Shown here one piece after another: positions 1 to 64,000 of a DNA stretch of 64,000 nucleotides. Source of the DNA: Robertkochia marina (GTDB taxonomy: Bacteria; Bacteroidota; Bacteroidia; Flavobacteriales; Flavobacteriaceae); assembly GCF_004799345.1 (NCBI RefSeq), contig NZ_SSMC01000004.1, positions 186,001 to 250,000 of the forward strand, given 5' to 3'. Each line of letters begins with the position of its first letter. The stretch's first letter is position 1. Made by a program: the position numbers and the translations under genes. The notes under the pieces are model-generated. The model ran no database searches and had not been told where the DNA came from. It saw nothing but the letters and a program-made list of their open reading frames with translations.

Positions 1-81
1 TTCCTTAAAAAGAAGTTCTTCTTTTCTTGTAAGGAGCCAAATTTTTCTATCCAACCTTGGGCTGAGGGATTCATACATCAT
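1..81 (-). CDS. possible 5' end of a gene running off the left edge
   Basis: On the minus strand two adjacent ATG codons at 81 and 78 open a frame that stays open for about 27 codons to the edge of the window. It begins MMYESLSPRLDRK and is rich in charged residues. It lies just beyond the terminator of the DUF2911 gene and points the same way. No promoter box or family is recognisable, so this may be chance. Confidence 0.25.
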   Translation of the reverse strand, partial: MMYESLSPRLDRKIWLLTRKEELLFKE

Positions 82-151
82 TGCTTTAACCGGAACTAAA
101 ATACAATCTTCTCCTTAAAATTTCACAGGCTACCTTTTGGCAGTTTGATGT

Positions 152-182
152 AAAACAAAAAAAGGCGCCAAAATGGCGCCTT
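152..182 (-). terminator. intrinsic terminator of the DUF2911 gene
   Basis: On the minus strand an 8-bp stem (AAGGCGCC / GGCGCCTT) with a short A/T loop is followed by a run of T, about 22 bases after the DUF2911 stop codon. Confidence 0.85.
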
Positions 183-203
183 GAAAAATTTTATAACAAT
201 TAT

Positions 204-752
204 TTACTGTGCCACACTGAATGGAACAGCAACACGTGTTTGTCCCCATCCCATATGCATATGGGCACCGTTTTCTACAGCTTCAAAAGTAATAGAGAAG
301 GCATCAAGAGATTCATCGCCGCTGGAAGCAGGAACAGCAAATCTTGCTACATCCTGTTCTGCGTTATAACTGTAAGCTCCCCAGGTATCAGTGTCCTTAT
401 TGATGATAATGGTCCACTCTTCCTTTCCGGGAATACTGAAAAGACTATAAGTTCCGGCGGGAATAGTGGTTTCTCCCAAAACCATGTCCTTAAAGAAACG
501 AATTTCGGTAGCTTCATTAGCTCCCGTTCTCCAGACCTCTCCGTAGGCGGCAAGGTCAACACCGACTTCGCGCCCTTTTAACTGGGGTCGCGAATAGATA
601 ACCTTGATCAATGGCGGAGCGTTTCTTTCTGTGCGAAAGTATGCGATATCAGCCGGACTCTTATCCAGTCCGCTAAACTCCTGTGCAAAGGCTGCAGAGC
701 TGACTGTTAAACAAATTAATACTACCAAACCGGTAAAAATGTTCCTGATCAT
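204..752 (-). CDS. DUF2911 family secreted protein
   Basis: The 182-residue product starts with a signal peptide (cleavage likely after SSAAFA, about residue 23), so it is exported. The rest matches my knowledge of the DUF2911 family, common in Bacteroidota and of unknown function: IKVIYSRPQLKGR, then EVWRTGANEATEI, then IPAGTYSLFSIPGK and EWTIIINKDTDTWGAYSYN. It stands alone, transcribed away from asnB across a 254-base AT-rich gap in which I see no clear promoter box for it, and it ends in a strong terminator. Family assignment is firm; no biochemical role can be given. Confidence 0.88.
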   Translation of the reverse strand: MIRNIFTGLVVLICLTVSSAAFAQEFSGLDKSPADIAYFRTERNAPPLIKVIYSRPQLKGREVGVDLAAYGEVWRTGANEATEIRFFKDMVLGETTIPAGTYSLFSIPGKEEWTIIINKDTDTWGAYSYNAEQDVARFAVPASSGDESLDAFSITFEAVENGAHMHMGWGQTRVAVPFSVAQ

Positions 753-1006
753 TTGTGTTGTGATTTTGATTTGAAATTAAAACTACAAAAAGAAACCAGC
801 TCTCTGACGAAATATTGTATTAATATTTTTTAAAAGTAATGACTTACAATTTGAAGTGTATTGTAATAAAACAGCACATAAGAGTTATCATCTGTTATAA
901 TATTGATTTTTAATTGAATTAAATGTAATTAAAAACAGGTTTAATGTTTTTAATTAAAATAAAACAGAGCACATTTGTTACGTATTGAAATTTAAAACCA
1001 ACTCTT

Positions 1007-2677
1007 ATGTGTGGAATTGTATGTGCATTTGAACTGAAAAGAAGTGCTGAAGCCCTAAGGCCTCAGCTATTGGATATGTCTAAAAAAATCCGTCATCGCG
1101 GTCCGGACTGGAGTGGGGTTTTTAGTAATGACAAGGTGATCATGGCTCATGAAAGACTGGCTATCGTTGATCCTGCGTCAGGGAAGCAGCCCTTGATCAG
1201 TAAAGATGGAAAACTGGTTTTGGCTGCCAATGGAGAGATCTACAATCATCGCGAATTGCGTAAGGAGTTGGAAGGCTTATATGAATTTCAAACCGGATCC
1301 GATTGCGAGGTGATCCTGGGATTGTATAAAAAATATGGAACAGATTTTCTTGATCGACTCAACGGAATATTTGCTTTTGCCCTATACGATGTTGAAAGAG
1401 ATATTTACCTGGTCTCCAGAGACCATATGGGTATTATTCCGTTGTATACCGGTCGTGACCGGGAGGGCACCTTTTATGTGGCCTCCGAGCTGAAAGCCCT
1501 CGAAGGGGTTTGCTCGGCTATAGAGCTCTTTCCTCCGGGGCATTATATGATCTCCGGAAAAGAAACGTTGGAGCGCTGGTATGTCAGAGACTGGATGGAG
1601 TATGAGGCTGTTAAGGAGAATGAGAGTGATATTGCCGCCTTAAGAGATGCGCTTGAGGCTGCCGTACATCGTCAGCTGATGAGTGATGTGCCTTACGGGG
1701 TATTGCTTTCCGGCGGACTGGACTCTTCGGTGACCTCTGCCATTGCTAAAAAGTATGCTGCTAAAAGGGTGGAGACCGATGATACCAAAGAAGCCTGGTG
1801 GCCTCAGTTGCATTCCTTTTCTGTAGGTCTTGAGGGGTCACCTGATCTGAAGGCAGCGCGGCAGGTGGCCGATCATATCGGTACGGTACACCACGAGATC
1901 AAATTTACCATCCAGGAAGGTTTGGATGCTATTCGCGATGTGATCTATCATCTGGAGACCTATGACATCACCACGATCCGAGCCTCTACGCCCATGTATC
2001 TGATGGCGCGTGTTATAAGATCTATGGGTATCAAGATGGTGTTGTCGGGAGAGGGGGCTGATGAACTTTTTGGAGGGTACCTCTATTTTCACAAAGCGCC
2101 CTCTGCCAAAGACTTTCATGAAGAGACCGTAAGGAAGCTCGATAAATTGCATATGTACGACTGCCTTAGAGCCAATAAATCACTTGCGGCCTGGGGTGTG
2201 GAAGGCAGGGTACCCTTTTTAGATAAGGAGTTTATGGATGTGGCCATGCAGATGAACCCAAAAGATAAGATGATCAACGGGGAGCGAATGGAGAAGTGGC
2301 TTATTCGTAAGGCCTTTGAGTCGTACCTGCCCGAAAGTGTGGCCTGGCGCCAGAAAGAACAGTTTTCAGACGGGGTGGGGTACAGCTGGATAGATACCCT
2401 TAAAACCGTCGTTGCAGAACAGGTGACCGATGAGCAGCTGGCCAATGCTGCCTACAGGTTTCCGATACAGCCTCCCGGTTCTAAAGAAGAGTACTTTTAC
2501 CGCAGCATCTTCGAGGAGCATTTTCCGTCAGACGCCGCTGCCCTTAGTGTGCCCTCGGTGCCCTCAGTAGCTTGCAGCACCCCGATCGCATTAGAGTGGG
2601 ATGAAGCCTTTAAAAATATGAATGATCCCAGTGGAAGAGCTGTGGCTTTCGTTCATGAAGAAGCCTATGTGAAGTAG
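1007..2677 (+). CDS. asnB: asparagine synthetase B (glutamine-hydrolysing)
   Basis: Makes asparagine from aspartate, ATP and glutamine in the cytosol. The protein begins MCGIV, so Cys2 is exposed after Met removal as the glutaminase nucleophile. The N-terminal amidotransferase half (about residues 2-190) includes RHRGPD and TGSDCEVI. The synthetase half carries the pyrophosphate loop SGGLDSS near residue 235 and GEGADELFGGY further on. At 556 residues it matches the usual AsnB length. It is a single-gene unit closed by a terminator; the upstream sequence holds only a one-mismatch -7 box (CACATTTG). Confidence 0.97.
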   Translation: MCGIVCAFELKRSAEALRPQLLDMSKKIRHRGPDWSGVFSNDKVIMAHERLAIVDPASGKQPLISKDGKLVLAANGEIYNHRELRKELEGLYEFQTGSDCEVILGLYKKYGTDFLDRLNGIFAFALYDVERDIYLVSRDHMGIIPLYTGRDREGTFYVASELKALEGVCSAIELFPPGHYMISGKETLERWYVRDWMEYEAVKENESDIAALRDALEAAVHRQLMSDVPYGVLLSGGLDSSVTSAIAKKYAAKRVETDDTKEAWWPQLHSFSVGLEGSPDLKAARQVADHIGTVHHEIKFTIQEGLDAIRDVIYHLETYDITTIRASTPMYLMARVIRSMGIKMVLSGEGADELFGGYLYFHKAPSAKDFHEETVRKLDKLHMYDCLRANKSLAAWGVEGRVPFLDKEFMDVAMQMNPKDKMINGERMEKWLIRKAFESYLPESVAWRQKEQFSDGVGYSWIDTLKTVVAEQVTDEQLANAAYRFPIQPPGSKEEYFYRSIFEEHFPSDAAALSVPSVPSVACSTPIALEWDEAFKNMNDPSGRAVAFVHEEAYVK

Positions 2678-2704
2678 GTGGATCGATTGAATTTTAGCGA
2701 GTTG

Positions 2705-2735
2705 AAGCACCTGTTGCACCGCAGGTGCTTTTTCC
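2705..2735 (+). terminator. intrinsic terminator after asnB
   Basis: An 8-bp stem (AGCACCTG / CAGGTGCT) with an 8-base loop is followed by TTTTT. It starts about 30 bases after the asnB stop. Confidence 0.85.
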
Positions 2736-2801
2736 ACAATTAATGTTGATAACTTGGATGCATTAAACAGCGCTCATCCCTGATGTTTGGTCGTGTTTTG
2801 T

Positions 2802-2809
2802 TATATTTG
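2802..2809 (+). promoter_or_regulatory. -7 box of the gyrB promoter
   Basis: TATATTTG fits the Bacteroidota -7 consensus TAnnTTTG and lies 36 bases before the gyrB start codon. No TTG stands at the usual 17-23 base distance; the nearest TTTG (2786) is too close. Confidence 0.55.
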
Positions 2810-2842
2810 TCTGTTTGACAGAACGACCTAATATCTTAATAG

Positions 2843-4786
<1,944 letters not shown>

Positions 4787-4810
4787 TAAATAATCATATC
4801 ATCTTTATAT

Positions 4811-4842
4811 AAAACTCACTTTTTAAAGTGAGTTTTATTTTG
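4811..4842 (+). terminator. intrinsic terminator after gyrB
   Basis: An A/T-rich stem (AAAACTCACTTT / AAAGTGAGTTTT) with a two-base loop runs into ATTTTG, 25 bases after the gyrB stop. Confidence 0.8.
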
Positions 4843-4872
4843 CCTTAACGTTTAAATTTTAATCTATTCATT

Positions 4873-5883
4873 ATGAAAAAATGCCTCCTTATTTTGTGTG
4901 TCGCACTTACCTCGGTGTTGCAGGCTCAAAATGATTTTGATGTTATTCTCGCCGCAGGGGTAGATGACGCTCAGAAATTTGCCTCCGATTACCTGGCTCC
5001 CGGAACTAACGGTTTAATGCACAGTATGAATAACGGGTGGTTTAATTCAGGAGAAGCCAAGCCATTTCTTGGTTTTGAAGTGTCAGTGATAGCCAATGGG
5101 GCGCTTGTGAGTGATGCAGACAGGTCTTTTACCATGAATGTGGCCGACTATGATAATATTCAATTCGCTGATGGGTCGTCCTCTAAAACGGTGGCGACAG
5201 CCCTGGGAGAAAATAACCCTGATGTTGATGTGGTGCTAACCTATGATGATCCTCTTTTTGGAGATCAAACGGTTGAGGTTACCTTACCTAATGGTATCGG
5301 TAATGCGGCTTCCCTCATCCCCTCTGCTTTTATACAGGCCGGAGTTGGGTTGTTTAAGGGGACTGAGTTGAAGGCCCGCTTTGTGCCCAAGGTAGAGTTC
5401 GATGGCGTTACCACTGAGCTCTACGGGGTTGGTTTGCAGCACGAGTTTACCCAATGGTTACCGGCAGATAAGTTGCTTCCCGTAGCTATATCAGGTTTGG
5501 CAGCCTATACGACGCTGAGCGGATCTTATGATTTTACCGCCTCTTCGGGAATAGAAGGAGAAGACCAACGGGTGGAAAATAAAACAAATACCTGGTTGTT
5601 TGAAGCAGTAGCAAGTACCAAACTGCCGGTGATCAATTTTTACGGTGCCCTGGGGTATATTACAGGAGAATCTTCTTCTGATATTTTAGGAACCTACAGG
5701 GTTACTAATGGGTTGTTAACCACCGAGGATATTGTAGATCCGTTTTCAGTGCAGAGTGAGGTGAGCGGGGTAAGAGCTACCCTGGGAGCCAAATTAAAGC
5801 TGGCTTTCTTCCGTTTTAATGTCGATTATACCTTCGCTGAATTTGACAGCTTCTCGGTAGGTCTGAACTTTGGTTTCAGGTAG
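4873..5883 (+). CDS. secreted/outer-membrane protein, probably DUF6588 family
   Basis: The 336-residue protein has a signal peptide (MKKCLLILCVALTSVLQAQ) and ends in an aromatic strand with terminal residue Arg (FSVGLNFGFR), close to the pattern of outer-membrane beta-barrels. The second half alternates short hydrophobic stretches typical of beta strands. It resembles the DUF6588 family of Bacteroidota as I remember it, a weaker match than most here; function is unknown. It lies between the gyrB terminator and a tandem repeat that begins at its own stop codon. Confidence 0.7.
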   Translation: MKKCLLILCVALTSVLQAQNDFDVILAAGVDDAQKFASDYLAPGTNGLMHSMNNGWFNSGEAKPFLGFEVSVIANGALVSDADRSFTMNVADYDNIQFADGSSSKTVATALGENNPDVDVVLTYDDPLFGDQTVEVTLPNGIGNAASLIPSAFIQAGVGLFKGTELKARFVPKVEFDGVTTELYGVGLQHEFTQWLPADKLLPVAISGLAAYTTLSGSYDFTASSGIEGEDQRVENKTNTWLFEAVASTKLPVINFYGALGYITGESSSDILGTYRVTNGLLTTEDIVDPFSVQSEVSGVRATLGAKLKLAFFRFNVDYTFAEFDSFSVGLNFGFR

Positions 5884-5900
5884 CAGGTAGCAGGTAGCAG
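5877..5900. repeat. short tandem repeat at a stop codon
   Basis: The 7-base unit CAGGTAG occurs three times in a row plus CAG. The TAG in the first unit is the stop codon of the upstream gene. Confidence 0.8.
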
Positions 5901-6066
5901 TTTGCGGAGGATGATGCTAAAAAAATAGAGCGTTGGTTAATCTTCGCTTCTTTGCTCCTTTGCTTCTTTACCCTTTCCGAAGGAGGAATTATCATAAATA
6001 CATAACACTCCTGAAGAATCCCGGCAAATAGAACGCTTATCATACAGCCGATTATGTTAAAATTAG

Positions 6067-6074
6067 TAGTTTTG
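6067..6074 (+). promoter_or_regulatory. -7 box of the mdh promoter
   Basis: TAGTTTTG fits TAnnTTTG and lies about 42 bases before the mdh start. No matching -33 TTG is visible. Confidence 0.5.
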
Positions 6075-6115
6075 TAGTCGCTTAAAATCAACGTCTAAAT
6101 TATAATCTTATTTAT

Positions 6116-7042
6116 ATGAAAGTAACAGTAGTAGGTGCAGGGGCTGTAGGAGCCAGTTGTGCCGAGTACATCGCCATTAAGGACTTCGCTTCTGAGGTTG
6201 TTGTTCTGGATATTAAAGAAGGTCTGGCAGAAGGGAAGGCTATGGACCTTATGCAAACTGCTTCTTTAAATGGTTTTGATACCAAGATCACCGGAACCAC
6301 CGGAGATTACTCAAAAACTGCAGGAAGTGATATCGCTGTTATTACCAGTGGTATTCCAAGAAAGCCCGGAATGACTCGTGAAGAGCTGATCGGTATTAAT
6401 GCAGGAATTGTAAAGGATGTGGCTACCAACCTGGTAAAGCACTCTCCTGATGTGATCCTGATCGTGGTGAGTAACCCTATGGATACCATGACCTACCTGG
6501 CACATAAAGTAGCCGGACTTCCTGAGCACCGTATCATCGGAATGGGAGGAGCTCTGGATAGTGCGCGTTTCAAATACAGGTTGGCTGAAGCCCTGGAAGC
6601 TCCTATCTCTGATGTAGACGGGATGGTGATCGGGGGTCACAGCGATACCGGAATGTTACCACTTACACGTTTAGCTACAAGAAACTCTGTACCCGTTTCA
6701 GAATTCCTTTCAGCAGAGCGTCTTGAGCAGGTAAAAGAAGATACTAAGGTAGGTGGGGCTACGCTTACCAAATTACTGGGTACCAGTGCCTGGTATGCTC
6801 CGGGAGCTGCTGTTTCTGCATTAGTTCAGGCCATTGCCTGCGATCAGAAAAAAATGTTCCCTTGCTCAGTAAAACTTAACGGAGAGTACGGTCTGGAAGA
6901 TATCTGTATCGGTGCTCCGGTGTTGATCGGACGCAACGGAATTGAGAAAATCGTCGAGATCGAACTGGATGAGCAGGAAAAGCAAAAACTGTCAGAAAGT
7001 GCCGAGGGTGTAAGAAAAACTAACGCGCTTCTAGAGGCTTAG
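6116..7042 (+). CDS. mdh: malate dehydrogenase
   Basis: Interconverts malate and oxaloacetate with NAD in the TCA cycle. The 308-residue protein has the nucleotide loop GAGAVG (residues 7-12), the mobile loop PRKPGMTRE (about 81-89) whose Arg marks malate rather than lactate specificity, SNPMD (119-123), and the catalytic His in GGHSDTGM (His175). Length and sequence fit the lactate-dehydrogenase-like MDH of Bacteroidota. It is a single-gene unit with its own -7 box and a strong terminator. Confidence 0.96.
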   Translation: MKVTVVGAGAVGASCAEYIAIKDFASEVVVLDIKEGLAEGKAMDLMQTASLNGFDTKITGTTGDYSKTAGSDIAVITSGIPRKPGMTREELIGINAGIVKDVATNLVKHSPDVILIVVSNPMDTMTYLAHKVAGLPEHRIIGMGGALDSARFKYRLAEALEAPISDVDGMVIGGHSDTGMLPLTRLATRNSVPVSEFLSAERLEQVKEDTKVGGATLTKLLGTSAWYAPGAAVSALVQAIACDQKKMFPCSVKLNGEYGLEDICIGAPVLIGRNGIEKIVEIELDEQEKQKLSESAEGVRKTNALLEA

Positions 7043-7074
7043 TCTACACTACGACACATAACCAATTAAGTATC

Positions 7075-7112
7075 AACCCTGTGAGAACCATTGTTTTCAC
7101 AGGGTTTTTCAT
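7075..7112 (+). terminator. intrinsic terminator after mdh
   Basis: A 10-bp stem (AACCCTGTGA / TTCACAGGGTT, one base offset) with an 11-base loop is followed by TTTTTC. Confidence 0.8.
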
Positions 7113-7135
7113 GTTTTAAATCCCCTAAAAAATTA

Positions 7136-7166
7136 TTGTCAGTTCATACGGGATATGCTATATTTG
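7136..7166 (+). promoter_or_regulatory. secDF promoter
   Basis: TTG (7136-7138), a 20-base spacer, then TATATTTG (7159-7166): a full match to the Bacteroidota promoter. The start codon follows 36 bases after the box. Confidence 0.8.
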
Positions 7167-7202
7167 GCCGTTTGAAAGAAATGACCATTAAATAATTAAA
7201 GA

Positions 7203-10181
7203 ATGCAGAACAAAGGACTTATCAGACTTTTTGCTATTTTATTTGGGTTGGTCAGCATTTACCAGCTGTCCTTCACTTTTGTAGCAAACAAGGTGGAAAA
7301 TGAGGCCGAAGCCTACGCCATGAGTACCGTTACCGATGCGGAAGAAGATTATGTGGCAAAGCGGGAGGCTGTTGAATCGAGGTATTTGGATTCCCTCTCA
7401 GGCCAGGAAGTATTTAACCTGGGTGTAAGTAGCTATACCTATAGCGAAGTAAAAGACAAAGAGCTCAACAAAGGGCTTGACCTGAAAGGTGGTATCAATG
7501 CCATTCTTCAGATCTCTGTTAAGGACATCCTTCGCGGATTGGCCGATAACTCAAAAGACCCCGTATTTAACGAGGCACTGGTCAGAGCAGATGAGGCTTC
7601 TAAAGACAGCCAGGATGATTATGTAGACCTGTTCTTCGAGGAGTTCGAAGCTATTGCAGGATCTACGAAACTTGCCTCTCCTGATATCTTCGCCAACAAG
7701 ACTCTGAGCGAAGAGATCAACTTCCAAATGAGTAATGAAGAGGTAAAGCCTATTATCAGAAGAAAGATCGATGAGTCTATTGTTTCCGCTTTTGAAGTAC
7801 TGCGTAAGCGTATTGATAAATTCGGTGTTACCCAGCCTAATATTCAGCGTCTGGGTACTTCAGGTAGAATCCTTGTTGAATTACCCGGAGCAAAGAATGT
7901 TGACCGTGTAAAGAATCTTCTTCAAAGTACCGCCCAGCTTGAGTTCTGGGAGACTTTTAAGACAGAAGAGGTAACTCCTTTCCTGATCAATGCTAATAAC
8001 ACCCTCCAAAGTCTTGTAGAGACCAGGCAAGAGGTTGTTGAAGAAGAGGTTTCTGAGATCGATTCACTTCTTTCTGATGCCGCTCAGGACTCTTTGGATA
8101 TTGCTAACCAGAACAATCCTTTGTTTGATCTTATCGTAAGCGGTGGATTCCAGGGGTCTCCAATGATCGCAACAGTAGCAATTAAGGATACTGCCCAGTT
8201 TACATCATACCTGAGAAGGTCTGAGGTAACTGCTCTGCGTCCTGCTTCCTTGCAGTATGCGAAGTTTGTATGGGGAATGCCTGCTAAAAATTCAGAGGTC
8301 GTAAATCTGTACGCCCTGAAAAGCAACAGAAATAACGAGCCTGCAATGAACGGAGACGTGATCACCGATGCAGCTCAATCATTTGATATTGCCGGACGTC
8401 CTGCTGTAAGTATGCAGATGAATACGCGTGGAGCGAAGATCTGGGAAGAACTTACAGGAAAAGCCTTCCGTGAAGGAGGTAATATTGCCATCGTTCTTGA
8501 TAATATCGTTTACTCAGCTCCGGGAGTTTCTAAAGGAGCCATTACAGGGGGTAACTCTGAGATCTCCGGAGACTTTACTCTGGAAGAGGCTGATGACCTT
8601 GCCAACGTTCTGAGAGCCGGTAAACTTCCTGCTTCTGCAGAGATCATTCAATCAGATATTATCGGTCCGTCATTAGGGCAGGAGGCTATCGACAGCGGTA
8701 TGACCTCTTTCCTGATCGCTATGGTGCTGGTACTGATCTGGATGGTATTCTACTATGGTAAAGCCGGTATTTTTGCCGACGTGGCCCTGGTATTCAACAT
8801 CGTACTGATCTTTGGTGTACTGGCCGGTCTGGGTGCTGTTTTGACTCTTCCCGGTATTGCAGGTATCGTGCTTACCATAGGTATGTCGGTAGATGCGAAC
8901 GTACTGATCTATGAGAGGATCAAAGAGGAGGTAAAGAAAGGTAAAGGACAAATGCAGGCCATTGCTGATGGTTTCAGCAACGCCTTGTCTTCTATCCTTG
9001 ATGCCAACATTACCACCGGGCTTACAGCGATCATCCTGTTGTTATTTGGTACCGGACCTATTCAGGGATTTGCTACCACCTTATTGATCGGTATTGCAAC
9101 TTCGCTCTTCACAGCCATCTTTGTAACCCGTCTGCTTATTGAGTGGTACCTAAAGAATGGTGAGAAAAGACTTGACTTCTACACAGGTGTTACCAAGAAC
9201 CTGTTTACTAATATTAATATCAACTTCCTGTCTAAGCGTAAGATCTCTTATATGATCTCAGGAGCCTTGGTATTGGTGAGTGCGATCATGCTCTTTACCA
9301 AAGGCCTTGATGGAGGTGTAGACTTCGTAGGAGGTCGTTCTTATACCGTTCGTTTTGTGGATCCGGTGAATCCTTCAGAGATCGCTAATGATCTGAACGC
9401 TGCTTTCGGAACGGCTGAGGTGAAAACCTTTGGTAATCCGAACCAGGTGAAAATAACTACGAAGTATAAGGTAGAAGAGGAAGGATCTTCTGTAGATGAA
9501 GAGATCCAGAACGCTATGTTCAACGCCCTTCAGAAATACCTGCCGGAAGGAATTACCTATAAGGAATTTGTTCAGGGTAGTGATGAAAAGTCGATAGGAA
9601 TTGTTCAGGCTATTAAAGTCGGACCGACCATCGCCGATGATATCAAGAAAAATGCGGTTTGGGCTATCCTTGGGTCCCTTGCCATTGTATTCCTTTATAT
9701 TCTTCTGCGTTTTAATAAATGGCAATTCTCTCTTGGAGCGGTTACTGCCGTATTCCATGATGTGGTGATCGTATTGGGAATCTTCTCGGCATTCTCGAGT
9801 ATTATGCCGTTCAACATGGAGATCGACCAGGCGTTTATTGCAGCGATACTTACCGTGATCGGTTACTCTCTGAATGATACCGTGGTTGTATTTGACCGTA
9901 TCCGTGAGGTGATCAAGGGTAAAGGCTGGAGAGGTGGAGATAACGTCAATGAGGCGTTAAACAGTACCTTGAGCCGTACGCTGAATACCTCGCTTACTAC
10001 CCTGGTAGTACTGCTTGCCATCTTCATCTTTGGAGGTGAATCGCTGAGAGGATTTATGTTTGCCATGATCATTGGTATCATTGTAGGTACCTACTCATCA
10101 TTGTTCATTGCTACTCCGGTAATGTTCGATACCCTTGAATCGAGAGGTAAGAGTAAAAAGAAGGAAGCAGTAGATGCTTAA
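7203..10181 (+). CDS. secDF: fused protein translocase subunit SecDF
   Basis: Proton-driven accessory subunit that helps pull proteins through SecYEG. This is the fused form usual in Bacteroidota (992 residues). TM1 lies near the N-terminus, followed by LDLKGGI (about 93-99) and the large periplasmic domain. A SecD-type block of five membrane segments is centred on GMSVDANVLIYERIKEE. The SecF half begins near residue 670 with its own first TM segment, DGGVDFVGG, and a second block containing GYSLNDTVVVFDRIRE. The periplasmic domain carries an extra acidic insertion around residues 275-300. It has its own promoter and terminator; yajC is about 25 kb away. Confidence 0.97.
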   Translation: MQNKGLIRLFAILFGLVSIYQLSFTFVANKVENEAEAYAMSTVTDAEEDYVAKREAVESRYLDSLSGQEVFNLGVSSYTYSEVKDKELNKGLDLKGGINAILQISVKDILRGLADNSKDPVFNEALVRADEASKDSQDDYVDLFFEEFEAIAGSTKLASPDIFANKTLSEEINFQMSNEEVKPIIRRKIDESIVSAFEVLRKRIDKFGVTQPNIQRLGTSGRILVELPGAKNVDRVKNLLQSTAQLEFWETFKTEEVTPFLINANNTLQSLVETRQEVVEEEVSEIDSLLSDAAQDSLDIANQNNPLFDLIVSGGFQGSPMIATVAIKDTAQFTSYLRRSEVTALRPASLQYAKFVWGMPAKNSEVVNLYALKSNRNNEPAMNGDVITDAAQSFDIAGRPAVSMQMNTRGAKIWEELTGKAFREGGNIAIVLDNIVYSAPGVSKGAITGGNSEISGDFTLEEADDLANVLRAGKLPASAEIIQSDIIGPSLGQEAIDSGMTSFLIAMVLVLIWMVFYYGKAGIFADVALVFNIVLIFGVLAGLGAVLTLPGIAGIVLTIGMSVDANVLIYERIKEEVKKGKGQMQAIADGFSNALSSILDANITTGLTAIILLLFGTGPIQGFATTLLIGIATSLFTAIFVTRLLIEWYLKNGEKRLDFYTGVTKNLFTNININFLSKRKISYMISGALVLVSAIMLFTKGLDGGVDFVGGRSYTVRFVDPVNPSEIANDLNAAFGTAEVKTFGNPNQVKITTKYKVEEEGSSVDEEIQNAMFNALQKYLPEGITYKEFVQGSDEKSIGIVQAIKVGPTIADDIKKNAVWAILGSLAIVFLYILLRFNKWQFSLGAVTAVFHDVVIVLGIFSAFSSIMPFNMEIDQAFIAAILTVIGYSLNDTVVVFDRIREVIKGKGWRGGDNVNEALNSTLSRTLNTSLTTLVVLLAIFIFGGESLRGFMFAMIIGIIVGTYSSLFIATPVMFDTLESRGKSKKKEAVDA

Positions 10182-10212
10182 TTCAAAAAATAGATCTTCG
10201 GATCACAAGTCA

Positions 10213-10251
10213 TAAAAAAAGCCATCTGAAACAAATCAGATGGCTTTTTTA
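10213..10251. terminator. bidirectional terminator between secDF and the zinc-ribbon gene
   Basis: AAAAAAGCCATCTGA pairs with TCAGATGGCTTTTTT around a 6-base loop. A and T runs on both flanks let it serve secDF on the plus strand and the convergent gene on the minus strand. Confidence 0.9.
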
Positions 10252-10295
10252 ATCCCTGGTAATTTAGAAATAACACAGGTCGTAGTCAAGGTTAG

Positions 10296-10727
10296 CTAGG
10301 ATCTTAATGAGCTTGTGAATACCCGTATCCCCGGAACAGAAGGCTTTGGTAGTTTGCCCTTTCTTTCGGGATAGGAACACACTTTACAGGTACGATCAGA
10401 AGTTGATAACTGGTTTCTTAATGCCGGTTGCTGCTTGTTCATGATATCCTCATAGGATAGCCATTGGGTATTAGCAGAAATTTCTCCATGACTGGTGAGC
10501 TTCTCTGCCCGGCATCGCGGACAACACTCTGTCTCGTTTTGAAAATCTTTGGCACTTTCATTCATTACGATCAAGGTCCTGATCTTTGATTTGTCTAGTT
10601 TTCTTTCCTTAAGGTACAGTTTGATCTTGTCTTGGGTTTCCGGTGCTAACTTCACAGCAGTAAAGGTGGCAAAGTAAGCAAGTTCAAGATCGGTTAATTC
10701 CCCTAAGGCAGCACGTATTAAATTCAT
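10296..10727 (-). CDS. uncharacterised protein with two CxxC pairs (zinc-ribbon-like)
   Basis: I do not recognise a family. The 143-residue product is soluble. Its C-terminal half has CCPRC (about residues 68-72) and CKVC (about 114-117), spaced like the two knuckles of a zinc ribbon, and ends in a basic tail rich in Lys, Arg and Ser. The N-terminal half looks helical (LIRAALGELTDLELAYF). It could bind nucleic acid or protein through zinc; this is inference. A -7 box lies upstream, so it is probably an independent gene. Confidence 0.75.
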   Translation of the reverse strand: MNLIRAALGELTDLELAYFATFTAVKLAPETQDKIKLYLKERKLDKSKIRTLIVMNESAKDFQNETECCPRCRAEKLTSHGEISANTQWLSYEDIMNKQQPALRNQLSTSDRTCKVCSYPERKGKLPKPSVPGIRVFTSSLRS

Positions 10728-10750
10728 GTTTAGTGAGTTAGTTTGTTGAT

Positions 10751-10758
10751 CAAATATA
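10751..10758 (-). promoter_or_regulatory. -7 box for the zinc-ribbon gene
   Basis: Reads TATATTTG on the minus strand, 24 bases before the start codon. No -33 TTG at the expected spacing. Confidence 0.5.
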
Positions 10759-10983
10759 AATAGAAAATCGGGATGTAAATTGTTAAACCCTGGTAAAAAC
10801 GGGTTTCAATTATCAACAAGATGTTGATATTCAGGGGTGTAGACCTCTGGCAAATGGTGTATTTCATCGATGATGAAGTTGCTAAATACTTGAAAATCAA
10901 AGCTTTGAACTTAAAGCCTTGTTTTTAAAGTTCTGATAATCACGATGTTAATAACTGTGAAAAAAAGTTTTTAACCAAGTAAG

Positions 10984-12345
10984 TCAATAGGATTGTATCC
11001 ATTGGCTGATGGTGTTCAAAGTTTCAGAACTTATGGTGATGTCTATGGCCTGGTACTCTCCGGGTAATCCGCTGACTGCCGGTTGAAACAAGTGATTATG
11101 TCCGGCAAGGGTTTTAATGGTAGTGTTTTGAAGTTGAATCGGGGAGAGCGACTTTTTCAGCCGACCAGCATTATCGGGGGCGTTAACTTGAATGTCCTTA
11201 GAGCCGTATAAGGCCAATACAGGAAGCTGAAGTTGTTTTAGGTGGTCCGATGGATCGATCTCCAGGAAAGACTTCATCCAGGCATTAGAAAGGCTTTCTG
11301 ACAGGATATTTAGTTGTTTTCCCGTAATAGTACTGTCGGAATGAATTGTCAGCCGTTCTTTTATAAAATCTTTCAATGCTTCCCCAGACAGGCTAGAGGT
11401 ACTCATATCATTATAAACCTTTTCAAATATTTCACGGGTGGTCACGGCCTGGTTCTCCGGGATTCCGGAGGCTACTTCGATCTCATATCTCTGAGTCAAT
11501 AGAATTTCCTTTCCTGTAACTGACGGAGAGGCCAGCAGGACAAGAAAATCCACAGCCATGTTTTGGCTACCCACCATCGTTGCCACAATGCCTCCTTCAC
11601 TATGACCAATTATACCGGTCCTTTTAGGATCTGTTTCAGGTTGTTTTTCCAGCCATTGGAATCCATACAAGGCATCACGGGAGAGATCTGTGGTAAGAGC
11701 TTCTTTGAAATTGCCTTCTGAAGCCCCTATACCCCTGTCGTCATAGCGCAGCACCGAAATACCCTTTCTTAACAGGTGATCGGCTAAGACTTCAAACCAT
11801 TTATGGCCTAATATATTGCAATCCCGGTCCTGTGCACCGCTGCCACTCACCAATATCACTGCCGGGAAAGGGCCGGATCCGTGCGGAATGCTATAGGTGC
11901 CCGCCAGGGTTATGTTGGCCTCCGGATTTCTGAAAGTAACCTCCCGGTTTTCATACGGGAACGGTGGTTTTGGAGTTTGAGGTCGGTTCAGGGGAGATTC
12001 GCCTTCCCCTTTGTTAAGTTCCAGGGGAAAGGATAGACCACTTTGGGTAAAAGTCCCTTTTATATGCGTACTGTCTGTGAACTGACCGTGGTAGTGTATT
12101 TGTAAGGCGTTAAACCTGATCGAAACAGAGTCTGAAGCGATAAAGACTTCATCGGCAGGAAGTTTATTGACGCCTTGAATCGGAACGCTTAGATAAGCCC
12201 TTGTACTGTCATCTTGTTCGATATGAAATATTAACTGAAGCTTTAGGCCATTGACATCCAATTGGCCGTTCCAGGCCGTGTCCTGTGCGTTTAGTTTTGT
12301 AAAGAGTATCAAGACGAATAAAATGATAGTGTTATAGACCCTCAT
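10984..12345 (-). CDS. secreted alpha/beta hydrolase (serine esterase/peptidase fold)
   Basis: The frame is open up to 12522, but the ATG at 12345 is chosen because it starts a signal peptide (MRVYNTIILFVLILF...LNAQ) and the 59 codons before it look non-coding. The mature protein (about 430 residues) has an N-terminal beta-rich domain and a C-terminal alpha/beta hydrolase domain. Visible motifs are VSGSGAQDRD (oxyanion-hole region), LRYDDRGIGAS, and the nucleophile elbow GHSEGG. GSKDIQV fits the acid strand and AGHNHLF the catalytic His. The substrate is unknown; the family includes acyl esterases and S33-type aminopeptidases. The DUF1648 gene lies upstream on the same strand. Confidence 0.88.
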   Translation of the reverse strand: MRVYNTIILFVLILFTKLNAQDTAWNGQLDVNGLKLQLIFHIEQDDSTRAYLSVPIQGVNKLPADEVFIASDSVSIRFNALQIHYHGQFTDSTHIKGTFTQSGLSFPLELNKGEGESPLNRPQTPKPPFPYENREVTFRNPEANITLAGTYSIPHGSGPFPAVILVSGSGAQDRDCNILGHKWFEVLADHLLRKGISVLRYDDRGIGASEGNFKEALTTDLSRDALYGFQWLEKQPETDPKRTGIIGHSEGGIVATMVGSQNMAVDFLVLLASPSVTGKEILLTQRYEIEVASGIPENQAVTTREIFEKVYNDMSTSSLSGEALKDFIKERLTIHSDSTITGKQLNILSESLSNAWMKSFLEIDPSDHLKQLQLPVLALYGSKDIQVNAPDNAGRLKKSLSPIQLQNTTIKTLAGHNHLFQPAVSGLPGEYQAIDITISSETLNTISQWIQSY

Positions 12346-12521
12346 AATGCTGTATTTAAGGACTTCAAGGTAAGAAAATTCTGCTTCGTATTTCTCAACC
12401 CCCTCATGAAACCATGTGAGTTCAGGTGAAGTGGGAATACAGGGGTGTAAAAGAAAAGTGGAGTAAAAATGGAGTGATGATATAAGGGGAGTTGAGTCGT
12501 TCTGTGCTCCTTGCGGCACCA

Positions 12522-13019
12522 TTATTTCTTTTTAAAGGCTTTGAACAGGTACCAGATCAAAGGGAGGGTGGTAATTCCAAATACAAAGGGCAGGAACCAG
12601 GTGCCCAGGTTGTCCATGCTCCCTTTTGATATTTCCAGGGTTCGCCAGGTGATTAACAGAAATATGATCACAACAGCCAGTTTAATAAGACGCATTAAAC
12701 GTTGGGCGATTGCATATTGTCTTGCGGCGTTCTCCGGGGTAATGTCTACCGGATAATTGAAAAGACGTGGATGGTTATTGAGAATAGTGAGTCCGGCGAA
12801 AAGCAGGGAGGTGATAACCGGCACTACAAAAATAGATTCTTTGCTGCCCATCCTGTCAACAACCCCTTTTCCGTTAAAGTGCATCGGGATCTGTTCCGGC
12901 AGGTCACTGTAACCTCTCAGGGCTAAAAACCACATCAGAAGGAGGCCTGCCCAGGCGAAAAACTCGATCACCTTATCCAGCTTGGTGGGTTTTGGGTTGA
13001 TGTCAGGACGGTTGTTCAT
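12522..13019 (-). CDS. DUF1648 membrane protein
   Basis: A 165-residue protein with about four membrane segments (near residues 17-35, 63-80, 108-126 and 140-158). The stretch LRGYSDLPEQIPMHFNGKG after the first segment is the hallmark of DUF1648. Members include SdpI-type immunity proteins and many orphans; nothing here shows a toxin partner, so no role is assigned. It is followed on the same strand by the alpha/beta hydrolase and preceded by a repeat-rich gap. Confidence 0.85.
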   Translation of the reverse strand: MNNRPDINPKPTKLDKVIEFFAWAGLLLMWFLALRGYSDLPEQIPMHFNGKGVVDRMGSKESIFVVPVITSLLFAGLTILNNHPRLFNYPVDITPENAARQYAIAQRLMRLIKLAVVIIFLLITWRTLEISKGSMDNLGTWFLPFVFGITTLPLIWYLFKAFKKK

Positions 13020-13249
13020 AAGGTGTATTGTTGGTCTTTGAAGGGTATTTCATAAAGTAACCTTTATAATAAAAAGCAAATCAGAAGTACAATCTACTTC
13101 CCCTTCTTAGAAAGGAGGAGGTATATTTCAATTCCAAAACTATCTATAGTACAGGGAGGCATTGAATTCGATTCGGGAGATCGCCACAACCTGCTCTGCA
13201 GGTCTACCACTGACGGATTTAAAATCTCTATTGAAATAGTTTATAAAAT

Positions 13250-13410
13250 GTGGCTCCCCACCTTGGACAGGGAGGGGTGGCTCAGGGTGCAACCCTGAGA
13301 CGGGGCGGGTTGATTTAGGTTGAAATATCATACAACCCCTTCCGACCCCGACTCTTCGATGGTTATCGAGAGCCGGCGCCACCTTCCCCTGACCAGGGGA
13401 AGGAGCCCGT
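13250..13410. repeat. hairpin-rich dispersed repeat (family C, copy 1) in a gene-free gap
   Basis: The gap 13020-13516 has no convincing gene. It holds inverted repeats built on purine/pyrimidine arms: one around 13253-13285 (CCCCACCTT... / ...AGGGAGGGG), and a perfect 9-bp hairpin CCTTCCCCT-GACC-AGGGGAAGG (13382-13403). The block from 13333 (CAACCCCTTCCG ... CCACCTTCCCCTGA) recurs at 56421-56480. Such elements are common in Bacteroidota genomes; mobility is inferred, not shown. Confidence 0.7.
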
Positions 13411-13433
13411 TGTTGTTTTAATTTTCAATCAGT

Positions 13434-13471
13434 CATCATCCTCCACAAGAAATCAAATTTCAGCGGTCTCG
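13434..13471. repeat. dispersed repeat family B, copy 1
   Basis: The core CCACAAGAAATCAAATTTCA followed by GCGGTCTCG recurs with few changes at 17888, 56339 and 56599, always in gene-free DNA. It contains the small palindrome GAAATcaaATTTC. Confidence 0.7.
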
Positions 13472-13516
13472 CGAAGACGAATATCTTTTACCCCGTCACC
13501 TTTTACCTGTTACTTG

Positions 13517-13987
13517 TCACCTAACAACAATACTATCATTCACCTCAATATTCCATGTATCACAGCTGCCGCCATTTAATTCTAAAACATACATCGCAGG
13601 ACCGTCAGACGGGAGAGAGGATTCGTTGAGAGGGTCGGCATTTTTAATAATGCTTACCACTTTCCCTTCTTTGTCTGCATAAATGATATCAAGGGTCATG
13701 AGGGTGTTCTTCATATAAAAAGCCCTCGGAGCTTCTTCTTTGAAAACGAACCACATTCCCTGTTTTTCCTTCATGCTTTCCCGATACATCAGCCCGGTTT
13801 GCCGTTCGTAGGGGGTGTCGGCAATTTCGATATCCAATTGATCAACAAGCAGACTGTCTTTTTTGTAAATAGCGCCTTCTGCTTCCTTGGTGAATATGAC
13901 CGGAGTTTCTGAGATGCTGTTTGTCTTTTTGTCTTTGCATCCAGCAAGTACAGCGCAAGCAAGGAGGGTGATTATTTTAAGCCGCAT
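13517..13987 (-). CDS. DUF192 lipoprotein
   Basis: The ATG at 13987 is preferred over one 36 bases upstream because it starts a lipoprotein signal (MRLKIITLLACAVLAGC), so the mature protein is anchored through Cys17. The DUF192 domain follows: ADTPYERQTGLMYRESM, GMWFVF, FYMKNTLMTLDIIYAD and the closing YVLELNGG. The function of DUF192 is not established. The start lies inside the 3' end of lgt (11-base overlap), so it is probably translated with lgt, the enzyme that would lipidate it. Confidence 0.9.
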   Translation of the reverse strand: MRLKIITLLACAVLAGCKDKKTNSISETPVIFTKEAEGAIYKKDSLLVDQLDIEIADTPYERQTGLMYRESMKEKQGMWFVFKEEAPRAFYMKNTLMTLDIIYADKEGKVVSIIKNADPLNESSLPSDGPAMYVLELNGGSCDTWNIEVNDSIVVR

Positions 13988-14801
13988 GATGTTTCTTTCT
14001 GAACATAAAATAAAGTCCGGCAAGAATAAAGGGAATACTCAACCACTGCCCGGTACTGAGTATACCCAGTGCCGATTCAAAGCCGCCTTGTGATTTTTTA
14101 AAGAATTCTGCGATAAAACGAACGCTCCATAGTAACACCAGGAACAATCCAAAGAGATACCATGGCTGATCTTTTTTGTTGGTCTTCCAGTAGATATTCC
14201 AGAGGATGATAAATACGATCACATAACCAAATGCTTCATAGAGCTGAGCCGGATGTCTTGGGAAGTCTTCCCCAAGGCGACTAAAAATGATCCCGTAATC
14301 TGAATTGGTGGGCTTACCTACGATCTCAGAATTGAAGAAGTTTCCGAGACGTACAAATATACCCCCCAGGGCTACCGGGATCACGATACGATCCAGGATC
14401 CAATGTACCGGTTTTTGAATAACCTTCTTACTGTAAAGGTACATGGCGATAATTATTCCTATGGCTGCACCATGACTGGCAAGACCCTGAAACCCTGTAA
14501 AGCGAAAACTCGGACTGAATTCGAAAGGAAGGAATACACTTAGCGGATCTTCCAGGAAAACTGCGGGTTCATAGAAAATAAAATGCCCAAGTCTTGCTCC
14601 AAGCAAGGTGGCTATAACGGTATAGATAAAAAGCGGATCGAGTTTTTCAACCGACATTTTCTCGTTAACATAAATGCGCTGCATCACATACCATCCTAAT
14701 GAGAAGGCAATGATGAACATCAAACTGTAATAACGCAGGGGAAATGATCCGATATGGAAAAGGACTCCGTCAGAATCCCAGGTAATACTTAGTAGGTGCA
14801 T
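13977..14801 (-). CDS. lgt: prolipoprotein diacylglyceryl transferase
   Basis: Transfers diacylglycerol to the lipobox cysteine of lipoproteins in the inner membrane. The 274-residue protein has about seven membrane segments, the conserved GFQGLASHGAAIG loop with its functional His, GARLGHFIFYEP, and the Lgt signature GNFFNSEIVG. It overlaps the DUF192 lipoprotein gene by 11 bases and follows yidD and cysS on the same strand, an arrangement familiar in flavobacteria. The genome is rich in lipoproteins, at least six in this window. Confidence 0.96.
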   Translation of the reverse strand: MHLLSITWDSDGVLFHIGSFPLRYYSLMFIIAFSLGWYVMQRIYVNEKMSVEKLDPLFIYTVIATLLGARLGHFIFYEPAVFLEDPLSVFLPFEFSPSFRFTGFQGLASHGAAIGIIIAMYLYSKKVIQKPVHWILDRIVIPVALGGIFVRLGNFFNSEIVGKPTNSDYGIIFSRLGEDFPRHPAQLYEAFGYVIVFIILWNIYWKTNKKDQPWYLFGLFLVLLWSVRFIAEFFKKSQGGFESALGILSTGQWLSIPFILAGLYFMFRKKHHAA

Positions 14802-14891
14802 GTTTGGTATAATTTACGGGTAAATATAGATAATTCGCTCTTATATTAATCATACAGGGCGATTCAATTTTGGAAGATCAGGCAGAACACA

Positions 14892-15128
14892 TCAGGGAAC
14901 AGGGTCATAACCCGACCCTCCCCAGGGGTTGCAACTGGCAATGCGTTTCACAGCCATCCACCCCCCTTTAAAGAGCCCGTGTTTTTTCAGAGCTTCCAGG
15001 GTATACTGAGAACAGGTAGGTGAATAACGGCAGGCGGCAGGTGTATAGGGGGAAATGGCTACCTGGTAAAATCGTACCAGAAAGACAAAAGGACTGATAA
15101 GAATATTTTTTAAGGTCCATTTCATCAT
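14892..15128 (-). CDS. yidD: membrane protein insertion efficiency factor YidD
   Basis: A 78-residue protein with the YidD/DUF37 core: an N-terminal amphipathic or membrane helix ([15 protein letters not shown]), then [19 protein letters not shown] and [13 protein letters not shown]. It assists YidC-dependent membrane insertion in studied bacteria. Two ATG codons stand in tandem (15128 and 15125). Genes cysS (28 bases upstream) and lgt flank it on the same strand. Confidence 0.95.
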
Positions 15129-15156
15129 ACCCGAATATCAATGGGGATTACAAAGA

Positions 15157-16644
15157 TCATTGCACCTGGAAGGTGGTACCTTCTTTGCCGTCTTTTAATT
15201 GAATGCCCAGGGCAGCCAGCTCATCTCTGATCTTATCTGAGGTGGCGAAATCACGGTTTGCCCGAGCCTCTGCTCTCATTCTGATCAATAGTTCCACGGT
15301 ACCGCTTAGCTTGTCTGCAGAGGTTTCTTCAGCCTTGTTTTCGTCAACCAGCCCCAGTACCTCAAAAATAAAGTCGTTCATGGTGTTACGCAGCAGATCC
15401 AGGTCGGCCTGGGAAAGGGTGAGGGTACCTTCCTTCATCAGGTTGATCTGTTTCACCGCATCAAAAAGTCTTGCGATCAGGATCGGACTGTTGAAATCGT
15501 CATTCATGGCATTGTAGCAGGAATCCCGCCAGGCAGCAACATCAAAATCGCCACTGTTTGCACCTGCAGTAATTCTATTCAGGTCGTTCAGGGCCTCCAT
15601 GAGTCTCTGGAACCCTTTCTCTGAAGCCAAAAGAGCTTCGTTGCTAAAGTCTAAAATACTTCTGTAGTGAGCTTGAAGGATAAAGAAGCGGGTTACAGTG
15701 GGGCTGAAAGCCTTGCTTAAAATATCATTGTCGCCGGAAAATATCTCATGAGGAAGGATATTGTTTCCGGTTGATTTGGCCATTTTTTTACCATTGAGGG
15801 TAAGCATATTGGCATGCATCCAATAGTTCACCGGAGAATGACCTTTGGCAGCTTCATTCTGGGCGATCTCGCACTCGTGGTGAGGGAATTTCAGATCCAT
15901 TCCTCCTCCGTGAATATCAAACTGCTCTCCCAGGTACTTGGTGCTCATGGCCGTACATTCAAGATGCCATCCCGGAAATCCATCACTCCATGGTGATGGC
16001 CACCGCATGATGTGTTGGGGTTCGGCTTTTTTCCAGAGTGCAAAATCCTGGGGGTTCTTTTTGTCTGATTGTCCGGCGGTCTCCCTGGTGTTGTGGATCA
16101 TGTCCTCAATATTTCTCCCACTGAGTTTGCCGTAGTGATGTTCTTCATTGAATTTCTGAACATCAAAATATACAGAGCCATTGATCTCATAGGCAAAACC
16201 CTTTTCGAGAATTTCCTTGATCACCTCGATCTGTTCAATGATATGCCCTGTGGCTGTGGGCTCAATGCTGGGAGGGAGGTTGTTAAATTTATTGAGGGTG
16301 TTGTGGAAGTCAACCGTATAGCGTTGTACCACTTCCATAGGTTCTATTTGCTCCAGGCGTGCTTTTTTGGCAATACGATCTTCTCCTTCATCAGCATCAT
16401 TCTCCAGGTGGCCGGCATCAGTAATATTACGAACGTAGCGCACCTTATATCCCAGATGTTTCAGGTAGCGAAATACAAGATCAAAGGAGATAAAGGTTCG
16501 GCAATTCCCCAGGTGAACGTTACTGTATACAGTAGGACCACATACATACATGCCTACATGGCCGTCGTTAATGGGGGTGAAGTTTTCTTTTTCTCCGCTT
16601 AGTGAATTGTAGATCTTGAGTTGCTGTTCGTTGTATAATTGCAT
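15157..16644 (-). CDS. cysS: cysteinyl-tRNA synthetase
   Basis: Class I synthetase that charges tRNA-Cys. At 495 residues it shows [17 protein letters not shown] (first zinc ligand Cys and the HIGH-type motif HLGN), WHLECTAMS and [12 protein letters not shown] (remaining zinc ligands), and the KMSKS-type motif KMAKS. The DALR anticodon domain covers about residues 360-420. It is 60 bases downstream of folE and 28 bases upstream of yidD, all on the minus strand, probably one transcript. Confidence 0.97.
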
Positions 16645-16704
16645 TGCCGGTTATTCTCTGGATAGCTGTTTATGAGGTTATGAATTGAGGAGGATTGATC
16701 CCTT

Positions 16705-17385
16705 TTAAAATTCGGTATCTAAGTTAATATAATCCAGGAATTCTCTTCGTACGGCTGCGTCTTTAAATTTACCTCCAAATTCAGCAGTCACCGTGCTGCT
16801 TTCAATATCCCGGATTCCTCTGGAATTCACACAAAGGTGTTTGGCATCAACCACACAGGCAACATCCTTGGTACCAAGGGCTTGTTGTAATTCCTGAACG
16901 ATCTGCATGGTCATACGCTCTTGTACCTGTGGACGCTTCGCGTAATAATCCACGATCCTGTTCATTTTGGAGAGGCCGATCACAGTGCCGTTAGATATGT
17001 AGGCCACATGAGCACGACCTACAATGGGAAGGAGGTGGTGTTCGCAGGTAGAGTAAACCGTGATGTTTTTCTCAACGAGCATCTCTCCGTACTTGTATTT
17101 GTTCTCGAAAGTCGAAGCCTTGGGCTTTCGGTCCGGATGGAGTCCTGCGAAGATCTCCTTTACGAACATCTTGGCAACCCTTCTGGGGGTACCTCGTAAA
17201 CTGTCGTCGGTAAGGTCCAGCCCGAGAGTTTCCATGATGTTGTATACCTGGGTTTCTATGCCTTCGATCTTTTCATCATCTGAGGCTTCAAAGGCATCGT
17301 CTCTTAAAGGCGTGTTGGCAGAAGAACCAATGTGTTCATTACCTAATTCTTCGTATTGCTCTTCTAGTGCTTTATCTATCTTCAT
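16705..17385 (-). CDS. folE: GTP cyclohydrolase I
   Basis: First enzyme of tetrahydrofolate synthesis (GTP to dihydroneopterin triphosphate). The zinc site is visible as Cys and His in YSTCEHHLLPIVG and Cys in VDAKHLCVNSRGI. Upstream in-frame ATGs exist at 17424 and 17481, but a TATCTTTG -7 box overlaps the most distal one, so transcription should start about 17470 and the ATG at 17385 (226 residues, MKIDKALEEQYEEL) is preferred. It leads the folE-cysS-yidD-lgt-DUF192 run. Confidence 0.95.
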   Translation of the reverse strand: MKIDKALEEQYEELGNEHIGSSANTPLRDDAFEASDDEKIEGIETQVYNIMETLGLDLTDDSLRGTPRRVAKMFVKEIFAGLHPDRKPKASTFENKYKYGEMLVEKNITVYSTCEHHLLPIVGRAHVAYISNGTVIGLSKMNRIVDYYAKRPQVQERMTMQIVQELQQALGTKDVACVVDAKHLCVNSRGIRDIESSTVTAEFGGKFKDAAVRREFLDYINLDTEF

Positions 17386-17478
17386 TGCTGTTTTTTGAAT
17401 GTAATGCCTTTTGTTCTTCGGCATCAAGTCTGATTTCAAAGCTAGGTGATACCCGTAGCTGTTGAAAAAAATAGACTG

Positions 17479-17486
17479 CAAAGATA
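17479..17486 (-). promoter_or_regulatory. -7 box of the folE promoter
   Basis: Reads TATCTTTG on the minus strand. Its position argues against the most upstream ATG of folE. No -33 TTG at the usual spacing. Confidence 0.5.
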
Positions 17487-17616
17487 AGTATTTGTCGACT
17501 ATTTACGTAACCTCTTGCACGGGAACTGTTTTTTTTGCAAATCCTTAACGTAAGTAATAGGTTAGGACAAATATGTGTTTCCTGAGAAGCCTTCTATTGA
17601 TGTATTTAAATTTGGC

Positions 17617-17717
17617 TTTTCATGAATGATTAGCCCTTACTTTTTTGCATTGCCCAACCCCTTCAGGGCTCACAAACACCTCTAAAACAATAAAAAGGCT
17701 GTGAGTAAAAAAGTAAC
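17617..17717 (+). repeat. dispersed repeat family A, copy 1
   Basis: This stretch, from TTTTCATGAATGATTAG to GTGAGTAAAAAAGTAAC, matches the reverse complement of 26987-27097 over nearly its whole length, including an identical CACCTCTAAAACAATA block (CA/CG variant before it). It lies in the gene-free gap 17386-17953, which also holds copies A3 and B2 and no convincing gene. Confidence 0.85.
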
Positions 17718-17779
17718 ATGATAGTCAAATTAGAATCATTGATATAAAGTTAAGTATTACGGTTCGTTTTATTCGCCTA

Positions 17780-17850
17780 TTTATTATTGTCCTAGAGGTG
17801 CTCATGAGGGCTTCGCCGTTGCATCAAGGCAAAATGAACAATAGCTCATT
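17780..17850 (-). repeat. dispersed repeat family A, degenerate inverted copy
   Basis: ATTGTCCTAGAGGTGCTCAT and GTTGCATCAAGGCAAAA resemble the reverse complement of the A1 repeat 65 bases away (ATGAGCACCTCTAGGACAAT against ...ACACCTCTAAAACAAT). The two therefore form an imperfect inverted pair. The ends are approximate. Confidence 0.5.
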
Positions 17851-17887
17851 CTTGAAATGCTTTTTCATCGGTGTAGTTTATCTTCAA

Positions 17888-17922
17888 CATCCTTCAAAAG
17901 AAATCAAATTTCAGCGTTCTCG
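17888..17922. repeat. dispersed repeat family B, copy 2
   Basis: CATCCTTCAAAAGAAATCAAATTTCAGCGTTCTCG differs from copy 1 (13434) at few positions in its core AAGAAATCAAATTTCAGCG. Confidence 0.65.
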
Positions 17923-17953
17923 TTAATACAATAAATAACCTTGACTGAAAGAA

Positions 17954-19468
17954 TTAAAATTTCACCGTGTAGCTTAAGATCCAGTCAGATCGTTCTTCAT
18001 CAATTCGCGCAGTATTCGACAGTCCCGGGTAAAGGGTTTGATTGATATCCCGTTGGCTTCCGGACCATGCAAAATCCAGGGCGCTTCCGCCAAAGTCAAC
18101 CCCCAGTCCTAAAGAATACCCGTTAAGATCTCCTATGGTGTTTTGATTCTGGTAGGCTGATTCTTCAAAGCGGTACCCCCCTCTGAAACTCCAGCGTCCT
18201 GCCCGCATTTCTGCCCCCAGCCTGAAGGTAGACACTGCTCGGAGCTCCTGGCTTATGGCAAAATTCTGTTCTGCGAAAAAGGGGTCGCTTGTTGGCCGAA
18301 GCTGGGCATTGCTCATGTCCTGAAAAGTGTATTCGGCGCTTATAAGCCCGGCATTTCCGAGTACGAAGGCACCGCTGGCCATCCATTTGGAGGGGAGGCG
18401 TAGGGAGTAATCAGGAAATCTGTAGATAACATCCGGATAAACCTCTACCAGTTCCAGTTCGTCGGTGGTGCTATTGAGGATATCGGTATTGATACCCTGC
18501 CAAAGTTCATCACCCAGGTCGTACCAGGTGGGAGTTTGGTAGCTTCCTCCTAATCGCAGGGAATTACCGAGCTTGGCAATGAATCCGGCATTGGCTGAGA
18601 AACCGCTGCCAAAGGTGTAAAGCTCATTGTCAAATTGTGTGTATTGAAGAAAAGAATCCGGCGCATAATTGAATTCGTCAAAACGAATGATGGTTCTCCT
18701 GTTTACGGCGTGTAGATTTAAACCAACACCCATATAAAGGTTCTCGTTATACTGGCCTCCCAGGTTCAGGGTGAATTTACTGTCGGTCCCGCTGGTCAGT
18801 ATGCGTTGTTCCTGTTGTACTCCGTTGTTCAGGGTCGCATTAGAAACGTAAGAGTTATTACTGTTTGCAGCAGGGTCTATAACAAAGGCCTGGTATCCTA
18901 AAAACCCCTGCTGGGCAGCAAACCCCAGGGAATTTCCGATATTGATATAGGCATCTGCCACAGATTCGCCGTCCAGTACACTTAGATCATTCGTGGAAAA
19001 TCCATTAGCGTTGGCTACGAAATAATCGGCCACGGACTGATTTCCGGTTCCGGCAATAAAGATATCGTTGTCAAAATTGTTTTGGATATCATAATTAAAT
19101 CCCAGGGCGATCTTTCGAAACCCGTTTTTGTTATTGTTTTTAAACACTAACACCCCGCCGGCCTGGTTGATCTCGTAATTCGTCTCACGTTGCGAAGCAA
19201 TACCGTTCCCGAAAAATGCTGTATTCTCTTTAAAGTAAGCTGCGCCTGTAAAGGTGAAAGAGGAATAGTTGAACACGGCAGAGGCTGCAGGATTATTGTT
19301 AAGCGCTGAAAGATCACCTCCAAGTGCTCCAAAGGCCCCGCTTAATGCCCGGTAGCGGGCTGTGCCTAGTAAGTCTGCTTCAGATAGTGCGGTAACGTCA
19401 TTTATGCTCTGCGCTTGCAGGCCAGACAAAAAGAGTCCTGAAAGAACGAGGGTTAATATTCTTTTCAT
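17954..19468 (-). CDS. FadL/OmpP1/TodX-type outer-membrane transport protein
   Basis: A 504-residue outer-membrane protein with a signal peptide (MKRILTLVLSGLFLSGLQAQ). The next block, GTARYRALSGAFGALGGDLSALNNNPAA, is the plug region typical of the FadL-like family that moves hydrophobic compounds. The chain then alternates beta strands and ends SDWILSYTVKF, a terminal Phe as in barrel proteins. The ligand is unknown. It is 52 bases downstream of the Gly/Trp-rich lipoprotein gene and probably co-transcribed, suggesting the two act together at the cell surface. Confidence 0.87.
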   Translation of the reverse strand: MKRILTLVLSGLFLSGLQAQSINDVTALSEADLLGTARYRALSGAFGALGGDLSALNNNPAASAVFNYSSFTFTGAAYFKENTAFFGNGIASQRETNYEINQAGGVLVFKNNNKNGFRKIALGFNYDIQNNFDNDIFIAGTGNQSVADYFVANANGFSTNDLSVLDGESVADAYINIGNSLGFAAQQGFLGYQAFVIDPAANSNNSYVSNATLNNGVQQEQRILTSGTDSKFTLNLGGQYNENLYMGVGLNLHAVNRRTIIRFDEFNYAPDSFLQYTQFDNELYTFGSGFSANAGFIAKLGNSLRLGGSYQTPTWYDLGDELWQGINTDILNSTTDELELVEVYPDVIYRFPDYSLRLPSKWMASGAFVLGNAGLISAEYTFQDMSNAQLRPTSDPFFAEQNFAISQELRAVSTFRLGAEMRAGRWSFRGGYRFEESAYQNQNTIGDLNGYSLGLGVDFGGSALDFAWSGSQRDINQTLYPGLSNTARIDEERSDWILSYTVKF

Positions 19469-19520
19469 CGTTTTGAGTTTTTAAGTTTAAGGGATTGGAA
19501 TGAAGGTGACTATTAAAAAA

Positions 19521-20756
19521 TCAGATGCCGCCGCGACCACCACGACTTCCGCCTCCGCCACCTCGGGAGCCACCGCTGCTGCCTCTGGAGCCACTGCTAC
19601 CACCACTGCTCCTGACAGAGCCGCCACTACCTCTGGAATAGCCGGAACTGGATCTTCCTGAGCTGCCTGATGGTCTTGCTGATGAAGAAGGTCTGCCAGA
19701 CGCGCCTCCACGGTTATAAGTACCTCTGCTTCTTGATGTGCCGGACGATCTGTTGTAGTACCCGGAGCGGGAGTAACCTGAAGTCTGGCCATAACGTCGG
19801 TTGATGGTTGAGTTTCTGTTACCTGTTGAATATCCGCGACTACCAACGCCTACACGGGCAGAATTGGAGTATCCTCTTCTGGAAACACTTTGTCGATCAC
19901 TGTATCCGGAACGTCCAACGGCAGCATTCCTGGTTCTGTCTGTATATCGGGATGATCTAGTCAGCGTACTTCTGACATTACTGGTGTAAGTGTTCATATT
20001 GCTATATGAGGTGCCTCTTCGGGTATTGCCGTAGGCGTAACGAGCAGAGCCGTAACGTCCGTAATAGTAAGGAGAGCCATACCAGCCACCCCAACCCCAT
20101 CCGGGTCCGTACCAGCCACCCCAGCCCCAACTGGGTCCATACCAGCCTCCCCAGGCCCAGGCGCCGCCCCAGCCCCATCCGGGACCGTAAAAGCCGCCCC
20201 ATCCCCAACCGGGTCCGAAGCCACCCCATCCCCAACCGGGTCCGAAGCCACCCCATCCCCAGCCCCAATAGGGGTCAACCCATCCGCCCCAATAAGGGCT
20301 ACCCCATCCCCAACCCCAACCGGTGTTGACGATGTTGATATCCACCCCTTGCGGATTGTCACCCCAACCGGGGTTACCAACCTGGTAATCCATATCGTAG
20401 TTGATATTTACCAGCGATGAGTCATTAACCTGGGTGCTGTCCATCGAGCTGTAGGTGTCTACATCAGTAAACACGTCCTGCTCGTCCATCTGGGTGATCA
20501 TGCGATCCAGGGTCTGAGAGGTATTGCTGAAATAATTTTCGAAATTGGTCATCACCTCTGAAGAAGTGTCCTGGGGCTCTGTTTTTTGAGGCCTCGGAGC
20601 ATTCTGATCTTCGTAGTAAACGATATCTTCACTGTAAATACCGTCATTGCCATAGTAGGATGCTGCTTCAAAAGAACCGCAGGAAACCACCAGCAGGGCC
20701 AGGGTTAAAAAAGCGGGGAAGCGCAGTTGTTTTAAAGCAGTATATGAAGATTTCAT
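19521..20756 (-). CDS. Gly/Trp-rich repeat lipoprotein
   Basis: The frame is open from 20819, but the ATG at 20756 starts a lipoprotein signal (FLTLALLVVSCGS) and a -7 box at 20783-20790 on this strand fits it. The 411-residue product has an acidic, Ser/Thr-rich segment (about residues 35-115). A segment of tandem WGWGG, FGPGW and WYGPGW units follows (about 130-250), then a basic Ser/Arg/Tyr/Gly tail ending SRGGRGGI. No enzyme motif is visible. Such composition suits a surface or matrix protein, perhaps self-associating; that is inference. The FadL-like porin gene follows. Confidence 0.8.
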   Translation of the reverse strand: MKSSYTALKQLRFPAFLTLALLVVSCGSFEAASYYGNDGIYSEDIVYYEDQNAPRPQKTEPQDTSSEVMTNFENYFSNTSQTLDRMITQMDEQDVFTDVDTYSSMDSTQVNDSSLVNINYDMDYQVGNPGWGDNPQGVDINIVNTGWGWGWGSPYWGGWVDPYWGWGWGGFGPGWGWGGFGPGWGWGGFYGPGWGWGGAWAWGGWYGPSWGWGGWYGPGWGWGGWYGSPYYYGRYGSARYAYGNTRRGTSYSNMNTYTSNVRSTLTRSSRYTDRTRNAAVGRSGYSDRQSVSRRGYSNSARVGVGSRGYSTGNRNSTINRRYGQTSGYSRSGYYNRSSGTSRSRGTYNRGGASGRPSSSARPSGSSGRSSSGYSRGSGGSVRSSGGSSGSRGSSGGSRGGGGGSRGGRGGI

Positions 20757-20772
20757 AGTGATATTTTTATTG

Positions 20773-20800
20773 TTGAACATAACAAAATTAGTTAGTTTTG
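20773..20800 (+). promoter_or_regulatory. proS promoter
   Basis: TTG (20773-20775), 17 bases, then TAGTTTTG (20793-20800). The proS ATG follows 51 bases after the box. Confidence 0.7.
20783..20790 (-). promoter_or_regulatory. -7 box for the Gly/Trp-rich lipoprotein gene
   Basis: Reads TAATTTTG on the minus strand, 26 bases before the preferred start at 20756. It overlaps the spacer of the divergent proS promoter, so the two promoters may compete. Confidence 0.5.
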
Positions 20801-20851
20801 CCAAACTAATCTTGCACAAAAGGACTCAAGATTTGTGCCAAACTGAAGTAA

Positions 20852-22327
20852 ATGGGTAAGAAATTAACAAAGCGATCTGAAGATTATTCAAAATGGTATA
20901 ACGAGTTGGTTGTCAAAGCCGACCTTGCTGAAAACTCAGGGGTTCGCGGATCTATGGTGATCAAACCCTATGGGTATGCCATCTGGGAAAAAATGCAGGC
21001 GCAACTTGATCGCATGTTTAAGGAAACAGGACATGAGAATGCTTATTTCCCGTTGTTTATTCCGAAATCTTACCTGAGCAGGGAGGCCGCTCACGTAGAG
21101 GGTTTTGCCAAAGAATGTGCAGTGGTTACCCATTACCGTTTGAAGAATGCTGAAGACGGCAGCGGGGTGATCGTTGATCCTGAGGCTAAACTGGAAGAAG
21201 AGCTTATTGTGCGCCCTACCAGTGAAACCATTATCTGGGATACTTATAAGAAATGGATACAGTCTTACCGGGATCTGCCCGTACTGGTGAATCAATGGGC
21301 CAATGTTGTACGTTGGGAAATGAGAACGCGATTGTTCCTGAGAACTGCAGAATTTTTGTGGCAGGAGGGGCATACAGCTCATGCCACCCGTGAAGAAGCT
21401 ATTCAAGAGGCAGAACTGATGATGAATATCTATGCAGAATTTGCCGAGAAATTCATGGGAGTTCCTGTTGTGAAGGGATTGAAGACCGAGAGTGAAAGAT
21501 TTGCAGGAGCCCTGGAGACTTATTGTATCGAGGCACTTATGCAGGACGGAAAGGCTCTGCAGGCCGGTACGTCTCATTTTCTGGGGCAGAACTTTGCCAA
21601 GGCTTTTGATGTAAAGTTCGCCACCAAAGAAGGAAACCAGGAGTATGTCTGGGCAACTTCCTGGGGGGTGTCAACCCGACTCATGGGAGCTCTGGTTATG
21701 ACCCATAGTGATGATAACGGATTGGTGTTGCCGCCTAAACTAGCGCCTATTCAGGTGGTTATTGTTCCTATATATAAAGGCGAAGAGCAGCTGGCTGCTA
21801 TTTCTGAAAGGGTAGAAGGGGTTGTTAAAGACTTACGGGATCGTGGGGTGTCGGTTAAGTTTGACAACCGGGATACTCATAAACCCGGTTGGAAATTTAA
21901 TGAGTATGAGTTGAAAGGGGTACCTGTCAGGCTGGGTATCGGAATGCGTGATATGGAGAACCAAACCTTTGAAGTGGCTCGAAGAGATACGCTCGAGAAG
22001 CAAACGGTTGCTGCTGATGCTGTGGTTGACCACGTGGTGGGTCTTTTGGAAGAGATCCAGGAGAATATTTATAATAAGGCTCTGAACTACCGGGAGTCTC
22101 ATATAACCGAGGTCAATTCCTTTGAAGAATTCAAGGAGGTTTTAGAGTCAAAGGGCGGATTTCTCTCTGCTCATTGGGACGGCACTCCGGAGACGGAAGA
22201 CAAGATCAAAGAGCTCACAAAAGCAACTATACGCTGTATTCCGCTGAATGCCAGGGAAGAAGAAGGGGTTTGTGTATACAGTGGAAAACCATCTAAAATA
22301 CGGGTGCTTTTTGCAAAAGCCTACTAG
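20852..22327 (+). CDS. proS: prolyl-tRNA synthetase (short, eukaryote/archaeal-like type)
   Basis: Class II synthetase that charges tRNA-Pro. At 491 residues it is the short ProS form without the inserted editing domain of the E. coli enzyme. Motif 2 region RPTSETIIW and the following [24 protein letters not shown] are clear, and the anticodon-binding domain starts near residue 300 ([14 protein letters not shown]). The C-terminal zinc-binding-like region ends IRVLFAKAY. It is a single-gene unit divergent from the Gly/Trp-rich lipoprotein gene, with its own promoter. Confidence 0.96.
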
Positions 22328-22360
22328 GAGAAAAAAAATGCAAAAAAAACAAAAGAGTAC

Positions 22361-22390
22361 TTGCAGCATTTAAAATTGTTTGTATTTTTG
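22361..22390 (+). promoter_or_regulatory. promoter of the tRNA-Glu pair
   Basis: TTG (22361-22363), 19 bases, then TATTTTTG (22383-22390): a full promoter 21 bases before the first tRNA. It may also serve rpsT. Confidence 0.8.
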
Positions 22391-22411
22391 CATCCGCAAT
22401 CAAGAAAAATT

Positions 22412-22483
22412 GGTCCGTTCGTCTAGGGGTTAGGACGCCAGGTTTTCATCCTGGTAGCAGGGGTTCGAATCCCCTACGGACTA
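22412..22483 (+). tRNA. tRNA-Glu (TTC), copy 1
   Basis: Folds as a cloverleaf: acceptor GGTCCGT with ACGGACT (a G-U pair at the end), D arm GTC/GAC, anticodon stem CCAGG/CCTGG with loop TTTTCAT giving anticodon TTC, and T arm AGGGG/CCCCT around TTCGAAT. The 3' CCA is not encoded. Confidence 0.97.
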
Positions 22484-22546
22484 CGAAGATTAAGTATATT
22501 GATTATTACCCGCCACCAATGGTGGAAATCCTGAAAAGGATTGGAT

Positions 22547-22618
22547 GGTCCGTTCGTCTAGGGGTTAGGACGCCAGGTTTTCATCCTGGTAGCAGGGGTT
22601 CGAATCCCCTACGGACTA
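22547..22618 (+). tRNA. tRNA-Glu (TTC), copy 2
   Basis: Identical to the first copy over all 72 bases. The 63-base spacer holds two small hairpins (CCACCaatGGTGG-like and AATCCTgaaAAGGATT), probably processing signals. Confidence 0.97.
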
Positions 22619-22641
22619 CAAAAATTTGTAAAACGATTTAT

Positions 22642-22666
22642 GTAGAATAGAAGTTAGCTATTCTAC
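22642..22666 (+). promoter_or_regulatory. perfect hairpin in the rpsT leader
   Basis: GTAGAATAG and CTATTCTAC form a 9-bp stem with a 7-base loop, ending 24 bases before the rpsT start. No T run follows, so it is not a typical terminator; it could be an RNA processing or S20 autoregulation site. Confidence 0.6.
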
Positions 22667-22690
22667 CTCTGATTAAACAAACAGGAAAAG

Positions 22691-22945
22691 ATGGCAAATC
22701 ACAAGTCGGCGTTAAAGAGAATCAGAAGAAACGAAGCGGTTCGTTTAAGAAATAAATACCAGCACAAAACTGTTCGTAATGCGATCAAGAAGCTGCGTAA
22801 TACAGAAGATAAGAACGAAGCTGCTACAATGCTTCCTTCAGTTGTTGCTATGATCGACAAGCTGGCAAAAAGAAACATTATTCACAGCAATAAAGCTGCG
22901 AACTTGAAATCAGGACTTACAAAGCGAGTTAATGCACTTGCATAA
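22691..22945 (+). CDS. rpsT: 30S ribosomal protein S20
   Basis: Small-subunit ribosomal protein that binds 16S rRNA early in assembly. The 84-residue sequence begins [21 protein letters not shown] and ends [16 protein letters not shown], both characteristic of S20, and is strongly basic. It follows the tRNA-Glu pair with no promoter box of its own that I can see, so co-transcription with the tRNAs is likely. It ends in a strong terminator. Confidence 0.97.
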
Positions 22946-22971
22946 GTTATTCTGACAATAATACAATTTGA

Positions 22972-23002
22972 GAACGCTCTCCTTGCCGGAGGGCGTTTTT
23001 TT
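22972..23002 (+). terminator. intrinsic terminator after rpsT
   Basis: AACGCTCTCC pairs with GGAGGGCGTT (one mismatch/wobble) around TTGCC, then TTTTTTT. Confidence 0.85.
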
Positions 23003-23039
23003 ATGGAAGTTGCCCGGCCTGTGCATCCGGAGAATATGT

Positions 23040-23047
23040 TAACTTTG
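23040..23047 (+). promoter_or_regulatory. -7 box for the cyclophilin-FKBP gene
   Basis: TAACTTTG fits TAnnTTTG and lies 26 bases before the start. No TTG at standard spacing. Confidence 0.5.
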
Positions 23048-23073
23048 CACAACGTTTAAAAAAATATCAGCAT

Positions 23074-24006
23074 ATGCAAAACGGGATATACGCGAAATTT
23101 AATACAGATAAAGGGGAGATCCTGGTAAAGCTTACTCATGATAAGACACCGGGAACCGTAGGTAACTTTGTGGCTCTTGCCGAAGGGAATCTTGAAAATT
23201 CAGCACGACCTCAGGGAAAACCCTATTACGACGGGTTGAAGTTTCACAGGGTGATCAATGATTTTATGATTCAGGGAGGATGTCCATTAGGTACAGGAAC
23301 CGGAGACCCTGGTTATAAGTTTGATGACGAATTTCATCCTGAGCTGAAGCATGAAGGGCCGGGAGTGCTTTCTATGGCCAATGCAGGACCCGGAACTAAC
23401 GGTAGCCAGTTCTTTATTACTCACGTAGCCACCCCATGGTTGGATAACAAACATACCGTGTTTGGTTTTGTGGAGTCAGGTCAGGAGGTTGTAGACAGCA
23501 TTGCTCAAGGCGATCTGATCAAGAGCCTGGAGATCGTAAGAGTTGGAAAGGAAGCAGAAGAGTGGAATGCTATTGAGGCCTTCAGAACCTTTGAGAAAAG
23601 TCGTGAGAAGCGCATAGCTGAAGAGAAGAAAAGAGCCGAAGAGGCCCTGGAAAAACTAGCTGCAGGTTTTGAAAAGACCGAGAGCGGATTGCGTTATAAG
23701 ATCATTCAAAAAGGAGACGGTGCCAAAGCAACCAAGGGAGATACGGTAGCGGTTCATTACAAGGGGCAGCTGGATAACGGACAGGTTTTTGATTCTTCCT
23801 ACCGCAGAAATCAGCCTATAGAGTTTAAGCTGGGAATGGGGCAGGTGATCTCAGGTTGGGATGAGGGTATTTCTCTCCTCCAGGTAGGGGATAAGGCCCG
23901 GTTCGTAATACCATCGCATCTTGCCTATGGCAGATCAGGGGCCGGAGGTATTATCCCACCTGATGCTACACTGATCTTTGATGTGGAATTGGTGAACGTC
24001 AAATAA
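23074..24006 (+). CDS. two-domain peptidyl-prolyl isomerase (cyclophilin-FKBP fusion)
   Basis: Two unrelated proline isomerase folds in one 310-residue chain. Residues about 5-165 are cyclophilin: FHRVINDFMIQGG, GPGTNGSQFFIT and TPWLDNKHTVFG with the drug-binding Trp. A charged, probably helical linker (about 170-200, EKKRAEEALEKL) joins a C-terminal FKBP domain: YKGQLDNGQVFDSSY, GQVISGWDEGI, LAYGRSGAGGIIPPDATLIFDVEL. No signal peptide, so cytosolic. Dual-family immunophilins with this order are known from flavobacteria. A monocistronic unit with a -7 box and terminator. Confidence 0.95.
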   Translation: MQNGIYAKFNTDKGEILVKLTHDKTPGTVGNFVALAEGNLENSARPQGKPYYDGLKFHRVINDFMIQGGCPLGTGTGDPGYKFDDEFHPELKHEGPGVLSMANAGPGTNGSQFFITHVATPWLDNKHTVFGFVESGQEVVDSIAQGDLIKSLEIVRVGKEAEEWNAIEAFRTFEKSREKRIAEEKKRAEEALEKLAAGFEKTESGLRYKIIQKGDGAKATKGDTVAVHYKGQLDNGQVFDSSYRRNQPIEFKLGMGQVISGWDEGISLLQVGDKARFVIPSHLAYGRSGAGGIIPPDATLIFDVELVNVK

Positions 24007-24026
24007 AAACGACCTTACATTTTATA

Positions 24027-24070
24027 TAAAATCCTGTTGCCTTATCTTTAGGTAACAGGATTTTTTTTAT
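24027..24070 (+). terminator. intrinsic terminator after the cyclophilin-FKBP gene
   Basis: AATCCTGTT pairs with AACAGGATT across a 14-base loop, followed by eight T. The next start codon is only a few bases beyond. Confidence 0.8.
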
Positions 24071-24074
24071 TCTT

Positions 24075-24623
24075 ATGGAAGATCAACAACTTGAAGAACT
24101 TAAATACCCTATAGGCAGGTTTGCATTGCCTGAAGCGCCCGGAAAAGAGGAAATACAGGCTGCCATAGCTGTTATTGAGGTATTTCCCTCCAATCTTGAA
24201 AAAACAGTGAAATCTCTTACTGATGAGCAGCTGGATACGCCTTACCGGCCCGGGGGGTGGACCATCAGGCAGGTGGTTCATCATGTGGCAGACAGCCATA
24301 CCAATGCCTATATCCGCTTTAAATGGGGGCTAACCGAAGATACCCCCAGGATCAGAACCTATAAGGAAGATCGTTGGGCAACATTAGCCGATGTAGATGG
24401 TACTCCTGTTGAACCGAGTATGACCATGCTTCGGGCACTTCACGCAAAATGGGTCTTGGCTTTAAAACACCTCAACCCGGAACAATGGAAACGCTCCATT
24501 TTTCATCCCGGGTTTGATAAGGAGATAACCTTGGCTCAGTTAGTATGTCAATACAGCTGGCATTCCCGCCATCACCTGGCTCATGTGAACCATTTGTTGG
24601 CGAGAAAAGGCTGGGTCTCTTAA
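24075..24623 (+). CDS. YfiT/DinB-type metal-dependent transferase
   Basis: A 182-residue four-helix DinB-like protein closest to the YfiT group (putative bacillithiol transferase). Metal ligands are visible as the His residues in QVVHHVADSH and in SWHSRHHLAHVNHL; the PGGWTIRQVVHH block is the YfiT signature. The substrate thiol in this organism is unknown. The start follows within a few bases of the preceding terminator, so its own promoter must overlap that hairpin; only a weak TATCTTTA is seen there. Confidence 0.88.
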   Translation: MEDQQLEELKYPIGRFALPEAPGKEEIQAAIAVIEVFPSNLEKTVKSLTDEQLDTPYRPGGWTIRQVVHHVADSHTNAYIRFKWGLTEDTPRIRTYKEDRWATLADVDGTPVEPSMTMLRALHAKWVLALKHLNPEQWKRSIFHPGFDKEITLAQLVCQYSWHSRHHLAHVNHLLARKGWVS

Positions 24624-24777
24624 TGAGGCGTGAAGAAGCTTCTAAGCAGGGGATAGAGCTAAAAAGTTCTCATCAGAAGAGTTTGAATTAAATGTCGCAA
24701 CCTTCCATAACCCGTAGGGTGACATGCCTTTCTTCTTCTGTTCTAATTGAACGGGCGTATTCAAAAGTATTGAAACC

Positions 24778-25335
24778 TTATGATTTCCATTTGATGTTAC
24801 AACCAATGGAAGGTTTTTGCTTTTTATAGGTCTTTGTGCCCATGAGGGTAGCGTCAAGGGCTGTGCGAATGTCGCGGCCACTTACAGGCATGCTGTTGCC
24901 GGGTCTTGAATCGTCAAATTGCCCGCGGTAGATAAGCTCCAGTTGATCATCGAATACATAAAAGTCAGGAGTACAGGCAGCATCATAGGCTTTGGCAACT
25001 TCCTGGGTTTCATCATAGAGGTAGGGGAAAATAAAATCGTGATCTTCTGCATTCTGTTTCATCTTATCAGGAGCATCTTCCGGGTAATTTTCAACATCAT
25101 TGCTGGAAATGGCAACAAAGCCCACCTCTTTGTCGGTATAGTCTTTGGCTAATTTGGAAATACCTTTGTTGATATGTCTTACAAACGGACAATGATTACA
25201 GATAAACATGACTACTGTGGCCTTTTCCCCATATACATCACTTAGTTTTAATTTTTTTCCGGAGATGGTGTCTTGAAGTTCAAAATCCGGAGCCTTGGTT
25301 CCAAGGGGTAGCATATTACTTTCTGTTCTCGCCAT
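24778..25335 (-). CDS. thioredoxin-like peroxiredoxin-family protein
   Basis: A 185-residue protein of the AhpC/TSA-redoxin type. After APDFELQDTISGKKLKLSD comes MFICNHCPFVRHI, a CxxC active site with Cys-Asn-His-Cys rather than the single peroxidatic Cys, then a cis-Pro (ACTPDFYVFD). It has no signal peptide, so it should act in the cytosol. This thioredoxin-family type is widespread in Bacteroidota, with undefined substrate. It is convergent with the YfiT-like gene. Confidence 0.9.
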   Translation of the reverse strand: MARTESNMLPLGTKAPDFELQDTISGKKLKLSDVYGEKATVVMFICNHCPFVRHINKGISKLAKDYTDKEVGFVAISSNDVENYPEDAPDKMKQNAEDHDFIFPYLYDETQEVAKAYDAACTPDFYVFDDQLELIYRGQFDDSRPGNSMPVSGRDIRTALDATLMGTKTYKKQKPSIGCNIKWKS

Positions 25336-25408
25336 AATGATTTTATTTTTTACACTTTTTCTTAAGATACAATTATTCTTTACATACTAAAATTAAACAT
25401 CCTTTCCT

Positions 25409-25444
25409 GATCATAAAAATCATGATCGTACGCTGTTAATTTTG
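25409..25444 (+). promoter_or_regulatory. palindrome and -7 box upstream of the conserved gene at 25500
   Basis: GATCAT (25409-25414) and ATGATC (25422-25427) form an inverted repeat with a 7-base centre, directly before the -7 box TAATTTTG (25437-25444). The palindrome covers where a -33 element would sit and could be a regulator site. Confidence 0.4.
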
Positions 25445-25499
25445 GGCAGGGTTAGAATGTTTCGTAACTTCCTGATAGTCAAAATTAATAAGAGAATGT

Positions 25500-25802
25500 A
25501 TGGAAAATTCATATGAGAGTCTTTCGGTGGCTATTACGGCATTAAAAGAGGAAGGGTATACCCATGACTATAATTTGAAAGAGGAAGTTCTGGAAAATAA
25601 GGAGGCAGGTACTGTGCATGAGCCTCATGAACTTAGAGTGGTGAAATACTACAGGTTTGAAGGGAGGACCAACCCCGATGATAGTTCAGTACTGTATGTG
25701 ATAGAGACCGATAATGGAGAAAAGGGACTTTTGGTGGATGCCTATGGTGCGTATTCCGGACAGATCTCACAGGAAATGCTTGATAAGTTAAAAATGCATT
25801 AA
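25500..25802 (+). CDS. conserved small protein of Bacteroidota, function unknown
   Basis: A 100-residue acidic protein without signal peptide or membrane segment. Similar proteins in Bacteroidota are, as I recall, often labelled phosphoribosylpyrophosphate synthetase, but nothing here resembles that enzyme and the label looks wrong. Recognisable patterns are ALKEEGYTHDYNLK near the start and FRVxxYYRFEGxTNPDD-like HELRVVKYYRFEGRTNPDD in the middle. The tRNA-binding protein gene follows after 11 bases, so the two are probably one operon. Confidence 0.8.
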   Translation: MENSYESLSVAITALKEEGYTHDYNLKEEVLENKEAGTVHEPHELRVVKYYRFEGRTNPDDSSVLYVIETDNGEKGLLVDAYGAYSGQISQEMLDKLKMH

Positions 25803-25813
25803 TAGCGAAGCTT

Positions 25814-26152
25814 ATGGAAAGAATATCCTGGAGTGATTTTGAAAAGGTTGATATAAGGGTGGGTACCGTGGTGGCGGTTGAACATTTTCCCGAAGCCAGA
25901 AACCCCTCCTACAAGATCAAGATCGATTTCGGCCCTGAATTGGGGGTTCGAAAATCTTCTGCCCAGATCACTGATATCTACGATCTCTACGATCTTTTAG
26001 GACAGCAGGTGGTAGCGGTTGTTAATTTTCCGCCTAAACAGATCGCAAATTTTAACAGTGAATGTTTGGTGCTGGGTGCTGTGGGCGATGCGAAAGGGGT
26101 GGTATTACTCAGGCCGGAGCGGTTGGTTGCTAACGGACTCCGAATTCTTTAA
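25814..26152 (+). CDS. csaA: CsaA-type tRNA-binding protein
   Basis: A 112-residue stand-alone tRNA-binding domain (OB fold). The opening ISWSDFEKVDIRVGTVVAVEHF and the following NPSYKIKIDFGPELGVRKSSAQIT match CsaA, described as an export-related chaperone that binds tRNA. The closing ANGLRIL is also typical. It shares a likely operon with the small conserved gene just upstream and converges with the NTF2-like gene (two bases between stop codons). Confidence 0.92.
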   Translation: MERISWSDFEKVDIRVGTVVAVEHFPEARNPSYKIKIDFGPELGVRKSSAQITDIYDLYDLLGQQVVAVVNFPPKQIANFNSECLVLGAVGDAKGVVLLRPERLVANGLRIL

Positions 26153-26154
26153 GC

Positions 26155-26619
26155 TTATTCTGTGTCGTTTTCTACCCTGGTAGAATGGAGCATGTCAAGT
26201 TTCCATCCTTCCTCTGTTCTTATGGCTGTGGCGCTTTCCAGCCAATACGCTTTTCGTACTACCTTACCATCTTCTGTAAATACCGCCCGGTTATGGTAGG
26301 CGGTCCAGGCCCGGTCACCAAATATTTTTGTTTCGATTATTTCAATAATATTCTCCCGCTCCCGGGGTGTTTTTCGCAGTTTGTACTGCTCAAGATACCT
26401 GGCTATGGTGTCGTTATTCCATAATTCTCCATGCTCAAGAAGGAGGAAGTCTTCGGTGTGATGTTTGCTAATGGCCTCTGTGCTAAGGTCAGACCAGATA
26501 TCGTTAAAGGTGTCGTTTATAAGTTGCTCGATGCTTTCTTTGTCTTTGGCTTCAGTAGTCTGAGCAAAGCTTTGGAAGGAGAGGGTTACGATAAAAAGAA
26601 AAGTATAAAAGATCTTCAT
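26155..26619 (-). CDS. secreted NTF2-like/DUF4440 protein
   Basis: A 154-residue protein with a signal peptide (MKIFYTFLFIVTLSFQSFAQ). The mature part has the cone-shaped NTF2-like pattern: an N-terminal helix pair (IEQLINDTFNDIWSDL), HHTEDFLLLEHGELWNN, then strands AWTAYHNRAVF and WKLDMLHSTRV. These folds bind small ligands or act as enzymes; no catalytic residues can be assigned. It is a single gene facing away from a long gene-free, repeat-rich stretch. Confidence 0.8.
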   Translation of the reverse strand: MKIFYTFLFIVTLSFQSFAQTTEAKDKESIEQLINDTFNDIWSDLSTEAISKHHTEDFLLLEHGELWNNDTIARYLEQYKLRKTPRERENIIEIIETKIFGDRAWTAYHNRAVFTEDGKVVRKAYWLESATAIRTEEGWKLDMLHSTRVENDTE

Positions 26620-26883
26620 GGCCTTATATTTATGACTTGTACTAAGCTACAGAAAATTTTTCGTGATGTTTTTCGGTTTCATCAATATTTAAGGGCTTTT
26701 TAATCTTCCTTGTTTGCTTCTCGGATCGGTTTGTATTGTACAGACAGGAAGAACTGCTGATATTGTAGGTGGCGGTTTCAAGCAATCTGTTTTAGTTTTC
26801 CTCTCAATAAAAAAAAGCCGTCCTCAGGTTCTGGCAGGCCAGGACCCGCTTGATGAAGTAGCCGTGAAAAACCAGGTGCTGTT

Positions 26884-26937
26884 TAAGCCACGCTGAAAGC
26901 GTGGTGAGCCTGCCTGTAGGCAGGTTCAGCTGGCTTA
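26884..26937 (+). repeat. multi-branched hairpin element in a gene-free gap
   Basis: TAAGCCA and TGGCTTA pair as an outer stem enclosing two inner hairpins, CCACGCT-GAA-AGCGTGG and CCTGCC-TGTA-GGCAGG. The gap 26620-27192 holds this element, repeat copy A2 and a terminator, but no convincing gene. It is too short, with the wrong arms, to be a tRNA. Confidence 0.6.
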
Positions 26938-26986
26938 GGCTTCGAATCGTTAGCGGATGGCCGAAGAACCAGGACTAGACTTTTTT

Positions 26987-27097
26987 GTTACTTTTTTACT
27001 CACAACATTTCTATTGTTTTAGAGGTGTTCGTGAGCCCTTACGGTCCCGACGCTTCGGGAGGGCAATGCAAAAAGTAAGGCTAATCATTCATGAAAA
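26987..27097 (-). repeat. dispersed repeat family A, copy 2
   Basis: The reverse complement of this stretch matches 17617-17717 almost throughout, with a small extra hairpin (GCCCTCCCGAAGCGTCGGGA) inserted in the middle. Confidence 0.85.
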
Positions 27098-27139
27098 ATT
27101 AAATATTTATAAGCGGCAGTATTAGTTGAAGATTGGAAT

Positions 27140-27172
27140 AAAAAAAGGCATCCCTCAAGGAATGCCTTTTTT
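27140..27172. terminator. intrinsic terminator after the M14 peptidase gene
   Basis: AAAAAAGGCAT and ATGCCTTTTTT form the stem around CCCTCAAGGA, lying just beyond the stop of the minus-strand gene; A and T runs on both sides allow use in either direction. Confidence 0.85.
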
Positions 27173-27192
27173 AGCTTTCAGTAAAAGCTGAT

Positions 27193-29700
27193 TTACATGA
27201 TCTTGCCAAAGAAGATCGCGTTCATAAGCAGCTTGTTGGTTCCGTACCAAAAGGCGCGGAAGTTGGTGTTGTCGGTAAATCCACTTACCTGGCCTCTTCC
27301 GAGACTATTGGTTTGGAAGGGTGCGCTGTTTTTCAGAAGCTCCAGGTTCTCTTCAGAGATATAGCCGCTTAAAAGAGGGTCCTGGGTGTAAAGCATAGGA
27401 TTATTATAGCTTTGCTCATTAGCTTCCATATAAATATTGGTATTACGGAACATAGCAACCTCATTGTTCTTATAGCCCCAGTTCAACGGATGAGAACGGT
27501 CTGTTTTTGTCTGGAAAATAGCTCCACCGGTAACCTGGGCACCTCTGAAGTCCTCTGCCTGTTCAAAGCTGATGTTCTTGGCTTTAAGCTTCTCCTCATG
27601 TTTTTTGAATGTCACCTTCAGCAAGCCTTTCTTCTCCATCCATTCCACGCTGTTTCTGAATCCTACCAGGTTTCCGCCATCCTGAACCCATTCTTTAATT
27701 TTGGTAACGCCTCTCTCGTCGATGGCCCAGTCGTTTATGCTGGGTACAATGATGGTGGTGTATTCAGAAATATCGGTACGGTTAAAATAGCTCAGATCGA
27801 GTTTGGTCAGGGTGATATCATAACGCTGGTCAAACAGGTGCCAGATCTCTCCTGCGTCGTAAGACCGGATACCCTCTCCTACGAGCATCGCTATCTTTTG
27901 AGGTTTCAGGGCCTCAAAATCATTACTTCCCAGGTCAATACCACGGGTTAATCCGCTGTTAACGCCATAAATATTGATATGGCTGTTTTTAGCAATGGTG
28001 TTTAGTTTTTCATAAATGGCATCCGCATCCATTGATTGGTTTTGAACGGGTACCATAATAGTCCCATAATCGTATTTCCTGCCTTCAAGCTCAAACGGGG
28101 TTTTCCCGACCTTCGCCCTTAGTCCGGCATTGAGGATCTCGTTCAGCGCTTTAGGAGTATAATATTCATGCCATTCAAAGAGATAGGCATAATTACCTTT
28201 TTGGTCTACCCCTCCTGTCTTTAATTCAGGAGCGGCCTTAACGGCATTTCCGGGAACTGATTTTACCTGGTCATAGTCAACGTTGAAGGCCAGAGGAAAT
28301 GTCCATCCGCTGATATCGTAGAAAAGGCTGTCTTTAAAGGTGGTTCGTTTTTCAAACATGGCCTGTACCAACCTGCCGTTCTTCTGTGTTTTCGGGATCA
28401 CGTAACTGTAACCCGGCTCGTACGTTTTACCGTTTACGGACACACTTTCTGATAACTCATAAAGATCGATCTCATGACGATCAAGGATCTCTGCCAGGTG
28501 AAAAGTCTTGGCTGCATCTTTTGAATCTCCAAAGATCCAGTTTTCCCCCTCTTTAGATGCCTGGTTGTAGAAATCTCTCTGGTAGGTAAGCAGGTCTTCT
28601 CTCAAGGCATTTGCTGCTTTGAGGGTCGACAAACCTGTGGTGAATTGATTTCTGATGGTGAAAGGAAAGGTCAGGGTACCATTCTCACTTTCCTGAATAT
28701 GTCCGCGAGAACTTCCCTGTTCGAATAAGATCCCCACACCTCCGTTAACATCGGGGAAGGTAGACCCCTTTCCATAGTAATAATCGTCGTAATTCTCCTC
28801 AGAATAATAAAGAGATCCGATCTGGTCCAGGGCATCAGCATGGTACTTACCGATGGAAGCGGTAAGTTTCTGGTTAAGATCGGGGGTTAATGGATGCACA
28901 CGCATAGGTTCTCCGGGTTGAAAGAAGAAGGTGCTGTTCGTTCCCATTTCATGATGGTCGGTTAAAATGTTGGGCTTCCATTTGTGGAAGGTGGCAATTC
29001 GAGCACGGCTTTCAGGTAATTGTACCGGAAGCCAGTCACGGTTCAGGTCAAACCAGTAGTGATTTGTTCTTCCTCCCGGCCATACCTCGTGATATTCCCT
29101 GTCATTATTGTCGGCATTCAGGTTGTGCGCCCTGTTGGTATTTGCCCAATAGGAAAAACGCTGTAGTCCGTCAGGGTTAAAACTTGGGTCAAACAGGATA
29201 ACGGTATTGTTGAGCATTGTATTGATCTCTTCGCCTTGAGCAGCTGCCAGGTAATAGGCGAGGGCCAGGGCGGCATTAGATCCGCTGGGCTCGTTCCCGT
29301 GTATGGAGAAACCCTGGTATACTACAACCGGCATATCTGAAACCGAAGCTTTGCTGTTTCCCGTTGTAAGTGCCAGGTGATTTTGCCTGATGTTTTCAAG
29401 GTTTGCATGGTTCTCCGGGGAGGTGATCGTTAAAAGAAGAATCGGGCGGCCTTCATAAGTGCTTCCTCTGTTCTCAATAGCAATACGATCTGATACCCCG
29501 GCCAGGCGGTACATATAATTCATGAGTTTATCATGGGTTACATGCCATTCTCCCACTTTATGACCGATCACTTCAGACGGTGTTGGGATGTTCTCATTGT
29601 AGGTAGTGTTTCCGGGCAGGTAATAATCCAGGTCGGGAGCGTTTTGCGCTGTAGTAATAAAACCGCAAAGGCTTAGAAATAGGGTAGTAAGTCTTTTCAT
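27193..29700 (-). CDS. secreted M14-family zinc carboxypeptidase-like protein
   Basis: An 835-residue exported protein (signal peptide ends CGFITTAQ). The M14 catalytic domain (about residues 45-400) has zinc ligands His134 and Glu137 in SIHGNEPSG, DLNRDW for substrate binding, and the third ligand His in TDHHEMG (249-250). GILFEQGSSRG probably holds the catalytic Glu. The C-terminal 400 residues resemble the extra domain of large Bacteroidota M14 proteins, with a flavodoxin-like stretch near AMLVGEGIRSYDAGEIWHL. It probably trims peptides in the periplasm or outside the cell. It is monocistronic, with a terminator on each side. Confidence 0.92.
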   Translation of the reverse strand: MKRLTTLFLSLCGFITTAQNAPDLDYYLPGNTTYNENIPTPSEVIGHKVGEWHVTHDKLMNYMYRLAGVSDRIAIENRGSTYEGRPILLLTITSPENHANLENIRQNHLALTTGNSKASVSDMPVVVYQGFSIHGNEPSGSNAALALAYYLAAAQGEEINTMLNNTVILFDPSFNPDGLQRFSYWANTNRAHNLNADNNDREYHEVWPGGRTNHYWFDLNRDWLPVQLPESRARIATFHKWKPNILTDHHEMGTNSTFFFQPGEPMRVHPLTPDLNQKLTASIGKYHADALDQIGSLYYSEENYDDYYYGKGSTFPDVNGGVGILFEQGSSRGHIQESENGTLTFPFTIRNQFTTGLSTLKAANALREDLLTYQRDFYNQASKEGENWIFGDSKDAAKTFHLAEILDRHEIDLYELSESVSVNGKTYEPGYSYVIPKTQKNGRLVQAMFEKRTTFKDSLFYDISGWTFPLAFNVDYDQVKSVPGNAVKAAPELKTGGVDQKGNYAYLFEWHEYYTPKALNEILNAGLRAKVGKTPFELEGRKYDYGTIMVPVQNQSMDADAIYEKLNTIAKNSHINIYGVNSGLTRGIDLGSNDFEALKPQKIAMLVGEGIRSYDAGEIWHLFDQRYDITLTKLDLSYFNRTDISEYTTIIVPSINDWAIDERGVTKIKEWVQDGGNLVGFRNSVEWMEKKGLLKVTFKKHEEKLKAKNISFEQAEDFRGAQVTGGAIFQTKTDRSHPLNWGYKNNEVAMFRNTNIYMEANEQSYNNPMLYTQDPLLSGYISEENLELLKNSAPFQTNSLGRGQVSGFTDNTNFRAFWYGTNKLLMNAIFFGKIM

Positions 29701-29722
29701 GATTTCTTTTCGTGGTTATTTA

Positions 29723-29757
29723 ACAAAAAAAGCCACCTTTAAAAAAGGCGGCTTTTA
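29723..29757 (-). terminator. intrinsic terminator after the PUR protein gene
   Basis: On the minus strand AAAAGCCGCCTTT pairs with AAAGGTGGCTTTTTTT (one A-C mismatch) and is followed by a T run. Confidence 0.8.
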
Positions 29758-29774
29758 TAAGATATGTATGTTCT

Positions 29775-30164
29775 TTAGAGATCTTCAAAGCTGATGTCAC
29801 TGAATTTTTCAGCGGTGACACTTTCATTGACCGTTTCTTCTTCTTCAGAAAGGGCAGTACGTTCTTTTTTGAAATCCTTTTGGTGACGTTCAGAAATAAC
29901 TTCCTCTCCCTTTTCATCGATCACATATTGTGTCATTTCTTCGAGGATGTCTCTAAAAGCATCAAAGTCTTCTTTGTAGAGATAGATCTTGTGTTTCTTG
30001 TAGTGGTAAGATCCATCGTCATGAGTGAACTTCTTGCTCTCTGTTATGGTAAGGTAATAATCACCGGCTTTAGTACTTCTTACATCAAAGAAATATGTCC
30101 TTCTTCCGGCTCTTAAAACTTTAGAGAAAATCTCATCTTTCTCTGCAAAACCTTTATCGCTCAT
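29775..30164 (-). CDS. PUR-domain nucleic-acid-binding protein (DUF3276)
   Basis: A 129-residue acidic-tailed protein of the DUF3276/PUR-alpha-like family found across Bacteroidota. The single PUR repeat covers about residues 8-85: FSKVLRAGRRTYFFDVRSTKAGDYYLTITESKK and KHKIYLYKEDFDAFRDILEEM. Known members bind purine-rich single-stranded DNA or RNA. The C-terminal 40 residues are acidic and probably disordered. It sits next to the ABC exporter and leucine dehydrogenase, an order seen in other flavobacteria. Confidence 0.93.
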   Translation of the reverse strand: MSDKGFAEKDEIFSKVLRAGRRTYFFDVRSTKAGDYYLTITESKKFTHDDGSYHYKKHKIYLYKEDFDAFRDILEEMTQYVIDEKGEEVISERHQKDFKKERTALSEEEETVNESVTAEKFSDISFEDL

Positions 30165-30238
30165 AATCTCTCTTAAGTGGTTTAATTAAATGTTAACAAA
30201 ACCAAAAATGGAAAAAAAAACGAAATATACCAATATTT

Positions 30239-31999
30239 TCAGAAGTTTTCTTTTTCTGACAATTGGCTTAAGTAAAGTTCCTTATAATAGCCGTCTTCGC
30301 TTATTAATTGAGCATGAGTACCTTGCTGTTTAATTTCGCCATTATCAAGGACCAGAATTTTATCTGCATTTTTTGCTGAAGAGATACGATGGCTAACGAT
30401 AATGGTCGTTACACTGTTGGCTACCCTCTTCAAATTGCCCAGGATCTCTTCTTCTGTTTCTGTGTCAACTGCCGATAAACAATCATCGAAGAGGTAAATT
30501 TTCGGATTTTTGATCAGGGCCCGGGCGATAGAAACCCTTTGCTTCTGCCCACCACTCAGGGTAATTCCTCTTTCACCTAGAACAGTGTTGTAGCCCTTGG
30601 TGAATTCAGCAATATTATTGTGAACTGCAGCCATTTTTGCCGCTTCCACTACTTCCTGTTCTGAGGCGTCTGCTTTACCAAAGCGAATATTATTTCCGAT
30701 AGTGTCAGAGAATAAAAATGCATCCTGGGGTACGGTGCCTATACTTTCTCTGAGAGTGTCGAGGTTTACCTCTTGAATGGGGTGTCCGTCAATCAGGATG
30801 TCACCCTGAGTTGGGTCATATAAGCGGGCCACAAGTTCAAGAATGGTACTTTTTCCTGCTCCGGTTTTTCCAATTACTGCCAGGGTCTCCCCGGGATCTA
30901 CAGAAAAGCTGACGTTTTTTAAGGCTGTAATGTTGGTGTCGTCATACGTAAAGCTGACATTGCGAAATTCGATATGCCCTTCAATGTCGACAGCAGGAGT
31001 TTCCGGATTGCTGATCTCAGGTTCTTCCTGCAAAAATTCATTGATCCTTTTTTGAGATGCCTCTGCCATTTGCACAATGGAGGTTACCCAACCTACAGTG
31101 GCTACCGGCCAGGTGAGCATGTTAACATAGATGATGAATTTCAAAATGACGCCGGTAGTGGCGATCTCTCCGTTGATGTATTGAATACCACCTATATATA
31201 TGACAAAGAGGTTACTGATACCGATCAAAAGGATCATTAATGGGAAAAACCATGCATTCACCTTAGCCAGAGACATGCTGGTATCTTTTCCTTTGTTGGC
31301 AAGGGTGTTCCATTCACCATTAATGCGCCCTTCAATACCATATGCCTTAATCACTGAAACCCCTGAAAAGGTTTCCTGGGTAAAAGTGGATAATTCGGAG
31401 AGGAACTCCTGTACCTTGGTGCTTCTCACGTGAATAATACGGCTGATCCTATAGATGAGCACCGAAAGAAAAGGCAGAGGTATCAGGGTGTAGAGTGCCA
31501 GTTTAGGGGCGGTGTAAAACATTAGAGGGATCACACAGGCAAACAGGGTCAGGGTCTGGATACTATACATAAGAGCCGGCCCTCCGTACATGCGTACCTT
31601 ACCTACGTCTTCACTAATGCGATTCATGAGGTCTCCGGTACGGTTCTTCTTGTAAAATCCTAAGCTTAATTTTTCGTATTGATCAAACACCTCATTCTTC
31701 ATGTCAAACTCAATGTAACGGGAAACATTGATAATGGTTTGCCGCATAAGAAAGGTGAACAAGGCAGACAAGGCGGCAGAACCGATAATGATCAGAATAT
31801 TTTTAAGAAGCGTGGCTTTTACGGCATCAAGATCCTGGGTGTTATTGAGCAAATAGGATTCGATAGCATCTACAGAATACTGCACATACTCCGGCATGAC
31901 CAGAGAAAACACCCTGGCTATAATGGTGATAATCACTCCAATGAGCAATTTCCAACGGTATTTCTTAAAGAATTTGTTAATATATCGAAGTTCTTTCAT
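30239..31999 (-). CDS. ABC exporter, fused membrane and ATPase domains
   Basis: A 586-residue half-transporter of the MsbA/MdlB type that would work as a dimer in the inner membrane. The six-helix membrane domain occupies about residues 15-320. The ATPase domain shows the Walker A loop GKTGAGKS, Q-loop PQDAFLF, signature LSGGQKQR, Walker B YLFDDCLSAVD and the H-loop IIVSHR. The Walker B aspartate is followed by Asp (DD) rather than the usual catalytic Glu (DE). In many exporters that lowers ATPase activity, although some half-transporters have it naturally. The substrate is not predictable. Confidence 0.93.
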   Translation of the reverse strand: MKELRYINKFFKKYRWKLLIGVIITIIARVFSLVMPEYVQYSVDAIESYLLNNTQDLDAVKATLLKNILIIIGSAALSALFTFLMRQTIINVSRYIEFDMKNEVFDQYEKLSLGFYKKNRTGDLMNRISEDVGKVRMYGGPALMYSIQTLTLFACVIPLMFYTAPKLALYTLIPLPFLSVLIYRISRIIHVRSTKVQEFLSELSTFTQETFSGVSVIKAYGIEGRINGEWNTLANKGKDTSMSLAKVNAWFFPLMILLIGISNLFVIYIGGIQYINGEIATTGVILKFIIYVNMLTWPVATVGWVTSIVQMAEASQKRINEFLQEEPEISNPETPAVDIEGHIEFRNVSFTYDDTNITALKNVSFSVDPGETLAVIGKTGAGKSTILELVARLYDPTQGDILIDGHPIQEVNLDTLRESIGTVPQDAFLFSDTIGNNIRFGKADASEQEVVEAAKMAAVHNNIAEFTKGYNTVLGERGITLSGGQKQRVSIARALIKNPKIYLFDDCLSAVDTETEEEILGNLKRVANSVTTIIVSHRISSAKNADKILVLDNGEIKQQGTHAQLISEDGYYKELYLSQLSEKENF

Positions 32000-32078
32000 A
32001 GTATCTGGTCAAAACAGCTTATTATTGATAATAATGCAATATGGAGTTTGAAACAGGACTTCATATTGGAATATCATT

Positions 32079-32086
32079 TATTTTTG
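32079..32086 (+). promoter_or_regulatory. -7 box for leucine dehydrogenase
   Basis: TATTTTTG fits TAnnTTTG, 52 bases before the start codon. No TTG at standard spacing. Confidence 0.5.
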
Positions 32087-32138
32087 TTCTAGTTTTTTAC
32101 GAATGTGAAAATTTAACAAACCAAATAAATTATTCAAA

Positions 32139-33242
32139 ATGGTTTCAGATGTAATAGCTTCGGCTGATATCAAAAAAGTTGACCCGGTATTTGGTCAGCT
32201 TTCATTCAATGATCATGAGCAGGTTGTTTTTTGCCAGGACAAAGATACAGGTTTAAAGGCAATAATCGGGATTCATAATACAGTGTTGGGGCCGGCTTTG
32301 GGTGGTACCCGTATGTGGAATTATAATAGTGAGTGGGAGGCCTTGAATGATGTACTTCGACTCTCGAGGGGAATGACCTATAAATCAGCTATTACCGGAT
32401 TGAATCTTGGTGGAGGTAAAGCCGTTATCATTGGTGATGCCAGGACTCAGAAAACACCGGAATTAATGAAGCGATTCGGAGAATTCGTTCACTCTCTAAG
32501 TGGAAAATACATTACTGCAGAGGATGTAGGGATGGAAACAGCCGATATGGATACAGTAAGAGAAGTTACTCCTTATGTGACCGGGATCTCTGAAGAAAAA
32601 GGGGGAGCGGGTAATCCATCGCCTATTACCGCCTATGGGGTGTTTATGGGGATGAAGGCCGCAGCCAAATATCAGTTCGGCGACGACAGCCTTGAGGATA
32701 AAAAAGTATTGGTACAAGGAATTGGCCATGTGGGTGAAACCCTGGTTGACTACCTGACCAATGAAGGGGCTCGTGTGTTTATTTCAGATATTAACCAGGA
32801 GCGTTTGTCTGACCTGAGTATTAAATACAAAGCCGGTATCGTCGAAGCGAATGAAGTGTATAATGCCGATGTAGATATCTATGCACCTTGCGCTTTGGGA
32901 GCCACCCTGAATGATGAGACCATTGGGCAGTTAAGAGCTAAGGTGGTTGCCGGTGCAGCTAATAACCAATTGGCAGATGAATTTCGTCACGGGGCCATGC
33001 TTAAGGAGAGAGGTATTGCCTACGCTCCCGACTTTTTGATCAATGCCGGAGGTATCATTAATGTGTATGCCGAATTGGAAGGTTACGGGAAGCATGAGAT
33101 CATGAGAAAGACCGAGAAGATCTACAAAACAACCCTGGACATTTTCGCTCACTCTGAACTCAACGGGTGTACTACTCATGAATCAGCCTTGAGCATTGCT
33201 CAGGAGCGTATTGATAAAAGAAAAATGGAAGCCAAAAAATAA
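32139..33242 (+). CDS. leucine dehydrogenase (Glu/Leu/Phe/Val dehydrogenase family)
   Basis: NAD-dependent oxidative deamination of branched-chain amino acids to 2-oxo acids. In the 367-residue protein, ALGGTRMW and GLNLGGGKAVIIGD hold the catalytic Lys, TAEDVGM follows, and the Rossmann domain begins KVLVQGIGHVGETL. GAANNQLAD and APDFLINAGGIINVYAE close the cofactor site. Leucine rather than glutamate specificity is the usual label for this Bacteroidota group, but substrate choice cannot be proved from sequence. The gene ends just before the nusB promoter-terminator overlap. Confidence 0.93.
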   Translation: MVSDVIASADIKKVDPVFGQLSFNDHEQVVFCQDKDTGLKAIIGIHNTVLGPALGGTRMWNYNSEWEALNDVLRLSRGMTYKSAITGLNLGGGKAVIIGDARTQKTPELMKRFGEFVHSLSGKYITAEDVGMETADMDTVREVTPYVTGISEEKGGAGNPSPITAYGVFMGMKAAAKYQFGDDSLEDKKVLVQGIGHVGETLVDYLTNEGARVFISDINQERLSDLSIKYKAGIVEANEVYNADVDIYAPCALGATLNDETIGQLRAKVVAGAANNQLADEFRHGAMLKERGIAYAPDFLINAGGIINVYAELEGYGKHEIMRKTEKIYKTTLDIFAHSELNGCTTHESALSIAQERIDKRKMEAKK

Positions 33243-33263
33243 GAGGGGTTTCTAAAATAGTTT

Positions 33264-33271
33264 TATTTTTG
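33264..33271 (+). promoter_or_regulatory. -7 box of the nusB promoter, abutting a terminator
   Basis: TATTTTTG lies one base before the terminator stem at 33273, so transcription would start inside the 5' arm of that hairpin. Confidence 0.6.
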
Positions 33272-33272
33272 C

Positions 33273-33309
33273 AAGGCGAAAGTTGGAATGACTTTCGCCT
33301 TAATTTTTT
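33273..33309 (+). terminator. intrinsic terminator between leucine dehydrogenase and nusB
   Basis: A perfect 11-bp stem (AAGGCGAAAGT / ACTTTCGCCTT) with a 7-base loop is followed by AATTTTTTA. It ends the leucine dehydrogenase transcript and is partly inside the nusB leader. Confidence 0.9.
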
Positions 33310-33331
33310 ATCATCATAAGTTCTTTCAGAT

Positions 33332-34273
33332 ATGTTAACAAGGAGACACATCAGAGTGAAGGTAATGCAGTCGATCTATGCTTTTGTACAGGCCCGTGAA
33401 TCTGATTTGAAAAAGGAAGAGAAATTCCTCAATGCGAGTATGGAAAATATGTATGGCCTCTACCTTTATCTGCTGGCATTGCTTGTAGAGATTCAAAAAC
33501 TTGCTGAAGAACAACTTACTCTTTCACAAAAAAAATACCTGGCCACCAACGAAGACAGGAACCCGAATCGCAAGTTCATAGATAATGCCTTGCTAAACCG
33601 GCTGCGGCAAGATGAGGGGTTGCAGGAAAAGCTCGATAACAGGTCCTTAAGCTGGGAGCTCGATGATGAGTATGTGAAAATTCTTTGGAATGAGATCAAG
33701 GAGAGTAGTGTTTTTAAGGAGTATATGAGCTCGGGTCAAAACAGCTTTGAAGAGGATAAGCGTGTTATCCATGATCTATATCAGGAGATCATAGCCCCTA
33801 ATGACAAGCTTTTTGAACACCTGGAAGATAAAAAGCTTACCTGGATCGACGACCTCCCATTGGTAAATACACTGATCCTGAAAATGATCAAGAAGCTGAA
33901 AGAGAATGCCGGTGAAGATTATTTTATGCCTTCCTTATATAAGGATGCCGATGATATGGAATACGCCAAAAATCTTTTCAGAAAGACCATTCTCAACGAT
34001 GAGACCATTCAAAAGGAAATAGAAGGGAAAACACCTAATTGGGATACAGAGCGTATTGCTGAAATGGATAGTATTCTGTTAAAGATGGCCATATGTGAAT
34101 TCCTGAAGTTTCCCTCAATTCCTGTGAAGGTAACCATTAATGAATACCTGGAGATCGCCAAGGAGTATTCTACACCTAAAAGCAGCATTTTTATCAACGG
34201 TATACTTGATAAACTGGTAAAGGAATACCAGGCCAACAATTCTCTAAATAAGGTAGGGCGTGGCTTGATGTAA
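33332..34273 (+). CDS. nusB: transcription antitermination factor NusB (long form)
   Basis: RNA-binding Nus factor for rRNA antitermination. At 313 residues it is about twice the E. coli length, as is usual in Bacteroidota. It begins LTRRHIRVKVMQSIYAFVQ, the NusB start motif; a charged helical middle part (about 80-180) follows. The conserved C-terminal NusB core shows WDTERIAEMDSILLKMAICEFLKFPSIPVKVTINEYLEIAKEYST and FINGILDKL. The first gene of nusB-DUF1573-yajC, although DUF1573 also has its own promoter. Confidence 0.93.
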   Translation: MLTRRHIRVKVMQSIYAFVQARESDLKKEEKFLNASMENMYGLYLYLLALLVEIQKLAEEQLTLSQKKYLATNEDRNPNRKFIDNALLNRLRQDEGLQEKLDNRSLSWELDDEYVKILWNEIKESSVFKEYMSSGQNSFEEDKRVIHDLYQEIIAPNDKLFEHLEDKKLTWIDDLPLVNTLILKMIKKLKENAGEDYFMPSLYKDADDMEYAKNLFRKTILNDETIQKEIEGKTPNWDTERIAEMDSILLKMAICEFLKFPSIPVKVTINEYLEIAKEYSTPKSSIFINGILDKLVKEYQANNSLNKVGRGLM

Positions 34274-34294
34274 TGAAATAATTCTTTACATTTG
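34265..34294 (+). promoter_or_regulatory. promoter of the DUF1573-yajC unit
   Basis: TTG (34265-34267, inside the end of nusB), 19 bases, then TACATTTG (34287-34294). A 72-base leader follows. Confidence 0.75.
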
Positions 34295-34366
34295 GCCTCC
34301 GGGGTTTTGATTAACCCTTTAGAACGTATACAATTAAATAATCAATAACATCAATTCTATACAATT

Positions 34367-34822
34367 ATGAAAAGAGCGATTTTATTGTCAGGAATGGTAG
34401 CCCTAATGGCTTTCACTTCGTGCAAAGACGATGCATCATCAAAGATCAAGAGCGAAAACGTAGAAATGGCCCAGCAGAGAGACGAGGCGAATGCCAAAGT
34501 TCCTGCCATGACCTTTGATCAGACTGAGCACGATTTCGGAACCATTGCCAAAGGTACGGCAGTAGAAAAGGTATTTACTTTTACCAATACCGGAGATGCT
34601 CCCTTGGTGATCACTGACGCCAGCAGCAGCTGCGGATGTACGATTCCGGAGTATCCTAAGAACGAACCTATCGCACCGGGAGAGAGTGGTGAGATCCTTG
34701 TAAAGTTCAACGGAAGCGGTATGAACGAGGTTACTAAAACGGTTCGTATTATTGCCAATACTGAAAAAGGAACTGAGCAGCTTAAGATCAAAGCTTTCGT
34801 AGAGGCTCAGCCTGCGCAGTAA
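34367..34822 (+). CDS. DUF1573 lipoprotein
   Basis: A 151-residue lipoprotein (lipid signal LMAFTSC, mature N-terminal Cys20). The DUF1573 domain, an immunoglobulin-like beta sandwich related to ASH/HYDIN domains, spans about residues 45-145. Its motifs are FDQTEHDFGTIAKG, FTFTNTGDAPLVI, SSSCGCTIPEYP and PGESGEILVKFN. Function is unknown; the placement between nusB and yajC is common in flavobacteria. It is probably co-transcribed with yajC (38 bases downstream). Confidence 0.93.
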   Translation: MKRAILLSGMVALMAFTSCKDDASSKIKSENVEMAQQRDEANAKVPAMTFDQTEHDFGTIAKGTAVEKVFTFTNTGDAPLVITDASSSCGCTIPEYPKNEPIAPGESGEILVKFNGSGMNEVTKTVRIIANTEKGTEQLKIKAFVEAQPAQ

Positions 34823-34859
34823 TTAAGTTGCCTGAATAATAATTATATCAACTATTTTA

Positions 34860-35150
34860 ATGGAGGCATTAAATCAATTTGCTCCCTTTATTCTGATCTT
34901 TGCGGTAATGTATTTTTTTATGATCCGTCCGCAGATCAAGAAACAAAAGCAGGAGAAGAAATTTTCACAAGAATTAAAAAAAGGAGACCGTATAATAACC
35001 AAAAGCGGACTTCACGGTAAGGTGGTTGACCTTGGAGACGATGAAACCTGTATCATTGAAACCATGGCCGGGAAAATGAAGTTTGAAAGATCGGCCTTGT
35101 CGCTTGAGCTTTCTCAAAAACTCAATCCTTCAACACCAAAGAAGAAGTAA
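34860..35150 (+). CDS. yajC: preprotein translocase subunit YajC
   Basis: Small Sec accessory protein found with SecDF. One membrane helix (about residues 7-25, FILIFAVMYFFMIRP) is followed by QIKKQKQEKKF and a small cytosolic domain with GDRIITKSGLHGKVV and ALSLELSQK. At 96 residues it is of normal length. Its partner secDF is at 7203 in this window. It ends in a terminator shared with the convergent gene. Confidence 0.95.
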   Translation: MEALNQFAPFILIFAVMYFFMIRPQIKKQKQEKKFSQELKKGDRIITKSGLHGKVVDLGDDETCIIETMAGKMKFERSALSLELSQKLNPSTPKKK

Positions 35151-35151
35151 T

Positions 35152-35189
35152 AAAAAAAAAGCACCGGTATTTTCCCGGTGCTTTTTTTA
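35152..35189. terminator. bidirectional terminator between yajC and the YdeI-like gene
   Basis: AAAAGCACCGG pairs with CCGGTGCTTTT around TATTTTC, with A and T runs on the two sides. The stop codon of the minus-strand gene lies within its T run. Confidence 0.9.
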
Positions 35190-35778
35190 TCGGTATCTGT
35201 CATTAAGACCTTCCCCCTTCAGGATCATATCCCTGATCTTGTTTAGTCGCTTTTGTTTCGTAGCGTCTCTTTTTGCTTCATCAATGTACTCGGCAAACTC
35301 TTTTTGCTTGAACGGCGTAAACCCCTCGAAAGCATTTTTCAATTCATCATCAGAAGTCAGTGCTTCTTTCAGCAGGGGAGGCACCTGAAGACTTGAGTTT
35401 GCAGTTACTTTGTTTTTAGTAGGGGCAGGATTTGTTTCGGCCCATTTCAAAGTTTCTTCCAGGTATTCCTCTACCAGGGCAAGGTCTATTTGCCCTACAT
35501 CAGTAAACTTCCACTGACGCATGTATTTTGTTTTACCCTTTTGGGCATTTTGCAAAACGCCCCGGGTATCTTTTAGGGTGGCGCCCTCAAAAAACCAGAT
35601 GCCGAAATGGTGTTTAAATGCAGACAGGCCCCACCAGGTTTCTGCCGTAAGCAGTATATACCGGAGCCCCCCACTTAATATGCTCTTCAAAAGGTTGTTT
35701 CTTCAATGCCCGGCGCAGGAGTTTCAGCCCTTCACTCCATTGAACATGTGTTTCGATATAAGTGTCTACGCTTTTCAC
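35187..35778 (-). pseudogene. YdeI/DUF1801-type gene split by a frameshift
   Basis: The N-terminal part is in one frame from a GTG at 35778: [20 protein letters not shown], then IKWGAPVYTAYGRNLVG. After the CCCC run at 35629-35632 that frame reads CI-stop, while the family sequence continues in another frame: LSAFKHHFGIWFFEGATLKD to the C-terminus. Removing one base at the run rejoins both halves into about 195 residues. The GTG overlaps the pepT stop (GTGA), so the two genes would be translationally coupled. It is either a real inactivating mutation or a sequencing error. Function of the family is unknown. Confidence 0.8.
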
Positions 35779-37016
35779 CGCTTTTCGTTTCGATATCTAT
35801 CCGCAGTAAGTTCGGCGATCTTTACAATGACTTCGGTGGCTTTTTCCATACTTTCCAACGGAACGTATTCATAAGGGCCGTGAAAATTATGTCCCCCGGC
35901 AAAGATGTTCGGGCAGGGGAGTCCCATATATGATAATTGAGAACCGTCGGTACCTCCTCTTATGGGTTTTATGATGGGGGTTATACCAATGGCTTTCATA
36001 GCCTGTTCTGCGATATCTACGATATGCATTACAGGCTCTACCTTTTCTTTCATATTGAAATACTGGTCTTTGATCTCCAGTGTGGCAACAGCACCGTATT
36101 TGGAGTTGAGGTCGTCAATGATCTTTTTGAGCAGGTTCTTTCTGCCCTCAAAAAGGTCCTTGTCATGGTCTCTTATAATGCCTTTTACTTCGGTGTGTTC
36201 AACGTCGCCGTTGATCTCGTAAAAGTGAAAGAATCCTTCCCTGCCGCTTGTTTTTTGCGGTACTTCATTCTCAGGTAAGGCAGCGAGGAATTCATGGGCA
36301 AAAAGCACGGAGTTCTTCATCTTGCCTTTAGCATATCCGGGGTGAACACTTTTTCCCTTAAAGCGTATAGAAGCCCCGGCAGCATTGAAGTTTTCGTATT
36401 CCAATTCACCGATCTGGGAACCGTCCATGGTATAGGCCCAGTCTGCTCCGAATTTTTCAACATCGAACTTATGCGCCCCTCTCCCGATCTCTTCGTCCGG
36501 GGTAAAACCTACCCTGATGCTCCCGTGTTTGATCTCCGGATGTTCCAAAAGGTATTCCATCGCACTCATGATCTCTGTGATCCCGGCCTTATCATCGGCT
36601 CCGAGCAGGGTGGTACCGTCTGTAGTGATCAGGGTTTGCCCCTTGTAGAGTTTGAGGTCTTCAAAGTAGTCAGGAGAAAGGATCATCTCTCCCTCTTTGT
36701 CAAGGCGGATATCTCCTCCGTCGTAATTCTCTATGATCTGTGGTTTTACATGGGTTCCGGAATAATCGGGGGTGGTGTCAAAATGAGCAATGAAACCGAT
36801 CACGGGAACCTCATGGTCAACATTAGAAGGCAGGGTAGCCATGATGTAGGCGTGTTCATCAATGGTGACGTCTTCCATACCCATCTCGCGGAGTTCATCA
36901 GCCAATTTATTGGCCAGATCCCATTGTTTTTTGGTACTTGGAGTGGTCTCAGAATCCGGGTCGCTCTGGGTGTCTATGGTGACATAGCTTATAAATCGAT
37001 CTTTGATATTTTTCAT
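35775..37016 (-). CDS. pepT: peptidase T (tripeptide aminopeptidase)
   Basis: Di-zinc M20B aminopeptidase that removes the N-terminal residue of tripeptides in the cytosol. The 413-residue protein shows the zinc-site motifs [38 protein letters not shown] and, near the C-terminus, [30 protein letters not shown]. Length and motif order match PepT. A -7 box lies 15 bases upstream and pyrD diverges from it. Its stop overlaps the start of the frameshifted YdeI-like gene. Confidence 0.96.
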
Positions 37017-37030
37017 CGGAAAAGTTTTTC

Positions 37031-37038
37031 CAAAAATA
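37031..37038 (-). promoter_or_regulatory. -7 box of the pepT promoter
   Basis: Reads TATTTTTG on the minus strand, giving a very short leader before the ATG at 37016. No -33 TTG at standard spacing. Confidence 0.45.
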
Positions 37039-37105
37039 CTATTTCATAGCCAGTTATTATGGGTATAATCCTTCAAAAAAGCTTCATTATGTAGCAGGTT
37101 TCATT

Positions 37106-37113
37106 TATTTTTG
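37106..37113 (+). promoter_or_regulatory. -7 box of the pyrD promoter
   Basis: TATTTTTG, 17 bases before the pyrD start codon. No clear -33 TTG. Confidence 0.5.
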
Positions 37114-37130
37114 CCCAAACTCAGCGCTAC

Positions 37131-38144
37131 ATGTATAAATCCCTGATTCGTCCGTTGCTTTTTCAATTTGATCCTGAAAAAGTTCACCATTTTACCTTTA
37201 GCACCGTTAAGTTATTTCACCGTATTCCGGGCATTCCTGCCCTTATCAGGAGTTGTTACCGGGTGGAGGATAGAAGGCTGGAAAGAGAGGTTTTCGGATT
37301 AAAATTCAAGAACCCGGTTGGATTAGCCGCGGGTTTTGATAAGGATGCAAAATTGTTTAATGAGCTTTCTGACTTTGGTTTCGGATTTATAGAGATCGGC
37401 ACCCTGACACCAAAGCCTCAGCCGGGGAACCCTAAAAAGAGATTGTTCCGTCTGAAAGCCGACCAGGCCATCATCAACCGAATGGGTTTTAATAATGGTG
37501 GAGTCGAAGAGGCAGTAGAGCGATTAAAAAAGAATAAGGGTGTTCTTATTGGCGGTAACATCGGTAAGAACAAGGTGACTCCTAATGAACAGGCGGTCAA
37601 TGATTACATTCTTGCCTTCAATGCGCTGTTTGATCACGTAGATTATTTTGTAGTTAATGTAAGCTCCCCGAATACTCCTAACCTGAGAGCGCTTCAGGAT
37701 AAGGAGCCGCTGACCAACCTGTTGAATACGCTTCAATCACTCAATGCTAAAAAGGAAACGCCAAAACCTATCTTACTTAAGATAGCTCCTGATCTCAATG
37801 AAGATCAATTAACCGACATTATTGATATTGTAAGCGATGCCGGAATTGCCGGGGTTATTGCTACCAATACCACCATAGGAAGAGAAGGTTTGCGGGATGG
37901 AAATAAGGAAGAAACCGGTGGATTAAGCGGTAAGCCATTAACAGACAGGTCTACAGAGGTGATACGCTTTCTTGCAGAAAAAAGTAATAAAGCTTTCCCG
38001 ATCATCGGGGTAGGCGGTATCCACTCTGCTGATGATGCTATTGCTAAGCTCGAAGCCGGGGCAGACCTGGTACAGCTCTATACAGGCTTCATCTATGAAG
38101 GGCCGGCCCTGATCAAAGCTATCAATAAGAAACTACTGGATTAA
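37131..38144 (+). CDS. pyrD: dihydroorotate dehydrogenase (quinone), class 2
   Basis: Membrane-associated flavoenzyme that oxidises dihydroorotate to orotate in pyrimidine synthesis, passing electrons to quinone. The 337-residue protein has the class 2 N-terminal helix ([19 protein letters not shown]), [12 protein letters not shown], the substrate loop GFNNGG, catalytic Ser in [12 protein letters not shown], and FMN-site [11 protein letters not shown]. It heads a likely pair with the LysE-type exporter, which starts two bases after its stop. Confidence 0.96.
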
Positions 38145-38146
38145 CC

Positions 38147-38773
38147 TTGAATACCGAGATCCTTTACGCCTTTATCCTTTCTTCGGGTATACTGGCCATC
38201 TCTCCGGGGCCCGATAATATCTATGTGTTGCTGCAAAGCCTGGTACATGGTGTTAAATATGGTCTGGCAACCGTAGCCGGGTTGATGACAGGTTGTATCA
38301 TTCATACTTCCCTGGTAGCCTTTGGCGTTTCAGCAGTGATCAAACAAAGTCCCTGGTTATTCATGGCGATAAAGATCTTCGGTGCCTGCTATTTATTCTT
38401 TCTGGCATGGAAGGTGTTTCAAAGTGACGGGAATATTGACCTGAACTCGGCCCGGGTAAAAAAGAAATCCCCCGGAGGCTTATTTGTTCAGGGCTTTTTT
38501 ATGAATGTCCTGAATCCTAAAGTTTCTATCTTTTTTTTAGCCTTCTTTCCGGGATTTCTCTTTAGTAAAGAACTCGATACTGTTTGGCAGTTCTATATCC
38601 TTGGAGGTCTCTTCATTATTGTTTCAGCAGTGATCTTTTCTTCGATAGCTGTTATGGCCGGAAAGATATCAGGATATCTTCGCGGGCACCGTAAGAGTGG
38701 CCTTGTGCTGAAATGGGCACAGATCATTGTTTTTGTATTGATAGGTTTCTTTATTCTACTATCAGAAAATTAA
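38147..38773 (+). CDS. LysE/RhtB-family amino-acid exporter, TTG start
   Basis: A 208-residue inner-membrane protein with about six membrane segments. The opening SGILAISPGPDNIYVLLQSL is the LysE/RhtB signature, and NPKVSIFFLAFFPGF follows at about residue 123. The likely start is TTG, two bases after the pyrD stop, implying translational coupling; no in-frame ATG precedes the conserved SPGPDN block. The exported substrate, perhaps a neutral or hydrophobic amino acid, is not known. Confidence 0.9.
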   Translation: MNTEILYAFILSSGILAISPGPDNIYVLLQSLVHGVKYGLATVAGLMTGCIIHTSLVAFGVSAVIKQSPWLFMAIKIFGACYLFFLAWKVFQSDGNIDLNSARVKKKSPGGLFVQGFFMNVLNPKVSIFFLAFFPGFLFSKELDTVWQFYILGGLFIIVSAVIFSSIAVMAGKISGYLRGHRKSGLVLKWAQIIVFVLIGFFILLSEN

Positions 38774-38804
38774 TTGCTAATAGGGTAGAGGTTCGTTATC
38801 TTTG
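38774..38804 (+). promoter_or_regulatory. promoter of the HAD phosphatase unit
   Basis: TTG (38774-38776), 20 bases, then TATCTTTG (38797-38804), 17 bases before the ATG. Confidence 0.7.
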
Positions 38805-38820
38805 ATCGAATCTCGAAACT

Positions 38821-39483
38821 ATGGGTAAAGACCGATTTCTCATCTTCGATATGGATGGGGTACTAATTAACAGTGAGCCTTTTCATAAGGAGGTTTTGGA
38901 GGCGGTATTCAGGTCTCAAGGCCTTCCGATGACCGGTGCCTATTACAACAGTCTGGTGGGAATGTCTAACCGGGCCATTTGGGAAAAGGCTGTTAAGGAT
39001 CACGGCTTAAAGCAATCTACCGATAATTTAATGAATTATCATATGGAGGTGTTTTTTGAGATGCTGGAGAGTCGCACTATCCCTCAGCCGGAAGGAATGC
39101 CGGAGTTTTTAGAAAGGGTAAGGAATTCAGATATACGCTGTTCCCTGGCTTCATCTTCTCCTGTGAAACTGATCAATGAGTTCGTAAGACGTCTGCAGAT
39201 CGATTCTTTGCTCGATCATAAGGTTAGCGGGGAAGATCTGCCCAGAAGTAAACCTTTTCCGGATATTTTTCTTCGCGTGAGTGCATTATATGGAGCAGAT
39301 CCGGCTGATTTCTGGGTGATCGAAGATAGTGCCCACGGGGTGAAAGCGGCCTTGGCGGCCGGCATGCAATGTATTGGTTATCGCAATCCGGATTCAGGAA
39401 ATCAAGACCTCTCTGCGGCTCATATCGAGATCGATCATTTTGATGAGCTCAATGAGAAGTTGCTACGAAAGCTATGGAGTTAA
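38821..39483 (+). CDS. HAD-family phosphatase (beta-phosphoglucomutase-like)
   Basis: A 220-residue HAD hydrolase with motif I FDMDGVLINSEP (nucleophile Asp near residue 10), a helical cap (about 18-85), motif II LASSSP, motif III Lys in SGEDLPRSKPFPDIF and motif IV VIEDSAHGVKAA. The layout fits sugar-phosphate phosphatases and beta-phosphoglucomutases; the exact substrate cannot be told. Its 3' end overlaps the HMG-CoA-lyase-like gene by 10 bases, so the two are co-translated. Confidence 0.9.
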   Translation: MGKDRFLIFDMDGVLINSEPFHKEVLEAVFRSQGLPMTGAYYNSLVGMSNRAIWEKAVKDHGLKQSTDNLMNYHMEVFFEMLESRTIPQPEGMPEFLERVRNSDIRCSLASSSPVKLINEFVRRLQIDSLLDHKVSGEDLPRSKPFPDIFLRVSALYGADPADFWVIEDSAHGVKAALAAGMQCIGYRNPDSGNQDLSAAHIEIDHFDELNEKLLRKLWS

Positions 39484-40346
39484 AGGATAAAGTAAAGATC
39501 ATAGAATGCCCTAGAGATGCCATGCAAGGCATCCGTGATTTTATTCCTACCGAGAAAAAGGCTGCTTATATACAGGCCTTGCTTCGATGTGGTTTTGATA
39601 CTATTGATTTCGGGAGTTTTGTTTCACCAAGGGCGATACCGCAAATGCGTGATACAGCTGAGGTGCTGGAAATGCTGGATCTTAGTGCCACCTCCAGTAA
39701 GTTGCTCGCCATCGTGGCCAATGTAAGGGGGGCGAACGATGCCTGCTATTTTGATCAGATCGATTACCTGGGGTATCCCTTTTCTATTTCTGAAAACTTT
39801 CAAATGCGGAATACCCATAAGACCATAGACGAAAGTATTGAGGTGTTAGAGGAGATCCTGGAGATAGCCGACAGGTCGGGGAAAGAGGTGGTGGCCTATT
39901 TGTCAATGGGATTCGGAAACCCCTACGGAGACCCCTGGAATGTGGAGATCGTAGGGCGGTGGACAGAACGTCTCTATAAGATGGGGGTAAAGATCCTCTC
40001 TTTATCAGATACGGTAGGGAGCTCAACTCCTGAAGTTATAGAATACCTCTTCTCTCAATTGATCCCGGCCTATCCGAAAATGGAATTCGGGGCTCACTTG
40101 CATACCACCCCTGATTCCTGGTTTGAAAAAACAGATGCCGCCTATAAGGCAGGATGCCGCAGATTTGACGGCGCCATACAAGGGCGCGGAGGCTGCCCGA
40201 TGGCTAAGGATGAACTTACAGGTAATATGCCGACAGAGAAGTTGATCTCCTATTTTAACAAGGTAAAAGCCGATACCAATGTCGGAGCTATGAGCTTTGA
40301 AAGTGCCTACAATGAAGCCTTAAAGATCTTTACCAACTATTATTAA
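39474..40346 (+). CDS. hydroxymethylglutaryl-CoA lyase-type enzyme
   Basis: A TIM-barrel lyase of the HMGL-like family (290 residues). The signature ECPRDAMQGI corresponds to the family's RDxxQ active-site motif. SFVSPRAIPQMRD binds substrate and metal, FGAHLHTT carries the metal-ligand His pair, and GRGGCPMAKDELTGN holds the catalytic Cys loop. HMG-CoA lyase acts in leucine and ketone-body breakdown, fitting the leucine dehydrogenase at 32139. The Met in the RDAMQ motif and the altered Cys loop leave room for a related acyl-CoA substrate. Confidence 0.88.
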   Translation: MELKDKVKIIECPRDAMQGIRDFIPTEKKAAYIQALLRCGFDTIDFGSFVSPRAIPQMRDTAEVLEMLDLSATSSKLLAIVANVRGANDACYFDQIDYLGYPFSISENFQMRNTHKTIDESIEVLEEILEIADRSGKEVVAYLSMGFGNPYGDPWNVEIVGRWTERLYKMGVKILSLSDTVGSSTPEVIEYLFSQLIPAYPKMEFGAHLHTTPDSWFEKTDAAYKAGCRRFDGAIQGRGGCPMAKDELTGNMPTEKLISYFNKVKADTNVGAMSFESAYNEALKIFTNYY

Positions 40347-40431
40347 TTGATCTTATCATAACTGTTAGGAATATTAGTTATTTTTATTTGAATTTATTCT
40401 AAATAAGTTTTTTCAACCCCAATTTGTTCTG

Positions 40432-40439
40432 TATTTTTG
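40432..40439 (+). promoter_or_regulatory. -7 box of the DUF4856-imelysin-HTTM-TonB operon
   Basis: TATTTTTG, 41 bases before the DUF4856 start. No TTG at standard spacing and no obvious Fur box. Confidence 0.5.
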
Positions 40440-40480
40440 CGCACAGATAATTTTGTTATTTGTAATTAATCTAAATAAAT

Positions 40481-41677
40481 ATGCGTAAATATATACTTGG
40501 AGCTGCGGCTCTTTCCCTGACTCTTTTATCTTGTTCAAATGATGATGATGCTTGTGATAATTGCGGTATTGAAGCACCTGCATCTTACGAATTTACCAGA
40601 AACGGTGCCTCAACGGTGAGCTTTAGCGGGCAAACTACCAGGATCCTGATGGCTGAAGAATTAATTGCCGGATTGCTTGACCCGGCAAAAGATGCGGCAA
40701 CCTTAACTGCTATGTTTACCCATGCAGAAGGTGATGCTGATTTTAGTTCTACTGAACTGAATTCATCGGACAAGAACATATATAGTAAAACTGCTGCGTC
40801 CAGAGACTTTTTCTCTACAAATACAACCCTTTCCAACCAGATCAAGTCCGATTTTCAAGGCTGGATCGATGCCCAGGTTGAGGAGGTTTATCCCGTTTGG
40901 CAGCAGGAGGCGGCTCCAAATGTTCCCGGTTTTATCCAGGAAGCCGGCGGTGGGGCTACCCGATATGTAAATGCGAAAGGGCTGGAGTATGACCAGGCCT
41001 TTGCTAAAGGTTTGATCGGAGCTTTAATGACCGATCAGATGTTGAATAATTACCTGAGTGTTTCTGTGCTTGACGAAGGAAGCAATATAGAGAATAACAA
41101 TGCCGGTATTACCGAAGAGGGCAAGTCATATACCACCATGGAACATAAATGGGATGAGGCTTACGGTTATCTTTACGGTACTTCTGCAAGTCCGGCCAAT
41201 CCCGGATTAGGTGAAGACTCCTTCCTTAGTAAATACCTTGGTCGGGTAGAAGGAGATGAGGATTTTGCAGGTATTGCCGATGAGATCTTTGATGCTTTTG
41301 CCCTGGGGCGTCAAGCCATCACCGATAAGGATTATGAACTGCGCGATATTCAGGCAAATATTATTCGCGAGAAGATCTCTGAGATCATTGCTATCAGAGC
41401 GGTTTACTACCTCGAGTATGGTAAAGACGCTATGCAGGCGGGTGATATGGGAGCGGCCTTCCATGATCTATCGGAAGGATTCGGATTTATTTACAGCCTT
41501 CAGTTTACCAGGATGCCCGGCACCAATGCTCCTTATTTTACCAGTGAAGAGGTCAATGCATACCTGGAAACCCTTATGGCCGGCAACGGATTTTGGGATG
41601 TTGATGCAGCCACCCTTGAGTCGATGGCTTCAGAGATCGCTTCCAGATTTGATTTTACGGTAGCAGAGGCACTATAA
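40481..41677 (+). CDS. DUF4856 lipoprotein of an iron-type operon
   Basis: A 398-residue lipoprotein (lipid signal SLTLLSC; mature Cys about 18, followed by an Asp-rich linker SNDDDACDNC). The rest matches DUF4856: YEFTRNGASTVSFSGQTTR, MLMAEEL-like ILMAEELIAGLL, and a helix-rich C-terminus. DUF4856 proteins are known to me mainly as neighbours of imelysins in Bacteroidota. It is the first gene of the four-gene unit. A surface or periplasmic metal-binding role is inferred from context only. Confidence 0.85.
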   Translation: MRKYILGAAALSLTLLSCSNDDDACDNCGIEAPASYEFTRNGASTVSFSGQTTRILMAEELIAGLLDPAKDAATLTAMFTHAEGDADFSSTELNSSDKNIYSKTAASRDFFSTNTTLSNQIKSDFQGWIDAQVEEVYPVWQQEAAPNVPGFIQEAGGGATRYVNAKGLEYDQAFAKGLIGALMTDQMLNNYLSVSVLDEGSNIENNNAGITEEGKSYTTMEHKWDEAYGYLYGTSASPANPGLGEDSFLSKYLGRVEGDEDFAGIADEIFDAFALGRQAITDKDYELRDIQANIIREKISEIIAIRAVYYLEYGKDAMQAGDMGAAFHDLSEGFGFIYSLQFTRMPGTNAPYFTSEEVNAYLETLMAGNGFWDVDAATLESMASEIASRFDFTVAEAL

Positions 41678-41702
41678 AAGATTAAAAGGATCTATTAAAT
41701 AC

Positions 41703-42836
41703 ATGTTAGTTATGAATTTTATCAAAGGTATCACGATTATAACAGTCTTTATGGCTCTTGTAGGGTGTAGCAGCAGTAGTGATGGGGATGGAGGAACACA
41801 GCCTGCTGATAATTTTGATCGTCAGGCCATGCTGGAGCACTGGGCAGACAATATTATCATCCCGGCTTTTGAAGACCTGCAACTCGAATTAACAGCACTC
41901 TCTGCAGCTAAAGATGATTTTGTAGCCGAACCCGGAGAGGCAACCCTGTTTGCCCTTAGAGAACAATGGCTGGAAGCGTATAAGACCTGGCAATATGTTG
42001 AGATGTTTAATATAGGGCAGGCAGAAACCATGTTCTATGCTTTCCAAATGAATATTTACCCTGTTACTGTTGCTGATATTGAAAGTAATATCGCCACAGG
42101 AACCTACGATCTCAGAAGTGTGAACAATAATGATGCAGTAGGGTTTCCGGCGATGGATTATCTGCTGCACGGACTGGGTGCAGACGATGCTGAAATATTA
42201 GCCCGATATACCACCGCAGAAGGCGCAGAAGGGACCAGGAAGTATTTATCTGATGTTACTGATGAAATGTTAGCGTTGACCGGAGAAGTACTTGAAGATT
42301 GGAGGTCGAATTACCGTGATACCTTTGTGGCTAACCTGAACAACAATGCTACCGGATCTGTAAACAAACTCACCAACGATTTCATTTTTTATTATGAGAA
42401 AGGACTCAGAGCAAATAAGTTCGGTATTCCTGCCGGGAATTTCTCTGCTACTCCCTTTCCGGAAAAGGTAGAAGCCTATTACAGTACTGAGGTTTCAAAA
42501 ACCCTTGCCTTAAATGCCTTGAATGCAGTACAGGATTTCTTTAACGGTAAATCGTATGGTACCTCAGGTACCGGAAGCAGTTTCACGGCTTACCTGGATT
42601 ATCTGCGAGAGCTTCAGGGGGGTGATGATCTGAGCGCCGCCATCAACCAACAATTGAATACTGCACGAGAGCAGATCCAGACCCTTGACGATAATTTCTC
42701 AAGACAGATAGAGACCGATAATACCATGATGACAAAGGCCTACGATGAGCTGCAAAAGGCGGTCGTACTCCTTAAAGTGGATATGGTACAAAAGTTGAAT
42801 ATTACCATCGATTATGTAGATGCAGATGGTGATTGA
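41703..42836 (+). CDS. imelysin-family (M75/EfeO-like) lipoprotein
   Basis: A 377-residue lipoprotein (signal FMALVGC; a second ATG nine bases in, at 41712, is an equally good start). The imelysin domain covers about residues 35-370: HWADNIIIPAFEDL, LREQWLEAYKTWQYVEMFNIG and the late KAYDELQKAVVLLK. The family motif GxHxxE appears here as GFPAMD, so the His and Glu are replaced. Imelysins are linked to iron uptake in studied bacteria. DUF4856 lies 25 bases upstream and the HTTM gene downstream. Confidence 0.88.
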   Translation: MLVMNFIKGITIITVFMALVGCSSSSDGDGGTQPADNFDRQAMLEHWADNIIIPAFEDLQLELTALSAAKDDFVAEPGEATLFALREQWLEAYKTWQYVEMFNIGQAETMFYAFQMNIYPVTVADIESNIATGTYDLRSVNNNDAVGFPAMDYLLHGLGADDAEILARYTTAEGAEGTRKYLSDVTDEMLALTGEVLEDWRSNYRDTFVANLNNNATGSVNKLTNDFIFYYEKGLRANKFGIPAGNFSATPFPEKVEAYYSTEVSKTLALNALNAVQDFFNGKSYGTSGTGSSFTAYLDYLRELQGGDDLSAAINQQLNTAREQIQTLDDNFSRQIETDNTMMTKAYDELQKAVVLLKVDMVQKLNITIDYVDADGD

Positions 42837-42870
42837 TCCTGGTAAAGTATTAGAATAAAAAGTTTGGATT

Positions 42871-42890
42871 CCCCGGCCGATTGCCGGGGG
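42871..42890 (+). promoter_or_regulatory. GC-rich hairpin between the imelysin and HTTM genes
   Basis: CCCCGG and CCGGGG form a 6-bp stem around a 7-base loop with only a weak T-rich tail. It could cut expression of the distal genes or stabilise the upstream mRNA. Confidence 0.45.
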
Positions 42891-42901
42891 TTCCTGTTTA
42901 T

Positions 42902-44281
42902 ATGGGTATTGATCTGAATACATATTTCCGCAAGCAAACGGATGTGGCTCCCCTGGTGGTTTTCAGGATGTTCTTTGGGGTCATGATGTTTCTCAGTGTC
43001 CTGCGATTCTGGGCTAATGGGTGGATAGAAAAACTCTACCTCGAGCCTGAATTTCATTTCACCTATTACGGCTTTGAATGGGTCAGGGTGCCGGGAGCCT
43101 ATACCTATCTTATCTTCCTGCTTTGTGCATTGTCTGCCCTTGGCATTGCCCTGGGATACCGCTACAAATGGTCGGTGCTGCTGTTTTTTCTGTCTTTTAC
43201 CTACATCGAATTGATGGATAAAACCACCTATTTAAATCACTATTACTTTATAAGTCTTCTCAGCTTTCTGTTGTTTTTTCTACCTGCTGCGGCCCGCTTT
43301 TCTTTGGATGCCCAACGACAGGGGAAACTCTATCTGAAGGTACCGGCCTGGAACATAGATGCCGTTAAGTTAATGCTGGGCATTGTGTATTTTTATGCCG
43401 GTTTGGCCAAGATAAATTCAGACTGGCTTTTTCGCGCCATGCCTCTTAAGATCTGGCTGCCCTCTAAATTTGATCTCCCGCTTATTGGAGACAGCCTGTT
43501 GCAGCAGGAATGGTTTAATTTTGCGATGAGCTGGGCAGGAATGATCTACGATCTTGCGATCCCGTTTCTACTGCTTTATAAAAGAACCCGGCTATTTGCT
43601 TTTGCCCTGGTCGTATTTTTTCATGTTTTTACGCGAGTGCTTTTTCCTATAGGTATGTTTCCGTATATCATGATCGTTTCTGCCCTGATATTCTTTGACG
43701 CGGGGGTGCACCATAGGATCATGGAAATCGTGAAGCGTATAGGTACTGCATTAGGCCGAAAGCGTCCCACTCCTCCATTACAGGTTATTCCCGAGTACCG
43801 TTTACCGATATTACAGGAGAAGCTGATAAAACCCCTACTGATGGTGTTCTTTGTTATCCAATTGCTGTTGCCTTTTCGATATCTACTCTATCCGGGTGAA
43901 CTGTTCTGGACCGAAGAGGGCTTTCGGTTCTCATGGCGCGTCATGCTGATGGATAAGGTTGGGTATACCACCTTTACCATTGTAGACGGGAAGACGGGGA
44001 AATCATTTGAGGTTGATAACACCGATTTTTTAACCTCTTTTCAGGAAAAGCAAATGAGTTTTCAACCCGACTTTATTTTGGAATACGCTCATTACCTGGG
44101 CGATCATTTTAAGGCACAGGGACATCAGAACGTTGAGGTATACGCCAGGAGTTATGTGGCCCTGAACGGAAGAAAAAGCACTCCTTTTGTAGAGGAGGAC
44201 AGAGACCTCTATAAAGAGAAAGAATCGTTTAAACATAAAGATTGGATAATCCCTTTTAAAGATGAGATCAAAGGCCTTTAA
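42902..44281 (+). CDS. HTTM-domain membrane protein (vitamin-K-dependent carboxylase-like)
   Basis: A 459-residue inner-membrane protein; the ATG at 42902 is preferred over an in-frame TTG at 42881. Six or more hydrophobic segments make up the HTTM domain (about residues 15-290), the membrane part of vitamin-K-dependent gamma-glutamyl carboxylase. DKTTYLNHYYF places His113, and YFYAGLAKINSDWLF places Lys170, where I recall the proposed active-site His160 and Lys218 of the human enzyme. The C-terminal tail (about 300-459) is soluble and has no known domain. It overlaps the TonB receptor gene by 20 bases. Confidence 0.85.
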   Translation: MGIDLNTYFRKQTDVAPLVVFRMFFGVMMFLSVLRFWANGWIEKLYLEPEFHFTYYGFEWVRVPGAYTYLIFLLCALSALGIALGYRYKWSVLLFFLSFTYIELMDKTTYLNHYYFISLLSFLLFFLPAAARFSLDAQRQGKLYLKVPAWNIDAVKLMLGIVYFYAGLAKINSDWLFRAMPLKIWLPSKFDLPLIGDSLLQQEWFNFAMSWAGMIYDLAIPFLLLYKRTRLFAFALVVFFHVFTRVLFPIGMFPYIMIVSALIFFDAGVHHRIMEIVKRIGTALGRKRPTPPLQVIPEYRLPILQEKLIKPLLMVFFVIQLLLPFRYLLYPGELFWTEEGFRFSWRVMLMDKVGYTTFTIVDGKTGKSFEVDNTDFLTSFQEKQMSFQPDFILEYAHYLGDHFKAQGHQNVEVYARSYVALNGRKSTPFVEEDRDLYKEKESFKHKDWIIPFKDEIKGL

Positions 44282-46688
44282 GTTTCTAGTTTTATTTTTG
44301 ATCAGTACCTCAGTATTTTCCCAGGTGGAGGTGAAAGGGCGAATCACCGACGCTGAAAATGGTGAGCCCCTGCCTTTTGTAGAGGTTTATGACAAGGCCA
44401 GGGGGCTTTTGACTTCCTCTGATGCCGAAGGTTATTATAGTTTCACCACCACAAAAACGGAACTAACCCTGATATTCTTATCCTATGCCCATGAGATCAA
44501 AGAAGAGGTCCTTTTGTTGGACGGCCAGGATAAGGAGTTGAATATTCTCCTTGAGACCCTTACAGTTGCACTTACCGAGGTAGAGGTAACCGCTCGCAGA
44601 AAAAGGGTATTTGAACTATCCCGATTGAAAGATGTGGAAGGCACAGCCATCTATGCAGGTAAGAAGACCGAGGTGGTTTTGGTAGACCAATCAATGGCCA
44701 ACCTGGCTACCAACAATGCCCGGCAGATCTACAGCAAGGTGGCCGGATTAAATATTTACCAGAATGACGATGCCGGCCTGCAGTTGAACATTGGAGGTCG
44801 TGGCCTGGATCCTAATCGTACCTCTAACTTTAATACCCGGCAGAACGGTTACGATATCAGTGCCGACGTATTGGGATATCCTGAAAGTTATTATTCTCCG
44901 GCTGCCGAAGGTATAGAAGAAATTCAAGTAGTTCGCGGCGCGGCCTCCTTACAGTACGGTACCCAGTTTGGGGGGCTGGTGAACTTTAAGATGAAGCAGC
45001 CTGTAGCAGATAAACCCCTGGAGGTAATTACCAGGAATACCACGGGAAGCTATGGACTCTACACTAATTTTACCAGTGTAAGCGGCTCAGCAGATAAATG
45101 GCATTACTATACCTTCTTTAATTACAAAACAGGCGATGGCTTCAGGCCTAATTCTGAATTCGAATCTAAAAATGTCTACGCCTACCTGGGTTATGATCTC
45201 AGCGAAAAGACCACCCTGTCCGGTGAGGTTACCTACCTGCGCTATCTGGCAAAACAGGGAGGGGGGCTTACCGATCTGATGTTCGAGCAGGATCCGTTTC
45301 AAAGTAACAGAAGCAGAAACTGGTTTGAGGTAGATTGGTTTTTGTACAACCTTAAGCTGGACCATGCTATTTCTGAGAACACCAATTTTACCTTCAACTT
45401 TTTTGGACTCGATGCTTCCAGGTATGCGCTTGGTTTTCGAACCAACAGGGTAGATCAGGTAGATCCGGGTACGGAGCGGGATCTCATACAAGGAGACTTT
45501 AAGAATTATGGTTTTGAGTCAAGATTCCTGAGTAATTATACCCTGTTAGACCGTAAGGCAACTTTTCTGACGGGAATAAAATTCTACAATGCGGATAACT
45601 TTCAGAAACAAGGTCCCGGGAGTGATGGGACCGGCCCTGATTTCAGGTTCTATGAAGACGATTTCCCCAATTATCCGCAACAGTCTCAATTTGATCTGCC
45701 CAATTTGAACCTGGCCTGGTTTGGAGAGCATATTTTTTATCTGAGCGACCAATTTTCAGTGACCCCGGGATTTCGTCTTGAATATATAAGAACGAAAAGT
45801 GAAGGGTTCTTCAAGCGTATAAATACTGATGCAGCCGGTAATGTGATCTTTGAGGAAACCGTTGAAGACAACAGGGATTTTGAAAGAGACTTCCTTTTAT
45901 TGGGAGTCGGGTTTAGTTATAAACCTTCAAGGTTGTTTGAGGCCTATGCCAATATATCACAGAATTACCGCTCTGTAACTTTTTCCGATATCAATATTAA
46001 TAATCCGGCCTTTGCCGTATCGCCTGATATTACTGATGAGAGGGGGTATACGGTAGATGTTGGGCTGAGAGGTAATTACAAAGGGGTCTTAAGTTATGAC
46101 CTGAGTACTTTTGCCATGTTCTACAATGACCGTATAGGTTTTGTTCAAAAGGCTTTGAGTGATGGACGGGTGATCAGCGAACGCGGTAATGTGGGAGACG
46201 CCGTAATGCTGGGGCTGGAATCCTTATTTGAAACCGATCTTGCAAAACTCTCAGGATGGGGTGGTGACTACTCCTGGAGTTATTTCCTGAACCTGGCAAT
46301 GATACGATCAGAATATACCAGGTCTGAGCAGCCCGGCATTGAAGGAAACCAAGTGGAATTTGTACCCGATGTAAACCTTAAAACAGGGATGCAGTTCGGA
46401 TACAGAAACCTGAGAGCAAATGTTCAATATACCTACCTCTCCCGCCAATTTACCGATGCCACCAATTCTGTGGCAGCTAATATTAGCGGAGTGATAGGAG
46501 AGATCCCGGCTTATGATATACTGGATGTATCGCTGTCATATACCTACCGGTTCCTTAAACTGGAGACGGGAGTGAATAACCTTCTTGATAATATTTATTT
46601 TACCCGGAGAGCAACCGGGTATCCCGGACCGGGGATCATACCTTCTGCGCCCAGAAATTGGTATGTATCTTTCCAGGTGAAATTGTGA
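44262..46688 (+). CDS. TonB-dependent outer-membrane receptor, iron type
   Basis: An 808-residue outer-membrane receptor. Order: signal peptide (ending TSVFSQ), carboxypeptidase-regulatory-like domain (VKGRITDAENGEPLPFVEVY, about 23-105), plug domain (NNARQIYSKVAGLNIYQND, LNIGGRGLDPNR, IEEIQVVRGAASLQYG) and a 22-strand-type barrel ending YVSFQVKL. It looks closest to FecA-like iron-chelate receptors, but the ligand cannot be read from sequence. The start overlaps the HTTM gene, so it closes the DUF4856-imelysin-HTTM operon. Confidence 0.92.
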   Translation: MRSKAFKFLVLFLISTSVFSQVEVKGRITDAENGEPLPFVEVYDKARGLLTSSDAEGYYSFTTTKTELTLIFLSYAHEIKEEVLLLDGQDKELNILLETLTVALTEVEVTARRKRVFELSRLKDVEGTAIYAGKKTEVVLVDQSMANLATNNARQIYSKVAGLNIYQNDDAGLQLNIGGRGLDPNRTSNFNTRQNGYDISADVLGYPESYYSPAAEGIEEIQVVRGAASLQYGTQFGGLVNFKMKQPVADKPLEVITRNTTGSYGLYTNFTSVSGSADKWHYYTFFNYKTGDGFRPNSEFESKNVYAYLGYDLSEKTTLSGEVTYLRYLAKQGGGLTDLMFEQDPFQSNRSRNWFEVDWFLYNLKLDHAISENTNFTFNFFGLDASRYALGFRTNRVDQVDPGTERDLIQGDFKNYGFESRFLSNYTLLDRKATFLTGIKFYNADNFQKQGPGSDGTGPDFRFYEDDFPNYPQQSQFDLPNLNLAWFGEHIFYLSDQFSVTPGFRLEYIRTKSEGFFKRINTDAAGNVIFEETVEDNRDFERDFLLLGVGFSYKPSRLFEAYANISQNYRSVTFSDININNPAFAVSPDITDERGYTVDVGLRGNYKGVLSYDLSTFAMFYNDRIGFVQKALSDGRVISERGNVGDAVMLGLESLFETDLAKLSGWGGDYSWSYFLNLAMIRSEYTRSEQPGIEGNQVEFVPDVNLKTGMQFGYRNLRANVQYTYLSRQFTDATNSVAANISGVIGEIPAYDILDVSLSYTYRFLKLETGVNNLLDNIYFTRRATGYPGPGIIPSAPRNWYVSFQVKL

Positions 46689-46713
46689 TCCGTCTATCCC
46701 GGAAGTTCTTCTT

Positions 46714-46959
46714 TCATGCTGTTGCCTTTGGTGCCCAGTCAGCGCATAGCATTTCAGGTGCCGCTTGCTTCGGATGTGGGCAGTCTTCTTTATGGTAACG
46801 AATACATGTCAGGCACTGCATGACGTTCTTTACCTCTGCACGCATCATAAAACTGTCGCAGGTATGTCTTCCTGTTACAGGAATATTATGCAAGGTACAT
46901 AAGGAGTCATTTTTAAGGTTTGAGCAGTTGGTACAATTACTTGCTAATCGAATGGCCAT
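46714..46959 (-). CDS. small cysteine-rich protein, function unknown
   Basis: An 81-residue protein with ten Cys arranged largely in pairs (NCTNC, LCTLH, HTCDSF, CLTCIRYHKEDC, LCADW). The pattern could bind zinc or an iron-sulfur cluster. I do not recognise a named family, though the even spacing and intact frame suggest a real gene. It faces the TonB receptor gene with a 25-base gap and diverges from guaB. A role linked to metal is inference only. Confidence 0.65.
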   Translation of the reverse strand: MAIRLASNCTNCSNLKNDSLCTLHNIPVTGRHTCDSFMMRAEVKNVMQCLTCIRYHKEDCPHPKQAAPEMLCADWAPKATA

Positions 46960-47209
46960 AACGCTTTGTTTTGGTAAAGATATGTAATTGTAAAGTGATG
47001 TTTAGGGCGTAAGCACCTGATAGTCAGGTTTCAAATGGTTTTTTCGGTGTTGTTTTCAGTGTAACTCCCTGCGGGATACTGGTGAAATTGAAGTAGAAAA
47101 CTACGAACGATTGCCATTTGAATCAGATCGCGAATCAGGTCTGTTTACACCCCGGGGTTAAGGAATCTTTAAAACTTTGAAAGTGTATGAACAAGTGGGT
47201 AAAATGCTT

Positions 47210-47217
47210 TATATTTG
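47210..47217 (+). promoter_or_regulatory. -7 box of the guaB promoter
   Basis: TATATTTG, 25 bases before the guaB ATG. The 277-base gap upstream shows no other element I can identify. Confidence 0.55.
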
Positions 47218-47242
47218 CGTGCAACTAAATTAGAAGTTGCAT

Positions 47243-48715
47243 ATGAAAGCACACGATGCCAAAATTGTAGGTGAAGGCTTAACTTACGATGACGTACTCC
47301 TCGTTCCGAATTACTCGGAAGTACTTCCCAGGGAGGTCAACATTCAGACCAAGTTTACAAGAAACATTACGATCAACGTTCCTATTGTTGCCGCCGCTAT
47401 GGATACGGTTACAGAGAGTGACATGGCTATTGCCATGGCCAGAGAAGGTGGTATCGGGGTGTTGCATAAGAATATGACCATAGAGCAGCAGGCCTTTCAT
47501 GTTCGAAAGGTAAAAAGAGCTGAGAGTGGTATGATCATCGATCCGGTTACCTTGCCTATGACTGCAAAGGTGAAGGACGCGAAGAACAGTATGAAGGAGC
47601 ACAGTATCGGGGGTATTCCGATCGTAGATGATTCCGGCTTTCTTAAAGGGATCGTGACCAACCGTGACCTTCGATTTGAAAAGAACAATTCCCGTCCTAT
47701 CGTGGAGGTGATGACCAGTGAAAATCTGGTGACTGCTGCCGAAGGTACTTCGCTGGCTGATGCCGAAGATATCCTTCAGGAAAACAAGATCGAGAAGCTG
47801 CCTGTGGTGGCTAAGGACAATAAACTTATCGGTCTTATAACCTTCAGAGATATCACCAAGCTTACCCAAAAGCCTATTGCCAACAAGGATCAGTACGGAC
47901 GGTTAAGAGTGGCAGCTGCCTTAGGTGTTACTGCAGATGCCGTACAACGGGCGGAAGCCCTGGTAAACGCCGGGGTAGATGCCGTGGTTATTGATACAGC
48001 ACACGGGCATACCAAAGGCGTGGTTACCATATTAAAAGAAGTGAAGAAGAGTTTTCCTGACCTCGATGTGGTAGTGGGTAATATTGCGACACCGGAAGCG
48101 GCTAAGTACCTGGTTGAAGCCGGAGCTGATGCTGTGAAAGTCGGTATCGGACCCGGATCTATCTGTACCACCCGGGTTGTTGCAGGGGTTGGGTTCCCTC
48201 AATTTTCAGCAGTGCTGGAGGTGGCCCAGGCCATTAAAGGAAGTGGGGTGCCGGTCATTGCTGACGGAGGTATACGCTATACCGGAGATATACCCAAAGC
48301 TATTGCTGCGGGAGCCGATACGGTGATGCTGGGGTCGCTCCTGGCAGGAACCAAGGAATCTCCGGGAGAAACCATTATTTTCGACGGACGTAAGTATAAG
48401 TCATATCGCGGTATGGGGTCTGTGGAGGCCATGACCAAAGGAAGTAAAGACCGTTATTTCCAGGATGTGGAAGATGACCTTAAAAAACTGGTGCCGGAAG
48501 GTATCGTAGGACGCGTTCCTTACAAAGGAGAACTGGTAGAAAGTATGCATCAGTTTATCGGAGGCTTGAGAGCCGGTATGGGATATTGCGGAGCAAAAGA
48601 TATCAACGATCTGAAAGAGAACGGACGTTTTGTGAAGATCACAGCAAGTGGTATTAACGAAAGCCATCCTCACGATGTGACCATTACCAAGGAAGCACCG
48701 AACTACAGCCGATAA
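47243..48715 (+). CDS. guaB: IMP dehydrogenase
   Basis: Oxidises IMP to XMP, the committed step to GMP. The ATG at 47243 is preferred over an in-frame TTG six bases earlier. The 490-residue protein has the barrel start [15 protein letters not shown], two CBS domains inserted at about residues 92-205, the catalytic Cys loop [11 protein letters not shown], and [10 protein letters not shown] plus the flap [10 protein letters not shown]. Its own -7 box and a strong terminator mark a single-gene unit. Confidence 0.97.
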
Positions 48716-48740
48716 ACCGGTATCGTATATAAATAGCTTA

Positions 48741-48770
48741 AACACCCCGTTATTGGGGTGTTTTTTTTAT
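48741..48770 (+). terminator. intrinsic terminator after guaB
   Basis: ACACCCC pairs with GGGGTGT around GTTATT and is followed by eight T. Confidence 0.9.
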
Positions 48771-48864
48771 GTCTTAACATTGCGTTTAACTTTTTTAATC
48801 ATTTTTTAAACAAAATAATTCGATATAACCCATTGAAATTCATAGCTTTACACAAATAAAAATT

Positions 48865-49425
48865 ATGAAATCAATGAAAAAATTATTCAAAACACTGATG
48901 CTCCCTTTAGTTTTAACCGTATTGGTACCCTTGTCTGTAAATGCTCAGCATGAAGATGCCGGGACTGAGGAGAGCGCAGCTTCTGCGACCGTAGTGGGAG
49001 TGGCTGCCAGCAATGCCGATTTTTCGACCCTGGTAACTGCTGTACAAGCCGCTGAATTAGCGGAAACACTTAGTGGAGAAGGGCCATTTACAGTATTTGC
49101 ACCTACCAATGATGCCTTTGGTAAACTACCGGAAGGAACTGTAGAAAGTTTGGTGCAGCCGGAAAACAAAGAGCAATTAACTTCTATTTTAACCTATCAT
49201 GTGGTGGCAGGAGAATATAATGCCGAAGCTGTTATCAATGCTATTAACTCTTCTGGAGGATCGTTTATGATCCAAACCGTTCAGGGAGGAGAGTTGACCG
49301 CCAGCCTGGAAGATGGGAAGGTAATTCTAACCGACGCCCAGGGTAACAGATCAACAGTGGTGATGACTGACGTGGAAGCATCAAACGGAATTATTCATGT
49401 TATTGATACCGTGGTGATGCCATAA
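48865..49425 (+). CDS. secreted fasciclin-domain protein
   Basis: A 186-residue exported protein (signal peptide ending PLSVNAQ). After a short acidic linker, one FAS1 domain covers about residues 45-185: ADFSTLVTAVQAAELAETLSG, the H1 motif GPFTVFAPTNDAF, ILTYHVVAGEY, and the H2 region EASNGIIHVIDTVVMP at the C-terminus. FAS1 domains mediate adhesion or matrix binding; the partner is unknown. It is a single gene ended by a terminator. Confidence 0.93.
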   Translation: MKSMKKLFKTLMLPLVLTVLVPLSVNAQHEDAGTEESAASATVVGVAASNADFSTLVTAVQAAELAETLSGEGPFTVFAPTNDAFGKLPEGTVESLVQPENKEQLTSILTYHVVAGEYNAEAVINAINSSGGSFMIQTVQGGELTASLEDGKVILTDAQGNRSTVVMTDVEASNGIIHVIDTVVMP

Positions 49426-49445
49426 TTCTCAAGACATTTTAAAAA

Positions 49446-49474
49446 GAAAACCATCCGCCCGGATGGTTTTTTTA
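49446..49474. terminator. intrinsic terminator after the fasciclin gene
   Basis: AAACCATCCG pairs with CGGATGGTTT around a tiny loop and is followed by a T run; the A run on the left lets it also serve the convergent minus-strand gene. Confidence 0.85.
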
Positions 49475-49702
49475 TGCTCTGACGGCACGGTGGGGTCGCA
49501 GGCGATCTCTTACCAGCTCCAGGTGTTTGTCTGCAGCGATCAGGTAGGCCACCGCATGTGCCTCATTGATGGCTTCATGCCCGGTATCGCACTCCGTTAA
49601 TTTTTCGAGCTCACAGAACTCCCGAAGATGTATTTGGTGGTGTTGAGCGGTATGGAGGCCTGATGGCCCCCTGAAATCCCAGATAAATTTAATGCGTTTC
49701 AT
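49472..49702 (-). CDS. small conserved protein, function unknown
   Basis: A 76-residue soluble protein beginning MKRIKFIWDFRGPSGLHTAQHHQIHLREFC. Proteins with this IWDFRGP...TAxHHxIHL pattern occur in other flavobacteria as I recall them, without known function. The His-rich HTAQHHQIH stretch might bind metal. Its start overlaps the 3' end of the SRPBCC gene by 14 bases, so the two are probably co-expressed. Confidence 0.7.
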   Translation of the reverse strand: MKRIKFIWDFRGPSGLHTAQHHQIHLREFCELEKLTECDTGHEAINEAHAVAYLIAADKHLELVRDRLRPHRAVRA

Positions 49703-50147
49703 TGGTTACGGGTATTCCTGTTTCCATATAGTGTTTAAAATCGAGCATATATCTTAGGCTTTGTGCCTTGAAGGCTCCCGGTCTGACCAGGCCTATAAAC
49801 TTCATGAAGATACTGTTGAATTTGAATTCTGAAACAGTGGTCCAGCGGATGCCCTTATCGGTCTTTGTAAAATAATTTTCCTGAATGTTCATGATGCCCT
49901 GGCTTTGGTAGGTCATATGAATTTCTTCCGGAAGGTTTACCTTGGTGATGGTTTCTGTCAATTCCATTTTTCGGTTGCCAAAACGGTATTTCAATATACT
50001 TGTAGTACCTTCTTTTCCAGCCCGGCCCTTAACAGGGGTAATGCTGATGAATCCTCGTTGCCAGTATTTCATATTGTCGGGATCCAGCATGATCTCCAGC
50101 ACATCAATGGCCGGTTTCTCAATATCAACATGGAGTTCATACTTCAT
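49689..50147 (-). CDS. SRPBCC-family ligand-binding protein
   Basis: A 152-residue protein with the START/Bet v1-like fold: MKYELHVDIEKPAIDVLEIMLDPDNMKYWQRGF (first strand and helices), then strands GTTSILKYRF, ELTETITKVNLPEEIHMTY, and the long C-terminal helix MRPGAF-like RPGAFKAQSLRYMLDFKHYME. The ATG at 50147 starts the fold cleanly; one 39 bases upstream adds an unrelated leader. No enzyme activity can be assigned. It overlaps the small gene downstream by 14 bases. Confidence 0.82.
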   Translation of the reverse strand: MKYELHVDIEKPAIDVLEIMLDPDNMKYWQRGFISITPVKGRAGKEGTTSILKYRFGNRKMELTETITKVNLPEEIHMTYQSQGIMNIQENYFTKTDKGIRWTTVSEFKFNSIFMKFIGLVRPGAFKAQSLRYMLDFKHYMETGIPVTNETH

Positions 50148-50238
50148 AGGTGAGGGAGATTGATTTACAGTGATTTGAATGTACAAAAAAATCGAGCCTG
50201 CTCATTTACAGAAGCGTTATTTTAGGTGAAAGGTTCAC

Positions 50239-50268
50239 TTGTATTGTTTACCTTAATTGTTATTTTTG
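50239..50268 (+). promoter_or_regulatory. promoter of the SurA-type operon
   Basis: TTG (50239-50241), 19 bases, then TATTTTTG (50261-50268). It overlaps the most upstream in-frame ATG (50257) and so sets the start at 50287. Confidence 0.75.
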
Positions 50269-50286
50269 CCCGGATACACCTCTACT

Positions 50287-51156
50287 ATGAAAACATATCG
50301 GAAATACAGCATTGGTTTTTCCTTTTTCCTGGGATTGTCGCTAATCACAGGGTGCACTTATATGAATTCTGCCGAGGCAGAGGGTGCGGTGGCCCGCGTG
50401 GGAGAGAACTATTTGCTTGAAGATGAGGTGAACAACTCTTTGGGGAATGGCCTCACGGCGGAAGACAGTGCTATAGTTTCGGCAAATTACATCAACGAAT
50501 GGGCAAAAGATCAGTTGTTGTTCGAACGCGCCCGTATCAATATCTCTGAAGAAAAGCAACAGGAATTTGAGCAACTGGTATCAAAATACCGGGCCGATCT
50601 CTATATCAATGCCTATAAAGAAGCCCTGGTGAATCAGAGTATGGATACGGTAGTTGGACCCGGGGAGCTTGAAGAATACTATGAGAATAACAAGCAGAAC
50701 TTTCGTTTGAACGAAGACCTTTTGAGGTTGCGATATATCAGTTTACCGAAAGACTTTACCGGTCTTGAGGAGATCCGTGAGGCCTTCAGGAGGTTTGAGG
50801 AGGAAGATGTTAACAGATTGCGCGAAACCGCCCTGAAGTTTAAGTTTTATTCCTTAAATGACTCCTCGTGGGTAAGAACGGCAGAGGTGGTTAAAAAGAT
50901 CCCGATGATCACTCCTGAGAACAAGGATCAATATTTAAAAAAATCACAATTCTTTGAGCTTTCCGATTCTTTAGGGGTATATTTGGTCACCGTGAAAGAG
51001 GTGTTAAAGCGTACAGAAACACCACCTTTAGACTATGTTGAACCCGCCATTAAGAAGATTCTGCTGAACAAACGAAAACTCGAATATATCCGTAAGCTGG
51101 AGCAGGAGCTTTTGGAGGAGGCAACACGTGATAACGAATTTGAACTATTAAAATAA
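50287..51156 (+). CDS. SurA-like lipoprotein without a recognisable isomerase domain
   Basis: The ATG at 50287 is chosen because the promoter box lies over the earlier ATG and because it begins a lipoprotein signal (FFLGLSLITGC). The 289-residue product has a SurA/PpiC-type N-terminal helix domain (VARVGENYLLEDEVNNSL, about 30-120) and a helical C-terminus, but the parvulin core is absent or degenerate in the middle. It probably serves as a periplasmic chaperone. It leads the unit with surA-type and moxR-type genes. Confidence 0.8.
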   Translation: MKTYRKYSIGFSFFLGLSLITGCTYMNSAEAEGAVARVGENYLLEDEVNNSLGNGLTAEDSAIVSANYINEWAKDQLLFERARINISEEKQQEFEQLVSKYRADLYINAYKEALVNQSMDTVVGPGELEEYYENNKQNFRLNEDLLRLRYISLPKDFTGLEEIREAFRRFEEEDVNRLRETALKFKFYSLNDSSWVRTAEVVKKIPMITPENKDQYLKKSQFFELSDSLGVYLVTVKEVLKRTETPPLDYVEPAIKKILLNKRKLEYIRKLEQELLEEATRDNEFELLK

Positions 51157-51163
51157 TGATGTT

Positions 51164-51190
51164 GTAACCCTGCCTTGAAACAGGGTTTAC
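51164..51190 (+). promoter_or_regulatory. intergenic hairpin between the two SurA-type genes
   Basis: AACCCTG and CAGGGTT form a 7-bp stem around an 8-base loop with no T run. It may adjust the ratio of the two products. Confidence 0.45.
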
Positions 51191-51207
51191 AGCGTGAATA
51201 ATAACCT

Positions 51208-52632
51208 ATGAAAAGAACAATTATTGCTACCGGTTTGGCCCTTTTGGTAAACGCTTTTACGTATGCCCAGGAGTCTGATTCTTTGGCCATGGCCGGAGAC
51301 TATCAGGGAATGACAGCAGATGCTGATACCGTTCAGGTGAAGAAGGAACGAAAAAAGATCGATGGTGTAGCGGCAGTAGTGGGTGATTTTGTGATCCTGG
51401 AGTCTGATATCGAGAAGCAGTATATCGATATGGAATTACAGGGGGTAGATGTAAACAGTATTTCCCGTTGTGAAGTTTTAGGAAACCAGATGGAGAACAA
51501 GCTGTATACCCACCAGGCTATACAGGATAGTGTGGTTGTTGAAGATGGGGAGGTATACTCTTATGTAGACAACCAAATGTCGCAGCTTACCGGGCAGTTG
51601 GGAAGCATGGAAAAGGTGTTGAAATTCTATAACAAGGATTCAGAAAAGGATCTGCGCGATGAGCTTTTTGAGATCATCAAGAATGCCCAGCTTTCCATGA
51701 GAATGCAGGGTAAGGTAGTAGAAGAGGTAGAGATCACTCCTGAGGAGGTTCGCGAGTGGTATGATGCCCTTCCTGAAGATGACCGTCCTTATTTTGGTGA
51801 TGAGGTTGAGATCGCACAGATCGTTAAGCAGCCGGAACCATCAGAAGCAGAGGTGCAAAAGGTCATTGATCGTTTGAAGAATATTAAAAGAGATGTTGAG
51901 GAGAATGGCTCGAGCTTTGCTATTAAGCAAACCTTGTACTCAGAAGATCCCGGGAAGGTACAGAACGGCGGGGTATACTCCATCAAAAAAAGTTCTCCCT
52001 TCGTGCAAGAATTTAAAGACGTAGCCTTCAGCTTGAAACCGGGACAGATCTCCAAACCGTTTAAAACCCAGTTCGGATATCACATTATCTACCTGGAGAA
52101 GGTAAGAGGGCAGGAGCGCGATGTACGTCACATTCTGTTGATCCCTGAGGTATCTGATGAAGACCTGAGAGAAGCACGTGAAGAATTGGAGAAGATCCGG
52201 GAAAAGATCATCCAGGGCGAGTTCACTTTTGAACAAGCAGCTCAGAATTTCTCTGACCAGAAGGAAACGAAATTTGACGGAGGAGTTTTGAGAAACCCTC
52301 AGGATATGAGTACCCGATTTGAACTGACTAAAATGGATCCTGTGCTATACAGCCAGGTGAGTCCGCTGGAAGGGAATACCATTTCTATGCCTATCCTCGG
52401 GGAAACAGAAACAGGGGGGTCTTACTACAAGATCATTAAGGTCAACCAGCGTTTCAAAGCCCACCAGGCTGATTATATTCAGGACTACGTAAAGATCAAG
52501 GAGCTGGCTTTAAAAGAAAAGCAATTGAACCAGATCAAAGAATGGATGGACGAAAAGATAAAAGATACGTATATTAGTATTAGTCCTTCCTACCAGGGCT
52601 GTAATTTTAGCAATAACTGGTTGAAAAAGTAA
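51208..52632 (+). CDS. SurA-type periplasmic peptidyl-prolyl isomerase
   Basis: A 474-residue exported chaperone for outer-membrane proteins. It has a signal peptide (ending AFTYAQ), a SurA N-domain (IDGVAAVVGDFVILESDIEKQ, about 50-185), a first parvulin domain (VEIAQIVKQPE ... GGVYSIKKSSPFVQEFKDVAFSLKPGQIS ... GYHIIYLEKVRG, about 190-300) and a second, more divergent one (VRHILLIPEVSD ... FDGGVLRNPQ). The C-terminus ends in CNFSNNWLKK, as in flavobacterial SurA proteins I recall. The MoxR gene follows after six bases. Confidence 0.92.
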   Translation: MKRTIIATGLALLVNAFTYAQESDSLAMAGDYQGMTADADTVQVKKERKKIDGVAAVVGDFVILESDIEKQYIDMELQGVDVNSISRCEVLGNQMENKLYTHQAIQDSVVVEDGEVYSYVDNQMSQLTGQLGSMEKVLKFYNKDSEKDLRDELFEIIKNAQLSMRMQGKVVEEVEITPEEVREWYDALPEDDRPYFGDEVEIAQIVKQPEPSEAEVQKVIDRLKNIKRDVEENGSSFAIKQTLYSEDPGKVQNGGVYSIKKSSPFVQEFKDVAFSLKPGQISKPFKTQFGYHIIYLEKVRGQERDVRHILLIPEVSDEDLREAREELEKIREKIIQGEFTFEQAAQNFSDQKETKFDGGVLRNPQDMSTRFELTKMDPVLYSQVSPLEGNTISMPILGETETGGSYYKIIKVNQRFKAHQADYIQDYVKIKELALKEKQLNQIKEWMDEKIKDTYISISPSYQGCNFSNNWLKK

Positions 52633-52638
52633 TTCCCT

Positions 52639-53592
52639 ATGTCAGACGTAATAGCTGCTCAGCATCTTGTAGAGAAACACCAGGCTCTTAAGAAAGAGAT
52701 CGCCCGTGTTATAATCGGGCAGGAAAAGGTGATCGACGAGATCCTGCTGGCTATTTACTCCGGAGGTCACGCCCTTTTGATAGGGGTACCCGGACTGGCA
52801 AAAACCCTGATGGTCAATACCATCGCCAAGGCCCTGGGCCTTGAGTTCAAACGTATACAATTTACACCCGATCTGATGCCCAGTGATATTCTGGGTAGTG
52901 AGATTCTGGATCGGGACCGGCAATTCAAATTTATCAAAGGGCCGGTGTTTGCCAATATCATTCTGGCAGATGAGATCAACCGAACCCCTCCCAAGACCCA
53001 ATCGGCCCTGCTGGAAGCCATGCAGGAAAGAGCAGTAACGGTAGCGGGTGAGCATTATAAGCTAGACCTCCCGTACTTCGTTCTGGCCACCCAGAATCCC
53101 ATTGAGCAGGAAGGTACCTATCCGCTTCCTGAAGCCCAGCTTGACAGGTTTATGTTCGCCATAGAGCTTGATTACCCATCGTACGAAGAGGAGGTAGCCG
53201 TGGTAAAGGCCACCACTGCCGATAAGGAATACAGGATAAACCCGTTATTTAAGGCCAATGAGATCGTTGAGATTCAACATCTGGTGCGGAGAATACCTGT
53301 GTCTGATAATGTGGTGGAATACGCAGTGGGGCTGGTAGGAAAAACACGACCCAACAGCGATAAGGCTCCTGAGATGGTCAGTACCTATGTTGATTGGGGA
53401 GCCGGACCAAGAGCTTCTCAGAATCTGATTCTTGCTGCCAAGGCTATGGCCCTGATCAAAGGGAAATACGCTCCCGATATTGCCGAAGTAAAAGAGGTGG
53501 CCCTGGGAATTCTAAGACACCGGGTGCTGAAAAACTACAAAGCTGAGGCCGAAGGTATTTCTGTAGAGCAGATCATCAATTCACTTCTTTGA
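52639..53592 (+). CDS. MoxR-family AAA+ ATPase
   Basis: A 317-residue AAA+ ATPase of the MoxR group, which helps assemble or activate protein complexes, often with a VWA-domain partner. Walker A is GVPGLAKT (about residues 44-51), Walker B ILADEINR (about 109-116), sensor 1 ATQNPIEQEG and the arginine finger region PEAQLDRFMF. No VWA or DUF58 gene follows here (aconitase is next), so its partner must be elsewhere. The start is six bases after the SurA-type gene, indicating co-transcription. Confidence 0.94.
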   Translation: MSDVIAAQHLVEKHQALKKEIARVIIGQEKVIDEILLAIYSGGHALLIGVPGLAKTLMVNTIAKALGLEFKRIQFTPDLMPSDILGSEILDRDRQFKFIKGPVFANIILADEINRTPPKTQSALLEAMQERAVTVAGEHYKLDLPYFVLATQNPIEQEGTYPLPEAQLDRFMFAIELDYPSYEEEVAVVKATTADKEYRINPLFKANEIVEIQHLVRRIPVSDNVVEYAVGLVGKTRPNSDKAPEMVSTYVDWGAGPRASQNLILAAKAMALIKGKYAPDIAEVKEVALGILRHRVLKNYKAEAEGISVEQIINSLL

Positions 53593-53733
53593 TTATAAGG
53601 CCCGATTTTTAAGAATATATTATTTCTGCCTTCTAAAAATTATCAAGTTTTAAACTATCGGAATAAAACTACAAGGTTTCTTGAAGTTTGTTCAATGTTA
53701 TCTCGAATACTTTAAATATCCTTCTGTTTTTTG

Positions 53734-53741
53734 TATTTTCG
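53734..53741 (+). promoter_or_regulatory. probable -7 box of the aconitase promoter
   Basis: TATTTTCG matches the TAnnTTTG box except for C at the seventh base, 31 bases before the start. The same variant precedes the TlpA-like gene. Confidence 0.4.
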
Positions 53742-53772
53742 CAACACTTGAAAAATAATTAAAATACAGAAT

Positions 53773-56043
53773 ATGGCATTTGATATTGATATGATCAAGA
53801 AGGTGTATGCTTCTATGCCGGAACGTGTTGATAAAGCACGTAAGCTTACAGGGAAGCCGCTGACCTTATCAGAAAAGATACTCTACACCCACCTCTGGGA
53901 TGGTACGCCGGAGAAGGTATACCAGAGAGGAAAGGATTACGTGGAATTTTCTCCGGACAGGATCGCCTGTCAGGATGCGACGGCTCAGATGGCCTTATTG
54001 CAGTTTATGCATGCCGGAAAGCCTAAAGTGGCAGTACCTACTACCGTACACTGTGATCACCTGATCCAGGCAAAAGTTGGAGCCGATGCAGATTTGAAGC
54101 GTGCCAACGAGACCAGTAATGAGGTGTTTGATTTTCTGGAATCAGTATCAAATAAATATGGCATTGGTTTCTGGAAACCGGGTGCAGGGATTATTCACCA
54201 GGTAGTTTTGGAAAACTATGCATTTCCCGGAGGGATGATGATCGGTACCGATTCTCATACCGTAAACGCCGGTGGACTCGGAATGGTAGCCATTGGAGTT
54301 GGTGGTGCTGATGCGGTAGACGTAATGGCAGGGATGCCATGGGAGCTGAAGTTTCCGAAACTGATCGGGGTAAAACTAACCGGAAAGCTTTCCGGATGGA
54401 CCGCTCCAAAAGACGTGATCCTGAAAGTTGCCGGTATTCTTACCGTTAAAGGTGGTACAGGTGCTATCGTTGAATATTTCGGAGAAGGTGCTACCTCTAT
54501 GTCTTGTACCGGAAAAGGAACCATCTGTAACATGGGAGCTGAGGTAGGTGCTACTACTTCTACCTTTGGTTATGATGAGTCTATGGACCGTTACCTGCGC
54601 TCAACAGGAAGAGCTGATGTGGCAGATGCTGCTAATGAAGTAAAAGATTACCTGACCGCAGACCCTGAGGTGTATGCTAATCCTGAGCAGTATTTTGACC
54701 AGGTGATAGAGATCAACCTCGATGAGCTGGAGCCACACCTGAACGGGCCTTTTACTCCGGACCTTGCTACCCCTATTTCTAAAATGGGAGAGGCCGCCAA
54801 AGAGAATGACTGGCCATTAAAAGTTGAGTACGGACTTATTGGATCTTGTACCAACTCTTCTTATGAAGATATTTCAAGAGCAGCTTCCCTGGCCAAGCAG
54901 GTAGCCGACAAAAAGCTGAAAACGAAATCGAACTTTACGATCACACCCGGCTCAGAGCAGGTAAGATATACCATTGAAAGAGATGGGTTTATTGATACCT
55001 TCAACAATATCGGGGCCACGGTATTTGCCAATGCGTGTGGGCCATGTATCGGAATGTGGGATCGTTATGGGGGTGATGCTTCAGAGCAGGACAGAAACAC
55101 CATCGTTCACTCATTCAACCGTAACTTTGCAAAGCGTGCCGACGGAAACCCTAATACCCTTGCTTTTGTAGGGTCTCCGGAGCTGGTAACCGCCATCGCA
55201 ATTTCCGGTCGACTTGACTTTAACCCGATAACCGACACCCTTATCAATGAAGATGGAGAAGAGGTGAAGCTTGATGAGCCAAGAGGGTATGAATTGCCGC
55301 CGGAAGGATTTGCTGTAGAAGATGCCGGGTATATTGCCCCTGCAGAAGATGGCAGCGGAGTACAGGTAGTTGTTTCAGAAGAATCTGAAAGACTTCAATT
55401 GCTGGCGCCGTTCAAGCCCTGGGATGGTAAGAATATTACCGGAGCTAAATTATTGATCAAAGCAGAAGGAAAGTGTACCACTGACCATATCTCTATGGCA
55501 GGACCATGGTTGCGTTTCCGCGGACACCTGGATAACATCGCGAATAACACCCTGATCGGAGCAGTAAATGCATTTAACGGGAAGACAAACTTTGTTAAGA
55601 ATCAACTTACCGGAGAGTATGGCGGGGTTCCGGATACACAGCGTGTTTACAAGGAAAAAGGAATTCCAACCATCGTAGTGGGAGACCATAACTACGGGGA
55701 AGGTTCTTCAAGAGAGCACGCTGCCATGCAGCCACGTCACCTGGGCGTACGCGCTGTATTGGTGAAGTCTTTTGCACGTATTCACGAGACGAACCTGAAA
55801 AAGCAGGGAATGCTTGCGTTGACCTTCGATAACGAAAATGATTACGATAAGATACAGGAAGATGATACTATTAACTTCATCGATCTGGAATCTTTCGCAC
55901 CCGATACTCCGCTAACCCTGGAGTTGGTTCACGCTGATGGATCAACAGATACCATCAAAGTAAACCATACCTATAATGACGGGCAGATCGCCTGGTTCAA
56001 GGCCGGTTCGGCGCTGAACCTGATCAAGGCTCAGAATGCTTAA
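53773..56043 (+). CDS. aconitate hydratase (mitochondrial-type)
   Basis: TCA-cycle enzyme that interconverts citrate and isocitrate through a 4Fe-4S cluster. The 756-residue protein shows cluster ligands Cys in [11 protein letters not shown] and the pair in [13 protein letters not shown], the substrate loop [11 protein letters not shown], and the C-terminal swivel domain with [22 protein letters not shown]. Its length fits the mitochondrial-type aconitase usual in Bacteroidota rather than the longer AcnA. It is a single gene with terminator; mdh of the same cycle is at 6116. Confidence 0.95.
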
Positions 56044-56067
56044 TGGTATTCGGAATAGATAAATTCT

Positions 56068-56100
56068 TAAAAAGCCTCTTCTGCAGAAGAGGCTTTTTTT
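56068..56100 (+). terminator. intrinsic terminator after aconitase
   Basis: AAAAAGCCTCTTC and GAAGAGGCTTTTT form a 13-bp stem around TGCA, followed by more T. Confidence 0.92.
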
Positions 56101-56304
56101 ATGGAATAACTCTCGTTTCCTAACCTGTACTCCTATGCTCGATTGCTCCCCTTCCTACGGCAGGCAATTTTACTTCTTAATTAAAGCTCCGCGAAGTCTG
56201 TGACTTTGTGGAACTATTGTTCTGGTCTCCTGACCAGGGTCAATCTGATTTTACAGGTCAGGAGGCATGACTTTCAGAGTAGCTAATTCCGGGTATTCAT
56301 AATA

Positions 56305-56327
56305 CTCCGAAGTCGCAGACTTCGGAG
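56305..56327. repeat. perfect hairpin in a gene-free gap
   Basis: CTCCGAAGTC-GCA-GACTTCGGAG is a perfect 10-bp stem. The gap 56101-56757 has no convincing gene but several hairpins and repeats. Confidence 0.7.
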
Positions 56328-56338
56328 AGCATTAGGTA

Positions 56339-56370
56339 CATCATCCTCCTCCACAAGGGATCAAATTTCA
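56339..56370. repeat. dispersed repeat family B, copy 3
   Basis: CATCATCCTCCTCCACAAGG followed by GATCAAATTTCA, close to the copies at 13434 and 17888. Confidence 0.65.
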
Positions 56371-56420
56371 TAACCTGCCGCTGACGCAATGCTTAAATAG
56401 AATCAGACGTGAAGGAATAG

Positions 56421-56480
56421 ACTACCCCTTCCGGTTGTACCTTCGGTACATCCACCTTCCCCTGAGAGGGAGGGCCGAGC
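56421..56480. repeat. dispersed hairpin repeat family C, copy 2
   Basis: ACCCCTTCCG ... CCACCTTCCCCTGA ... AGGG repeats the block at 13333-13410, with a different middle hairpin (GTACCTTCGGTAC). Confidence 0.65.
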
Positions 56481-56487
56481 GTTTAAA

Positions 56488-56510
56488 AAAAACAGCCAGC
56501 GGCTGTTTTT
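56488..56510. repeat. terminator-like perfect hairpin without an adjoining gene
   Basis: AAAAACAGCC-AGC-GGCTGTTTTT is a perfect 10-bp stem with A and T runs at both ends, able to terminate in both directions, yet no gene ends near it. Confidence 0.7.
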
Positions 56511-56598
56511 AGCGAAGGAGCCAGATGGCGCGCTGGAGTTTTGCAGAGCAAAACCGGATGGGGTCGTTTTATTTTACCATGAAAGCCATGTGAATCGT

Positions 56599-56628
56599 CA
56601 TCCCACTTCACAAGAAATTAAATTTCAA
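56599..56628. repeat. dispersed repeat family B, copy 4
   Basis: CATCCCACTTCACAAGAAAT followed by TAAATTTCA, the same core as the other B copies. A stable CTGCC-GAAA-GGCAG hairpin follows at about 56637-56651. Confidence 0.65.
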
Positions 56629-56757
56629 ACACCCTGTCTGCCGAAAGGCAGGCTCGAAAGGACACTTCCTGGAGAGACCTCCACCTTAAGGAGAAGTTAA
56701 GGCTTCTGATGAGAACATATAAAAGTGTATTTTCGCTGTGCGGATAATTAATTTTTC

Positions 56758-57324
56758 ATGAAGAAACTTGACAGGAAACAAATTTCCAACCTTCTGTTCT
56801 TAGTGGTAATGGGTGTGTTATTATTTACTCCCCTGGGCACCCCGGTTAAGGTGTTTATTCACCGGTTGATAGCATTCTCACCTTCGGTTGAATCTGTGGA
56901 GGAAACAGAGCGATTGTCTGATTATGAATGGATCCTGGAAGACATGTCGGGACAAAGAGCCTATTTTGGTGATATGAAGGGACAGGTCGTCGTGATCAAT
57001 TTCTGGGCCACCTGGTGTCCTCCCTGTATTGCAGAAATGCCATCTTTACAGGAATTATATACTGAATACGGCGACAGGGCGACCTTTATGTTCGTAAGCC
57101 AGGAGGATAAGGCAACCATCAAAAAGTTTTTGGTAAAACGAGGTTTTGACCTTCCGGTATATAATCCGTTGAGTAAGATCCCGGAGAAATTATATTCGCA
57201 AAGTGTGCCGGCTACCTACATCATAGACCGCGATGGAGGTATAAGGGTATCAAAGGTTGGGGTAGCCGACTGGAATTCCGACACGGTGCGCTCGCTCCTG
57301 GATGATCTTATTAATGCCCGGTAA
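56758..57324 (+). CDS. membrane-anchored TlpA-type thioredoxin
   Basis: A 188-residue protein with one N-terminal membrane segment (about residues 10-28, LLFLVVMGVLLFTPLG) that anchors a periplasmic thioredoxin fold. The active site is FWATWCPPCIAEMP (Cys-Pro-Pro-Cys) and the cis-Pro lies in QSVPATYIID. TlpA-type proteins reduce disulfides for cytochrome c or other targets. It is five bases upstream of the CrtA-like gene, so the two share a transcript. A TATTTTCG box stands 22 bases before the start. Confidence 0.92.
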   Translation: MKKLDRKQISNLLFLVVMGVLLFTPLGTPVKVFIHRLIAFSPSVESVEETERLSDYEWILEDMSGQRAYFGDMKGQVVVINFWATWCPPCIAEMPSLQELYTEYGDRATFMFVSQEDKATIKKFLVKRGFDLPVYNPLSKIPEKLYSQSVPATYIIDRDGGIRVSKVGVADWNSDTVRSLLDDLINAR

Positions 57325-57329
57325 ATTTT

Positions 57330-58025
57330 ATGAACCAGATCTCCACATTAACCATTTTCAGGTACTCGGGCTACAAGCAACGGTTGTGGGCATTCTGGAT
57401 GATGCAATTTGCACATAAACACCTGAAAAAGGTTTCCGGATGTGAGTTCTATAAACTCATGGGAAGTGGTCGGGAAGGATTTGATCCGAGGCCCGACTGG
57501 TCTACCTATGCCTTGCTCCAGGTTTGGGAGGAGGAGGCAGCGGCAGATGCCTTTTTTGAAAAAGCTTCGCTGGTAAAACGATACCGGGAGAAGACAGATG
57601 AAATGGCAATTATTTATCTCAAAAGTATAAAGTCTCATGGCTCCTGGTCAGGAGGGAATCCCTTTCGCAAACACCCTGATCCGGATCCTCAAAATTCAAT
57701 GGTGGCCGTTATTACCAGGGCAACGATCAAGAAGAAATTCCTGCGCAGGTTCTGGAGGTATGTGCCCCGATCGCAACAACCGCTTCAGGATGCCGGTGGA
57801 TTACTGTATACCAAGGGCATTGGTGAATGGCCGGTAACACAAATGGCTACCTTTAGTATTTGGGAGTCTGAAGACGACCTGAAGAACTTTGCCTATCATA
57901 GTGAGGAGCATCGAAAAGCCATTCAGTACACCCGCGAGTTTGGATGGTATCGAGAAGAGCTCTTCTCCCGTTTTCAACCCTATCGCTTTGAAGGCAGCCT
58001 GAATGGTCAAACTTTTGAATTTTAA
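57330..58025 (+). CDS. crtA: CrtA-related carotenoid 2-hydroxylase/monooxygenase
   Basis: A 231-residue protein of the spheroidene monooxygenase (CrtA) family: RYSGYKQRLWAFWMMQFAHKHL, KLMGSGREGFDPRPDWSTYALLQVWE and GLLYTKGIGEWPVTQMATFSIWES are the diagnostic blocks. CrtA of purple bacteria adds a C-2 keto group, but a CrtA relative of a Flavobacterium has been reported as the 2'-hydroxylase of myxol synthesis. With cruF and crtD next door, 2'-hydroxylation is the better guess. It follows the TlpA-like gene by five bases and converges on the crt operon. Confidence 0.82.
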   Translation: MNQISTLTIFRYSGYKQRLWAFWMMQFAHKHLKKVSGCEFYKLMGSGREGFDPRPDWSTYALLQVWEEEAAADAFFEKASLVKRYREKTDEMAIIYLKSIKSHGSWSGGNPFRKHPDPDPQNSMVAVITRATIKKKFLRRFWRYVPRSQQPLQDAGGLLYTKGIGEWPVTQMATFSIWESEDDLKNFAYHSEEHRKAIQYTREFGWYREELFSRFQPYRFEGSLNGQTFEF

Positions 58026-58035
58026 AAAGCTTTTT

Positions 58036-60164
<2,129 letters not shown>

Positions 60165-60617
60165 CTAATTACTTTTGAAATACTTCAATGGAGGAAATAA
60201 CATCCCGAAACACTCACTGTCATCTTTGCCCAGGTGTTTGTGATGCATTTTATGAGCTCTTCTGATACCCTTGGCATACCAATTATTAGCTTTTCTAAAC
60301 ATTTTAAAACGCTGGTGAATAAAGATATCATGTACCAGGAAGTACGCTGCTCCATAGGCCATGATCCCAAATCCGATAGGCCATCCGTACCAGAACTCAG
60401 TATTTGCAGCGGTCATGATAAAGCTCATGCTCACTACAGCATAGAACAGAAAAAAGGCATCATTACGCTCGAACCAGGAATCGTGATCTTTTCTGTGATG
60501 GTCCTTATGGAGTACCCATAAAAAACCGTGCATGATGTACTTATGGGTAAACCATGCCATGAATTCCATAAAACTAAAGGTACCTAAGAAGATAAAGATC
60601 CAGAGAGCGATTTGCAT
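60165..60617 (-). CDS. crtZ: beta-carotene 3-hydroxylase
   Basis: A 150-residue membrane di-iron hydroxylase that adds the 3-hydroxyl to beta-ionone rings. The His clusters HKYIMHG, HKDHHRKDH and HKMHHKH, with VHDIFIHQRF between them, are the CrtZ signature. It lies 12 bases after crtB and three before crtD. In a monocyclic pathway it would hydroxylate the single beta ring of saproxanthin or myxol. Confidence 0.95.
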   Translation of the reverse strand: MQIALWIFIFLGTFSFMEFMAWFTHKYIMHGFLWVLHKDHHRKDHDSWFERNDAFFLFYAVVSMSFIMTAANTEFWYGWPIGFGIMAYGAAYFLVHDIFIHQRFKMFRKANNWYAKGIRRAHKMHHKHLGKDDSECFGMLFPPLKYFKSN

Positions 60618-60629
60618 AACTAATACGTT

Positions 60630-61469
60630 TTATAATGTATTGAAGCGGTAATTTACGTAGGAGCGTGCCAACAATCCAAATTTTTGATAGTTGGGTACGC
60701 GAATTCTTTTGTTCTTGATCTCCAGGGGCGGGGTGTTTTTAAGTTTCTTAAGTAGTTTGCTGTAATACTTGAATGCTGTATATACCCCGAACCTGGCTTC
60801 AACAGGCAGCTTTGCGATGCCTTCGAGTCCTTTGGTAAAATCAGCATCGATCTCATTGATGATGCGCGTTTTACTGGCCTCATCAAGCTGATCAAAATTC
60901 GTATTCGGGAAATAGGTGCGTTCCAATTCATCATAATCGGCCTTCAGGTCTCTGAGGAAATTCACCTTTTGGAAAGCAGAGCCCAATGCCATAGCGGCAT
61001 CCTTGAGTTCAGCATATTTTGCCTTATCTGCATTTACAAATACCTGCAGACACATCAGTCCTACCACATCTGCAGATCCGTAGATATACTGTCTGTATTC
61101 TTCTTCTGTTTTGTAAACCTTTTTGGTAAGGTCCATGCGCATGCTGGTCATAAAGGCGTCGATCAGGTCACGATCAATATCGTATTGGTGCACGGTGGCC
61201 TGGAAGGAATTGAGTATAGGATTTAAACTAATGCGATCTTTAAGAGCATTATTCAGGTCTTCTTCAAACCGGTCAAACAGGGTTTCTTTATCGTAGTCAT
61301 GAAAGGTGTCAACGATCTCATCGGCAAAACGCACAAAACCATATATGTTGTATATATCCTGCCTGATAGAAGGGGCCAGCATTTTTACAGCCAAAGAAAA
61401 TGACGTGCTGTAGGAGGTGGTCACGATCTTGCTGCACCTGTAAGAAATGTGGTCAAAGATAGTTTTCAT
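60630..61469 (-). CDS. crtB: phytoene synthase
   Basis: Condenses two geranylgeranyl diphosphates to phytoene. The ATG at 61469 (279 residues) is preferred over one 33 bases upstream because it lies just after the crtI stop and begins the conserved FDHISYRCSKIVTTSYSTSF. The two Asp-rich metal sites are visible as FADEIVDTF and NFLRDLKADYDELERTYFP. Four bases separate it from crtI. No crtE gene is present in this window. Confidence 0.95.
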   Translation of the reverse strand: MKTIFDHISYRCSKIVTTSYSTSFSLAVKMLAPSIRQDIYNIYGFVRFADEIVDTFHDYDKETLFDRFEEDLNNALKDRISLNPILNSFQATVHQYDIDRDLIDAFMTSMRMDLTKKVYKTEEEYRQYIYGSADVVGLMCLQVFVNADKAKYAELKDAAMALGSAFQKVNFLRDLKADYDELERTYFPNTNFDQLDEASKTRIINEIDADFTKGLEGIAKLPVEARFGVYTAFKYYSKLLKKLKNTPPLEIKNKRIRVPNYQKFGLLARSYVNYRFNTL

Positions 61470-61473
61470 TAGT

Positions 61474-62934
61474 TTAAGAGTGTTTTTGTATAAGTTCAGC
61501 AACTAGTTTCCCTGAGATCAGGGAAGGGGGCACACCGGGACCCGGTACGGTTAACTGTCCGGTGAAGTATAAATGATCTACTTTTTTACTTTTCAGTTTT
61601 GGTCGCAGGAAGGCCGTTTGCAATAGCGTATTAGCCATTCCATAGGCATTTCCCTGGTAGGAATTGTATGCTTCCACAAAATCGTTCACACAAAAGCTTT
61701 CCTTAAATATAACATTATTCTTCACAGATTGTTGCGTAAGCATCTCAAAACGAGACATGATGATGTCAAAGTACTGCTCTCGTAATTGGGGGGTGTCTTC
61801 GAGTCCCGGAGCCAGGGGAATTAAAAATATTCCTGCTTCCTTGCCTTCCGGAGCTACATTGGTATCTGTGAGTGACGGGAAGCTGGCGTAGAATAATGGC
61901 TTTTCCGGCCATTTCGGATCGTCGTAAATAGCCCTGGCATGATCGTCGAATTCCACATCAAAAAACAAGGTATGGTGGGCTACATTTTCGAGTTTTTTAT
62001 CAAATCCAACATAAAATAAAAGAGAGGAGGGAGCAAAGGTGCGTGACTCCCAATATTTTTCACTGTACCCACGGTATTCCTTGTCAAGGAGTGTTTCGGA
62101 GTGATGATAGTCGGCACCACTTAAAACAATATCTGCATAGATATGATCTTCTCCTGAGCGTATTCCTTTAGCAATACCTTTGTCTACCAGGATCTTATCT
62201 GCAGGCGCCGAGGTATGAATTTGAACACCTAATTCTTCAGCCAGGGCAGTCATAGCTTCAACAACGCTGTACATCCCGTTTTCAGGATGCCATGTTCCCA
62301 GACCGAAATCGGCAAAATTCATGAAATTGTAAAAAGCCGGGGTGTCTGAGGCCTTGGCCCCTAAAAAGAGAACGGGAAATTCGAGTATCTGAGCCAGACG
62401 CTTGTTCGAGAATTCTTTACGGACCTCTTTTTTGATATTACTCATAAAGGCCCCTAATTTGGTTACTGTTTTCGGGGTAACCAATTCAAGGGGAGAAACT
62501 CCCGGCCTGTAAACAAGGTCTTTTATGGCAATGTTGTAGTTCTCTTCAGCCTCCCCAATAAATTTCTTCAATTTTTGACCACAGCCCGGTTCTTCAGCCT
62601 CAAAGGTGTCACAAATCTTCTCAAGGGTGTCGGCAATAGAAATGTAATCGTTCTTACCGAAGTAAACATTATAAGCCGGGTTTAGTTTTGTTAAGCGGTA
62701 GTAATCTGATGGTTTTTTATTAAAATCATTGAAAAAACTCTCAAAAACATCGGGCATCCAATACCAGGTAGGGCCAATGTCGAAAGTAAAGCCATCTTTT
62801 TTTAATTGCCTCGCGCGACCACCTACCTGTTTGTTCTTTTCATAAATATGAACTTCATAGCCCGCCTTGGCAAGATAACAGGATGCCGAGAGCGATGAAA
62901 AGCCCGATCCAATGATAATTACTTTTTTGCTCAT
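61474..62934 (-). CDS. crtI: phytoene desaturase
   Basis: FAD-dependent desaturase that converts phytoene to lycopene. The 486-residue protein begins with the flavin loop VIIIGSGFSSLSASCYLAKAGY and the following IYEKNKQVGGRARQLKKDGFTFDIGPTWYW, the CrtI signature. The C-terminal block is LYFTGQLTVPGPGVPPSLISGKLVAE. It is the second gene of the operon, 33 bases after the CarH-like regulator, and is followed at once by crtB. Confidence 0.95.
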   Translation of the reverse strand: MSKKVIIIGSGFSSLSASCYLAKAGYEVHIYEKNKQVGGRARQLKKDGFTFDIGPTWYWMPDVFESFFNDFNKKPSDYYRLTKLNPAYNVYFGKNDYISIADTLEKICDTFEAEEPGCGQKLKKFIGEAEENYNIAIKDLVYRPGVSPLELVTPKTVTKLGAFMSNIKKEVRKEFSNKRLAQILEFPVLFLGAKASDTPAFYNFMNFADFGLGTWHPENGMYSVVEAMTALAEELGVQIHTSAPADKILVDKGIAKGIRSGEDHIYADIVLSGADYHHSETLLDKEYRGYSEKYWESRTFAPSSLLFYVGFDKKLENVAHHTLFFDVEFDDHARAIYDDPKWPEKPLFYASFPSLTDTNVAPEGKEAGIFLIPLAPGLEDTPQLREQYFDIIMSRFEMLTQQSVKNNVIFKESFCVNDFVEAYNSYQGNAYGMANTLLQTAFLRPKLKSKKVDHLYFTGQLTVPGPGVPPSLISGKLVAELIQKHS

Positions 62935-62967
62935 GAATATAACCCGGAGTTGAGTGTGTTTTAATGT

Positions 62968-63867
62968 TTACAGGGATTCTGTTACTTCTTCAATAGAATG
63001 AAAGGTAGAAACGTCTTTATAGTTGTAGGTGCTTACAAGTCCTTTTACCTGTTGACCAAGGATCCAAAGTTTGCAATCACCGTTTTTGTTCACTTTGGTT
63101 TGGAATTCATCCAAATAAGACTCAACCTCCTCGGCAGGTGGAGCTACCGTAAAATAGGAGAGGTAGATGATGTTGTCGTAATACCGTTGTATGTCGGGCA
63201 GACTGGTAACAGGAATGGTTTGCCCCAGATAGATAACTCTATAACCGCGAAGCACGATCTCGTAATTCAGGTACAACAAGCCTATCTCGTGAATTTCATT
63301 ATCCGGCAGATACAGCACAAAAGTGTGGTCTGTTTTTGTAGGTTCTGCCAGCTGCAGCTTTTCAATATTCAGCAGGATCTTTTGTTTGATCAAGGCCGTT
63401 ACAAAATGCTCATGAGCCGGCGAGATGGTGTCCGTTTGCCACAACAGCCCCAGTTCATTGAGTAAGGGCAGAAAGATCTCATAAAAAATCTCCCGAAAAG
63501 AACGATCACCCAACAGACTGTTGTAGGTGTTCAAGAAAAGGGACTGATCAAAATTGATCATGGCCAGCTTGAACGCATTGATGGCCTTATTCTTTACGCT
63601 GTTTTCACTAACGATCTCACGAACTACAATGGGCAGCTCATCTTCCGGGATCTTGGCGATCCTGGAAATCTTATAACCATTATTATACAGGAGAGTTATG
63701 TTGAGTAGTTTTTGTAGGCTTTTTAAAGAGTAGTATCTGATGTTCGTATCGGTACGATTGGGCGACAAGAGGTTGTATCGCTTTTCCCAGATACGAATGG
63801 TGTGGGCCTTTATTCCGGAAAGGTTTTCAAGGTCCTTGATGCTAAAATTAACTTTTACGTTGTTCAT
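62968..63867 (-). CDS. MerR-family regulator with a CarH-like B12-binding domain
   Basis: Probable repressor of the crt operon it heads. The ATG at 63867 (299 residues) is used because the promoter overlaps the upstream ATG at 63918. A MerR helix-turn-helix (about 6-70) includes IKAHTIRIWEKRYNLLSPNRTD. A helical bundle follows with Trp143-x9-Glu153-His154 (LLWQTDTISPAHEHF), the CarH signature for adenosylcobalamin. A Rossmann-like domain carries Glu191-x-His193-xx-Gly196 (EIHEIG), the lower B12 ligand motif. The residue after Trp143 is Gln, where Thermus CarH has the light-formed His ligand. Confidence 0.9.
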   Translation of the reverse strand: MNNVKVNFSIKDLENLSGIKAHTIRIWEKRYNLLSPNRTDTNIRYYSLKSLQKLLNITLLYNNGYKISRIAKIPEDELPIVVREIVSENSVKNKAINAFKLAMINFDQSLFLNTYNSLLGDRSFREIFYEIFLPLLNELGLLWQTDTISPAHEHFVTALIKQKILLNIEKLQLAEPTKTDHTFVLYLPDNEIHEIGLLYLNYEIVLRGYRVIYLGQTIPVTSLPDIQRYYDNIIYLSYFTVAPPAEEVESYLDEFQTKVNKNGDCKLWILGQQVKGLVSTYNYKDVSTFHSIEEVTESL

Positions 63868-63888
63868 CAATTTAAAACAATCTTTAAA

Positions 63889-63918
63889 CAAAAATAGATA
63901 ATTATGGCGGGAAAGCAA
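63889..63918 (-). promoter_or_regulatory. promoter of the merR-crtIBZD-cruF operon
   Basis: On the minus strand TTG (63916-63918), 19 bases, then TATTTTTG (63889-63896). It is the only strong promoter seen for the six genes and would be the natural target of the MerR protein. The 82 bases to its right hold no gene I can support. Confidence 0.8.
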
Positions 63919-64000
63919 GCTGTGGAAACTATAAAATTCTCACAAAAAATGCGTTTTGGGCCGATTCTGTTATTTCTGAAGGCCGGTGATAGGAGGTAAT

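Follow-up and report, generated by a model that had tools for sequence, protein, structure and literature searches.

A homologue of the vitamin K-dependent gamma-carboxylase core in a conserved imelysin and TonB receptor gene cassette of Robertkochia marina

GGCX, the human relative of the protein described here, is the vitamin K enzyme that activates blood-clotting proteins. According to the part of PMC12589487 on these residues, the Glu side chain of the substrate is held in place by N159 and H160, K218 is the base that deprotonates the hydroquinone, W223, G259, F286, F294 and F299 line the vitamin K pocket, V210 and A214 belong to the pocket and tunnel, and K217 and R436 act in substrate handling. 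Among bacteria, Leptospira interrogans has a glutamyl carboxylase homologue presumed to have been acquired horizontally (PMC4555120), and the imelysin operon of Leptospira consists of imelysin, di-haem and imelysin genes, with no carboxylase named in the passages of PMC13066512 and PMC7567364 that describe it. For Riemerella anatipestifer, Table 4 of PMC5609570 lists RAYM_09779 as a TonB receptor, 09784 as a vitamin K-dependent gamma-carboxylase, 09789 as an imelysin lipoprotein and 09794 as a hypothetical protein. Their ratios, in that order, are 2.11, 2.64, 3.07 and 2.41 at low iron and 1.90, 1.39, 1.93 and 1.36 in a fur mutant with iron; loss of fur does not abolish their response to iron (2.70, 2.77, 2.92 and 3.07), therefore Fur is not the whole story in this organism. 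Mutation of a regulator in Bizionia argentinensis lowers an imelysin-like gene and a TonB receptor gene, which may be those of such a cassette (PMC9478572). No relevant match came from PMC5429918, PMC9331221 or PMC9723704.

We analysed a window of 64,000 nucleotides from Robertkochia marina (assembly GCF_004799345.1, contig NZ_SSMC01000004.1, positions 186,001 to 250,000), in which the gene for an HTTM protein of the vitamin K-dependent carboxylase (VKGC) family lies third in the order DUF4856 (start 40481), imelysin (41703), VKGC (42902) and TonB receptor (44262). The features are collected in Table 1.

Table 1. Features of the Robertkochia marina cassette, in positions of the window.
Feature	Position	Strand	Basis
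Fur-box-like palindrome 1	40386..40404	.	Differs at 3 positions from the Fur-box of the PMC5609570 main text
Fur-box-like palindrome 2, directly before the first gene	40458..40476	.	3 mismatches to the same consensus (PMC5609570)
DUF4856 lipoprotein, 398 aa	40481..41677	+	PF16148 1.1e-145; Cys18 at lipobox (by eye)
Variant imelysin lipoprotein, ends DADGD	41703..42836	+	PF09375 5.9e-31; Cys22 at lipobox (by eye)
Imelysin Glu232 codon, candidate modified residue (inferred)	42396..42398	+	Conservation counts
Imelysin Glu257 codon, candidate modified residue (inferred)	42471..42473	+	Conservation counts
HTTM/VKGC protein, GGCX homologue, 459 aa	42902..44281	+	ATG at 42902; alignments, Pfam, Foldseek, VIA
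Asn112-His113 = GGCX Asn159-His160	43235..43240	+	Alignments; roles from part of PMC12589487
Lys170 = GGCX Lys218	43409..43411	+	Alignments; role from part of PMC12589487
VKGC lumenal domain, residues 306-455	43817..44266	+	PF22777 1.6e-59
TonB-dependent receptor with N-terminal CarbopepD_reg-like domain	44262..46688	+	PF13715 1.2e-11, PF07715 8.7e-07; start overlaps VKGC gene end

Pfam places the HTTM domain PF05090 at residues 11-266 of the VKGC protein (2.4e-78), followed by a complete VKGC_lumenal_dom (profile 2-152 of 152), a domain that had not figured in the original prediction. When the protein was compared with PDB sequences by phmmer, the best match (E 3.9e-41) aligned residues 7-452 with GGCX 53-505, in the numbering of full-length chains, and all 8 distinct sequences matched up to E 10 were vitamin K-dependent gamma-carboxylase; these chains were taken as human from their numbering and from PMC12589487. 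An AF2 model built from 39 sequences (mean pLDDT 81.7, with low confidence at 326-350) gave 16 Foldseek matches at E<=0.001, of which 16/16 were GGCX. The VIA comparison superposed the model on GGCX 42-510 with Z 30.8 (434 residues, 3.4 A), the next unrelated entry being TMEM35A with Z 9.1 over 112 residues. Membership of the VKGC family is virtually certain, and the resemblance to GGCX is far beyond chance. The protein stops at about human GGCX 510-515 and is the GGCX catalytic core only (about human 42-515), made up of the HTTM membrane and lumenal domains; by alignment and model, the second propeptide lobe and the Arch domain, which lie beyond ~515 in the human enzyme, are absent.

His113, in DKTTYLNHYYF (codon 43238), and Lys170, in YFYAGLAKINSDWLF (codon 43409), are 57 residues apart and had been predicted to correspond to GGCX His160 and Lys218, 58 apart. 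Both phmmer and a multiple alignment place them on exactly these residues; a proper alignment, named beforehand as a possible refutation, did not refute the prediction. W175, G213, F240, F248 and F253 are the counterparts of W223, G259, F286, F294 and F299, and V210, A214, S398 and M402 of GGCX are also kept in the multiple alignment. Among the aligned positions that differ, N158 is replaced by Leu, K217 by Ala169, Y395 by Phe, M401 by Val, H404 by Met and R436 by Gln384, and C99 and C450 are absent. From this division between kept and changed positions, the sites for quinone and side-chain chemistry are kept and those for peptide handling are not. Thus the GGCX-like reading holds for homology, catalytic residues and quinone pocket, but the protein is not a plain copy of GGCX: by alignment and model, the peptide-substrate features K217, N158, R436, C99-C450 and everything past ~515 are missing or changed.

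Residue conservation was counted in 80 proteins picked via PF22777, a domain that does not cover the catalytic positions; they comprise two match sets of 40 each, chosen by hand for spread. Loci L076-L155 were left out of these counts because they had been found with patterns that include YLNHYY. N159 and H160 are present in 79/80 of the proteins and K218 in 80/80. In the 47 whose genes neighbour both an imelysin and a TonB receptor gene, and which share 42-75% identity with the window protein, N159, H160, K218, W223, G259, F286, F294 and F299 are all present (47/47). The single protein with an imelysin neighbour only also has all eight core residues. Elsewhere the cassette proteins vary: the Y395 column is Tyr in 36 of the 47 and Phe in the other 11, and R436 is replaced by Gln or Met. 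Where imelysin and receptor neighbours are lacking (n=32), N and H occur in 31 and Lys in 32, the exception being L053.

The L053 protein (L053:8678-10048) is encoded at the cassette's usual HMGL...IMPDH site, without DUF4856, imelysin or the cassette receptor and with a different outer-membrane-type ORF. It has lost N159, H160, G259 and F286 (now S159, S160, L259 and S286) and sits on a long branch (0.74); the substitutions do not cluster in the core (4/8 core against 14/47 other conserved columns, p 0.42). Another orphan, L214, has an intact active site without partners, and decay of the active site as a rule for partnerless VKGCs, true for L053, was rejected on this second case. As a control we took HTTM proteins without the lumenal domain (16 of 19 weak matches, L290-L305): the Lys218 column is Lys in 16/16 loci and the His160 column is His in 10/14 loci with that column aligned. 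Since HTTM proteins without the lumenal domain often have both residues, the His and Lys pair alone is weak evidence; it is partly a trait of the HTTM family and is not proof of a carboxylase. The whole pocket together with the lumenal domain is stronger evidence. The constancy of Lys in these 16 proteins also hints at Lys-based chemistry across the HTTM family.

DUF4856, imelysin, VKGC and TonB receptor genes recur in this order and strand at 76 of 80 loci, almost all labelled as Flavobacteriaceae genera or uncultured Bacteroidota; of the four exceptions, two run off the end of a contig and two have no detectable DUF4856. One of the cassettes (L081) is that of Bizionia argentinensis JUB59, a strain from which a deletion mutant has already been obtained (PMC9478572). 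In a sample across the phylum, imelysin and TonB receptor genes adjoin VKGC in 34/40 loci, several of which have divergent DUF4856 copies (5/6 tested match PF16148 above cut-off). In a quick tree, whose human branch is long, the cassette VKGCs group as one clade (52 rows, SH-aLRT 99), separate from a second clade (19 rows, 99) encoded between ribF and serS in Flavobacteriaceae. The latter makes up 19/35 of the VKGCs without cassette neighbours and has a member in the Robertkochia marina genome itself (L033:8384-9718, C1:1142413). The genome also contains menB, above cut-off. A single VKOR-family ORF of 528 aa lies far from the cassette (L073:820-2406, own genome C2); it may be a disulfide enzyme because its C-terminal part looks thioredoxin-like by eye.

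An iron context had been proposed for these genes, and it is borne out by the synteny, the Fur-box-like sites and the low-iron induction tabulated for the Riemerella cassette (PMC5609570). The best NCBIfam match of the receptor is the siderophore receptor family TIGR01783, at 106.4 bits and below the cut-off of 223.5. For the Fur-box we used the consensus in the body of PMC5609570, the abstract of which prints another. A site with <=4 mismatches occurs in 91/98 related upstream regions, which count some genomes twice, against 14/490 shuffles and 3/469 random windows. Across the whole window the pattern was not enriched (6 matches, with a mean of 4.42 by chance); the case for these predicted sites is one of position and conservation. 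Taken together, VKGC very probably serves iron uptake.

As had been predicted, both partner lipoproteins are acidic, with mature pI values of 4.11 and 4.18. The window imelysin is the only one in the genome and is a variant with acidic or neutral residues at the positions where the site His residues normally stand. GFPAMD stands in place of GxHxxE, so that the motif His is absent; its column is P in 103/126 VKGC-linked imelysins and His in 18/18 canonical imelysins, and the column of Glu257 is His in 17/18 canonical imelysins. E232 and E257 are each present in 126/126 VKGC-linked imelysins, against 2/11 (p 1.5e-12) and 4/11 (p 2.1e-9), both as raw counts, in same-type imelysins encoded next to a di-haem gene, a pattern of conservation such as targets of VKGC would show. 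However, the strong raw counts fall to non-significance with phylogeny, there being 1 independent contrast on supported branches of the tree and 3 on all; both residues also occur together in two of the di-haem-linked proteins (L309 and L311). Because of these 1-3 contrasts we rejected E232 and E257 as VKGC-specific Glu and treat them as candidates only.

The C-terminus of the imelysin was also considered as a substrate tag. A DGD end is found in 128/130 imelysins adjoining VKGC and is mostly absent from other imelysins at those loci, and the pattern D-x-D-G-D-stop (TAA/TGA) occurs once in the Robertkochia marina genome. DxDGD as a tag for VKGC was rejected, since it also ends 11/11 di-haem-linked imelysins and since a variant imelysin of Sinorhizobium, adjoining a cytochrome gene, ends in FADGD on a replicon without a VKGC match. 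The DxDGD end marks the variant imelysin subfamily, independently of VKGC. D375 and D377 (window 42825-42833) are present in 126/126 VKGC-linked and 11/11 di-haem-linked imelysins and absent from 18 canonical imelysins.

DUF4856 matches FEA1_rel_lipo NF038033 weakly, scoring 23.6 bits where the cut-off is 250. Foldseek with its AF2 model (pLDDT 94.7) returned no match at E<=0.001, and the best VIA entry, a catenin M domain with Z 7.7, is as uninformative as imelysin 3n8u with Z 4.8. Of 198 genomes, 33 have the family; VKGC and imelysin accompany it in 31 of these, and both are missing from the other 2. In two genomes without VKGC (G166 and G185) the invariant residues H222, D225, E226 and E332 persist, and DUF4856 as the substrate of VKGC was rejected on this basis; E221 and E169 vary in them, two genomes being too small a number for a verdict. 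At L324:5206-9091, DUF4856 adjoins a TonB receptor in a genome without VKGC or imelysin matches, which suggests that the DUF4856-receptor pair works without them.

The DHOR di-haem protein PF06537 has no match in the Robertkochia marina genome. Imelysin was found in 47/198 sampled genomes, 41 with VKGC of either clade and 6 without; long DHOR, defined by a best E<1e-70, is present in 6/6 of those without VKGC and in 7/41 of those with it (Fisher p 1.6e-4, calculated without phylogeny). In three hybrid loci (L057, L184 and L210) imelysin, di-haem, variant imelysin and VKGC genes occur together. As both proteins coexist there, no strict exchange of VKGC and DHOR applies, and VKGC as a strict replacement for DHOR was rejected.

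With GGCX homology, predicted fold, catalytic residues, quinone pocket, cassette and Fur-box-like promoter established by sequence and model, VKGC is probably catalytically active. We tentatively favour, at somewhat less than an even chance, an active menaquinol/O2-driven enzyme for iron uptake that probably modifies a carboxylate of a co-exported lipoprotein. Lys170 would deprotonate menaquinol, whose reaction with O2 would yield a strong base; this base would abstract a C-H proton next to the carboxylate bound by Asn112-His113. Addition of CO2, converting Glu to Gla or achieving something equivalent, might follow on a cassette lipoprotein, most likely the imelysin while it crosses the inner membrane, and iron would thereby be offered a harder carboxylate site close to the TonB receptor. 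That VKGC acts on a protein carboxylate is close to an even call; carboxylation specifically of Glu in the partner imelysin or in DUF4856 is doubtful. The most specific version is unlikely. In it, a propeptide-free VKGC, drawing on menaquinol, O2 and CO2, would gamma-carboxylate Glu of the variant imelysin (candidates E232 and E257) and so make this lipoprotein a Gla-based site for iron on the cell surface.

Other explanations were weighed against this modification of a lipoprotein. An unrelated resemblance or chance motif is so improbable as to be negligible and was rejected, being contradicted by the phmmer E value, the two Pfam domains and the Z score against GGCX. VKGC could instead be a menaquinol epoxidase or oxygenase that does not carboxylate and that alters its partner, or the redox state of iron, by hydroxylation, oxidation or O2 consumption. 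The quinone pocket and base are fully kept while the peptide contacts N158, R436 and K217 are changed, the distribution of long DHOR looks as if VKGC were a stand-in redox partner, and the Leptospira homologue, which reportedly epoxidises vitamin K without carboxylating test peptides, offers a precedent; however, the Glu ligands H160 and N159 are as invariant as the base (47/47), and VKGC occurs together with DHOR in the three hybrid loci. An epoxidase-only role, though itself rather doubtful, stays close to the carboxylation reading.

Chemistry on a small molecule, in which the target of deprotonation or carboxylation by VKGC is an iron carrier rich in carboxylates (a citrate-like siderophore) and imported by a FecA-like receptor, would suit a protein without the propeptide lobe, a siderophore/FecA-like receptor (albeit below cut-offs) and a Glu pocket that binds a carboxylate (as described in part of PMC12589487). 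Against it, the gene immediately ahead of VKGC is that for imelysin in nearly every cassette and in each of the three hybrid loci, which favours a protein partner; we consider this reading improbable. Lower still do we place a non-catalytic VKGC, serving as a quinone-binding membrane scaffold or lipoprotein chaperone. No bacterial cassette member has a known activity, and the Lys, near universal in HTTM proteins, could for that reason be structural; but the eight pocket and catalytic residues are constant in the 47 cassette proteins in spite of their divergence from the window protein, and partnerless L053 has lost four of the eight.

If protein carboxylation is true, it would to our knowledge be the first natural bacterial use of vitamin K-dependent carboxylation chemistry. 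It would also suggest that the core enzyme had a function that preceded the one it has in animals. Moreover, since the clade supplies fixed partners, a regulator and a growth condition, the role of bacterial VKGC relatives is now testable. The original prediction had called the system undescribed; as far as searches of open-licence literature go, this holds for the idea of the modification, but not for iron regulation of such a cassette, which is already tabulated in PMC5609570.

In comparison with known systems, the VKGC protein has in common with GGCX (PDB 9wfc, 9l6q, 9bvk and others) the HTTM and PF22777 domains, N159/H160/K218, the vitamin K pocket and the fold, whereas human GGCX ~516-758 has no counterpart here and the gene partners, which are candidate substrates only, differ from those of GGCX. 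The ribF-serS VKGCs resemble it in the two domains and in the catalytic residues N159, H160 and K218, but differ from it in retaining N158 and M401, in a His at the Y395 column and in standing without cassette partners. The Leptospira protein is, by its description in PMC4555120, likewise a bacterial homologue of glutamyl carboxylase. In Riemerella, RAYM_09779-09794 are the same gene types by consecutive locus tags and are induced at low iron (PMC5609570), a likeness by gene names, with the hypothetical protein as a possible DUF4856. The imelysin - di-haem - imelysin cassette of the P. aeruginosa PA4370-PA4372 type, as described in part of PMC3143127, likewise has a variant imelysin without the motif His, is iron-regulated and, in some genomes, lies near a TonB receptor as here; where that type has a GxHxxE imelysin and a di-haem protein, Robertkochia has DUF4856 and VKGC.
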